Origin: Motilibacter aurantiacus
GTDB lineage: Bacteria; Actinomycetota; Actinomycetes; Motilibacterales; Motilibacteraceae
NCBI RefSeq assembly: GCF_011250645.1
Contig: NZ_JAANNO010000021.1
Span: 1-38,753 of the forward strand
DNA: 38,753 nucleotides
Reading direction: 5' to 3'
Shown: positions 1-38,753 of the stretch, one piece after another
How positions within the stretch are numbered: the stretch's first letter is position 1
How the letters are laid out: every line of letters starts with the position of its first letter
The notes under the pieces: generated by a model
What the model was told of the DNA's origin: nothing
What the model saw: only the letters and a program-made list of their open reading frames with translations
Databases searched by the model: none
Made by a program: the position numbers and the translations under genes

Positions 1-356
1 ATGCCCAGCTGCTCGAGCAGCGTGTCGGCCGAGGCCTCGGCGCGCCCGGCGGGAAGGCCGTGCAGCCGGGCCAGGTAGACCAGCTGGTCACGGACCCGCA
101 TCTTGGGGTAGAGCCCCCGCTCCTCCGGCATGTAGCCGGTGCGGCGGCGGGCGGCCGCGTCCATGGGCCGTCCCTGCCAGCGGACCTCGCCGGAGTCCGC
201 GGCGAGGACGCCCAGCACGATCCGCATCGTGGTGGTCTTGCCCGCGCCGTTCTGCCCGACGAAGCCGAACACCTCTCCTGGCCGGACCGTGAACGACAGC
301 CCGTCCAGCGCCTTCTTGTCGCCGTATCTCTTCTGCAACCCGAGGATCTCCAGCAT
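1..356 (-). CDS. ABC transporter ATP-binding protein (5' part only)
   Basis: The reading frame starts at an ATG whose complement is 354-356 and runs off the left edge of the window after about 118 codons. The translation begins MLEILGLQKRYGDKKALDG and carries a Walker A motif (GQNGAGKTT, about residues 34-42) followed by the stretch GYMPEERGLYPKMRV. That stretch is typical of the NatA-like group of ABC-2 ATPases, which energise export of ions, drugs or peptides through a membrane partner. Signature, Walker B and H-loop lie outside the window, as would any permease gene. The start is supported by the family N-terminus and a GGGTGGG stretch just upstream. It is divergent from the phosphatase at 428. 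Family assignment is strong; substrate is unknown. Confidence 0.9.
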   Translation of the reverse strand, partial: MLEILGLQKRYGDKKALDGLSFTVRPGEVFGFVGQNGAGKTTTMRIVLGVLAADSGEVRWQGRPMDAAARRRTGYMPEERGLYPKMRVRDQLVYLARLHGLPAGRAEASADTLLEQLG

Positions 357-427
357 TCGCCCACCCTGCCTGTTGTGTCCCGGTGCGCGCCAACCGGCCC
401 CTCACTCCATGATCACCGTGACACCGC

Positions 428-1606
428 GTGAGCTTGCATAATGGGTGCGTTATCCGCCCGGCGCCGGAGGCCTCGCTGACACTCGCCAGACGAGCGACTC
501 GACTGCTGACCGGCAGGGTGTCGAGGCAGGCACGGGGGCCGCGCATCCAGGGCCTGGCGGCCGGCCTCGCGGCCGTCGCCGTCGTCATCGGGGCCGACGT
601 CGTGCAGGGGCCGGGGCTGCAGTACCTCGGCGTCCTCACCGTGGCGCCGTTCGTCACCGCGATCTTCGCGGCCCCCGTCGACGTGCTCGCCGTCGGCCTG
701 GCCACCCTCCTGTCGAGCCAGGCGTTCTACGAGGCGCAGCGGACCGCGAGCAGCAGCGGGCAGGCCGGCCGGCTCGGCTTCGTCGTCGCCGCGACGTTCA
801 CCGCCGCGCTGGCCGCGACCGTCCGCCAGCTCAACGACCGGCGCCTGCGCGAGATCACCGACATCGCAGAAGCCGCCCAGGCCGCGATCCTGCGCCCCCC
901 TCCGGAGCGCTCCGGGGCGCTCCGGTTCGCGGCGCGCTACCGGTCCGCGACGGCCTCGGCCAGCGTCGGGGGCGACTTCTACGACGTGCTCGCCACGCCG
1001 TACGGCGTCCGGCTGATCGTGGGGGACGTCCGGGGCAAGGGGCTCGACGCCGTACGCCTGGCCAGCGCCGTGCTCGGCAGCTTCCGGGAGGCCGTCTTCA
1101 CCGCAGGGTCGGACCTGGCCCGGGTGGCGCGCATCGTCAGCGACAGCACCGCCCGCTCGATGGCGATCGAGGACTTCGTCACGGCCGTCCTCGTGGAGCT
1201 CGACGACGAGGGGCGCGGGTGGCTGGTCAACTGTGGCCACCCAGCGCCCCTGCGCCTGACGTCCACGGGGGAGGTGCGGGTGCTGGAGCCCCACCCTCCG
1301 CAGCCCCCGCTCGGGCTCGTGACCGCGCCGGTCGGCGAGGAGGTCGCGCTGGCACCGGGGGAGCGGCTGCTGCTGTTCACCGACGGGCTCGTCGAGGCCC
1401 GGGACTCCTCCGGGCGGTTCTTCGACCTGGAGCAGGCGGTGCGCCGGATCGGCGCGCGCCGTTCGCGGGAGGACGCGCTGGACGCCCTGCTCGACGCCGT
1501 GGACGCACACAGCAACGGGGCACGCGGCGACGACACCGCAGTGCTCCTGGTCGAGCACGTGGGTGTCGGGTCCGACGTGGACGTCGTCACCCTGCACGCT
1601 GATTGA
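428..1606 (+). CDS. Membrane-anchored PP2C-type serine phosphatase (SpoIIE/RsbU family)
   Basis: The 392-residue protein has hydrophobic segments at about residues 38-125 and a PP2C/SpoIIE domain from about 160 to 385. Metal-binding acidic motifs are visible in order: GGDFYDV, VGDVRGKG, LLFTDGLVEA and RGDDTAVL. Enzymes of this family dephosphorylate anti-anti-sigma factors, releasing a sigma factor in partner-switching cascades. No kinase or antagonist gene is adjacent. There is no PAS or GAF sensor domain; a short polar stretch joins the membrane part to the catalytic domain. The start is uncertain. GTG 428 has no clear ribosome site, a -10-like CATAAT lies just inside the frame at 437-442, and an in-frame GTG at 518 would still retain all membrane segments. 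Confidence 0.88.
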   Translation: MSLHNGCVIRPAPEASLTLARRATRLLTGRVSRQARGPRIQGLAAGLAAVAVVIGADVVQGPGLQYLGVLTVAPFVTAIFAAPVDVLAVGLATLLSSQAFYEAQRTASSSGQAGRLGFVVAATFTAALAATVRQLNDRRLREITDIAEAAQAAILRPPPERSGALRFAARYRSATASASVGGDFYDVLATPYGVRLIVGDVRGKGLDAVRLASAVLGSFREAVFTAGSDLARVARIVSDSTARSMAIEDFVTAVLVELDDEGRGWLVNCGHPAPLRLTSTGEVRVLEPHPPQPPLGLVTAPVGEEVALAPGERLLLFTDGLVEARDSSGRFFDLEQAVRRIGARRSREDALDALLDAVDAHSNGARGDDTAVLLVEHVGVGSDVDVVTLHAD

Positions 1607-1707
1607 CGGGTGCCGGAGGCGCGCCTAGCCTGCGCAGACGCCCATCGGGCGGACTCGGCGTGGGGGTCGCCAGGGAGGGGCGACTCGTGCAGGAGGAACG
1701 AGCGGAC

Positions 1708-1767
1708 ATGCGCGAGCGCCGGCCCGGGAGCAGGCAGCGTCCCTGTCGGCGGGGGCGCCGCCGGTGA
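1708..1767 (+). CDS. Possible 19-codon Arg-rich leader peptide upstream of the LysR gene
   Basis: ATG 1708 is preceded by AGGAGG at 1691-1696. The frame reads MRERRPGSRQRPCRRGRRR, with 10 Arg in 19 residues, and stops at TGA 1765-1767. That stop overlaps the GTG start of the LysR gene (GTGA at 1764-1767). The ribosome site and the 4-nt stop/start overlap suggest translational coupling, and the Arg codon run could make the leader sensitive to arginine or tRNA supply. Only the sequence arrangement is seen; expression is inferred. Random high-GC DNA is often Arg-rich, so confidence is limited. Confidence 0.4.
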   Translation: MRERRPGSRQRPCRRGRRR

Positions 1768-2789
1768 GCTCGAGGAACCCCGCGGACGCGGCACGCTCGC
1801 CCCTCTCGCCGGCTCCGCCCAGCTCACCTGGTGCCGGGAGCTCCTGGGACGTCTCCCGCCTCACCCCCAACCGCCTCCGCGTCTACGTGACGGTGGTGGA
1901 GCGGCAGTCGATCCGGGCGGCCGCGCGCGAGCTGGCGCTCAGCGAGGTGGCCGTGCGGCAGAACCTCTCCGAGCTCACGGACGTCACGGGCGGCACCTCG
2001 CTGCTGAGCCGTGGCGGGCAGGACGGCCGCCTGGTGGTCCCCACCGTGCACGGCCGCCGCGTGTACGCCGCGGCCGGCGCGATCCTCGCCCAGGCCGAGG
2101 CGTTGGCCCGGCTGGGCAGCTCGCTCCACGTCCTCGCGTTCCATCCCCAGCACGCGGGCCTGGTCGCGCCTGCCTGGCGGGCCGCCGGCATGCCCGAGAA
2201 CGTCGAGCTGCTGCTGCTCGCCGAGGACGAGGGCGGTCGACGGCCGGGCGAGGAGCGAGCCCTGCGGCAGGTCGAGGACGGGCTCCTGGACATCGTCGTC
2301 GGCTCGCCGGCGCGCGTTGCGGACAACCCCGGGCTGCGGACGGAGCGGCTGTTCACGGCCCGCCTGGAGGCGCTGCTGCCGCCGGGTGACGACGCTGTCA
2401 GCGTCGAGGTCGCGGCATTGGCCGGCCGCCGGCTCCTGCTGCCCCCATGGGGCGTCCGGGGAAGGCAAATACTTGAAACAGCATTCGCTGAACGAGGCAG
2501 CGTAACTCCGCACGTCGTGCTCGAGTCCGCCGACGAAGGCGCGCTGGAGGAGTTCGCACGGCACGGTGCGGGCACGGTGGTGCTCGGCTCGGACATGACC
2601 GCGCCGTTCGCCCGCCTCGCCGAGCGGGAGGGCTTCCGCTGGGCGCCCGTCGTCGACGGCGGGAGCGAGCTCGGCTACCCGGTGTCGGTCACGACCAGGA
2701 CGGAGGCGGGGCCGGTCGTCGACGCTCTGCGCCGACGGCTGCACGAGGCGGCAGCACAGCTGCGGTGCGCCCGGCGCTCGGACGGCTGA
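1764..2789 (+). CDS. LysR-type transcriptional regulator, divergent
   Basis: The 341-residue protein has an N-terminal extension rich in Pro and Ser (residues 1-33). A LysR-like helix-turn-helix follows at about 34-95 (LRVYVTVVERQSIRAAAREL, then LSEVAVRQNLSEL), and a linker helix ends near residue 120. The rest matches a periplasmic-binding-like effector domain. Such proteins bind DNA as dimers or tetramers and respond to a small ligand. The GTG start at 1764 is chosen because it overlaps the stop of the leader ORF; a start near codon 30 would also keep the HTH. The next gene downstream on the same strand is the sugar dehydrogenase, so regulation of that locus is possible but unproven. Codons 233-248 (2460-2507) are strikingly AT-ending compared with the rest of the gene. 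Confidence 0.8.
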   Translation: MSSRNPADAARSPLSPAPPSSPGAGSSWDVSRLTPNRLRVYVTVVERQSIRAAARELALSEVAVRQNLSELTDVTGGTSLLSRGGQDGRLVVPTVHGRRVYAAAGAILAQAEALARLGSSLHVLAFHPQHAGLVAPAWRAAGMPENVELLLLAEDEGGRRPGEERALRQVEDGLLDIVVGSPARVADNPGLRTERLFTARLEALLPPGDDAVSVEVAALAGRRLLLPPWGVRGRQILETAFAERGSVTPHVVLESADEGALEEFARHGAGTVVLGSDMTAPFARLAEREGFRWAPVVDGGSELGYPVSVTTRTEAGPVVDALRRRLHEAAAQLRCARRSDG

Positions 2790-2826
2790 TCCTCGTCCGA
2801 TCGCCAGCGCGGGCTGTCATGCCGTT

Positions 2827-2898
2827 GTAACTTCGCGGTTCGCGTCCGGAAGCGGGGGTTTCGCCGCCGCAAGTTGTGCTTGGTCACGACGAAGTAAC
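2827..2898. promoter_or_regulatory. Imperfect inverted repeat upstream of the sugar dehydrogenase promoter
   Basis: GTAACTTCG (2827-2835) and CGAAGTAAC (2890-2898) are inverted copies with one mismatch, 54 bp apart, in a stretch (about 2820-2950) much richer in A and T than its surroundings. The repeat sits just upstream of the promoter at 2923-2951. It could be a pair of regulator sites, for example for the neighbouring LysR protein. No binding evidence exists. Confidence 0.35.
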
Positions 2899-2922
2899 GA
2901 TTCAAATTTCAGATACTTCTGC

Positions 2923-2951
2923 TTGACGACACCATCTGGCCTCATTACGTT
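2923..2951 (+). promoter_or_regulatory. Sigma-70-type promoter for the sugar dehydrogenase
   Basis: TTGACG (2923-2928) and TACGTT (2946-2951) are separated by exactly 17 bp, close to the housekeeping consensus. The upstream stretch 2899-2918 is AT-rich like an UP element. Transcription would begin near 2958, leaving a leader of about 240 nt before the ATG at 3199. Confidence 0.6.
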
Positions 2952-3198
2952 CCCGTTTCATGGACGGCGCTGTCCCTGAGCAACGGGCGAAACCCCTCAT
3001 CCCGGGTCCGTCCGCCGCGCTGCTCGGCGTCGCCGACCGGCGCCGGCTCCACTGCCGGGGTTGAGCTGTCCAGCCCGTGCGCTTTCCCGCCCGACCGGCG
3101 CCCGCCCCTCGCGGTCCCGCCCGTCGGCCCGCCCGTCGGTGAGCAGCAGCTCGCCGTCGGGCAGATCCGTCCCATCAGCAGCGAGGAGTTCCCACGCA
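2952..3198 (+). other. Long GC-rich 5' leader of the sugar dehydrogenase gene
   Basis: This stretch lacks a convincing gene and completes the 409-bp gap after the LysR gene. It holds complementary C-rich and G-rich segments (for example ACCCC near 2990 and GGGGTT near 3057) and a direct repeat of CCCGCCCGTCGG near 3117-3141. A GAGGAG ribosome site at 3183-3188 precedes the ATG. I do not recognise a known riboswitch here. Confidence 0.4.
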
Positions 3199-6100
3199 AT
3201 GAAGCGAAGTCGGCTTCGTCTGCTCTCCGTGCCCCTGGCGGTCGCCCTTCCGGCGGCAGCCCTGGTGGCCGCGGTGGCGCCCGTGGCTTCGGCCGCGGAC
3301 CCGGACCCGTTGGACCCGAACAACTACGAGAAGATCACGATCACCAAGGACACCGGCGAGCCGATCGACATGGCCGTCATGTCCGACTCGCGCATCCTGC
3401 ACACCGCGCGCAACGGTGATGTGCGGCTGACGGACCCGTCCACCGGCGTGACGCGGATCATCAACAAGATCGACGTCTACGGCAACTCCGAGGACGGCCT
3501 GCAGACGGTCGCCCTGGACCCCAACTTCGCCACGAACAAGTGGGTCTACCTCTACTACGCACCGCGCGTGATGAGCGGGACGGCGCAGAACGGCGCGCCG
3601 TACCCGACGACGACGCCGGCGGGGAGCGCTCCCAACGACCGTCCCGCGGGCGCGGACAACTCGTACTGGAACCAGTGGCTCGGCTACAACCAGCTGTCGC
3701 GGTTCAAGTGGAACGACGCCACCCAGGCCCTCGACCTGACGACCGAGCAGGTCATCATCAAGGTCGAGCAGCAGCGCGGGCAGTGCTGCCACGTCGCCGG
3801 CGACATCGACTGGGACGCCGCGGGCAACCTCTACCTCTCCACCGGTGACAACACCCCCGCCAGCGCTCCGGGCGCCAGCGGCATGGCGCCGAACATCTCG
3901 ACCCCGACGAGCAACCCGGGTCACGACGACCGGCGCGGCGCGGGCAACACCAACGACCTGCGCGGCAAGATCCTGCGCATCAAGGTCGCCGAGGACGGCA
4001 GCTACACCGTCCCCGCCGGCAACCTCTTCGCGCCCGGCACCGCCAGGACCCGTCCCGAGATCTTCGTGATGGGCCTGCGCAACCCGTTCCGCATGGAGGT
4101 CGACGAGAAGACCAACACGGTCTCCTGGGGCGACTACGGGCCCGACTCGGGCACCGCCATCGCGAACCGTGGCCCGATGGGCTACGTCGAGTGGCAGATC
4201 ACCTCGCTGGACACGCCGCTCAACGGCGGCTGGCCGTACTGCCACGGCCCGAACGCGAACTACAACGAGTACAACTACGCGACGAACACCCCCGGTGAGT
4301 TCTTCGACTGCGCCGCCGGCGCCAAGAACAACTCGCCGCTGAACACCGGCCTCCCGACGGTGCCGCCGGCCACCGCGCCGCAGCTGTGGTACGGCGACCG
4401 CGACACCGACCAGCCGTGGCCCGAGCTCACCGCCTTCCGTACGCCGGACTCCTCCGGCCAGGCGCCGATGGGCGGCCCGATCTACCACTACGACGCGGCC
4501 AACCCGTCGCAGACGAAGTTCCCGGCCCACTGGGACAACAAGGCCTTCATGGCCGAGTTCTCCCAGGACTACGTCGCCGCGCTGACGGTCGACTACGCCA
4601 GCCCGGCGAAGACCGTCACCAAGCTGGAGAACTTCTTCCCGAACGGCAAGGTCACCTCCACCGCGTCCCCGCGCTGGGACAACGTGATGGACATGGAGTT
4701 CGGCCCCGACGGCTCGCTCTACGTCCTCGAGTACGGCGACGGCTTCTTCCGCCAGAACCCCGACGCCGGCCTCTACCGCGTCGACTGGGCGCCGGGCAAC
4801 AAGACGCCGCAGGCCCAGTTCACCGCCACGCCGAGCTCCAGCAGCTCCGCTCCGCTGACGGTCGCCTTCGACGCGGGCCGCTCGCTCGACCCGGAGGGCG
4901 CCGCCCTCACCTACGAGTGGGACTTCAACAACGACGGCGTCTTCGACGCCACCGGCGTGACCGCGTCGTACACGTACAACACCCTCGGCGCGTACACCGC
5001 CCGACTCCGGGTGGCCGACGCGTCGGGCAAGACCGCCGTCACCTCGCGCCGCGTCTCGGTCGGCAACCAGGCCCCGACGATCTCGGTCTCGACGCCGAAC
5101 GGCGGGTTCTTCAACTGGGGCAAGGCCGTCCCGTGGTCGGTCACGACGAACGACGCCGAAGAGGGCACCAACACGGTGTGCTCGCGCGTGTCGGTCATCT
5201 ACGGCCTCGGCCACAACACGCACGCCCACCCGCTGACCACGGCGACCGGCTGCGCCGGCGCCTGGGCGACCCCGGCCGACGCTCCCGAGCACGGCCCGAC
5301 GGAGAACATCTACGGCGTCATGCTCTTCACCTACACCGACGCGGGCGCCAACGGCGTCCCGGCGGCGTCCGGTGAGGCCGAGGTCATCCTCAACGACAAG
5401 AACCAGCAGGCCGAGTGGTTCGACGCGCAGTCCGGCGTCCAGGTCACGGCGGACGCCAACGCGGCCGGCTTCAACAAGGTCACCTCCTTCGACGCCGGTG
5501 ACTTCATCGGCTGGGACCCGGTGAACTTCTCCGGCATCACCGGCGCGCAGGTCAAGGGCTCCGGCCAGGGCACGCTCGCGTTCCGCTGGGGCTCGGTGGA
5601 CGCGGCTCCGTTCGCGACCGCCGCGTTCGGGGCGGGTGAGGGCTGGAAGACGGTCAACCTCGCGCTCACCGGCACCTCGCTGCCGACCGGCTCGGGCAAG
5701 CTCTTCGTCACCTCGACCGGCGGCGTGGACGTCGACCAGATCGAGTTCCTCGGCAACGGCCTCAACGACGTCACGGCCCCGACGGTCACGGCGACCACCT
5801 CGCCCGCGGCCAACGGCGCCAACGGCTGGTGGACCTCCGGCAACGTCACGGTCACCATCGCGGCCACCGACAACGGCGCCGTCGCGTCGCGTCAGTACCG
5901 CACCGTCACCGCCGCCAACCAGTGCACGGCTGCCGGCGCCACGTGGACCAACGTCCCGAACAACGGCAACGTCGTCATCAGCGCCGAGGGCACGACCTTC
6001 GTCTGCTACCGGGCGACCGACAACGGCGGCAACGTCTCCGCCGTCGGCAACGTCCAGGTCCGCATCGACCGCACCGCGCCGACGGGCACGCTGCCCGGCG

Positions 6101-6579
6101 TCGTCAACGGCTCGATCGCGAACTCGGCCTACCTGGTGCCCAGCGCCACCGACACCGGCGGCTCCGGCTTCCTCAGCGTCTCCGGCGTCACCGTGGACGG
6201 CAAGAGCTACGGCGCGGCCCAGCCGATCGACCTGTCGGCCCTGTCCCTCGGTGCTCACACGATCGTGTTCACCGTCAAGGACGTGGCCGGCAACACCAAG
6301 GTCGAGACGCTAGCGTTCACGACCACGGTCTCCTTCGACAGCATCGACGCCCTGATCGGGCGCTACGCGGCTGCTAAGACGATCTCGGCGAGCGCGGCGG
6401 CCAGCCTGCGCGACCGGCTCGAGGCCGCGGAGACCCGCGCCGAGCGTGGCCAGCTCTCCTCGGCGATCAGCTACCTCGAGCAGTTCATCAAGCGGGCCGA
6501 CAGCCAGGTCAAGCAGAAGGCTGCGCACGACGTCCTCGTCCGCGACGCCCGGGCGCTCATCGCGTCCCTCGAGGGCTGA
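3199..6579 (+). CDS. Secreted multidomain PQQ-type sugar dehydrogenase (GSDH) with PKD, CBM6-like, Ig-like and FIMAH-like domains
   Basis: The 1126-residue product starts at ATG 3199, preceded by GAGGAG, and has a Sec signal peptide (residues 1-33, ending APVASA). A glucose/sorbosone dehydrogenase beta-propeller spans about 45-530. It contains QCCHVAGDIDW, in which His198 aligns with the general base of soluble PQQ glucose dehydrogenase, and GLRNPFRMEVD. A PKD domain follows (about 535-623, with YEWDFNNDGVFD), then a CBM6-like module (about 735-856), Ig-like repeats (about 858-1044, with YRATDNGGNVS and VKDVAGNTK) and a C-terminal helical module resembling FIMAH (about 1045-1126). The family oxidises aldose sugars to lactones with PQQ and passes electrons to the respiratory chain or dyes. 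No pqq genes are in the window. The C-terminal module is shared with the next two proteins. Domain order is seen; substrate is unknown. Confidence 0.88.
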   Translation: MKRSRLRLLSVPLAVALPAAALVAAVAPVASAADPDPLDPNNYEKITITKDTGEPIDMAVMSDSRILHTARNGDVRLTDPSTGVTRIINKIDVYGNSEDGLQTVALDPNFATNKWVYLYYAPRVMSGTAQNGAPYPTTTPAGSAPNDRPAGADNSYWNQWLGYNQLSRFKWNDATQALDLTTEQVIIKVEQQRGQCCHVAGDIDWDAAGNLYLSTGDNTPASAPGASGMAPNISTPTSNPGHDDRRGAGNTNDLRGKILRIKVAEDGSYTVPAGNLFAPGTARTRPEIFVMGLRNPFRMEVDEKTNTVSWGDYGPDSGTAIANRGPMGYVEWQITSLDTPLNGGWPYCHGPNANYNEYNYATNTPGEFFDCAAGAKNNSPLNTGLPTVPPATAPQLWYGDRDTDQPWPELTAFRTPDSSGQAPMGGPIYHYDAANPSQTKFPAHWDNKAFMAEFSQDYVAALTVDYASPAKTVTKLENFFPNGKVTSTASPRWDNVMDMEFGPDGSLYVLEYGDGFFRQNPDAGLYRVDWAPGNKTPQAQFTATPSSSSSAPLTVAFDAGRSLDPEGAALTYEWDFNNDGVFDATGVTASYTYNTLGAYTARLRVADASGKTAVTSRRVSVGNQAPTISVSTPNGGFFNWGKAVPWSVTTNDAEEGTNTVCSRVSVIYGLGHNTHAHPLTTATGCAGAWATPADAPEHGPTENIYGVMLFTYTDAGANGVPAASGEAEVILNDKNQQAEWFDAQSGVQVTADANAAGFNKVTSFDAGDFIGWDPVNFSGITGAQVKGSGQGTLAFRWGSVDAAPFATAAFGAGEGWKTVNLALTGTSLPTGSGKLFVTSTGGVDVDQIEFLGNGLNDVTAPTVTATTSPAANGANGWWTSGNVTVTIAATDNGAVASRQYRTVTAANQCTAAGATWTNVPNNGNVVISAEGTTFVCYRATDNGGNVSAVGNVQVRIDRTAPTGTLPGVVNGSIANSAYLVPSATDTGGSGFLSVSGVTVDGKSYGAAQPIDLSALSLGAHTIVFTVKDVAGNTKVETLAFTTTVSFDSIDALIGRYAAAKTISASAAASLRDRLEAAETRAERGQLSSAISYLEQFIKRADSQVKQKAAHDVLVRDARALIASLEG

Positions 6580-6637
6580 CCTCGGCCCACTGCTCCACCT
6601 GCACGTCCTCCAGAACCACCAGCACCACCGCATTCCC

Positions 6638-6672
6638 GGCCGGCCCGACGGCTCCACGCCGTCGGGCCGGCC
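6638..6672 (+). terminator. 14-bp perfect hairpin between the dehydrogenase and the first TIM-barrel gene
   Basis: GGCCGGCCCGACGG (6638-6651) pairs perfectly with 6659-6672 around a 7-nt loop. No T-tract follows, so it may be a weak terminator, an attenuator or an mRNA-stabilising stem that sets different expression levels in one transcript. Confidence 0.65.
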
Positions 6673-6728
6673 CCCCGGTTCGCCACCCTCCCGGACCCGC
6701 TCGGCCCGGTGGAATTAGGAGAAACGCA

Positions 6729-8042
6729 ATGAGCAAGCTCAACCGCCGGAACTTCCTCGGCCTGGCCGGGGCTTCCGCCATCGGCGTCGCGGCCACCCCG
6801 CTCCTCGGCGCGGGCACGGCCAACGCCGCCATGAGCGTCTCGAAGCTCAACACGCCCTCGCAGAGCATCGGCCTGCAGCTGTACAGCGTCCGCAACCTCA
6901 TCAGCGGCACCGGCGCGGTCGGCTTCGCCGCCACCTTCGAGGAGCTGGCCCGCATCGGCTTCAACGAGGTCGAGTTCGCCGGTTACACCCAGGGCAACGT
7001 CGGCGCGATCACCACCGCGCAGATCAAGGGCCTGCTGGACGGCAACGGCCTCAAGGCCATCGGCTCGCACATCAGCTGGAACAACCTCACCAACCCCTCG
7101 CTCAACACGCTCGAGTTCGAGCGGGCCGTCGAGCTCGGCATGCCGTTCATCGGCACCGCCAACGACTTCCCCGGCACCACGGTGGCGGCCATCCAGGCCG
7201 GGGCCGCGCTGTTCGCCGCGGCTCAGGTGAAGGCCGCGACCTACGGGCTGCGCATCTACCAGCACAACCACGCCAACGAGTTCATGTTCACCGACGACGC
7301 CCCGAGCCGCCGCCGCTACGAAATCTTCATCGAGGCCGTGCAGGCCGCGGGCGGCTGGGCTGCGGGCGCGTTCCTCGAGATGGACATCCTGTGGGCGTAC
7401 GGCGGCGCCCGCAAGTACGCGGTCCCCGGCGGCAGCAACAACCGCGGCGTCCCGCTGCCCGGCGGGGCGTTCGGCTTCGACCCGGCCGACTGGGTCGCCG
7501 CCAACCCCGAGCGCTACGTCCTGTTCCACACCAAGGACGGCCTGCCCAACACGGACCCCGCGCAGGGCAACTCCTACACGCCCGCCGAGTTCGGCGCCGG
7601 CACGATCGACTTCCGCTCCTTCTTCAAGAAGGTCGGCGCGAAGACCGAGCACCACCCGCTGTGGGAGCACGACAACGCGCCCAGCACCCCGGCCGTCCTC
7701 GGTGGCGCCATGGGCGCCGCGGAGCGCAGCTTCGACGCGATGTTCGCCACCCGGACGCTCACGTGGCTCGACGAGCTCGCCGCCCTGGTCGCGCGCCTGG
7801 TCGCGGACGGCCGCGTCAAGGCCGCTGTCGGGGACGACCTGCTCGGCCGCGTGAACAACGCGATCAAGCGCTACGAGGGCGGGCACGAGGAGTCGGCGAT
7901 CGGCTACCTCGGCCAGTTCATCGCGAAGGTCAACAACCAGGTGAAGGGCGACGCCGACGCCAAGGCCGTCCTCATGGGCGACGCGCAGATCATCCTCGAC
8001 TGGCTGCAGCAGTCCGAGGACAAGGAGAACGGCGTCGTCTGA
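6729..8042 (+). CDS. TAT-exported sugar phosphate isomerase/epimerase-like TIM-barrel protein with FIMAH-like C-terminus
   Basis: The 437-residue protein starts at ATG 6729 with AGGAGA 7 nt upstream. Its N-terminus carries a twin-arginine signal (RRNFLGLAG, cleavage near ANA/AMS about residue 33). Residues about 46-335 form a xylose-isomerase-like TIM barrel (PF01261 type). Likely metal-ligand motifs are in the usual order: GSHISWNN, QHNHANEF, FLEMDILWAYGG and LFHTKDG. Residues about 343-437 form a helical module homologous to the C-terminus of the upstream dehydrogenase (GYLGQFIAKVNNQVKG). The family isomerises or epimerises sugars, and exported relatives may act on oxidised (keto) sugars. 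It is about 60-65% identical by eye to the product of 8308, a tandem duplicate. Transport in folded form fits a metal-bound enzyme. Exact reaction unknown. Confidence 0.87.
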   Translation: MSKLNRRNFLGLAGASAIGVAATPLLGAGTANAAMSVSKLNTPSQSIGLQLYSVRNLISGTGAVGFAATFEELARIGFNEVEFAGYTQGNVGAITTAQIKGLLDGNGLKAIGSHISWNNLTNPSLNTLEFERAVELGMPFIGTANDFPGTTVAAIQAGAALFAAAQVKAATYGLRIYQHNHANEFMFTDDAPSRRRYEIFIEAVQAAGGWAAGAFLEMDILWAYGGARKYAVPGGSNNRGVPLPGGAFGFDPADWVAANPERYVLFHTKDGLPNTDPAQGNSYTPAEFGAGTIDFRSFFKKVGAKTEHHPLWEHDNAPSTPAVLGGAMGAAERSFDAMFATRTLTWLDELAALVARLVADGRVKAAVGDDLLGRVNNAIKRYEGGHEESAIGYLGQFIAKVNNQVKGDADAKAVLMGDAQIILDWLQQSEDKENGVV

Positions 8043-8080
8043 CGCCTGCCCGCCGCTCGCCGGCGGGACGTTCCTCCTGA

Positions 8081-8111
8081 CGGGCCCCGGCGCGCACCGC
8101 GCCGGGGCCCG
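8081..8111 (+). terminator. GC-rich hairpin terminator after the first TIM-barrel gene
   Basis: A perfect 14-bp stem (8081-8094 with 8098-8111) closes on a 3-nt loop, followed by GTTC-containing sequence. A smaller 7-bp stem lies just before it (8049-8055 with 8061-8067). Together they separate the two TIM-barrel genes. Confidence 0.7.
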
Positions 8112-8307
8112 TTCGCGTTCCCCCGGCCTCGTCGGCCGCGTGGGCGGTTGCCGACGACGGGATCGTTTTGGGCCGCTGCTACCGGCGGCTCCGGTGGGTT
8201 CATGGTGCCTAGTGGGCGAAAGAGCTCGTGGCGAAGCCTTGTCGTGCGTCACGGGGAGGAGAACTCTGGCCCGGTCAGTGCTTGTCCAGTGGCAAAGGAG
8301 CTATGGG

Positions 8308-9600
8308 ATGGGTCAGAACATCAGTCGGCGCGGCTTCCTGGGCACCGCCGGCGGGGCGGCGATCGGCGTCGCGGGGCTGTCGATGGCAGGGCCGCTCGCC
8401 GGGCGCGCCGGGGCGGCGATGGCCGTGGCCGCCAAGGACACCCCGTCGCCGAGCCTCGGGTTGCAGCTGTTCAGCGTGCGCAACGCGATCAGCTCGTTGG
8501 GCTTCGCAGTCGTGTTCGAGACGCTGGCGCAGCAGGGCTACAAGGAGGTGGAGTTCGCGGGCTACACCTCGCCCGCGTCCCCCGGCATCACGATCCCGCA
8601 GCTGCGCCAGTTGCTGGACGACAACGGGCTCAAGGCCATCGGCTCCCACATCAGCCTCAACAACCTGCTCAACGCCGGCGTCCGCGAGCAGCAGTACGAG
8701 ATCGCGGTGCAGCTGGGCATGCCCTACATCGGCACCGCCAACGACATCCCCGGGCAGACGGTCGCCGAGATCCAGGCCGGCGCCGACCGCTTCAACGCCG
8801 CCGCTGACGTGGCCGCGACGTACGGTCTGCGGATCTACCAGCACAACCACGCCAACGAGTTCGCCTTCACCGCGGACCAGCCGAACGTGCGGCGCTACAC
8901 GCCGTTCATCAACCGCATCGACTGGAGCAGGAACGTCTTCCTCGAGATGGACATCCTCTGGGCGTACGGCGGTGCGCGCAAGTACGCGCAGCCCGGGGGC
9001 ACGAACGGCCTGCCGCTGCCGAACGGAGCGTTCGGCTTCGACCCCGCGAACTGGGTCGCCGCCAACCCCGAGCGCTACCGGCTGTTCCACGCCAAGGACG
9101 GGACGCCGAACGCCGACCCCGCGAGCGGCAACTCGTTCACACCGAGCGAGTTCGGCGCCGGGACGATCGACTTTCGGTCGTTCTTCGCCAAGGTCGGTGC
9201 CCGCTACGAGAACCACCCGCTGTGGGAGCAGGACAACGCCCCCAACACACCGGCGGAGCTGGGCGGGGTGTTCGGCGCCTCCCGGCGCAGCTACCTGGGG
9301 ATGTTCGAGACCCGCACGCTGACCTGGCTGGACGAGATGCACGCACTGGTCGGTCGGATGGTGCTCAACCGACAGCTCACCGCGAGCGTGGGCGCGGGGC
9401 TGCAGGACCGCCTCGACCGGGCCATCAGCCGCTACCAGGACGGCCACGAGGAGTCCGCGATGGGCTACCTCGGCCAGTTCGTCGCCAAGGTCGGCAACCA
9501 GGTGCGCGGCTTCTCCGCGTCCAAGGCCATGCTGCTCAGCAACGCCGACATGATCATGGGCTGGCTGCAGGAGTCCGAGGACCGGGAGCTTGGGGGCTAG
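8308..9600 (+). CDS. Second TAT-exported TIM-barrel isomerase/epimerase-like protein with FIMAH-like C-terminus
   Basis: The 430-residue protein starts at ATG 8308, with AAAGGAG at 8294-8300; the open frame extends further upstream but without signal-like sequence. A twin-arginine signal is clear (SRRGFLGTAGG). The TIM barrel (about 40-330) repeats the motifs of its neighbour: GSHISLNN, QHNHANEF, FLEMDILWAYGG and LFHAKDG. The C-terminal helical module (about 337-430) contains GYLGQFVAKVGNQVRG. It is a tandem paralog of the product of 6729 with conserved putative active-site residues, so both are probably active but may differ in substrate. It has its own 265-bp upstream gap and a terminator between the two genes, so separate transcription is likely. 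Reaction unknown. Confidence 0.87.
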   Translation: MGQNISRRGFLGTAGGAAIGVAGLSMAGPLAGRAGAAMAVAAKDTPSPSLGLQLFSVRNAISSLGFAVVFETLAQQGYKEVEFAGYTSPASPGITIPQLRQLLDDNGLKAIGSHISLNNLLNAGVREQQYEIAVQLGMPYIGTANDIPGQTVAEIQAGADRFNAAADVAATYGLRIYQHNHANEFAFTADQPNVRRYTPFINRIDWSRNVFLEMDILWAYGGARKYAQPGGTNGLPLPNGAFGFDPANWVAANPERYRLFHAKDGTPNADPASGNSFTPSEFGAGTIDFRSFFAKVGARYENHPLWEQDNAPNTPAELGGVFGASRRSYLGMFETRTLTWLDEMHALVGRMVLNRQLTASVGAGLQDRLDRAISRYQDGHEESAMGYLGQFVAKVGNQVRGFSASKAMLLSNADMIMGWLQESEDRELGG

Positions 9601-9614
9601 CCTTCACGGCACGG

Positions 9615-9647
9615 CGACGGGACCGGCGAGCCCGCCGGTCCCCGTCG
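9615..9647. terminator. Bidirectional hairpin between convergent TIM-barrel and thioredoxin genes
   Basis: GACCGGCG (9621-9628) pairs with CGCCGGTC (9633-9640). The stem continues outward to 9615 and 9647 with one bulged base. It lies between the stop at 9600 and the thioredoxin stop at 9686 and can serve both strands. Confidence 0.65.
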
Positions 9648-9685
9648 TCGGAGCCGGCGTCGTCAGTGCGGGCTGGGAGCCCTGC

Positions 9686-10048
9686 TCAGCCCTGCTGCGC
9701 GGCGATCTGCTGACGGACGTCGTCCATGTCGAGCGCGCGCACCGCATCGATCACCTGCTCGAGCGCCGGCGCCGGCAGCGCACCCGGCTGACGGAAGACC
9801 AGCACGCCCTCGCGGAACGCCATCAGCGTCGGGATCGAGGTGATCTGAGCGGCGCCGGCCAGCGCCTGCTCGGCCTCGGTGTCGATCTTGCCGAACACGA
9901 TGTCCTGGTGCTTCTCCGACGCCTTCTCGTACACCGGGGCGAACGAGCGGCAGGGGCCGCACCAGCTGGCCCAGAAGTCCACGAGCACGATGTCCGACTC
10001 GCTCACGGTGGACTCGAAGGTCTGGGCGGTCAGGTCGACCGTGCTCAT
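9686..10048 (-). CDS. Thioredoxin
   Basis: The 120-residue protein shows the thioredoxin fold in full, with the redox motif WCGPC (Cys30 and Cys33) and the cis-proline region SIPTLMAF. It is cytoplasmic, without a signal peptide, and reduces protein disulfides. The start ATG (complement of 10046-10048) has GGAGAC just upstream. It lies 161 bp downstream of NhaA on the same strand but has its own sigma-R-like promoter (10087-10112), so it is probably induced by thiol stress independently of NhaA. The C-terminal tail after the fold (LDMDDVRQQIAAQQG) is short and polar. Whether it is the main cellular thioredoxin cannot be judged, as no trxB is nearby. Confidence 0.95.
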   Translation of the reverse strand: MSTVDLTAQTFESTVSESDIVLVDFWASWCGPCRSFAPVYEKASEKHQDIVFGKIDTEAEQALAGAAQITSIPTLMAFREGVLVFRQPGALPAPALEQVIDAVRALDMDDVRQQIAAQQG

Positions 10049-10086
10049 GCCGTCTCCATGGTCTCGACGTTGCTGTCGTGGGCGGC

Positions 10087-10112
10087 AACGGCCACTGCGG
10101 GCCGAGCATTCC
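10087..10112 (-). promoter_or_regulatory. Sigma-R/SigH-type promoter for thioredoxin
   Basis: On the minus strand GGAAT (10112-10108) is followed by exactly 18 nt and then GTT (10089-10087), with a G after it. This equals the actinobacterial thiol-stress sigma factor consensus GGAAT-N18-GTT. Transcription would start about 30 nt before the thioredoxin ATG. Thioredoxin genes are classic members of that regulon. Confidence 0.7.
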
Positions 10113-10209
10113 TCCGGCCGCTGGGCTGTCAGCGGCGAGGCGGGGCCGGCCAGCAGGAGTCGCCGTGCGGCAGGCGACCCCCGTGGATGCTCGCCCCGGC
10201 GCGCCACCG

Positions 10210-11520
10210 TCAGCGCTCGGTCGACTGGTAGACGTCCGGCACACCGTCGGCGTCGGCGTCGACCTCCTCCGCGGCGCAGATGGACGCGTGCGCGCGGCTG
10301 CGCAGCCGCAGCACGACGGCCGCGATCGCCGCGGCGAGCAGGGAGCCGGTCAGGACCGCCACCTTGACGTGCTCGTCGCGCTCGCTGCCGAGCCCGAACG
10401 CCAGCTCCCCGATGAGCAGCGACACCGTGAAGCCGATGCCCCCGAGGATCGCCAGCCCGACGACGTCGAGCCAGGAGAGCTCGGAGTCCAGGTCGGCGCG
10501 GGTGAACCGCGCGACCAGCCAGGTGGCGAGCGTGATGCCGACCGTCTTGCCGACGACCAGGCCGAGCACGATGCCGAGCGCGACCCGGTCGCTGAGGGAG
10601 TCGCCGAGCCCCGACAGGCCCCCGACCGTCACGCCGGCCGCGAAGAAGGCGAACACGGGGACGGCGACGCCCGCGGACAACGGGCGGAACCGGTGCTCGA
10701 AGTGCTCGGCCAGCCCCGGCCCGGCCTCCGGCCCGCCCGCCTGCGCGCTGCGGACGACCGGCACGGCGAAGCCGAGGAGCACCCCGGCCACGGTCGCGTG
10801 CACCCCGGACTCGTGTACCAGGACCCAGGTGACCGCCGCGAGCGGCAGCAGCAGCCACCAGGAGCGGACCCGACGCTGCACGAGCAGGGTGAACGCGGCC
10901 AGCGGCACGAGAGCCAGCAGCAGCGGGCCGACCTCGAGGTCGGAGGTGTAGAAGAGCGCGATGATCGTGATGGCGATCAGGTCGTCGACCACCGCGAGCG
11001 TCAGCAGGAACGTGCGCAGCGCCGACGGCAGGTGACGGCCGATGACGGCGAGCACGGCGAGCGCGAACGCGATGTCCGTCGCCGTCGGGATCGCCCAGCC
11101 CTTGGCCGCGCCGTCGCCGGCGCCCGCCGCGACCACGGTGTAGATGAGCGCTGGGACGAGCACGCCGCCGACCGCGGCGGCGACCGGGACCGCGGCCCGC
11201 CGCGGGTCGCGCAGGTCACCGGCGACGAACTCGCGCTTGAGCTCGAGGCCCGCGACGAAGAAGAAGATGGCCAGCAGGCCGTCGGCCGCCCAGGTCCCCA
11301 GGCTCAGGTCCAGGTGGAGCGAGGACGGGCCGACCCTGGTGTCGCGCAGGTCCTCGTACGCCTCGGACCAAGGGGAGTTGGCCCAGACCAGGGCGAGCGC
11401 GGCGCCGGCCAGCAGGAGCGCGCCGCCGATGGTCTCCTTGCGCAGGATCTCGGCGATGCGGGACGCCTCGGGCCAGGAGCCACGGCCGAGCAGGCGACGG
11501 GACGAGTGCGACTGGGCCAC
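10210..11520 (-). CDS. nhaA: Na+/H+ antiporter NhaA
   Basis: The 436-residue integral membrane protein matches NhaA throughout: [29 protein letters not shown] (Asp149) and AVVDDLIAI (Asp179-Asp180, matching the ion-binding pair Asp163-Asp164 of the E. coli enzyme). NhaA exchanges cytoplasmic Na+ for external H+ and supports pH and salt homeostasis. The GTG start (complement of 11518-11520) has GAGGAG upstream. After the last helix a tail of about 25 residues contains DADADGVPD (Asp421, 423, 425, 429), a calcium-binding-loop-like pattern. A -10-like TACACT lies about 70 nt upstream. The thioredoxin gene follows on the same strand; some actinobacterial NhaA proteins are fused to thioredoxin-like domains, so the adjacency may be meaningful. 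Confidence 0.95.
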
Positions 11521-11885
11521 GAGGGCTCCTCATGCTGCGGGGACGACAAGGACGTCGCCGACCAGACTTCCCGGCACACCGCGGCCCAGTGTAGGGACCG
11601 GCGGGAGCCCAGCCGGGCACCGTGGTGCCGGTCACGATACGCCGTACGGTGCACGAGGTCGCGGGCGGCCCTTCCACACGCCGGACACGGCGGCTGCCAC
11701 CTCGACGGCGGTGACGACGCGGCGTGCAGCAGCTCGGCAGGTCCTCGCCGGAGACCGCCGCGGCGTCGGTCCCGGCGCAGGTCACGGCTTCGCATCAGCC
11801 CGCCCTGCACCGGCCTTCCGGACTTGTCCGACCTGCTCACGGCGCGCACCATGCCGGAGCCCGATCCCTGCGTCCCGAGGTCGAG
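11521..11885. other. Divergent intergenic region between nhaA and the GH15 gene
   Basis: This 365-bp gap has no convincing gene. For nhaA it holds a -10-like TACACT on the minus strand (11593-11588). An inverted repeat GGCACC-GT-GGTGCC (11616-11629) lies upstream of that and could be an operator. For the GH15 gene a weak TTGTCC (11824-11829), 17 bp, CACCAT (11847-11852) is the best promoter candidate I can find. Confidence 0.4.
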
Positions 11886-14800
11886 ATGACGACGAAGCAT
11901 CCCCGCACGTCGACCGCCGCGGTAGCCGCCGCAGGCCTGGCCGCGTCGCTGCTGGCCGCGTACGCCGCCCCTGCGTCGGCGGCGACCGGCACCGCCCCCG
12001 GAGCCCCCGGGGCGGACGCCACCTGGACGACCGGCGCCAAGACCGGCGTCGGCACGTCCACCACCCTCGCGTCGAAGGTCTGGTACACGCTCGCCGACGG
12101 CGTGCTGACCGAGGTCTACTACCCGCGCGTCGACGTCGCGGACTCGCGCTCGCTGGAGCTGATCGTCACCGACGGCCGCACCTTCGCCGAGAGCGAGGCC
12201 ACGGCGACCGACCACGTGACCGGGCTGGCCGACGACCGCGGCCTGGTCTACCGCCAGGTCAACACGGACAAGGACGGCCGCTACGCGATCACCAAGACCT
12301 ACGTGACCGACCCGGCGCGCTCGACGGTGATGGTCAACGTGGAGTTCCGGTCGCTGGACGGCGGCCGCTACCAGGTGTACGCCCGCTTCGATCCCGCGCT
12401 CGCCAACTCCGGCCGCCACGACCGGGCCTGGACCTCCGGCGGAGCCCTGCTCGCCGAGGACTCCGGCGGTGCCGACGAGGTGGCCAGCGCGCTCGTCGCG
12501 GACAAGCCGTTCCTCGCCACGTCCAACGGCTACGTCGGCACCTCGAGCGACGGCTGGGAGGACCTTCGCGCTGACTTCGACCTCGACGACGCCTACGGCG
12601 AGGCCACCGACGGCAACGTCGTCCAGGTCGCCCGCCTGCAGCTCGGCGGGACGGCGCGCACGTCCACGGCGGCCCTCGCCCTCGGGTTCGGGGCGACGTC
12701 CGGCGAGGCCCTCGCCACCGCCCGGGCCAGCCAGGCGACCGGCTTCTGGGACATCCGCCGGGCGTACTCCGACGGCTGGCACGACTACCTGGGCTCGCTG
12801 GCGAAGGCGCCGAAGAGCGTCCGCCGGGACCACGAGCTCTACACGCAGTACCGCGTGGCTGCCATGCAGCTCAAGGCGCACGAGGACAAGACGTACCGGG
12901 GCGCCAACATCGCGTCCCTCACGGTCCCGTGGGGCGAGGCCCAGAACGCGAACGAGGCCGGGGTCGGCGGCTACCACCTGGTGTGGGCGCGCGACCTCTA
13001 CCAGGTGGCGACGGCGCAGCTCGCCGCCGGCGACGTCGCAGCGGCGAACCGCTCCCTGGACTACCTGTTCGACGTCCAGCAGCGGCCCGACGGGTCGTTC
13101 CCCCAGAACACCCTGCTCGACGGGACGCCGTACTGGCAGAGCCTGCAGCTCGACGAGGTGGCCTTCCCGATCGTGCTGGCCTGGCAGCTCGGGCGGACCG
13201 ATGCCGACTCGTGGGGACATGTGAAGCGGTCTGCCGACTTCCTCGTCGGCCGGGGCCCGTCCACGCCGCAGGAGCGGTGGGAGGAGGAGGGCGGCTGGTC
13301 CCCGAGCACCATCGCCGCCGAGATCGCCGGGCTGGTCGCCGCCGCGGACATCGCCCGGGCCAACGGGGACGGGACGTCGGCCGTCCTCTACACCGCCGTG
13401 GCCGACGAGTGGCAGCGCAAGGTGGAGTCGTGGACCTACACGACCACCGGGCCGCTGGGTGACGGCCGCTACTACGAGCGCATCGACGACAACGGCAACC
13501 CCGACGACGGCGCCGCCCTCTCGATCAACAACGGGGGCGGGACCTGGGACGAGCGCGAGGTCGTCGACGCCGGGTTCCTCGAGCTGGTCCGCCTCGGGGT
13601 CAAGCCGTGGAACGACCCCTACGTCACCTCGTCCCTGCCCGAGGTCGACTCCACGATCCGCGTCCAGACCCCGAACGGCGCGATGTGGTACCGCTACAAC
13701 CACGACGGCTACGGCGAGAAGGCCGACGGCTCGCCCTACACCGGTGAGGGCGTCGGGCGGCTGTGGCCCCTGCTGTCCGGTGAGCGCGGCGAGTACGAGC
13801 TGGCCGCGGGGCGGCCCGCCGACTCCCACCTGCGCACGATGGCGGCCGCCGCGAACGAGGGCTACCTGATCCCCGAGCAGGTGTGGGACCGGCCTGAGGC
13901 GACCGCGTACGGCCACCGGTTCGGGGAGGGCACCGGCTCCGCCACGCCGCTCGCGTGGTCGATGGCGCAGTACGTCCGGCTCGCGCTCTCGATCGACGCC
14001 GGCCGGCCCGTCGAGACGCCGTCGGTCGTCGCGGACCGGTACGCCCGCGGGGCGGTGCCGGCCGGCCCCACGCTGTCGCTGACCTCGCCCGTCGAGAGCT
14101 CCGTCACGGACCGTCCGACGGTGACCGTCACCGGGACCACGGACGCGACATCGGTCTTCGTCAACATCGGCACGACCACCACCCCGGTGCCGGTCGTCGA
14201 CGGCTCGTTCTCCTACGCGGCCCCGGTCGTCCGCGGCGCGAACGCCATCACGGTGGTGGCCGTGGCGGCGAACGGCGGGACCTCGATCGTCACCCGCAAC
14301 GTCACGTCGAACAACTTCGGCACCCCGCTGGGGGGAGTCGACGACCCGAGCGGTGACGACAACGGGCCGGGGACGTACGTCTATCCCGCGGACGCCGCCT
14401 ACAACGCCGGGGCGTTCGACATCACCCGGTTCGCCGTCTTCGACGACGGCACGAGCTACAACTTCGTCACCACCATCCGGGGCGACATCCGCAATCCCTG
14501 GGGCGGCAACTCGATCTCGGTGCAGCGGCTGAACGTCTACGTCCGGACGGGCACGGGGGCGGGGGCGGTGCCGGCCCTGACCGGCACCAACGCCCGGCTC
14601 GCCGCACCATACGACGTCGTCGTCACGGGCGAGGGCTTCTCGACGCCGACGGTGCAGAACGCCGCCGGCGGCGTGGTGGCCACCGGCTCGCTGCAGGCGC
14701 TGCCGGTGACGCGACAGATCGCCGTGTCGATCCCGAAGAGCGCGTTCGGCGCAGCCGGCCTGGCCTCGGCGTCGTACGCCGTCGCGATCATGAGCCGGGC

Positions 14801-15068
14801 GGACGCGGGGGAGGGGGCGGGCAACATCCGCCCCGTCTACGCGCTGGACTACTGGCAGTCGACGGCCGGGACGGGCATGTCGTGGATCCACGACCACCGG
14901 TTCGGAGGTGGGGCCGGCGTGTGGACGGACGCCGGCGCCGCCAGGGACACCGACACGCGTGACCCGAACGTGCTCGACATCCTCACGCCGCCGGGGGTGA
15001 CGCAGGCCTCGGCGCTGTCGTGGTCGGACGGGGTGCCGGCGACCCTGCCGTACGTCACGCTGGGCTGA
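11886..15068 (+). CDS. Secreted GH15 glucodextranase/glucoamylase-type glycosidase
   Basis: The 1060-residue protein begins at ATG 11886 with a signal peptide ending APASAA near residue 33. Residues about 40-330 form the N-terminal beta-sandwich typical of bacterial GH15 enzymes (WTTGAKTGVGTS, KVWYTLADGVLTEVYYPR). The (alpha/alpha)6 catalytic barrel spans about 330-720. By alignment with glucoamylases, Glu466 in RWEEEGGW is the likely acid and Glu681 in FGEGTGSATPLAWS the likely base. An Ig-like domain (about 725-810) and a C-terminal glucodextranase-type binding module (about 815-1060) follow, as in Arthrobacter glucodextranase. It would release glucose from dextran or starch-like alpha-glucans outside the cell. 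It converges on a GH16 gene. The start has only a weak ribosome site (GAGGTCGAG). Family is secure; alpha-1,6 versus alpha-1,4 preference is inferred from the domain layout. Confidence 0.9.
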   Translation: MTTKHPRTSTAAVAAAGLAASLLAAYAAPASAATGTAPGAPGADATWTTGAKTGVGTSTTLASKVWYTLADGVLTEVYYPRVDVADSRSLELIVTDGRTFAESEATATDHVTGLADDRGLVYRQVNTDKDGRYAITKTYVTDPARSTVMVNVEFRSLDGGRYQVYARFDPALANSGRHDRAWTSGGALLAEDSGGADEVASALVADKPFLATSNGYVGTSSDGWEDLRADFDLDDAYGEATDGNVVQVARLQLGGTARTSTAALALGFGATSGEALATARASQATGFWDIRRAYSDGWHDYLGSLAKAPKSVRRDHELYTQYRVAAMQLKAHEDKTYRGANIASLTVPWGEAQNANEAGVGGYHLVWARDLYQVATAQLAAGDVAAANRSLDYLFDVQQRPDGSFPQNTLLDGTPYWQSLQLDEVAFPIVLAWQLGRTDADSWGHVKRSADFLVGRGPSTPQERWEEEGGWSPSTIAAEIAGLVAAADIARANGDGTSAVLYTAVADEWQRKVESWTYTTTGPLGDGRYYERIDDNGNPDDGAALSINNGGGTWDEREVVDAGFLELVRLGVKPWNDPYVTSSLPEVDSTIRVQTPNGAMWYRYNHDGYGEKADGSPYTGEGVGRLWPLLSGERGEYELAAGRPADSHLRTMAAAANEGYLIPEQVWDRPEATAYGHRFGEGTGSATPLAWSMAQYVRLALSIDAGRPVETPSVVADRYARGAVPAGPTLSLTSPVESSVTDRPTVTVTGTTDATSVFVNIGTTTTPVPVVDGSFSYAAPVVRGANAITVVAVAANGGTSIVTRNVTSNNFGTPLGGVDDPSGDDNGPGTYVYPADAAYNAGAFDITRFAVFDDGTSYNFVTTIRGDIRNPWGGNSISVQRLNVYVRTGTGAGAVPALTGTNARLAAPYDVVVTGEGFSTPTVQNAAGGVVATGSLQALPVTRQIAVSIPKSAFGAAGLASASYAVAIMSRADAGEGAGNIRPVYALDYWQSTAGTGMSWIHDHRFGGGAGVWTDAGAARDTDTRDPNVLDILTPPGVTQASALSWSDGVPATLPYVTLG

Positions 15069-15075
15069 CGCGGAC

Positions 15076-15115
15076 GACGAGAGGGCGCGGCCCGGACGGG
15101 CCGCGCCCTCTCGTC
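15076..15115. terminator. 18-bp perfect hairpin after the GH15 gene
   Basis: Bases 15076-15093 pair perfectly with 15098-15115 around a 4-nt loop (GGAC). It begins 7 bp after the GH15 stop and is the strongest terminator-like structure in the window. Being symmetrical, it could also act on the minus strand. Confidence 0.85.
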
Positions 15116-15142
15116 TGCGAACTGAAGCCGGGTTCCGTAAGC

Positions 15143-15166
15143 CGTCCTCCCCTGGTGGGGCGGACG
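15143..15166. terminator. Second hairpin, on the GH16 side of the convergent gap
   Basis: CGTCC and CCCC (15143-15152) pair with GGGG and GGACG (15157-15166) around TGGT, with one mismatch. It lies 42 bp beyond the GH16 stop and could terminate the minus-strand transcript. Confidence 0.5.
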
Positions 15167-15207
15167 CTGCGGCCGGCCTGTCGCCAGCCCGTCGACCGGG
15201 GTGTCGC

Positions 15208-16443
15208 TCAGGCGGCGGGCCGCCGGTAGACCGCGACGTAGTCGACGACCATGGGGACCCCCGAGGCCGTGGCCGCCGTCGGGAGGCCGGGCCACCCGCC
15301 GCCGATGGCCACGTTCAGGATCAGGAAGTAGCCGTGGCTGAAGGCGTCCTGCCACGTCTGTGCCGGCAGCTGGTCCTGACGGACGCTGAAGTACTGGATG
15401 CCGTCGACGTACCAGCGCAGCTCCTCCAGCGTCCCGCTGCGGTCCCACTCGACCGCGTAGGTGTGGAAGGCCGACTGCAGGCTCGGCTGGCCCATGGGCC
15501 GGGTGCCGCTGAGCCCGTCGAACTCGTTGCACGGCCCGCCCGGCGCGACCCCGCAGTGCAGCGTGCCCCACACCTGGTTCGCCCCGTTGACGTTCTCCAG
15601 GATGTCGATCTCGCCGACGCGCGGCCAGGCGAGCGTGCCGCGGAAGGGCGCGCCGAGCGACCAGAACGCCGGCCAGATGCCCTGCGCCGCCGGGCCGCTC
15701 ACGTCGGGCAGCCGGATGCGCCCCTCCATGCGCAGCACGCCTCCTGCCGGAGGCTCGAAGTCGCTGCGCCTGGTCTCGATGCGGGCGGACGTCCACTGCC
15801 CGGTGGCGCCGCGGATCGGCGTGATGCGCAGGTTGCCCCGCCCGTCGGTGCTGACGTTGGCGGGGTCGTCGGTCATCGTCTCGATCTCCCCGGTGCCCCA
15901 CTGGGGAGGGCCGCCCGGGTACTGCGTGCCGATGTCGAAGAGCCAGTTCGCCGACGACGGGAGCTGGCCGTCGGGGCCGTTGAAGTCGTCGGCCCAGACG
16001 GTGGCCCAGCGGGCAGCCGCGCCGGAGCGGACCGTGACCTCGGTCGTGGTGACGGCGGTCGCGCCCTCCGGCCCGGAGAGCCGGACGCTCGCCCGGAAGA
16101 CCCCGCTCGCGGCGTAGGAGTGCCTGCCGAAGACGCCCCACGCATCGGGGGGGCCGGCCAGGACACCGGGCGAGGTGGTCCCGTCGCCCCAGTCGATGAC
16201 GGCACTGAGCGCCGACCGGTCGATGCCGGGGGTCGTGGCCGTCGCCAGTGCGGCGGAGAAGGCCTGTCCCTGCGTCGCCGTGACGGCGGACGGGGTGAGC
16301 CCGACCGGGCCGGCGGCGGCAGCGGGCGGGCCGGCCAGCGTGGCCGCGGACAGGGCCGCGCCGGCCAGCAGCGCGAGGCGGGCGCGTACGCCCCGTCGCT
16401 GCCTGGTGGGCGACGGCGTGGGGGACGGAGACATCACGGACAT
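15208..16443 (-). CDS. Secreted GH16 beta-glucanase (laminarinase-like) with N-terminal PKD-like domain
   Basis: The 411-residue protein starts at ATG (complement of 16441-16443), with GGGAGG on the minus strand just upstream. A signal peptide covers about residues 1-45, ending in an Ala-rich stretch. A PKD-like domain follows (about 50-140, with VIDWGDGTTSPG and HSYAASGVFRASVRL). The GH16 domain (about 145-411) shows GEIDILENV, whose Glu278, Asp280 and Glu283 form the catalytic ExDxxE triad; WPAFWSLG precedes it. GH16 enzymes cut beta-1,3 or beta-1,3-1,4 glucans and some galactans with retention. VWGTLHCG and a terminal VDYVAVYRR are usual for laminarinase-like members. A palindromic site lies 47 bp upstream of the start. 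Confidence 0.92.
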   Translation of the reverse strand: MSVMSPSPTPSPTRQRRGVRARLALLAGAALSAATLAGPPAAAAGPVGLTPSAVTATQGQAFSAALATATTPGIDRSALSAVIDWGDGTTSPGVLAGPPDAWGVFGRHSYAASGVFRASVRLSGPEGATAVTTTEVTVRSGAAARWATVWADDFNGPDGQLPSSANWLFDIGTQYPGGPPQWGTGEIETMTDDPANVSTDGRGNLRITPIRGATGQWTSARIETRRSDFEPPAGGVLRMEGRIRLPDVSGPAAQGIWPAFWSLGAPFRGTLAWPRVGEIDILENVNGANQVWGTLHCGVAPGGPCNEFDGLSGTRPMGQPSLQSAFHTYAVEWDRSGTLEELRWYVDGIQYFSVRQDQLPAQTWQDAFSHGYFLILNVAIGGGWPGLPTAATASGVPMVVDYVAVYRRPAA

Positions 16444-16485
16444 GCAGACCTCCCGACGACGGTGGCGGAGTGCCGGACGGCATCC

Positions 16486-16504
16486 TTGCCGCAATTGCGA
16501 CGAA
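16486..16504. promoter_or_regulatory. Candidate operator upstream of the GH16 gene
   Basis: The palindrome CGCAATTGCG (16490-16499) sits inside TTGCCGCAATTGCGACGAA, an AT-richer island in GC-rich DNA, 47 bp before the GH16 ATG. Size and position suit a repressor or activator dimer such as a LacI-type sugar regulator. No regulator gene is adjacent. Confidence 0.4.
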
Positions 16505-16540
16505 TGGGCCATCTCCCCGGCGCCGGCGGCGCGCCGCCGC

Positions 16541-16784
16541 GCGTCCGGCCGCAACGCGCCGCGGTTCCAGGGCGAGGACGTCGAGCGCGAGCCGTGGCTG
16601 GTGGACGAGGTGCGTGCCCTGGCCGCAGAGGGGCTGCACCCCGGGGCAGCTCGCGCCGGCGTAGGCGGTCCCGGGACGAGGGACGCCTGCCCGGCCCGTT
16701 GTCGGCAAGGATGGGGATGCAGCCGCCGGCCTCCAGCTCCAGGCCGACGGCGTCCAGCGCGAGGCGCTCGCCGAAGCGGCGCTG
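16541..16784 (+). pseudogene. Eroded C-terminal fragment of an aldo/keto reductase
   Basis: The frame through 16562-16630 reads RFQGEDVEREPWLVDEVRAL then AAE, which matches the PRFQGEN...LVD.VR.LAAE segment of aldo/keto reductases. A frame change near 16631 continues as GCTPGQLAPA, matching GCTPAQLALAW, with TAG at 16662-16664 where Trp (TGG) is expected. The same frame goes on as VPGRGTP and, later, DAAAGLQLQADGVQREALAE, matching the family's IPGT and C-terminal helix with a deletion between. The N-terminal two thirds are absent. A frameshift, a nonsense codon and a deletion mark it as dead. It fills part of the 458-bp gap between the GH16 and hrpB genes. Confidence 0.7.
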
Positions 16785-16901
16785 ACGCCCTCGAGGCGCA
16801 TCAGGGGCCTGCTCACGCGCCCACGCCAGCTCGCGCCGCCCGCGGGGCCGCCGGACCGGCCCGCGCCCGGTAGCGTGCCGGGCGCGGACGAAGGAGGCCG
16901 A

Positions 16902-19454
16902 GTGACCCGCACGAGGGGCCCGGAGCGGCCCGTCGACGGCCCCGCAGGGCTGCTGCCCGACCCGCGCGCCGTGCCGCAGTCCGCGCTCCCTGTCCGCTCT
17001 GCGCTGGCCGGCCTGGCCCGGGCACTGGAGGGCGGGTCCGCCGTGCTGGTGGCGCCGCCCGGCACCGGCAAGACCACGCTGGTCCCGCTCTGGCTCGCCG
17101 ACGCGGTCGCCGGCCGCGTCGTCGTCGCCGAGCCCCGCCGGGTCGCCGCGCGTGCCGCCGCGCGGAGGATGGCGTCGCTGCTCGGTGAGCAGGTGGGCGG
17201 GCGCGTCGGCTACACGGTCCGCGGTGACCGCCGGGCCTCGGCCGCGACCCGGGTCGAGGTGGTCACGACCGGCGTGCTCGTGCAGCGGCTGCAGCGCGAC
17301 CCCGAGCTGCCCGGGGTGGACGCCGTGGTGCTCGACGAGTGCCACGAGCGCCACCTCGACACCGACCTCGCGCTGGCCTTCTGCATCGACGTGCGCGCCG
17401 CGCTGCGACCGGAGCTGCTGCTGCTCGCGACGTCGGCCACCGCGGAGGCCGGCCGGCTGGCCCGCGTGCTCGGGGACGGCCCGCCGGCGCCCGTCGTCAC
17501 CGCCCGCGGCGCGCTGCACCCCATCGAGGTCGTGTGGGCGCCGCCACCGGCACCGGTGACCCCGCCGTACGGGCTCCGCGTCGACCCCCGGCTGCTCGAC
17601 GCGGTCGCGGCGACCATCCTGCGCGCGCTCGCGGAGGACGAGGGCGACGTCCTCGCCTTCCTGCCCGGGGTCGCCGAGATCCGGTCCGTCGCCGGGCGGC
17701 TCGGCGCCCTCGCGGGGGTGGACGTGGTCGCGTTGCACGGTCGGCTGCCCGCCGCGGAGCAGGACGCGGTGCTGCGGCCCGGGCCGCGGCGGCGCGTCGT
17801 GCTGGCCACGTCGGTGGCCGAGAGCAGCCTGACCGTGCCCGGCGTACGCGTCGTCGTGGACTCCGGGCTGGCCCGGGTGCCGCGCCTGGACCCCGCACGC
17901 GGGCTGGGCTCGCTGGTGACGGTCCGCGCGTCCCGCGCCGCGGCCGAGCAGCGTGCCGGGCGGGCCGGGCGCGAGGCGCCGGGGCGGGCGTACCGCTGCT
18001 GGAGCGAGGCCGACCAGGCCCGGCTCCCCGCGCAGCCCGAGCCGGAGGTCGCGGGCGCGGACCTGACCGGCTTCGCGCTGGAGCTGGCCCGGTGGGGCGC
18101 GCCCGGCGGTGCCGGGCTGGCGCTGCTCGACCAGCCGCCGGCCGGCGCCTTCGAGAGCGCGCTGGAGGCGCTGCGCGCGCTGGGCGCGATCGACTCCCAT
18201 GGCCGGGCGACCCCGCGCGGGCGGCGCCTCGGCGCGGTCGGCGCCGGCCCGCGGCTGGCCCGGGCCCTGCTCGACGGCGCGCCGCTCGTCGGCCGCCGGG
18301 CGGCCGCCGAGGTCGTGGCCCTGCTCGCCGAGCCGGGTGGCCAGGACGGCGACGACCTGCTCGCAGCCCTCTCGCGGCTGCGCGCCGGCCGGCCCGGGCC
18401 GAGCCGGGACGACAGCGCCGCTTGGCGGCAGGAGGCGCGCCGCCTCGAGGCCCTCGTCGACGCCGACGCGGCCCCGCCCGCGCCCGTGCCGCCGGACCTG
18501 GCCGCCGGGCTGGTCGTCGGGCTGGCCTTCCCCGAGCGGCTGGCCCGCGTGCGCGAGCCGGGCGGGACGGCGTACCTCATGACCGGCGGGACGGCGGTGG
18601 AGCTGGGCCCGGGCACCGCCCTGCACGGCGCGGAGTGGCTCGCGGTGGCGGTCGCGGACCGCGCGCCCGGGCGGTCCGCGGCGCGCGTGCGGGCGGCCGT
18701 GCCCGTCGACGAGGCGACGGCGCAGGAGGCCGCCCCGGGACTGCTCGCGGCCGAGGAGCGCGTGGCCTGGACGGGCGGCGACGTCGAGGCCGTACGCGTC
18801 GAGCGCCTCGGCGCGGTCGTGCTCGCCGAGCGCCGGCTGGACGCACCCGACCCCGCGCTGGTGCGCGCCGCCCTGCAGGAGGGGCTCCGCCGCGAGGGGC
18901 TCGCGCTGCTGCCGTGGAGCGCCGAGGCGACGGCGCTTCGGCAACGGCTGGCCTTCCTGCGCGGCGCGCTCGGGGAGCCGTGGCCGGACGTGGCCGACGC
19001 CGCGCTGCTCGACCGGGTCGACGAATGGCTCGGGCCCGAGCTGGCGACGGCGCGACGGCGGGCCGACCTCGCGCGGGTCGGCCTGGCGGCAGCGCTGCGC
19101 CGGATGCTGCCCTGGCCGGCGGCGGCGCGCCTGGACGAGCTCGCGCCGGAGCGGCTCGAGGTGCCGAGCGGGGCACGGCGGCGCGTCGACTACTCCGAGC
19201 CCGCCGCCCCCGTGCTGGCCGTGCCGGTGCAGGAGGCGTTCGGCTGGCTGGAGGGGCCGGTGCTGGCCGGCGGCGCCTGCCCGGTCGTGCTGCACCTGGT
19301 CTCACCGGCGGGCCGGCCGGTGGCGGTGACGCGGGACCTCGCGTCCTTCTGGCGGCAGGGCTACCCCCAGGTGCGCGCCGAGCTGCGCGGGCGCTACCCG
19401 AAGCATGCCTGGCCGGAGGACCCGCTGAGCGCGCCCCCGCGGCGTCGCCGATGA
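16902..19454 (+). CDS. hrpB: ATP-dependent helicase HrpB
   Basis: The 850-residue protein is a DEAH-type superfamily 2 helicase. Walker A is APPGTGKTT (about residues 51-59) and the DEAH box is DECH (145-148, within VVLDECHERHLDTDL). Helicase motifs ATSVAESSLTVPGV and QRAGRAGRE follow at about 300-360. The C-terminal HrpB domain is recognisable from PWPAAARLDELAPERLEVPSG and the end FWRQGYPQVRAELRGRYPKH. HrpB is thought to act on RNA or nucleoprotein; its role is poorly defined. GTG 16902 is preferred over GTG 16875 because AAGGAGG (16891-16897) lies at the right distance. A -10-like TAGCGT is at 16871-16876. The length is normal for the family. Confidence 0.93.
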   Translation: MTRTRGPERPVDGPAGLLPDPRAVPQSALPVRSALAGLARALEGGSAVLVAPPGTGKTTLVPLWLADAVAGRVVVAEPRRVAARAAARRMASLLGEQVGGRVGYTVRGDRRASAATRVEVVTTGVLVQRLQRDPELPGVDAVVLDECHERHLDTDLALAFCIDVRAALRPELLLLATSATAEAGRLARVLGDGPPAPVVTARGALHPIEVVWAPPPAPVTPPYGLRVDPRLLDAVAATILRALAEDEGDVLAFLPGVAEIRSVAGRLGALAGVDVVALHGRLPAAEQDAVLRPGPRRRVVLATSVAESSLTVPGVRVVVDSGLARVPRLDPARGLGSLVTVRASRAAAEQRAGRAGREAPGRAYRCWSEADQARLPAQPEPEVAGADLTGFALELARWGAPGGAGLALLDQPPAGAFESALEALRALGAIDSHGRATPRGRRLGAVGAGPRLARALLDGAPLVGRRAAAEVVALLAEPGGQDGDDLLAALSRLRAGRPGPSRDDSAAWRQEARRLEALVDADAAPPAPVPPDLAAGLVVGLAFPERLARVREPGGTAYLMTGGTAVELGPGTALHGAEWLAVAVADRAPGRSAARVRAAVPVDEATAQEAAPGLLAAEERVAWTGGDVEAVRVERLGAVVLAERRLDAPDPALVRAALQEGLRREGLALLPWSAEATALRQRLAFLRGALGEPWPDVADAALLDRVDEWLGPELATARRRADLARVGLAAALRRMLPWPAAARLDELAPERLEVPSGARRRVDYSEPAAPVLAVPVQEAFGWLEGPVLAGGACPVVLHLVSPAGRPVAVTRDLASFWRQGYPQVRAELRGRYPKHAWPEDPLSAPPRRRR

Positions 19455-19497
19455 GCCGCCCGCGGCGGGGCGGGGCGGGGGACGCCGGGAAGGCCGC

Positions 19498-19513
19498 TAC
19501 GGTTGCGCGCGTG
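19498..19513 (+). promoter_or_regulatory. -10 box placing a leaderless start on the lipoprotein gene
   Basis: TACGGT (19498-19503) lies exactly 7 nt before the GTG at 19511, so transcription would start on the start codon. The GTG has no ribosome site at normal spacing. The G-runs at about 19467-19481 lie just upstream. Confidence 0.5.
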
Positions 19514-19906
19514 CGCAGGTCCACCTCCGTCTCCCTCGGGCTCACGGCGCTGCTCGCCGCCGGGCTCACCGGCTGCGGCGGCTCCGACGGCGACGACGTC
19601 AATGCCGTCTGCGTCGACGCGCAGACCCAGCAGCGCGTCGACGACGACGAGTGCGACGACGACGCCTACAACGGCTCGGTGGCCGGGTCGCCGTTCCTCT
19701 GGTACTTCCTCGGCCGCGCCTCGGCCGTCCCGGCCTTCGGGGTCCCCGTCGTCGGGTACGCCGGCAGCTTCTCCCCGCCGGCCAGCCTCTCCGGCGTGCG
19801 CACGGGCATGCCCCGGGCGGGCGCGGCCAAGGGCTACACCGGCGGCAAGGTCACCAAGGTCTCCCGGGGCGGCTTCGGCTCCTCCGGTGGCAAGAGCGGC
19901 GGCTGA
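19511..19906 (+). CDS. Small lipoprotein, DUF1190/YgiB-like, first gene of the ATP-grasp/DUF350/channel set
   Basis: The 131-residue protein has a lipoprotein signal with lipobox LTGC (Cys near residue 22), so it should be anchored on the outer face of the membrane. An acidic Cys-containing segment follows (VCVDAQTQQRVDDDECDDD), then an aromatic stretch FLWYFLGRAS, and a Gly/Ser-rich end containing SRGGFGSSGG. That ending resembles the C-terminus of the DUF1190 (YgiB/YjfM) proteins found beside glutathionylspermidine-synthase-like genes in enterobacteria. The resemblance is from memory and needs a profile search. GTG 19511 is preferred over ATG 19451 because of the lipobox spacing and the -10 box 7 nt upstream. 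It is followed after 2 bp by the ATP-grasp gene, so the two are surely co-transcribed. Confidence 0.75.
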   Translation: MRRSTSVSLGLTALLAAGLTGCGGSDGDDVNAVCVDAQTQQRVDDDECDDDAYNGSVAGSPFLWYFLGRASAVPAFGVPVVGYAGSFSPPASLSGVRTGMPRAGAAKGYTGGKVTKVSRGGFGSSGGKSGG

Positions 19907-19908
19907 CG

Positions 19909-21114
19909 ATGTGGCGGCACTCCTCGCCACCCCGCAAGGACTGGCGCCGGACCGTCGAGTCGCAGGGGCTGGTCTACCCCACGACGAAGCACGCCGACGG
20001 CAGCGAGACGGCCTACTGGAACGAGTCCGCCTTCTACGAGCTGTCCGAGGCGGAGGTGGAGCACCTCGAGGAGGCGACCGAGGAGCTCCACCGGATGAGC
20101 ATCGAGGCCGCGCGCTACCTGGCGTCGGGGGAGCTGGGGGACCTCGGGCTGGTGCCCGGCGCTCTCGAGCTCGCCCGGGCCAGCCTGGAGCGCGGTGACG
20201 TAAGCGTCTACGGCCGTCTCGACCTGCGCTACGACGGCACCGAGCCGGCCAAGCTGCTGGAGTACAACGCCGACACCCCGACCGGGCTGGTCGAGGCGAG
20301 CGTGGCGCAGTGGTACTGGCTCGAGGACGTCATGCCCTCGACCGACCAGTGGAACTCCCTGCACGAGCGGCTGGTCCAGGCGTGGCGGTCGGCTCGGCCG
20401 AAGCTGCGTTCTCCTGTTGTGCACTTCGCACACCATCCGGACGACGAGACCAACGAGGAGTGGATGACCGTCGCGTACATGCGCGACGTCGCCACCGAGG
20501 CCGGCCTGGAGACCGTCGGGCTGACCGTGGCCGACATCGGGTGGGACTTCGACCGGCGCCGCTTCGTCGACCTGGTCGAGGCGCCCATCGACACGGCGTT
20601 CGTCCTGTACCCGTGGGAGGACATGCTCCGCGACGAGTTCGGGCGCCAGATCATGGCGGACCCGCTCGGGACGACGTGGGTCGAGCCCGCGTGGAAGGTC
20701 CTGGCCTCCAACAAGGCCCTCCTCGCCGCGCTGTGGCACTGCTTCCCGGACTCGGAGCACCTGCTCCCCGCGTACCTGGACGAGCCCGGCCCCCTGACCG
20801 AGTGGGTGGCCAAGCCGCTGCACGGGCGGGAGGGCGACGGCATCCGGGTCTCGGCGGCGGACGTCACGCACGAGCAGCGCAGCGAGCGCTACGGCGCCGA
20901 GGGCTACGTCTACCAGCAGTACGCGCCGCTGCCGGCCTTCGACGGCAACTACGCGGTCATCGGGGCCTGGGTCGTGGACGGCAAGGCGGCCGGTGCTGGG
21001 ATCCGCGAGTCGGACGGGCTCGTGACCGACAGCCGGGCCCGCTTCGTGCCGCACGCGCTGTCGGCGCCCCGGCCCGACCCGTCCACTGCTTCCGCGTGGC
21101 TGCGCGAAGCCTGA
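19909..21114 (+). CDS. Glutathionylspermidine-synthase-like ATP-grasp amidoligase (YgiC/YjfC type)
   Basis: The 401-residue protein starts at ATG 19909, 2 bp after the lipoprotein stop. It matches the synthetase domain of glutathionylspermidine synthase without the amidase half. Visible hallmarks are LLEYNADTPTGLVEASVAQW near 125, FAHHPDDETNEEWMTV near 175, LYPWEDMLRDEFG near 235, the ATP-grasp segment VAKPLHGREGDGI near 300 and a C-terminal YQQYAPLPAFDGNYAVIGAWV. The family joins a carboxylate to an amine with ATP. Actinobacteria generally use mycothiol rather than glutathione, so the real substrate is probably something else, perhaps a peptide or polyamine. Context with DUF350 and a K+ channel recurs in other bacteria and suggests an envelope or ion-stress role. 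Confidence 0.9.
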   Translation: MWRHSSPPRKDWRRTVESQGLVYPTTKHADGSETAYWNESAFYELSEAEVEHLEEATEELHRMSIEAARYLASGELGDLGLVPGALELARASLERGDVSVYGRLDLRYDGTEPAKLLEYNADTPTGLVEASVAQWYWLEDVMPSTDQWNSLHERLVQAWRSARPKLRSPVVHFAHHPDDETNEEWMTVAYMRDVATEAGLETVGLTVADIGWDFDRRRFVDLVEAPIDTAFVLYPWEDMLRDEFGRQIMADPLGTTWVEPAWKVLASNKALLAALWHCFPDSEHLLPAYLDEPGPLTEWVAKPLHGREGDGIRVSAADVTHEQRSERYGAEGYVYQQYAPLPAFDGNYAVIGAWVVDGKAAGAGIRESDGLVTDSRARFVPHALSAPRPDPSTASAWLREA

Positions 21115-21139
21115 CCTTCACTTCAGCGAAAGGGAGCAC

Positions 21140-21556
21140 ATGCTCGAGAGCCTCGGCTACGCACTCGCCTACACCGGCGTCGGCCTGGTGATGCTGTACG
21201 CCGGGTTCCTCGCCCTGGACCTGCTGACGCCCGGCAAGCTGTCGCACCGGATCTGGGGTGAGGGGAGCGTCAACGCGGCGGTCGTGTCCGCCGCCGGGAC
21301 GCTCGGGCTCGGCGGCATCGTCTTCACGGCGATCTGGACGAATGCCGAATCCGGCTTCGGTGATGCGCTGTGGTGGACGATCGTGTTCGGCCTCGTCGGC
21401 GTCGCGCTGCAGAGCGTGGCGTTCGTGCTGCTGGACCTCGTGACGCCGGGCAAGCTGGGAGCCATGGTGTGCGAGCGCGCGTTCGTGCCGGGGACGCTGG
21501 TCGTGGCGGCCTCGCAGCTGGCCGTCTCGCTGATCGTCATCGCCTCCATCGCCTGA
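21140..21556 (+). CDS. DUF350 family membrane protein (YjfL-like)
   Basis: The 138-residue protein starts at ATG 21140 with AAGGGAG upstream, 25 bp after the ATP-grasp gene. It has four predicted membrane helices arranged as two repeats. The conserved signature recurs as LDLLTPGKL (residues 26-34) and LDLVTPGKL (98-106), the mark of DUF350. The function of the family is unknown. It travels with glutathionylspermidine-synthase-like enzymes and often with channels or PspA-like proteins, so a role at the membrane in stress is inferred. The next gene follows after 5 bp. Confidence 0.9.
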   Translation: MLESLGYALAYTGVGLVMLYAGFLALDLLTPGKLSHRIWGEGSVNAAVVSAAGTLGLGGIVFTAIWTNAESGFGDALWWTIVFGLVGVALQSVAFVLLDLVTPGKLGAMVCERAFVPGTLVVAASQLAVSLIVIASIA

Positions 21557-21561
21557 GCCTC

Positions 21562-21957
21562 GTGTTCCGGCGCGCACGCGAGCTGGCCCTGCGGCTGGTC
21601 CTGAAGCTGGCCAACAACGGGCGGGTGCTGTTCTGGGCACTCCTGCTCGACTACGTGGCCTGTGCAGCCGCGTACGCCCTGCTGGAGGACAAGGGGCCCA
21701 TCTCCTCGCTGTGGTGGGCCATCGTCACCGGCTTCACCGTGGGCTACGGCGACTTCTACCCCGAGACGACCGCGGGGCGGGGGATCGGGGCCTTCCTGAT
21801 CGTGACCACGTGGTTCCTGTCGCTGCTCGCCGGGGCCTTCATCACGGCCCGCGCCGTGATCGACGCCGACGAGTTCAGCCACGAGGAGCAGGAGGAGATC
21901 AAGGCCTCCCTGCGGCGGATCGAGGAGCGGCTGGGGACGCTGCCGGCCGACACCTAG
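21562..21957 (+). CDS. Small two-helix potassium channel
   Basis: The 131-residue protein begins at GTG 21562, 5 bp after the DUF350 stop. It has a first membrane helix (about 22-43), a pore loop with the K+ selectivity filter TVGYGD (near residue 61) and a second membrane helix (about 73-97). The tail is charged and likely coiled (FSHEEQEEIKASLRRIEERL). This is the two-helix Ion_trans_2 architecture, a tetrameric K+ pore without a voltage sensor or an RCK domain. Its place as last gene of the set suggests that K+ flux is linked to the product of the ATP-grasp enzyme or to envelope stress. Its stop codon forms part of a palindrome shared with the convergent gene. Confidence 0.9.
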   Translation: MFRRARELALRLVLKLANNGRVLFWALLLDYVACAAAYALLEDKGPISSLWWAIVTGFTVGYGDFYPETTAGRGIGAFLIVTTWFLSLLAGAFITARAVIDADEFSHEEQEEIKASLRRIEERLGTLPADT

Positions 21958-21968
21958 CCGCGCGGCTA
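21955..21968. repeat. Perfect palindrome containing both convergent stop codons
   Basis: TAGCCGCGCGGCTA is a 14-bp perfect palindrome. Its left end is the TAG stop of the K+ channel gene; its right end is the complement of the TAG stop of the ThDP enzyme gene. Only 8 bp separate the two coding regions, and no other terminator is visible. Confidence 0.8.
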
Positions 21969-23759
21969 CCCCAGCTCCCGCTCCTGGCGGGCCTGCTCCG
22001 CCAGCAGCCGCAGCGCGCGCTCGCCCTCCGGGCCCTCCTGGGCGAGCGCGCCCCGCATGGAGTCGAGCTTCTGCTCGCCCGCCGGGAACGGCGGCAGCAG
22101 CGGGACCTCCGGGTCGACGACCGCCTCGAGCACGACGGGGCGGTCCGCGCGGAGCGCCGCCTCCCACGCGGGCCCCACCTGCTCCGGGGAGTCCACCCGG
22201 ATGCCGCGCAGCCCGAGCAGCTCGGCGTACGCCGCGAACGGGAACGCGGGCAGCCGCTGACTCGCCTCGAAGCGAGGGTCGCCCTCCATCTCCCGCTGCT
22301 CCCAGGTCACCTCGGCCAGGTCCCCGTTGTGCAGGACGCAGACGACGAAGCGCGGGTCGCTCCATTCGCGCCAGCGTGCAGCCACCGTGACGAGCTCGTT
22401 GATCCCGTTCATCTGCATCGCCCCGTCGCCGGCGAGGGCGACGAGCGGCCGGTCAGGGGCCTCGAGCTTGGCCGCGATGCCGTACGGCAGCGCCGACCCC
22501 ATGCTGGCCAGCGTCGAGGACAGGTGTGCCGGCACGCCCGGCGGAAGCGCCAGGTGCCGGGCGTACCAGTAGACGACCGACCCGACGTCGACGCTGACCC
22601 GCGCGTCCGCGGGAAGCCGGGGCGTGAGCGAGCGGATGACGAGCTCGGGGTTGAGCGGCTGGGCGGGCAGCTGCGCCCGGGCCTCGGCGAGCGCGTGCCA
22701 GCGCTCCACCGCGGCGACGACCTCCCGCCGCCAGCTGTCGTCGGGGCGGGGCTCGAGGAGCGGGAGCAGCGCGGTGAGCGTCTCCGCCGCGTCGCCGGGC
22801 AGCCCGACCTCGACGGGGTAGCGGTTGCCGAGGTTGCGCGGGTCGAGATCGACCTGGACCGCGCGCACCTGACCGGGCGGCGGGTAGAACTCCGTCCACG
22901 GGTCGTTGCTGCCGACGATGAGCAGCGTGTCGCACGAGCTCATCAGGAAGGCGCTCGCGCTCGTGCCCAGGTGCCCCATCACCCCGGTGCTCGCCGGGTG
23001 CCGCTCGTCCACGAACGGCTTGCCCAGCAGGCTCGTCGTGACGCCGGCGCCGAGCCGGTCGGCCACGGCCTGCACCAGCTCGCCTGCCTGCCGGGCGCCC
23101 TGCCCCACGAGCAGCGCGACCTTCCGTCCGGCGTTGAGGGCCTCGGCCGCCTCGCGCAGGTCCTCCTCCTGCGGGCGGACGCGCGGGCGGCGCCACTCCG
23201 CGCTGCTGGAGATGACGCCGTGCTGCTGGGGCAGCGGGTCGGGCGCGTCGAGCCCCCGGACGTCGTGGGGCAGGACGACCGCGCACGGCTGGCGGGTGGC
23301 GAGCGCCGTGCGGAAGGCGCGGTCGACCACCATCTGCGCCTGCTCCGCGGTCGACACCGTCTGCACGTACGCGGTGGCGTCGCCGAAGAGGGTCTGCAGG
23401 TCCACGCCCTGCTGGTACGCCGACCCCAGCACCGACCGCTGCTGCTGGCCCACGATCGCGACCACCGGGACCGAGTCCAGCTTGGCGTCGTAGAGGCCGT
23501 TGAGCAGGTGGATCGCGCCCGGCCCCTGCGTCGAGAGCATCACCCCGACCCCGCCGGCGTACTTCGCGTGGCCCACGGCCATGAGGGCGGCGTTCTCCTC
23601 GTGCCGGGCCTGGACGAGCTCCGGGCGGCCGCCCGCGCGTCGCAGGGCACCGAGCACGGTGTTGATGCCGTCGCCGGAGTAGCCGAAGACCCGGTGCACG
23701 CCCCAGGCCTGCAGCCGCTCGACGACGAGGTCGGCGACCAGCCGCCGGTCCTCAGCCAC
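21966..23759 (-). CDS. Thiamine-diphosphate-dependent enzyme, pyruvate oxidase/dehydrogenase (PoxB)-like
   Basis: The 597-residue protein has the three-domain layout of the pyruvate oxidase/acetolactate synthase family. The N-terminal domain carries FGYSGDGINTVLG and the catalytic glutamate in RHEENAALM (Glu54). The central domain follows at about 195-330. The C-terminal ThDP domain has GDGAMQMNGINELVT near 443, ending the metal motif with LHNGDLAEVTWEQRE. Relatives decarboxylate pyruvate and pass electrons to quinone or oxygen, and this sequence looks closer to PoxB than to biosynthetic acetolactate synthase. The GTG at 23759 is chosen because it overlaps the stop of the upstream small gene by 8 nt, which implies translational coupling; the frame stays open 21 codons further upstream. 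Substrate is inferred. Confidence 0.88.
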   Translation of the reverse strand: MAEDRRLVADLVVERLQAWGVHRVFGYSGDGINTVLGALRRAGGRPELVQARHEENAALMAVGHAKYAGGVGVMLSTQGPGAIHLLNGLYDAKLDSVPVVAIVGQQQRSVLGSAYQQGVDLQTLFGDATAYVQTVSTAEQAQMVVDRAFRTALATRQPCAVVLPHDVRGLDAPDPLPQQHGVISSSAEWRRPRVRPQEEDLREAAEALNAGRKVALLVGQGARQAGELVQAVADRLGAGVTTSLLGKPFVDERHPASTGVMGHLGTSASAFLMSSCDTLLIVGSNDPWTEFYPPPGQVRAVQVDLDPRNLGNRYPVEVGLPGDAAETLTALLPLLEPRPDDSWRREVVAAVERWHALAEARAQLPAQPLNPELVIRSLTPRLPADARVSVDVGSVVYWYARHLALPPGVPAHLSSTLASMGSALPYGIAAKLEAPDRPLVALAGDGAMQMNGINELVTVAARWREWSDPRFVVCVLHNGDLAEVTWEQREMEGDPRFEASQRLPAFPFAAYAELLGLRGIRVDSPEQVGPAWEAALRADRPVVLEAVVDPEVPLLPPFPAGEQKLDSMRGALAQEGPEGERALRLLAEQARQERELG

Positions 23760-24003
23760 CCGGGCGGCTGTCCACGTCCGACGCCGCGGGCGTGCCCGCG
23801 TCCGTCGCCTCCGCGGGGACACCGTGCGCCGGGTCCAGGCTCACGTCGCTGATCGGGTGGCCCTCCGCCGTGCCGGGCACCTCCGCGGAGGGGTCGAGCG
23901 TGCGGCCCGACCCGCTCGCCGCCGGGATGCCGCGGTCGAGCGCCTGCTCGCCGTACCTGTCGCCGCCGTGCTCCCCGGCCTGCGGTGTCGTCTCGTCCGT
24001 CAT
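23752..24003 (-). CDS. Small disordered protein of unknown function coupled to the ThDP enzyme
   Basis: The 83-residue product is rich in Gly, Pro, Ala, Asp and Glu, with no hydrophobic core, signal peptide or known motif. It is probably intrinsically disordered and cytoplasmic. GAAGG lies upstream of the ATG at a usable distance. Its stop overlaps the start of the PoxB-like gene, so the two are co-translated and may interact or simply be co-regulated. I do not recognise a family. Confidence 0.6.
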   Translation of the reverse strand: MTDETTPQAGEHGGDRYGEQALDRGIPAASGSGRTLDPSAEVPGTAEGHPISDVSLDPAHGVPAEATDAGTPAASDVDSRPGG

Positions 24004-24062
24004 GCCGGCCTTCTAGCCGCTGAGCCGCCGTTCAACCGCCCCGGACGGCACGTACGCCCGGC

Positions 24063-27035
24063 TCAGCGGGAGCCCGAGGCACGGTCCGCCGGCGGCATGA
24101 CCTCCGCGCTCAGGGCGTACGCCGCCGCGTCCTCCGGGGTCAGGGCACGTCCCGCGGCGACGGTGTCGTCGTAGAGCGCCGCGCCCAGCCGCTCCCGTGC
24201 CTGCTGCTCCGTCGCCTGCCGGAGGGACTCGTCCGGCAGGTAGTAGCCGTAGACGGCCGAGCCCGCGTCCGACCGGATGGACTCGGCGGCGCCGACGAGC
24301 ACCGCGACGCGGTGTGCCCGGTCCTGCGAGCCGTCGACGACGGCGAGGGCCTCGAGGAAGTAGGCGAGGTTGGCCAGGTCCCCGGTCTGCAGCGAGAGCT
24401 GGATGCCGCGGACCAGGTGCGCGCGCGCCTCCGCGGGGTCACCGGACGCGATCGACGCCTGGGAGAGGTTGAACAGCGCGATGTAGACCGCGAGCCGGTC
24501 GCCGCGCTGCTCTGCCCCTTCGAGCCCGGCCCGGATCCGCTCCTGGGCCGCCTTCGGCTCCCCGCGCGCGAGCAGCACGGTGCCCAGCCACACCAGGGCG
24601 AGGCTGTGCAGCCACTCCCCGCGGGCGCCCGCCGCCACCGCCAGCGGCAGCGCATCCAGGAACCGTGCTTCGGCCGTCTCGAGGTCGAGCCGGGCCAGCG
24701 CGACGAGCCCCGTCCCGGCGATGGAGTTCGCCATCTGCTGCGGGTCCCCGAGCTCGGTCGCGATCTCCCGGGCCTGGCTCCAGCGCTGCTCGGCGTGGGG
24801 CAGGTCACCCTGGGCGAAGCCCATGCAGGCGGATGCGATCAGGGCGCCGACCCGGGCCTGCGGGGGCAGGTCGTGCTCCAGGGCTCGCTCCATGGAGCGC
24901 CGGCCGAGCAGGAGCCGTCCGCGCAGCCACCAGTACAGCCACAGCGCCCAGCCCATGCGGGCGGCGGCCACCGGGTCGTGGTCCAGCGCCCAGTTCAGCG
25001 CAGCCCGCAGGTTCGCCTCGTCCCGCTCGATCCGGCAGAGCCACTCGACCTGCCGCCCGGACTCGTACCCGGGTGCGGCCCGCTCGGAAAGGTCGAGGAA
25101 GCACGCGGCGTGGGCGGTGTGCACCCGCTCGCGCTCGCCGACCTGCAGCAGGCTCGTGGCGTACTCGATCACGGGCTCGAGCAGCAGGAAGCGGGGCTCG
25201 TCGCACCCCGGCGTCCCGCTGCCGGACGTGTCGACGACGACGAGCGACTGCTCGACCAGGGACTCCAGCAGGGCCAGCACCTCGTCGCGCGGGAGGCCCA
25301 CGCCCTCCGCGACCGCCTCGGCCGCGGGCAACGTGAAACCGCCGGAGAAGACCGAGAGGCAACGCAGGAGCTGCTGCTCGGCGGCCGGGAGGAGGCCGTA
25401 GCTCCAGTCGAGGGTCGCGCGCATCGTGCGCTGGCGCGCCGGCAGGTCGCGCGACCCTCCCCGCGCCATCGCCTCGCCGAGCCGCTCGAGCAACGCCTCC
25501 GGCGACAGCAGCCGGACCCGGGCCGCGGCCAGCTCCAACGCGAGCGGGATGCCCGCCAGCCGGTGGCACAGCTGCGCGACGGCCCCCGCATTGGCCGCGG
25601 TGAGGGTGAACGACGGGACGACGGCGGTGGCGCGGTCGACGAAGAGGGCGCCGGCACCCGACGCCGCGACATCCTCGGGCGCGGAGGGCCGCTCCGGCGG
25701 CAGCGGCAGCGGCAGCACGGGGTACTCGACCTCGCCGCGCACCCGCAGCGGCGCGCGGCTGGTCGCCAGGACCGTGAGCTCGGGGCACTGCGACACGAGC
25801 TCGGACACCTGCGGCGCGACGGCCAGCAGCTGCTCGAGGTTGTCCAGCACGAGCAGCGTCGGGCGGTTGCGCAGGCTCTCGACCACGGCCTCGAAGGCTC
25901 TGGCCTCCTCGACGTGGTCGAGCCCCAGAGCCTGGGCCACCGCAGGGAAGACGAGCGCCGTGTCGGTGAACGCGGCCAGTGGCACGAACGTGACCGCCCC
26001 GTCCGCCGCCTGCTCCGTGCCGGCCGCAGCCGCGAGGGCGAGCCGGGTCTTCCCCACCCCGCCGATGCCCGTGAGGGTGACGATGCGCGCGTCGGGCCGC
26101 CGGAGCAGGCCGGCGACGGCGGCGACGTCGCGCTCGCGCCCCCACAGCGGGGTGGCCGGCGTCGCCAGCCCCGCCAGCCCCGCCAGCCCCGCCGGCCGCG
26201 CCGGCCGCGGCGTGGGCCGGGGCTCGGGGCCGCGCGCGCGGCGCTCCACCGGCGCGGCCGGGGCCGGCAGGTCGAGCGCCGGGTCCTGCGCGAGCACGGC
26301 GGCCTCCAGCCGGCGCAGCGCCGGCCCCGGGTCCAGTCCGTGCTCCTCGAGCAGCACCTCGCGCGCCGCCCGCAGGGCCGACAGCGCCTCGGCCTGCCGG
26401 CCGTCCCGGTAGAGCGACAGCGCGAGCAGCTCCCAGCCGCGCTCCAGCTCGGGGGAGGAGGTGACGAGCGCCTGCAGCCCGGCGACCGCGTCGGCGTGCG
26501 CACCCCGCGCGAGCAGCACGTCGTACCGCTCGAGCTCGGCGGTCCGGCGCAGCTCGGCGAGCCGGCGGCGCTCGGCGACCACGGCGGAGACGTCCGGTGC
26601 CCAGGCGTACGCGTCCCCCCGCCAGCGGGCGAGGGCGCGCTCCAGCAGCGGCAGGGCCCCGGCGGCGTCGCCGGCCTTGCGCAGCTGCGTCGCCTCGGCC
26701 AGCTCCTGCTCGAACTGCTCGGCGTCGAGGGCCACCGAGCCGGCCGCGACCCGGTAGCCGCCGGCCTCCCGCACGACGACCACCTCGTCCCGGTCGGCGG
26801 GCCCGGCGAGGGCGCTGCGCAGCCGGGAGACGTGGGCCCGCAGGCTGCCGAGGGCGGTGGTCGGCGGGTCCTCCGGCCACAGCGCGTCCACGAGCGCCGC
26901 GTCGGAGACCGCGCGCCCGCGGGCAGCGAGCAGCACGGCGAGCAGCGCAACCCGCTGCGGCCCGCCCAGGTCGACGTCACGGCCCTCGACGGTCACCGTG
27001 ACCGAACCCAGGACGTGGCACAGCCTCGTCGTCAC
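24063..27035 (-). CDS. AfsR/SARP-family regulator with BTAD, NB-ARC ATPase and TPR domains
   Basis: The 990-residue protein starts with an OmpR-like winged helix (about 1-95, with LGSVTVTVEGRDVDLGGPQR and LWPEDPPTTALGSLRAHVSR). A BTAD helical domain (about 100-245) and a Pro/Ala/Gly linker follow. The NB-ARC ATPase (about 285-560) carries the P-loop GIGGVGKTRL near 323, LLVLDNLEQLL and LATSRAPLRVRGE. The C-terminal half is TPR-like helices. SARP proteins bind direct repeats near -35 and activate secondary metabolism or, as with AfsR, integrate kinase signals. No biosynthetic cluster is in the window, so its targets are unknown. GTG 27035 with GGGAGG upstream is preferred over ATG 27053. The linker contains a 9-bp tandem repeat coding LAGLAGLAG. 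Confidence 0.9.
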   Translation of the reverse strand: MTTRLCHVLGSVTVTVEGRDVDLGGPQRVALLAVLLAARGRAVSDAALVDALWPEDPPTTALGSLRAHVSRLRSALAGPADRDEVVVVREAGGYRVAAGSVALDAEQFEQELAEATQLRKAGDAAGALPLLERALARWRGDAYAWAPDVSAVVAERRRLAELRRTAELERYDVLLARGAHADAVAGLQALVTSSPELERGWELLALSLYRDGRQAEALSALRAAREVLLEEHGLDPGPALRRLEAAVLAQDPALDLPAPAAPVERRARGPEPRPTPRPARPAGLAGLAGLATPATPLWGRERDVAAVAGLLRRPDARIVTLTGIGGVGKTRLALAAAAGTEQAADGAVTFVPLAAFTDTALVFPAVAQALGLDHVEEARAFEAVVESLRNRPTLLVLDNLEQLLAVAPQVSELVSQCPELTVLATSRAPLRVRGEVEYPVLPLPLPPERPSAPEDVAASGAGALFVDRATAVVPSFTLTAANAGAVAQLCHRLAGIPLALELAAARVRLLSPEALLERLGEAMARGGSRDLPARQRTMRATLDWSYGLLPAAEQQLLRCLSVFSGGFTLPAAEAVAEGVGLPRDEVLALLESLVEQSLVVVDTSGSGTPGCDEPRFLLLEPVIEYATSLLQVGERERVHTAHAACFLDLSERAAPGYESGRQVEWLCRIERDEANLRAALNWALDHDPVAAARMGWALWLYWWLRGRLLLGRRSMERALEHDLPPQARVGALIASACMGFAQGDLPHAEQRWSQAREIATELGDPQQMANSIAGTGLVALARLDLETAEARFLDALPLAVAAGARGEWLHSLALVWLGTVLLARGEPKAAQERIRAGLEGAEQRGDRLAVYIALFNLSQASIASGDPAEARAHLVRGIQLSLQTGDLANLAYFLEALAVVDGSQDRAHRVAVLVGAAESIRSDAGSAVYGYYLPDESLRQATEQQARERLGAALYDDTVAAGRALTPEDAAAYALSAEVMPPADRASGSR

Positions 27036-27080
27036 ATGATCCTCCCGCTGCACGCTAACCGTTGCGGCCGCGTCTCAACC

Positions 27081-27096
27081 GTCCGGACTTCCGGAC
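27081..27096. promoter_or_regulatory. Inverted repeat upstream of the AfsR-like gene
   Basis: GTCCGGA-CT-TCCGGAC is a perfect 7-bp inverted repeat with a 2-bp spacer, 46 bp before the regulator's GTG and 20 bp after the threonine aldolase stop. It may be a regulator site or a small terminator for the upstream gene. AACCGT repeats lie beside it. Confidence 0.4.
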
Positions 27097-27115
27097 ACAC
27101 CCCTGCCGGGTGAGG

Positions 27116-28189
27116 TCAGCCCCGGGTGGCGCCCACGAGCGTGGCTACCAGCTCGCGGACCTCCGCGGGGAAGAACTGCAGCGTCGAGTCGCCGACCATG
27201 AGCTCGACCACGCGCACGCCCGGAGAGCCCGACGGCGACGAGCGTGGGAAGGCCCAGACGCCGCGCTCCCGGGCCAGCCCGTCCCGCGCGGCCTCGAACG
27301 CCTCCTTCGAGGTCCGCAGGTGCAGGTGCATCATGGGGGTCACCGGCGGGTCCGGCACCACCTCGACCCCGGGCAGGCCGGTGAGCGCGGCGGCGATCAC
27401 CTGGGCGTGCTCGACGTACAGCGGCATCCGGGGCAGCCGCTCGCGCAGCCCGAGCAGGGCGGACGCGGCGTTCGGCCACATGGCGAACAGCGTGCCGCCG
27501 TGCCGCTGCCGCCACTCGCGCGCCTCTGCGAGGACGTCCTCGGGGCCGGCCAAACAGCAACCGGAGAGCCCACCGACACCCTTGTACAACGACGCGTAGA
27601 CCGTGTCGAAGAGCCCCGCGATCTCGGCCGGAGGCCTGCCGTAGTACGGGGTGCACTCCCACAGGCGTGCACCGTCGAGGTGGGTGGCTGCGCCGTGCTC
27701 CCGGGCCCAGGCCGTCTGCGCCTGCAGGTCGTGCCAGGCCGGCAGCTGCCCGCCGATCTCGCGCTGGGGCAGCTCGAACAGCACCGCTGCGAGCGGCTCG
27801 GCCACCTGCTCGAGGCCCTGCAGCGTCAGCAGCTCGTGCCTCTCGCCGACGGGCCGCCCGCGCAGCCCGTGCAGCCGCTCGAGCGCCTTGCCCTCGTGCA
27901 GCTCCGGATGGGCCGTGGGGTGGTACGCCACCGTGCGCCGGCCGCGCCGGTCCGCGTGCACCCGCAGCGCGATCTGCTGCGCCATGGTGCCGCTCAGGAA
28001 GAAGGCAGCGGGCTTGCCCAGGAGCTCGCCCACCTCCTGCTCGAGCTGCGTGACGACGCCGCCCACGCCGTACTGGTCGCCCCGGAGGGCCTCGAGCTCC
28101 AGCAGCCGGCGCAGCACGGCCTCGGGCGGCTGCAGGCCGTGCCAGTTGAGGAACCGGGTGCACGAGTCGCGCAGCGCCGTGTCGTCCAT
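27116..28189 (-). CDS. Low-specificity threonine aldolase/beta-eliminating lyase (PLP enzyme)
   Basis: The 357-residue protein is a fold-type I PLP enzyme of the beta-eliminating lyase/threonine aldolase family. The PLP lysine is Lys203 in SLYKGVGGLSG, the PLP-ring aspartate is Asp172 in THLDGARLWE, and the glycine-rich cofactor region is FFLSGTMAQQIAL near 64. It would cleave L-threonine or L-allo-threonine to glycine and acetaldehyde, although related enzymes accept other beta-hydroxy amino acids. The N-terminal part (CTRFLNWHGLQPPEAVLRRL) is longer than in E. coli LtaE. It begins 1 bp after the VTT-protein stop on the same strand, so the two share a transcript. Confidence 0.88.
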   Translation of the reverse strand: MDDTALRDSCTRFLNWHGLQPPEAVLRRLLELEALRGDQYGVGGVVTQLEQEVGELLGKPAAFFLSGTMAQQIALRVHADRRGRRTVAYHPTAHPELHEGKALERLHGLRGRPVGERHELLTLQGLEQVAEPLAAVLFELPQREIGGQLPAWHDLQAQTAWAREHGAATHLDGARLWECTPYYGRPPAEIAGLFDTVYASLYKGVGGLSGCCLAGPEDVLAEAREWRQRHGGTLFAMWPNAASALLGLRERLPRMPLYVEHAQVIAAALTGLPGVEVVPDPPVTPMMHLHLRTSKEAFEAARDGLARERGVWAFPRSSPSGSPGVRVVELMVGDSTLQFFPAEVRELVATLVGATRG

Positions 28190-28190
28190 G

Positions 28191-28874
28191 TCAGTCCTCG
28201 CGGTGTGCCGGCGGGAGGGTGCGGCCTCGGGCGACCGCCCACAGGGCGAGGGACAGCAGCAGCACCAGCACGAGGACCACGGCCTGCTCGGCGATGCTGC
28301 GGGCCTGCGCGCCCACCACGGCGTAGACGACCGCCGGCACGACGTTGCCCAGCACGCCGCCGAGCACGGCGGCGCGCCAGCCCATGGACGTCGTCCCGGC
28401 CAGCAGGGCGACGGCCTCGGCCACGATCGGCACCGGCCGGGTCACGACGAGGGCGAGGACGCCGTACCGGTCGAGCAGGGCCGCCACGCGGGCGCGCTCC
28501 TCGGGGCGCACGCGGCGCTCGACGGCGTGCCGTCCCCACCGCCCGAGCCCGAACGCGACGAGCGTCGCCCCTGTCCCGCCCAGGAGCGAGAGCGCCGCGC
28601 CCAGCGGCACGCCGAAGAGCGCCCCGTGCGCCGTCATCACCACGCTCGAGGGGGCCGGCACGAGGACGTCGGCGACGAGGAGCCCGACGCCGGCGACGGC
28701 CGCGAGGGGGCCGCCGTCGTCCATCCACGGCGAGGGGTCGGTGAGGATCTCCGGCCGGGTCAGCTCGACGGCCACGAACAGCACGACGAGCACCACGGCG
28801 GCGACCAGCCCGGCGAGCGCGTAGCCACGGGGGACGCCGAGCCGCCGCGTCCCGCGGGCCTGTCCGTCGGCCAT
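28191..28874 (-). CDS. VTT-domain (TVP38/DedA-like) membrane protein
   Basis: The 227-residue protein has five or six hydrophobic segments. The SNARE-associated/VTT signature is visible at VPAPSSVVMTAHGALFGVPLGAALSLLGGTGATLVAF (about 72-110), with FGLGRWGRHAVERR and VVTRPVPIVAEAVALLAGTTSM after it. DedA/VTT proteins take part in lipid flipping and envelope homeostasis. The ATG at 28874 has GGGGAGG upstream on the minus strand and is preferred over upstream starts. The gene is divergent from the MFS gene and shares a short promoter region with it (28875-28944). It is co-transcribed with the threonine aldolase. Confidence 0.85.
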   Translation of the reverse strand: MADGQARGTRRLGVPRGYALAGLVAAVVLVVLFVAVELTRPEILTDPSPWMDDGGPLAAVAGVGLLVADVLVPAPSSVVMTAHGALFGVPLGAALSLLGGTGATLVAFGLGRWGRHAVERRVRPEERARVAALLDRYGVLALVVTRPVPIVAEAVALLAGTTSMGWRAAVLGGVLGNVVPAVVYAVVGAQARSIAEQAVVLVLVLLLSLALWAVARGRTLPPAHRED

Positions 28875-28931
28875 CGCCGTCCTCCCCGTGCGCCGTGCGG
28901 AAACGCGCGTGCGGCGCGGTCGGCGGCTCCC

Positions 28932-28947
28932 TATTGTGCGTCGCATG
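28932..28947 (+). promoter_or_regulatory. -10 box 7 nt before the ATG of the MFS gene
   Basis: TATTGT (28932-28937) lies exactly 7 nt before ATG 28945, so the transcript would be leaderless and begin at that ATG. The same spacing occurs before the lipoprotein and DUF3516 helicase genes. Confidence 0.55.
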
Positions 28948-30114
28948 CCGTTCCCTTGACGCCCGGCCCGCGCCCCTGACCCCTCGGGGACGGGACGGCT
29001 GGCACGGGGAGCCGTCGCGTGGTCCCTGCTGGCGGACTCGCTGCCCATCTATCCGCTCTACGCGCTGCTGTTCACCGACAGTGGGCTGAGCGCTGCCCAG
29101 GTCTCCGCGCTGCTGGCGGTCTGGTCCGCGGTCGCCATCGTGGCCGCGGTGCCGACCGGCGCCCTCGCCGACCGCTTCGCGCGCCGTGTGGCGCTCGCCG
29201 CCGCCGGGGCGCTGCAGGCTCTCGGCTACGTCCTGTGGCTCGTGCTGCCCGGGTTCCCCGGCTTCGCCGCCGGCTTCGTGCTCTGGGGCCTCGGCGGCGC
29301 GCTCGCGTCCGGCGCCCTCGAGGCGCTGCTGTACGACGGCCTCGCCGCCGATGGGCAGTCCGCCGCGTACCCCCGGCTGCTCGGGCGGGTGCGGGCCGCG
29401 GGCCTGCTCGCCCAGCTGCCCGCGGCCGCGGGGGCGGCGGCGCTCTTCGCGGCGGGCGGCTACGCGCTGGCCGGCTGGGTGAGCATCGGGCTGTGCGCCG
29501 CGTCGTCCGCGCTGGCGCTCCGGCTTCCCGAGGCCGAGCGCGCGGACGACGGCGAGCCGGGGCCGGGGTACGCCGCGCTGCTGCGCGCGGGCCTCGCCGA
29601 GGCGCTGTCCTGCCCGGCGCTGCGGGCTGCGGTGGTCGCGGTCGCGCTGGTCGAGGGGCTCGACGCCTTCGAGGAGTACTTCCCGCTGCTCGCCCGCGAC
29701 CGCGGCGTCGGGACCGCCGCCGTGCCGCTCGCGCTGCTGGCGGTCCCGCTGGCCGGGGCCGTCGGCGCGCTGGCCGCCGGGCGCGCGCGCACGCCGGGGC
29801 GGCGCCGCCCGGCCGGGGTGCTGGCCGCGGCGGCCCTCGTGCTCCTCGCGACGCCCGCCGTGCACGGGGCCGCCGGCATCGCTGCCGTGGCCGCGTTCTA
29901 CGGGCTCTACCGCTGGGTGCTCGTGCTGACGGAGGCGCGCCTGCAGGACCAGGTGCGTGGGCCGGCCCGGGCCACCGTCACGTCGGTCGCGGGGTTGGGC
30001 AGCGAGCTCGCGGCCTTCCTGGTCTACCTCGCCTGGGCGGTGTCCGGCTCGCTCGCGGTCGGGGTGCTCGTGGCCCTCGTCGCCGCCGTGCTCGCCGGCC
30101 AGCGCGCTCGTTGA
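28945..30114 (+). CDS. MFS transporter with an in-frame stop at codon 5 (start unresolved)
   Basis: The frame from 28960 to 30114 codes for a compact 12-helix major facilitator protein. It has the motif-A-like loop PTGALADRFARR after helix 2 and coding-quality sequence back to at least LARGAVAWSLLADSLPIYPLY near 29002. The only upstream ATG in frame, 28945, has a well-placed -10 box but reads MPFP and then TGA (28957-28959). After that stop the first ATG, GTG or TTG in frame is GTG 29140, which would delete the first membrane helix; CTG 28999 is a noncanonical alternative. The gene may be newly inactivated by a single base change (for example CGA to TGA), or start at CTG, or carry a sequence error. 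Substrate unknown. Confidence 0.7.
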
Positions 30115-30142
30115 GCCCGGCGGCCCGCACGCCCGCGGTGCG

Positions 30143-30184
30143 AGGGGCACGTCCGCGGTGACGGACCACCCCGCACGTGCCCCT
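30143..30184 (+). terminator. Inverted repeat after the MFS gene
   Basis: AGGGGCACGT (30143-30152) pairs perfectly with ACGTGCCCCT (30175-30184). The 22-nt spacer holds a smaller stem. It ends the MFS transcript and lies before the helicase promoter. Confidence 0.6.
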
Positions 30185-30222
30185 GGCTTCGCCGACGTCG
30201 CACCGCCCAGCGCGGCGTACCG

Positions 30223-30238
30223 GACAATGGGCCGGGTG
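30223..30238 (+). promoter_or_regulatory. -10 box for a leaderless helicase transcript
   Basis: GACAAT (30223-30228) lies exactly 7 nt before GTG 30236. No ribosome site precedes that GTG, which fits a leaderless start. I see no clear -35. Confidence 0.5.
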
Positions 30239-32794
30239 ACCCTCGCCGACCGCATCCCGCCGGAGCCCGACCCGGACGTCCTCTTCGAGACGTTCGAGGC
30301 CTGGGCCGCCGGCTCGGGGCTGGCCCTCTACCCCGCCCAGGAGGAGGCGCTGCTCGAGGTCGTGACCGGGGCCAACGTGATCCTGGCGACGCCGACCGGG
30401 TCCGGCAAGAGCCTCGTGGCGACGGGGGCGCACTTCGCGGCCATGGCGGAGGGGCGCCGCACGTTCTACACCGCCCCCATCAAGGCGCTCGTCTCGGAGA
30501 AGTTCTTCTCCCTCTGCGCGACGTTCGGGGCGTCGAACGTCGGCATGATGACGGGCGACGCGAGCGTCAACGCGGGCGCGCCCGTCATCTGCGCGACGGC
30601 CGAGATCCTGGCCAACATCGCCCTGCGCGAGGGGGCGCAGGCCGACGTCGGCCAGGTGGTGATGGACGAGTTCCACTTCTACTCCGACCCGGACCGCGGC
30701 TGGGCGTGGCAGGTGCCGCTCATCGAGCTCCCGCAGGCGCAGTTCCTCCTCATGTCCGCCACCCTCGGTGACGTCACGCGGTTCGAGCAGGACATGACCC
30801 GGCGTACGGGCCGTCCCACCGCGGTGGTCAGCTCGGTCGAGCGGCCGGTGCCGCTGCACCACTACTACGTGACGAAGCCGCTGCACGAGACGATCGAGGA
30901 GCTGCTCAGCACGAAGCAGGCGCCCGTCTACGTCGTGCACTTCACGCAGGCGAGCGCGGTCGAGCGGGCGCAGTCGCTGATGAGCGTCAACATGTGCACG
31001 AAGCAGGAGAAGGACGAGATCGCCGCGCTCATCGGCGGCTTCCGCTTCACCACGGGCTTCGGGCGGACCCTGTCGCGCCTCGTCCGGCACGGCGTCGGCG
31101 TCCACCACGCCGGGATGCTGCCGAAGTACCGCCGCCTGGTCGAGCTGCTCGCCCAGGCCGGGCTGCTCAAGGTCATCTGTGGCACCGACACCCTCGGGGT
31201 GGGCATCAACGTCCCGATCCGCACGGTGCTGCTGACCGCGCTGGCCAAGTTCGACGGCACCCGCATGCGCCACCTCAAGGCCCGCGAGTTCCACCAGATC
31301 GCGGGCCGGGCCGGGCGCGCGGGCTACGACACCGCAGGCACGGTCATCGTCGAGGCGCCCGACCACGACATCGAGAACGCGCGGCTGCTCGCCCGGGCCG
31401 GTGACGACGAGAAGAAGCGCAAGCGCATCGTCCGCAAGAAGCCCCCGGAGGGCTTCGTCTCCTGGAGCGACCGGACGTTCGAGAAGCTCGTGGCCGCCGA
31501 GCCCGAGCCGCTCACGTCGAGCTTCAAGGTGACGCACTCGATGCTGCTCAACGTCATCGCCCGGCCGGGTGACCCGTACGAGGCCATGCGCCACCTGCTG
31601 ACCGACAACCACGAGACGCCGGCCAAGCAGCGCGAGCACATCCGGCGGGCGATCTCGATCTACCGCGAGCTGCTGGCCGCAGGCGTCGTGGAGCGGCTCC
31701 CCGAGCCGCTGCCCGACGGCCGCACGGTCCGGCTCACCGTCGAGCTGCAGGCCAACTTCGCGCTGAACCAGCCGCTCTCGCCCTTCGCGCTGGCCTCGCT
31801 GGAGCTGCTCGACCGCGAGTCCCCGACGTACGCCCTCGACGTCCTGTCCGTCGTCGAGAGCGTGCTCGACGACCCGCGCCAGGTGCTCGCCGCCCAGCTG
31901 TCGAAGGCCAAGGGCGAGGCCGTCGCCCGGATGAAGGCCGACGGCATCGAGTACGACCAGCGGATGGAGCTGCTGGAGGACGTGACGTACCCCAAGCCGC
32001 TCGAGGAGCTGCTCGGCGCGGCCTTCGAGATCTACCGGCGCAGCCACCCGTGGGTCGCTGACTACGAGCTGTCGCCGAAGTCGGTCGCCCGCGACCTCTA
32101 CGAGCGGGCGATGACGTTCACCGAGTACGTCAACCTCTACAGCCTCAACCGTTCCGAGGGGCTGGTGCTGCGCTACCTCGCCGACGCGTACAAGACGCTG
32201 GCGCAGACGGTCCCCGACGAGGCCAAGTCCGAGCCGCTCGACGACCTCATCGCGTGGCTGGGCGAGCTCGTCCGCCAGGTCGACTCCAGCCTGCTCGACG
32301 AGTGGGAGGAGCTGACGAACCCGTCGGAGGCGGCGGCCGCGACGGCCTCGGTGAGCGAACGCGTCTCCGGCGTCACCGCCAACGCCCGCGCGTTCCGGGT
32401 GATGGTGCGCAACGAGCTGTTCCGGCGCGTGGAGCTGGCGGCCCTGCGCCGCTACGACCTGCTCGCGGAGCTCGACGCCGGAGCCGGCTGGGGCTTCGAG
32501 CGCTGGCGCGACGCGGTGGAGGCCTACTTCGAGGAGTACCCGTCGCTCGGCACCGGCCCGGACGCGCGCGGCCCGGCGTACCTGCACATCGGCGAGCGCC
32601 CGGGCAGCTGGGCGGTGCGGCAGGTGTTCGACGACCCGGAGGGCGACCACGACTGGGGCATCCGGGCCGAGGTCGACCTGGCCGCCTCCGACGAGGAGGG
32701 CACGGCGGTCGTACGCGTCCTCGACGTCGGCCCGCTCAGCGCGGCCGGGGCGGGCGACGACCTCGACCTCGACGGAGAGGGCGACGCGGTCTGA
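30236..32794 (+). CDS. DEAD/DEAH-box helicase of the DUF3516 type
   Basis: The 852-residue protein is a superfamily 2 helicase. Walker A is ATPTGSGKS (51-59), the DEAD-box equivalent is DEFH (144-147 in VVMDEFHFYSDPDRG), motif III is LLMSATLGDV, and motifs V and VI are GTDTLGVGINVPIRTV and QIAGRAGRAGYD. The second half matches the long C-terminal domain (DUF3516) of an actinobacterial helicase group related to Ski2/HelY-like RNA helicases, including TYPKPLEELLGAAFEIYRR and LYSLNRSEGLVLRYL. A role in RNA processing or decay is inferred. GTG 30236 is chosen from the -10 spacing; the in-frame ATG at 30227 is the alternative. The acidic tail (GDDLDLDGEGDAV) is typical of these proteins. Confidence 0.9.
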   Translation: MTLADRIPPEPDPDVLFETFEAWAAGSGLALYPAQEEALLEVVTGANVILATPTGSGKSLVATGAHFAAMAEGRRTFYTAPIKALVSEKFFSLCATFGASNVGMMTGDASVNAGAPVICATAEILANIALREGAQADVGQVVMDEFHFYSDPDRGWAWQVPLIELPQAQFLLMSATLGDVTRFEQDMTRRTGRPTAVVSSVERPVPLHHYYVTKPLHETIEELLSTKQAPVYVVHFTQASAVERAQSLMSVNMCTKQEKDEIAALIGGFRFTTGFGRTLSRLVRHGVGVHHAGMLPKYRRLVELLAQAGLLKVICGTDTLGVGINVPIRTVLLTALAKFDGTRMRHLKAREFHQIAGRAGRAGYDTAGTVIVEAPDHDIENARLLARAGDDEKKRKRIVRKKPPEGFVSWSDRTFEKLVAAEPEPLTSSFKVTHSMLLNVIARPGDPYEAMRHLLTDNHETPAKQREHIRRAISIYRELLAAGVVERLPEPLPDGRTVRLTVELQANFALNQPLSPFALASLELLDRESPTYALDVLSVVESVLDDPRQVLAAQLSKAKGEAVARMKADGIEYDQRMELLEDVTYPKPLEELLGAAFEIYRRSHPWVADYELSPKSVARDLYERAMTFTEYVNLYSLNRSEGLVLRYLADAYKTLAQTVPDEAKSEPLDDLIAWLGELVRQVDSSLLDEWEELTNPSEAAAATASVSERVSGVTANARAFRVMVRNELFRRVELAALRRYDLLAELDAGAGWGFERWRDAVEAYFEEYPSLGTGPDARGPAYLHIGERPGSWAVRQVFDDPEGDHDWGIRAEVDLAASDEEGTAVVRVLDVGPLSAAGAGDDLDLDGEGDAV

Positions 32795-32838
32795 CCGCCG
32801 GGCGGGTGGACGCGGGCCGGACGGGGAACTCCCTGACC

Positions 32839-33120
32839 GTGTCCAAACTCGACGAGCGCATGACGACCCCGGTCGGGATCGACGACGACGGCCGCGGGCG
32901 GGTCAAGGTTGCCGCCGACGTGGCCCTGGAGGCGTACGCCCAGGCCATGCAGCGGTACGCCTCGAGCTACCTCGCCCACCGGGTGGGGGAGCTGGAGGTG
33001 GTGCCGGACCCGGCCTCGGTCGGCTGCGACACCGCCGCGGCCGCGGTCGTGCGCAGCGTCGTGGAGCAGGCGCTGCACAACGAGGTCGTTGCGAGCGACC
33101 CGATCGCGCCGGTGGAATAG
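32839..33120 (+). CDS. Small protein of unknown function
   Basis: The 93-residue product begins MSKLDERMTTPVGIDDDGRG and has a soluble, mixed character with no signal or membrane segment. A middle amphipathic part (VALEAYAQAMQRYASSYLAH) and a later helix-like part (AAAAVVRSVVEQALHNEVV) are visible. GTG 32839 is used; ATG 32860 is also possible, and neither has a strong ribosome site. It lies 44 bp after the helicase and 66 bp before the DUF4230 gene on the same strand. Third-position G+C and the uninterrupted frame support coding. I do not recognise a family. Confidence 0.55.
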   Translation: MSKLDERMTTPVGIDDDGRGRVKVAADVALEAYAQAMQRYASSYLAHRVGELEVVPDPASVGCDTAAAAVVRSVVEQALHNEVVASDPIAPVE

Positions 33121-33186
33121 GAGCGGTGCCCGGCGGGCTGTACGGAGCGGACCGCGACCGCCCCCGACCGCTCTCGAGGAGCCGCA

Positions 33187-33885
33187 TTGGCAGCCGCCCT
33201 TCTCCGTCCCCCCGCCGGCCGCGCGCGAGGTGGCCTGCGCCTGGGCCTGACCCTCGTGCTCGGCCTGGTCGTCGCGGCCGTCCTGCTGGCCGCGTTGCGC
33301 GGGGTGGGCCTGCTGGGAGGGTTGAGCAACCCGTTCGCGTCGACGACCGTCGACCGCAGCGGGCCGGCGGTGATGAAGGCGCTGGAGGACCTGGACCAGT
33401 ACACCGGCGCCCGGGCCAACTACGAGCAGATCATCGAGATCGAGAAGGACTACAAGTACGTCCCGTCCTTCGTGCGCGGTGAGCGGACGCTCTTCACCGC
33501 CGCGGGCAGTGTCGACGGGATCGTGGACTTCGACAAGATCGGCAGCGGTGCGGTCACGGTGTCCGAGGACGGCAGGTCCGTGACCGTGACGCTTCCGCAC
33601 GCGACGCGCGGGGAGCCCCGGCTCGACGCCGAGCGCAGCCGCGTCGTCTCCCGCGAGCGTGGCGTCATCGACCGCTCGCTGAGCGCCTTCGACGACGGCG
33701 GCAACGACAGCGAGTTCTACGGGCTGGGCCAGCGCAAGCTCGCCGAGGCCGCCGCGGCCGACCAGGACCTGCTGCCGCGCACCGAGGAGAACACCCGGCA
33801 GATGCTGAGCGGGCTGATCAAGGCCCTGGGCTACGAGCAGGTGACCGTCACCTTCACCGAGCCCTCCGGGGCGCCCGCGCTCTGA
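33187..33885 (+). CDS. DUF4230 domain membrane-anchored protein
   Basis: The 232-residue protein starts at TTG 33187 with AGGAG at 33177-33181. One N-terminal membrane helix (about 19-44) is followed by an exported or periplasm-facing domain. That domain shows the DUF4230 pattern: VMKALEDLDQYTGARANYEQIIEIEKD, then VPSFVRGERTLFTAAGSVDGIVDF, and the helical C-terminus with GLGQRKLAEAAAAD. The function of DUF4230 is unknown; it is widespread in Gram-positive and Bacteroidetes genomes. It may be co-transcribed with the small gene upstream. No lipobox is present. Confidence 0.85.
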   Translation: MAAALLRPPAGRARGGLRLGLTLVLGLVVAAVLLAALRGVGLLGGLSNPFASTTVDRSGPAVMKALEDLDQYTGARANYEQIIEIEKDYKYVPSFVRGERTLFTAAGSVDGIVDFDKIGSGAVTVSEDGRSVTVTLPHATRGEPRLDAERSRVVSRERGVIDRSLSAFDDGGNDSEFYGLGQRKLAEAAAADQDLLPRTEENTRQMLSGLIKALGYEQVTVTFTEPSGAPAL

Positions 33886-33941
33886 CGTCTCGCGGCGCCG
33901 GCGCCGACGCCGGTGCGGCCGGCACGTGGCGCCGGGCAGGT

Positions 33942-33971
33942 TTGAGCTTCCCCGCGCCCAGTCCCTAGGGT
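33942..33971 (+). promoter_or_regulatory. Promoter for the ABC transporter operon
   Basis: TTGAGC (33942-33947), an 18-bp spacer and TAGGGT (33966-33971) form a housekeeping-type promoter 34 bp before the ATP-binding gene. GAGGGGAG at 33992-33999 is the ribosome site. Confidence 0.55.
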
Positions 33972-34004
33972 GAGTCGTCAGGGGCGGCGACGAGGGGAGC
34001 CCGC

Positions 34005-34940
34005 ATGATCGAGGCCCGTGGCCTCACCAAGGTCTACGGCAGCAAGAAGGCCGTGGACGACCTGTCCTTCACGGTCCCGCCGGGCATCGTGACCGGCTTC
34101 CTCGGCCCGAACGGCGCCGGCAAGTCCACGACGATGCGCATGATCCTCGGGCTCGATCGGCCCACGTCCGGCCAGGCGCTCGTCAACGGACGGCCGTACG
34201 CCGCCGCCGGGGTGCCCCTGCGCGAGGTGGGCGCGCTGCTCGACGCCAAGGACGTCCACGGCGGCCGGACCGCGCGGGCCCACCTGACCGCGCTCGCCCT
34301 GTCCAACGGGCTCCCGCGCCGCCGCGTGGACGAGGTCCTCGAGCTGACGGGCCTCACCGCGGTGGCCAGGAACCGAGTTCGCGGCTTCTCCCTCGGCATG
34401 TCCCAGCGCCTCGGCATCGCCGCGGCGATGCTGGGCGACCCCGAGGTGCTGATGTTCGACGAGCCGGTCAACGGGCTGGACCCGGAGGGCATCCTCTGGA
34501 TCCGCAACTTCATGCGCTCGCTCGCCGCGAGCGGGCGCACGGTCTTCGTGTCGAGCCACCTGATGAGCGAGATGGCGCTCACGGCCGACCACCTCGTGGT
34601 CATCGGACGGGGCCGGCTGCTCGCGGACATGGGCACGCAGGAGTTCATCGCGCGGAACTCCGCGACGACGGTCCGCGTGCGCTCGCCTCAGGCCGACCAG
34701 TTGGCCGCCGCCCTCGCCGAGCGGGGGGCCTCGGCCCGCCCCGTCGACGGCTACCTGGAGCTGACCGGGCTCGAGCCGGCCGTGGTCGGTGACCTGGCAG
34801 CCGCCCGTGGCATCACGATCCACGAGCTGTTCCAGCAGCGCTCGTCCCTGGAGGAGGCGTTCATGGAGCTCACCCGGGAGAGCGTGGAGTACCACGCCGA
34901 GGTGCCCGCGGGGGCGGGGGCGAAGGGCGGCGCCGCATGA
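34005..34940 (+). CDS. ABC-2 type transporter ATP-binding protein
   Basis: The 311-residue protein has all ABC ATPase motifs: Walker A GPNGAGKST (about 34-42), signature FSLGMSQRLGIA (about 128-139), Walker B VLMFDEPVNGLDPEG near 150 and the switch histidine in VFVSSHLMSE. The C-terminal 80 residues form the extra domain usual in drug- or lantibiotic-exporting ATPases (BcrA/NatA-like). It energises the permease encoded next, whose start overlaps its stop by 4 nt (ATGA at 34937-34940). The ATG has a strong GAGGGGAG site and a promoter just upstream. Self-resistance or export is the usual role; substrate is unknown. Confidence 0.93.
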   Translation: MIEARGLTKVYGSKKAVDDLSFTVPPGIVTGFLGPNGAGKSTTMRMILGLDRPTSGQALVNGRPYAAAGVPLREVGALLDAKDVHGGRTARAHLTALALSNGLPRRRVDEVLELTGLTAVARNRVRGFSLGMSQRLGIAAAMLGDPEVLMFDEPVNGLDPEGILWIRNFMRSLAASGRTVFVSSHLMSEMALTADHLVVIGRGRLLADMGTQEFIARNSATTVRVRSPQADQLAAALAERGASARPVDGYLELTGLEPAVVGDLAAARGITIHELFQQRSSLEEAFMELTRESVEYHAEVPAGAGAKGGAA

Positions 34941-35758
34941 GCGCCCCGGTGGCGCAGCGCCCGCAGCTACCGGCGGGAGGGGCGACGTTCGGCAACGTCC
35001 TGCGCTCGGAGTGGCTGAAGCTCTGGTCGGTCCGCTCGACCCTGTGGTCGGTCGTCGTCCTGGTCGGCGTCACGGTCGGGCTCACCACCCTCATCGCCTG
35101 GGGGGTCGCCTTCTCCTGGGACGACACGAGCGCGGAGAACCAGGCCACGTTCGAGCCGGTCGAGACCGCCCTGGCGGGGGTCACCTTCGGCCAGCTCGTG
35201 GCCGCCGTCATCGGCGCGTTGATCATCACGTCGGAGTACTCGACCCGCGGGATCCGGCCGACCTTCATCTCGGTGCCGAGCCGCGCCCGGGTCGTCGTGG
35301 CCAAGGCCCTCGTGCTGCTCGTCGTCACGCTCGTCGTCGGGCTGCTCACCTCCTTCGCCGCGTTCTTCGTGGCGCAGCTCTTCTTCGCCGACTTCGGCGG
35401 CGAGGCATCGCCCGGCGACCCGGGTGTGCTCCGCGCGGTCGTGGGGGCCGGGCTGTACCTCGCGGGGAGCGCCATGTTCGGGCTCGCCCTGGGCACGCTG
35501 GTGCGACACAGCGCGGGGGCCATCACCGCGACCATCGCGCTGCTCCTGGTGCTGCCCGGGCTGACGGGCCTGATCCCGGACTTCCTCGGCGGCGAGCAGA
35601 TCAACAAGTGGTTCGTCAGCAACGCGGGCTACGCGGTGATGGACGTGAACCCGGGCCCGGACAGCGTGGGCCCCTGGACCGGTTACCTCGCATTCACCCT
35701 GCAGTGGCTGGCGCTTCTCCTTCTCGGGATATGGCTCGTGAGACGGCGCGACGCCTGA
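34937..35758 (+). CDS. ABC-2 type transporter permease
   Basis: The 273-residue protein has six membrane segments in the ABC-2 pattern, starting with the amphipathic LRSEWLKLWSVRSTLWSVVV and with IGALIITSEYSTRGIRPTFIS after the second helix. That EYSTRGIR element is a hallmark of the BcrB/NatB-like permeases. The ATG overlaps the ATPase stop, so the two are translationally coupled and form one exporter. The last helix ends in a positive tail (VRRRDA). A 14-bp palindrome follows its stop codon after one base. Confidence 0.92.
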   Translation: MSAPVAQRPQLPAGGATFGNVLRSEWLKLWSVRSTLWSVVVLVGVTVGLTTLIAWGVAFSWDDTSAENQATFEPVETALAGVTFGQLVAAVIGALIITSEYSTRGIRPTFISVPSRARVVVAKALVLLVVTLVVGLLTSFAAFFVAQLFFADFGGEASPGDPGVLRAVVGAGLYLAGSAMFGLALGTLVRHSAGAITATIALLLVLPGLTGLIPDFLGGEQINKWFVSNAGYAVMDVNPGPDSVGPWTGYLAFTLQWLALLLLGIWLVRRRDA

Positions 35759-35759
35759 T

Positions 35760-35773
35760 CGGTGAATTCACCG
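35760..35773. repeat. Perfect palindrome after the ABC permease gene
   Basis: CGGTGAATTCACCG is a 14-bp perfect palindrome, 1 bp after the permease stop. Its AATT core is unusual in this GC-rich DNA. It could be a binding site for the downstream gene or a small terminator. Confidence 0.6.
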
Positions 35774-35804
35774 CGTCCTCGGGGCGTGGGGGAGAGCGAC
35801 GGCC

Positions 35805-35842
35805 TAGTCTCCCCCTCCGGTGCACCTCGCTCGTGGTGCACC
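35805..35842 (+). promoter_or_regulatory. -10 box and twin GGTGCACC repeats before the first secreted paralog
   Basis: TAGTCT (35805-35810) is a good -10, giving transcription from about 35817. GGTGCACC then occurs twice (35819-35826 and 35835-35842), 8 nt apart. Each copy is itself a palindrome, and together they can form an 8-bp stem at the very 5' end of the transcript or a two-site operator. Confidence 0.45.
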
Positions 35843-35866
35843 TTTCCCACGTTCTGAGGACCCGTC

Positions 35867-36577
35867 ATGCCGTACGCCCTGAGCCGCCCGCTGCGCGCGC
35901 TCGCCGCCGCCGCACTCGTGCTGGGCACCGCTACCGCCGGTGCCGGCACCGCGTCGGCCGCACCGGCCCCCACCGGGGACGTCTCGGTGCTCGCCGCCGT
36001 GCCCAAGGGCAAGCTCAGGACGGCACTGCTCACCGTGAAGGACCTGCCGAAGGGGTTCGCGGTCAGTCGCGCGGGGTCCGCGACGGAGATCGGCTCCGAG
36101 GTGCTCGAGGCGGCCACCCCGAACGCCTGCGCGAAGACCTACGAGGCCGCGGGCCGGAAGTTCCGCCCGCCGACGTCGGCCGAGGCGACCTTCGTCCGCC
36201 GGGACGGGGCCACCGTCGTGAACGGGCTGAGCGGCTACGCGTCGGTCGCGCGCGCCAAGCAGGCCATGGCCTCCGCCCGCGCGGTCTTCACGAAGTGCTC
36301 GACCCTGACCTACACGCTGGCCGACGGCACGGTCATGACGATGAAGTACGCGAAGCTGGCGCTGCCGAAGGTCGGCGACGAGGTGTTCGCGCTGCGCCAG
36401 ACGACGACCATCAAGGTCGAGGGTCGCACCCTGCGGGCCACCGGCTCGGTGCTGGACATCCGGCGCGGCAAGACCGTGAGCAGCATCGTGGTGACCTCCT
36501 TCTCCGGCGCGGCCCCCGGCCCGAGGCCGCTGGCGAAGGCGTCCGCCGCCCGGCTGGCCAAGCTGCCGCTGAGGTGA
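35867..36577 (+). CDS. Secreted PknH-sensor-like protein, copy 1
   Basis: The 236-residue protein has a Sec signal peptide (about 1-31, ending TASAA) and no other membrane segment. The mature part resembles the extracellular sensor domain of mycobacterial PknH: LRTALLTVKDLPKGF near 50, two conserved cysteines (Cys88 and Cys144) spaced for a disulfide, and alternating polar beta strands. No kinase domain is attached, so it is probably a free secreted or cell-wall protein. It is a paralog of the next gene, with the same LRTALLT.DLP.GF start and matching cysteines. The PknH link is inferred from pattern; function unknown. Confidence 0.75.
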   Translation: MPYALSRPLRALAAAALVLGTATAGAGTASAAPAPTGDVSVLAAVPKGKLRTALLTVKDLPKGFAVSRAGSATEIGSEVLEAATPNACAKTYEAAGRKFRPPTSAEATFVRRDGATVVNGLSGYASVARAKQAMASARAVFTKCSTLTYTLADGTVMTMKYAKLALPKVGDEVFALRQTTTIKVEGRTLRATGSVLDIRRGKTVSSIVVTSFSGAAPGPRPLAKASAARLAKLPLR

Positions 36578-36599
36578 CCAGGGGGACGGGGGAGTCGCG

Positions 36600-37274
36600 A
36601 TGAGGCACCCGAGGGGCCGCCGCGTACGCGCGCTCGCCGCGGCCGGCCTGGCGCTGTCGGCCGGGGCGTGGGTCACGACGGCTCCGGCCGACGCCGCCCA
36701 GCTCCGGCCCGCCCAGCTGAGGACGGCGCTGCTCACGGCGGAGGACCTGCCGAGGGGGTTCGTCGAGCGGCCGGGCGGCGGGGCCGGCGACGTCGACGAG
36801 GTGACCGCCGAGGACGCGTGCTCCCGCAGGTGGCTCGCGGCCGAGACGCGGGTCGCGCGCCTGACGGGCACGGCGCTGAGCGCATTCGTCCGCGGGGACG
36901 GCGACGCCACGATCGTCAGCGCCGTCAACCAGTTCGCCGCGCCGGGCAGCGCGAAGGCCTACGTCGCCGCTGCCCGGGCGCGCGTGACGCAGTGCCCGAC
37001 CGCCCGCTGGCAGCTCGGGGACGGCGTCACCATGACCATGACCCACACCCCGCTGTCGGTGCCTCGGCAGGGCGAGGAGTCGCTGGCGTTGAGCGTGTCG
37101 ACCACCATCGAGCAGGACGGCGAGGCGGTGCCCGCCAGGGGAACGACCGTGGTGGTCCGTCGCGGCGCCGTCCTCAGCTCGGTGCACACGACCGTCGTCG
37201 CCGGCCCGGTGCCCCGGTCGGCGGCCCTGGCGGCCCGGGTGTCGGCCCGGCTCCAGCAGGCGCTCCGGAGCTGA
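36600..37274 (+). CDS. Secreted PknH-sensor-like protein, copy 2
   Basis: The 224-residue protein starts at ATG 36600, 22 bp after its paralog, with a G-rich ribosome region upstream. A signal peptide ends near residue 33 (APADAA). The mature part repeats the pattern LRTALLTAEDLPRGF, cysteines at 74 and 132, and a late VVVRRGAVLSSVHTTVVAG that matches DIRRGKTVSSIVVTSFSG of copy 1. The pair arose by tandem duplication and has diverged to about one third identity by eye. Co-transcription with copy 1 is likely. Function unknown. Confidence 0.75.
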   Translation: MRHPRGRRVRALAAAGLALSAGAWVTTAPADAAQLRPAQLRTALLTAEDLPRGFVERPGGGAGDVDEVTAEDACSRRWLAAETRVARLTGTALSAFVRGDGDATIVSAVNQFAAPGSAKAYVAAARARVTQCPTARWQLGDGVTMTMTHTPLSVPRQGEESLALSVSTTIEQDGEAVPARGTTVVVRRGAVLSSVHTTVVAGPVPRSAALAARVSARLQQALRS

Positions 37275-37292
37275 CCCGAGGGGCGGCCGGAA

Positions 37293-37343
37293 TCCCGGCG
37301 CCGGGAAGCGTGTTCGCCCTCGAGGGCACGTCACACCGCGGTG
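37293..37343. repeat. Three close palindromes before the second MFS gene
   Basis: TCCCGGCGCCGGGA (37293-37306), GCCCTCGAGGGC (37316-37327) and CACCGCGGTG (37334-37343) are perfect palindromes in 51 bp. The first may terminate the secreted-protein operon; the others lie where an operator for the transporter would be. Confidence 0.5.
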
Positions 37344-37379
37344 GCGCGATCGACGACGTCACCGACGGAAGGACTTCCA

Positions 37380-38678
37380 GTGCTGGACCCCGCACGCCCG
37401 CTGCGGCCGGCGGACGAGGAGCAGGCAGCCCGACGGGTTCCGCTGGCCCTGAGCCTGCTGGCCCTGGCGCTCGGCGGCTTCGGCATCGGCACGACCGAGT
37501 TCGTGACCATGGGCCTGCTGCCGGACATCGCCGAGGGAGTGGGCGCCTCGATCCCGAGCGGCGGCCACCTGGTCTCCGGCTACGCGCTGGGCGTGGTGGT
37601 CGGCGCCCCGCTGCTCGCCGTGCTCGGGGCCAGGCTGCCCCGAAAGACCATGCTGCTGGCGCTGATGGCGGCGTTCACCGTCGGGAACCTCGCGTCGGCC
37701 CTCGCGCCCACCTTCGACACGCTGCTCGCGGCGCGCTTCCTCAGCGGCCTGCCGCACGGGGCGTTCTTCGGCATCGGATCCGTCGTCGCGGCGTCCCTCG
37801 TCGCGCCGCACCGTCGCGGCTGGGCGGTGTCGATGATGATGCTCGGGCTGACGGTGGCGAACGTGGTCGGCGTGCCCGTCTCCACCTTCGTGGGCCAGAA
37901 CCTGGGCTGGCGCAGCACCTTCCTGGTGGTGACCGCCATCGGCGTCCTGACCGTTCTCGCGGTCGCGCGCTGGGTCCCCCCCGTGCCCACCCCGGAGGGC
38001 GCCGGCGCCCGTCAGGAGCTGGGCGCCCTGCGCCGGCTCCAGGTGTGGCTCGCGCTGCTCACGGGGGCGGTCGGGTTCGGCGGCTTCTTCGCGGTCTACA
38101 GCTACATCACGCCGACCATGACCGACCTGGCCGGGATCTCGGAGTCGTCCATGCCCGTGGTCCTCGCGCTGTTCGGCATCGGCATGACGGTGGGGAACCT
38201 GCTCGGGGGCCGGCTCGCGGACTGGTCGGTGCTGCGCACGGTCTACCTCGGCCTCACGTCCGTCGTGCTCACGCTGGCGCTGTTCACCTGGACGGTCCAC
38301 CGCCCCGTTCCGGCGGCTCTCACGGTGCTCCTGCTGGGCGGCACCGGCTCGGCGATGATCCCGGCGCTGCAGACGCGGCTCATGGACGTCGCGGACGACG
38401 CGCAGTCGCTCGCTGCCGCGCTCAACCACTCCGCGCTGAACGTCGCCAACGCCCTCGGGGCGTGGCTCGGCGGCCTCGTGATCGCCGCCGGGCTCGGCTA
38501 CACGGCGCCGGCCTGGGTCGGGGCCGGGCTGGCCGTCGGGGGCCTCGGCGTCATCACGGTCTCCGCCCTCGTCGGCCGCGGGCCCGGGGGCGCCGGACGC
38601 GTGACGGGACGCTCCAGCGGGCAGGTCCCCGCCGAGGAGCACGGCATCCCCGTCACCACCGGAGGTGGCCCCGCATGA
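37380..38678 (+). CDS. MFS transporter, DHA1 drug/sugar efflux type
   Basis: The 432-residue protein has twelve membrane helices. Early sequence LALALGGFGIGTTEFVTMGLLPDIA and the loop LGARLPRKTMLLALMAAF match the DHA1 family that includes AraJ-like and chloramphenicol-efflux (Cmx/CmlR-like) proteins. These export drugs or sugars by proton antiport. GTG 37380 is preferred over GTG 37341 because GGAAGGA (37367-37373) lies at the right spacing. The stop overlaps the next gene's ATG (ATGA at 38675), so they form an operon. Palindromes upstream suggest local repression. Substrate unknown. Confidence 0.9.
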   Translation: MLDPARPLRPADEEQAARRVPLALSLLALALGGFGIGTTEFVTMGLLPDIAEGVGASIPSGGHLVSGYALGVVVGAPLLAVLGARLPRKTMLLALMAAFTVGNLASALAPTFDTLLAARFLSGLPHGAFFGIGSVVAASLVAPHRRGWAVSMMMLGLTVANVVGVPVSTFVGQNLGWRSTFLVVTAIGVLTVLAVARWVPPVPTPEGAGARQELGALRRLQVWLALLTGAVGFGGFFAVYSYITPTMTDLAGISESSMPVVLALFGIGMTVGNLLGGRLADWSVLRTVYLGLTSVVLTLALFTWTVHRPVPAALTVLLLGGTGSAMIPALQTRLMDVADDAQSLAAALNHSALNVANALGAWLGGLVIAAGLGYTAPAWVGAGLAVGGLGVITVSALVGRGPGGAGRVTGRSSGQVPAEEHGIPVTTGGGPA

Positions 38679-38753
38679 CCAGCAGCGAGCCTGAGCAGTT
38701 CCCCGAGGGGCAGCTCGAGTCCGGCGCCGACCCGCAGGAGCAGGCCCCCCTCG
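38675..38753 (+). CDS. Start of an unknown gene coupled to the MFS transporter
   Basis: ATG 38675 overlaps the MFS stop by 4 nt and has GGAGGTGG upstream. The 26 residues visible before the window ends (MTSSEPEQFPEGQLESGADP onward) are acidic and low in complexity, as in a disordered N-terminus. Nothing more can be said. Confidence 0.6.
   Translation, partial: MTSSEPEQFPEGQLESGADPQEQAPL

Follow-up and report, generated by a model that had tools for sequence, protein, structure and literature searches.

A FIMAH module on three adjacent exported proteins of Motilibacter aurantiacus looks like a general attachment tag rather than a link made for one locus

The fold of the FIMAH module (Pfam PF22888, curated cut-off 24.8 bits) is already known from the four-helix bundle (FHB) at residues 1321–1411 of a GH92 mannosidase from Neobacillus novalis (PDB 7NSN). 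The function of this bundle is given as unknown in the sections of PMC10167667 cited here. According to the same sections, the enzyme without the bundle binds about 50% less to insoluble yeast wall and keeps ∼ 80% of the activity, the deletion variants have melting temperatures about 10 degrees lower, the variant lacking the bundle gives extra lower bands, and binding goes up again when the bundle and CBM32 are both removed. Given the lower melting temperatures and the regained binding, the effect on binding may be indirect. A literature search by name and Pfam accession returned no paper in which FIMAH denotes a protein domain; the matches for the word concern uropathogenic E. coli, as judged by title. 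Two further groups of described enzymes are relevant, the 3-keto-beta-glucopyranoside-1,2-lyases BT1/AL1 (PDB 8TCT, 8TCR, 8TCD) and the O-glycoside beta-eliminase AtOGE (PDB 8BVK).

We analysed a 38,753-nucleotide stretch of M. aurantiacus DNA (the window; contig NZ_JAANNO010000021.1), which carries three neighbouring genes denoted A, B and C (Table 1). An earlier note, made from the DNA letters alone, had described their products as adjacent exported proteins ending in one shared module that resembles FIMAH. This description is borne out. The three tail stretches quoted in the note are all present in the translations, and in an HMM search PF22888 covers the last ∼ 80 residues of A (E 1.2e-13, 51.8 bits; 57.7 bits in the genome search), B (E 1.1e-10, 42.3 bits; 46.4 bits) and C (E 3.3e-5, 24.8 bits, exactly at the cut-off; 28.5 bits). 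The aligned tails have 22 invariant columns in common, and the tail of A is 35% identical to that of B and 31% identical to that of C. An AF2 model of the B tail has four helices (pLDDT 91.4), and Foldseek and VIA both rank the 7NSN bundle first among its matches (TM 0.78). The VIA score (Z 14.2, rmsd 1.7 over 91 residues) has to be read with caution, since helical bundles attain Z 13–14 through arrangement alone; the profile search agrees, placing the 7NSN bundle in the same family (E 8.6e-8). Pectin methylesterase/invertase inhibitors and S23-family proteins were rejected as structural look-alikes, being within the range that helical bundles attain by arrangement.

Table 1. Positions of genes A, B and C and of their domains in the window.
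Feature	Position	Strand	Evidence
Gene A, exported sugar dehydrogenase, 1126 aa	3199..6579	+	translation, Pfam
Gene A layout: signal peptide, GSDH, PKD, CBM6, Ig-like part, C-terminal FIMAH	3199..6579	+	
A, GSDH domain PF07995, residues 54–319	3358..4155	+	Pfam E 3.8e-27
A, PKD domain, residues 534–616	4798..5046	+	PF18911 E 9e-15
A, CBM6 domain, residues 737–850	5407..5748	+	PF03422 E 5.1e-8
A, FIMAH module, residues 1046–1122, variant motif SQVKQ	6334..6564	+	Pfam, genome search
Gene B, TAT-type exported TIM-barrel protein, 437 aa, C-terminal FIMAH	6729..8042	+	Pfam
B, TIM barrel PF01261, residues 70–303	6936..7637	+	Pfam E 8.8e-7
B, FIMAH module, residues 347–422, four-helix bundle, motif NNQVKGD	7767..7994	+	
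Gene C, paralogue of B, 430 aa, TAT-type signal, C-terminal FIMAH	8308..9600	+	
C, TIM barrel PF01261, residues 71–299	8518..9204	+	Pfam E 4.7e-14
C, FIMAH module, residues 341–415	9328..9552	+	Pfam, genome search

The catalytic domains had also been called unrelated, which is correct for A against B and C only. A is a member of the glucose/sorbosone dehydrogenases (PF07995, 95.9 bits, cut-off 25), whereas B and C are paralogues of each other (65% identity); the informative sharing of the tag is thus that between A and the B/C pair. PF01261 has a cut-off of 31.1 bits, which B does not reach (29.3 bits). For gene C the most likely start codon is the ATG at 8308, which has AAAGGAG upstream. Judged by eye, the N-termini carry a Sec signal in A and TAT signals in B and C, as proposed, but the profile matches of the latter two are sub-threshold (B, Pfam TAT_signal, 13.6 bits, cut-off 22.7; C, NCBIfam TAT model, 10.9, cut-off 16.7).

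The barrels of B and C are homologous by profile and fold to BT1/AL1 and AtOGE. A structure search with the B barrel gave 8TCT, a 3-keto-beta-glucopyranoside-1,2-lyase, as the best match (E 3.9e-13, TMt 0.74), and a profile of 35 barrels matches the 8TCD chain with E 1.4e-29. B keeps the metal-site residues H179, H181, E217, D219, H267, E313 (just past the PF01261 stretch), E82 and H114, which are likewise conserved in C. Counterparts of the metal ligands and catalytic His of AtOGE, as listed in the consulted part of PMC10628242, are present in B, C and 94–100% of 34 aligned barrels (one partial barrel was left out, and residues were mapped by motif, not by superposed coordinates). What sets B and C apart from BT1/AL1 and AtOGE is their TAT-type signal for export and the FIMAH module at the C-terminus. 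The predicted activity of B and C thus makes the locus probably an exported 3-keto-glycoside pathway. From the neighbouring genes only, we infer that A would oxidize a glycoside at C3 to its 3-keto form; as the presumed next step, B and C, as lyase-type barrels, would cut the 3-keto-glycoside by elimination and hydration, and the tag would keep this work near the cell.

The tag extends far beyond this locus. The genome search found 40 FIMAH copies above the cut-off on 39 reading frames, 32 of which have no directly adjacent tagged neighbour that we could see, which does not support tag sharing within one locus as the special feature of A, B and C. The tagged enzymes are unrelated and include dehydrogenases, peptidases, amidases, a sulfatase and glycosidases. 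When whole proteins are scored, seven of 38 scanned frames miss the Pfam cut-off, some narrowly and some by a clear margin (20.5–24.7 bits), giving a stricter count of 31/38. The proposal that the module goes with export is upheld, an export signal being recognizable by eye in 35/35 FIMAH frames with an intact start. The single FIMAH-match frame that looks intracellular by eye, a patatin (L033), has a chance-level match (E 0.05, 16.3 bits). Among the 17 PF01261 proteins of the genome, all five tagged ones are exported, and just one of the 12 untagged ones (L217) has an export signal by eye; eight of the 15 GSDH frames, counted irrespective of export, are untagged. L217 and an exported glucodextranase adjoining the locus (11886–15068) lack the module, hence the tag is not on everything that is exported. 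A home-made signal-peptide rule flagged 61 of 345 genes in 20 stretches away from the fetched FIMAH loci, plainly cytosolic ones included, and we therefore give no figure for the tagged share of the secretome. In 31/40 copies the module ends within 20 residues of the stop codon. The other nine lie further in; FIMAH is placed between two ThuA domains in L052, between a GSDH part and a barrel of one polypeptide in L056, and directly after the signal peptide in L037.

We tentatively favour, at close to an even call, the reading that FIMAH is a putative common retention or adhesion tag. A compact, non-catalytic four-helix module would serve much of the Motilibacter secretome as a general ‘stay-here’ tag. 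We infer that it would bind one ligand common to the tagged enzymes, a cell-envelope polymer or a plant or fungal wall matrix polymer, and some forty different exoenzymes would thereby act at the same surface. Because the tagged enzymes are unrelated in substrate, a tag for place fits better than a substrate-specific binder. The larger copy number in the genus, its NQ[VIL][KR] signature, the CBM2–FIMAH proteins described below and the weaker yeast-wall binding of the 7NSN variant without its bundle also count in favour of this reading. The NQ-type modules with their flanks are acidic (mean net charge −3.1) and contain few tryptophans (0.46 each), so that neither a polyanion binder nor a classic carbohydrate-binding surface is favoured. 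About three FIMAH subtypes, distinguished by eye, occur side by side, and these may not all share a ligand.

A shared retention or docking role, as the earlier note suggested, is a sensible reading, but a locus-specific code is unlikely. In its explicit form, in which A, B and C, together with further 3-keto-glycoside enzymes, bind one another through their tails, we regard such a code as very improbable. Three tagged genes do stand side by side, a second tagged GSDH–barrel pair occurs at L046, and L056 fuses GSDH, FIMAH and barrel. However, 25 of the 39 tagged frames (24 scanned and the unscanned fragment L061) have none of the four pathway domains. Moreover, GSDH–barrel pairs with an untagged barrel are common: a GSDH lies within 1 kb of the barrel in 39 of 48 actinobacterial loci, and the barrel is tagged only in three of the 48, all from Motilibacter, with FIMAH absent from the homologous barrel in the other 45. 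The four adjacent pairs among the 39 frames (A–B, B–C, L046 and L062, one member of the last scoring 24.4 bits as a whole protein, just below the cut-off) exceed expectation: with the gene number put at 3960 by extrapolation from 345 genes called in 400 kb, about 0.06% of 20,000 shuffles yield at least four pairs, a statistic limited by drawing on all genes without matching exported ones. These observations do not refute the idea of the earlier note: the three tails match one profile, are carried by exported proteins and belong to a set with more adjacent pairs than shuffled genes. The excess stems largely from the tandem copy B–C and the duplicated locus L046; without these, two pairs are left, a number reached or exceeded in 5.3% of shuffles, and clustering alone is therefore weak evidence.

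The modules themselves speak against docking within the locus. Those of A and B resemble each other no more than randomly chosen pairs do (35.3% identity versus an all-pair mean of 34.5%, sd 9.2), and when 30 modules are ordered by similarity to that of A, the B module comes 18th, behind modules of unlinked loci. Other neighbouring pairs (32.9% at L046, 40.0% at L049, 35.3% at L057; the L062 pair is absent from this alignment) are not clearly above the mean, which is why mutual binding of the pathway enzymes is ranked last. By contrast, the B module is 72–76% identical to barrel modules at other loci and the A module 91% identical to the other GSDH module. Module similarity tracks enzyme family, not locus; this and the untagged barrels of the 45 other loci argue against locus-specific docking, and a lack of similarity by locus is what one common ligand would lead us to expect. 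We also rejected a transfer of the tag between A and B/C in either direction, since the modules of A and B are closest to those of the same enzymes elsewhere.

At E ≤ 1e-3, two genus members contain 42 and 52 FIMAH copies and three genomes of the same family 4, 10 and 4; most sampled actinobacteria have none. Outside the genus, 9/13 scanned FIMAH frames carry GSDH or ThuA, and G044, from another actinobacterial family, has four FIMAH places within 28 kb, with GSDH in 3/3 scanned. This preference for GSDH/ThuA proteins, clustered in part, lends somewhat more weight to assembly of the pathway enzymes, at slight expense of the common-tag reading and of the cap discussed below. It also suggests that the tag of A is probably old and those of the barrels B and C new.

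The Motilibacter modules form a genus-specific subtype of FIMAH, with 40–50 copies per genome and a GSE/NQVKGD signature whose residues are missing from the aligned segment of the 7NSN bundle; as in FIMAH generally, they are mostly C-terminal on modular exported enzymes. The motif NQ[VIL][KR] is found in 44/79 genus modules (26/45 own, 18/34 from M. deserti) and in 0/33 others (0/22 from the same family, 0/11 further ones). Within the NQ[VIL][KR] modules E52 (98%) and R38 (91%), neither of which was used in selecting the set, are conserved in the alignment columns. The signature-bearing modules are not a clean clade. A helical scaffold that diverges while genus-specific polar residues stay conserved is also what a docking module would show, with the NQVKGD/GSE residues as the site that binds a surface protein receptor or another FIMAH, in the manner of a dockerin or sorting signal. 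We consider this doubtful. Export of all intact frames and the mostly C-terminal position agree with it, and proteins with CBM2 and FIMAH and no recognized enzyme resemble adaptors; small proteins of this kind occur in G000, G003 (two) and G004, and the domains of one G001 frame are also CBM2 and FIMAH. On the other hand, no receptor gene was identified and the modules show no locus-wise co-divergence. Cohesin (PF00963) has no match at E ≤ 0.01 in a profile search of five family genomes, SLH none at E ≤ 0.1 in two genus members, and the LPXTG model, which is short and insensitive, has sub-cut-off matches only in G000 and G001, each of which has four sortases. A cellulosome was therefore rejected and, more tentatively given the insensitive LPXTG model and the sortases, so was an SLH or LPXTG system. 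At most, Motilibacter FIMAH is like a dockerin in being a small module on many different exoenzymes; as a four-helix bundle in a family whose five searched genomes yielded no cohesin, it is not a member of the dockerin–cohesin system. A broader version of the address-tag idea seems to us unlikely: the mostly C-terminal tag (GSE...NQVKGD) would address a single dedicated receptor or envelope polymer secretome-wide, as a new system of exoenzyme display or assembly that has no relation to dockerins, LPXTG or SLH, and would place about forty enzymes at the cell surface, including the 3-keto-glycoside cleavage pathway, from which the tag would have spread.

FIMAH could instead be a C-terminal cap that needs no partner, shuffled between proteins and kept for folding or for resistance to extracellular proteases. 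The lower melting temperatures and extra bands described in the cited sections on the 7NSN protein would fit such a cap, as would the predicted structure of B, in which the last barrel helix continues straight into FIMAH helix 1 as a rigid fusion. The barrels that do without FIMAH in the other actinobacterial loci are also compatible with it. From a cap alone one would not predict a polar signature specific to the genus, nor tags on proteins whose sole other recognized domain is CBM2, and we judge it quite unlikely.

About forty unrelated exported enzymes that carry FIMAH in one genus amount to a natural experiment on the function of the module. The breadth of the tagged enzymes makes a substrate-specific role unlikely and points to a shared location. 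The signature names residues to mutate, and FIMAH function is testable with simple fusions. If the module is a retention tag, it would be a compact new means of displaying enzymes on Gram-positive cells. The locus, for its part, suggests that the 3-keto-glycoside (non-hydrolytic) route of degrading glycans also has an exported form.

The C-terminal tails of genes A, B and C all match the FIMAH profile (Pfam PF22888, curated cut-off 24.8 bits), bearing out the suggestion of the earlier note that the three share one FIMAH-like module. The respective E-values are 1.2e-13, 1.1e-10 and 3.3e-5, the match of C lying exactly at the cut-off. The barrel profile PF01261 (curated cut-off 31.1 bits) scores slightly below its cut-off on B (29.3 bits) and above it on C (53.1 bits); since B and C are 65% identical, they are paralogues. 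The N-termini, judged by eye, are a Sec-type signal peptide in A and twin-arginine signals in B and C. A second GSDH–barrel pair, both members tagged and paralogous to A–B, is found elsewhere in the same genome (locus L046), and a LysR-type regulator lies upstream (by eye) in both places. The locus in the window is adjoined by an exported glucodextranase, which has no FIMAH module and represents an exported enzyme with a different kind of binding tail.

Coordinates and domain context of the genes, loci and frames discussed (G000, the window's own genome; L-numbers, fetched loci)
Feature	Location	Strand	Description
Gene A	window:3199-6579	+	1126 aa; GSDH PF07995, PKD, CBM6, C-terminal FIMAH PF22888
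Gene B	window:6729-8042	+	437 aa; xylose-isomerase-like TIM barrel PF01261, C-terminal FIMAH
Gene C	window:8308-9600	+	430 aa; xylose-isomerase-like TIM barrel PF01261, C-terminal FIMAH
LysR-type regulator	window:1764-2789		upstream, by eye
Glucodextranase	window:11886-15068		GH15, Glucodextran_N, Glucodextran_B, 'SLH-like' C-terminal binding module
Second tagged pair	L046:2969-7802 (G000 C5)		GSDH and barrel
LysR-type regulator	L046:~1457-2338		upstream, by eye
Non-C-terminal FIMAH	L037		directly after signal peptide
Non-C-terminal FIMAH	L052		flanked by two ThuA domains
Non-C-terminal FIMAH	L056:3932-8011 (G000 C9)		between GSDH part and barrel; single chain of GSDH, PKD, CBM6, PKD, FIMAH, TIM barrel
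Untagged PF01261 barrel	L217 (G000 C7:63745-64377)		TAT-type export by eye
Broken-looking tagged frames	L041:5371-7400; L044:5022-6200		one rhamnosidase-like, the other of no assigned type
Frames at 20.5–24.7 bits	L055:7476, L048, L040, L062:5668, L045, L037, L034:6246		whole-protein Pfam scoring

The tail of B is modelled as four helices (pLDDT 91.4, 11 sequences). Its best structural match is a four-helix bundle of the GH92 mannosidase from Neobacillus novalis (PDB 7NSN; Foldseek prob 1.00, TM 0.78, E 0.032; VIA Z 14.2, rmsd 1.7 over 91 residues); by sequence, the same segment is matched by a 31-module profile (E 8.6e-8). When B is modelled at full length (pLDDT 91.5, pTM 0.90), the first FIMAH helix is continuous with the last helix of the barrel. 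The 7NSN paper describes the bundle as being of unknown function; its removal left ∼ 80% of activity and lowered binding to insoluble yeast wall by ∼ 50%, deletion variants had melting temperatures ∼ 10 degrees lower, and removal of the bundle together with CBM32 raised binding (PMC10167667). That FIMAH serves as a stabilizing cap is an unlikely reading, which we rank third.

The own genome (4.59 Mb, 62 contigs) contains 47 FIMAH matches at E ≤ 1, of which 40, in 39 reading frames, exceed the cut-off. The Pfam scan covered the three window frames and 40 of the 42 others (all except L061, a contig-edge fragment, and the sub-cut-off L034:3568-6012); with whole-protein scoring, seven of the 38 scanned over-cut-off frames drop below 24.8 bits and the other 31 do not. 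The partners of the module in the 39 frames are diverse, among them GSDH/ThuA multidomain proteins, 3-keto-disaccharide hydrolases, AP_endonuc_2 barrels, GH43, GH92 and GH127; M14, M28 and S15 peptidases, amidases and asparaginase; and sulfatase, metallophosphatase, alpha/beta hydrolase, multicopper oxidase and an LVIVD protein. One tagged protein (L050) carries a cellulose-binding CBM2 and no enzyme domain. At least one of GSDH, ThuA, 3-keto-disaccharide hydrolase or barrel is present on 14 of the 39; counted by family, FIMAH occurs on 3/3 PF06439 proteins, 7/15 GSDH frames (17 GSDH matches) and 5/17 PF01261 proteins. A second subtype (by eye STGRDLQ...KVSA), frequently in tandem pairs (L055, L059, L063, L204, L147–L158), is borne in the own genome by GH43-, GH92- and LamG-type proteins and is the most frequent type in the same-family genera.

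An export signal was seen by eye in all 35 tagged frames with an intact start, the remaining four of the 39 being cut by contig ends (L061, L064) or broken-looking (L041, L044; assembly error or decay). As a control within the PF01261 fold of the own genome, all five tagged barrels are exported, whereas an export signal was seen by eye in one of the 12 untagged ones (L217, with which B and C can naturally be compared). The module ends within 20 residues of the stop codon in 31 of the 40 copies and within 35 in 33.

Among 48 actinobacterial barrel loci, FIMAH is found on 3/49 barrels, all Motilibacter, and on 4/64 GSDH frames (two Motilibacter, one Streptomyces and one Actinacidiphila, the latter two Pfam-confirmed), a search whose model was built from the own genome's modules and could therefore miss divergent copies on GSDH frames. 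Barrel proteins of the other loci stop 1–15 residues past the barrel, and in the alignment end where FIMAH starts. The earlier note had proposed that one tag is shared locus-wise, as a docking or surface-retention signal assembling an extracellular sugar-processing complex. Adjacent tagged pairs are indeed in excess (4 observed versus 0.37 expected, 39 × 38 / 3960), but a tandem duplication and a locus duplication account for two of them; against the proposal stand the 40 copies genome-wide and the modules of A and B, which are no closer than random ones (B ranks 18/30 relative to A). Some sharing by pathway, which we count in favour of the earlier note, is suggested by the preference of the module for GSDH/ThuA proteins outside the genus. 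Of 23 non-genus FIMAH frames at hand, 13 were scanned with Pfam (the other ten are mostly of the second subtype): GSDH or ThuA is present on nine, two of them also with 3-keto-disaccharide hydrolase, CBM2 and FIMAH alone on three (L148, L154, L156) and alpha/beta hydrolase on one (L146). In a genome from another actinobacterial family (G044 C168; L159, L160), a stretch of 28 kb contains four FIMAH places, and all three scanned proteins contain GSDH (GSDH or ThuA–GSDH–3-keto-hydrolase type). Groups with similar spacing occur in G446 and G501 among the matches listed. These clustered GSDH proteins speak for locus- or pathway-specific assembly through FIMAH, which we nevertheless place last and consider very improbable.

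The GSDH/ThuA group thus looks like an older home of the module; the tag of A is probably old, and those on the barrels and many other enzymes look to have been acquired within the Motilibacter line. The counts at E ≤ 1e-3 are 42 for the own genome, 52 for the same-genus genome G001 and 4, 10 and 4 for three same-family genomes, and 10/60 genomes (own included) have any match. In an even phylum sample at least 17/396 genomes (own included) have FIMAH at E ≤ 1e-4, none except the own with more than three copies among the matches listed; in a class sample it is at least 51/393 (own and G001 included), with up to 10 copies outside the genus among the matches listed; both samples scored no more than 13 candidates for each genome. 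Among the best 80 of 182 related places in named genomes, the closest are on three Motilibacter deserti contigs (55–77% identity). Frames of 1202/522 and 1221/486 aa are common to these and G001, which makes G001 probably M. deserti and the window that of a different Motilibacter. Tagged counterparts at least 78% identical outside FIMAH exist in G001 or M. deserti for 21 of 45 own frames (20 over cut-off), in a comparison set (20 G001 stretches, three M. deserti loci) of tagged G001 frames only, in which untagged orthologues could not appear.

As to the enzymes themselves, the best fold match of the B barrel is to 3-keto-β-glucopyranoside-1,2-lyases (8TCT, E 3.9e-13), and a profile of 35 barrels matches a chain of 8TCD (E 1.4e-29) and AtOGE (8BVK, E 2.2e-7) by sequence. 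The study of AtOGE gives His132, Asp163, His189 and Glu233 as ligands, His134 as catalytic and Glu39, His66 and Glu161 as second-site residues (PMC10628242); mapped by motif, their counterparts in B are H179, D219, H267 and E313, H181, and E82, H114 and E217. All these counterparts are kept in C and in 94–100% of 34 barrels (one partial barrel omitted). In 39 of the 48 actinobacterial loci, which are not independent because many are Micromonospora, the barrel has a GSDH frame no more than 1 kb away; no such frame was found in 32 other loci of the same survey. L056 naturally combines in one chain what A and B do separately. Taken together, the lyase match, the GSDH neighbourhood and this fusion point to A, B and C as probable members of a single exported 3-keto-glycoside route, in which, we infer, a GSDH-family enzyme would carry out the C3 oxidation.

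Many modules of the genus carry a signature. In a 112-module alignment (two weak modules of the 47 own ones dropped), helix 3 ends in NQ[VIL][KR] in 26/45 own and 18/34 G001/M. deserti modules, versus 0/22 from same-family genera and 0/11 others; A has the variant SQVKQ, and the relaxed [NS]Q[VIL][KR] occurs in 2/33 modules outside the genus. In the set picked by the NQ motif only, E52 (98%), R38 (91%), G50 (95%) and D82 (91%) are conserved, versus 3%, 24%, 70% and 33% in the 33 non-genus modules. The set forms no clean clade in the tree, the best one holding all 44 plus 19 others.

The domain (Pfam) and its solved fold are already known; as far as our literature search shows, what is new is the number of copies, the signature specific to the genus and the attachment of the module to an exported 3-keto-lyase-type family. 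Since the module sits on unrelated exported enzymes, keeps its polar residues within the genus and has not diversified by locus, FIMAH would bind one target common to all tagged enzymes. A protein receptor as its partner ranks second and seems rather unlikely. The CBM2–FIMAH proteins without a recognized enzyme (L050, L148, L154, L156), which are small, exported by eye and spread over three genomes and two genera of the family, would suit a role in bridging or adhesion with receptor and polymer alike. Our likeliest reading, held tentatively, is that the target may be a polymer belonging either to the envelope or to the wall matrix under attack.
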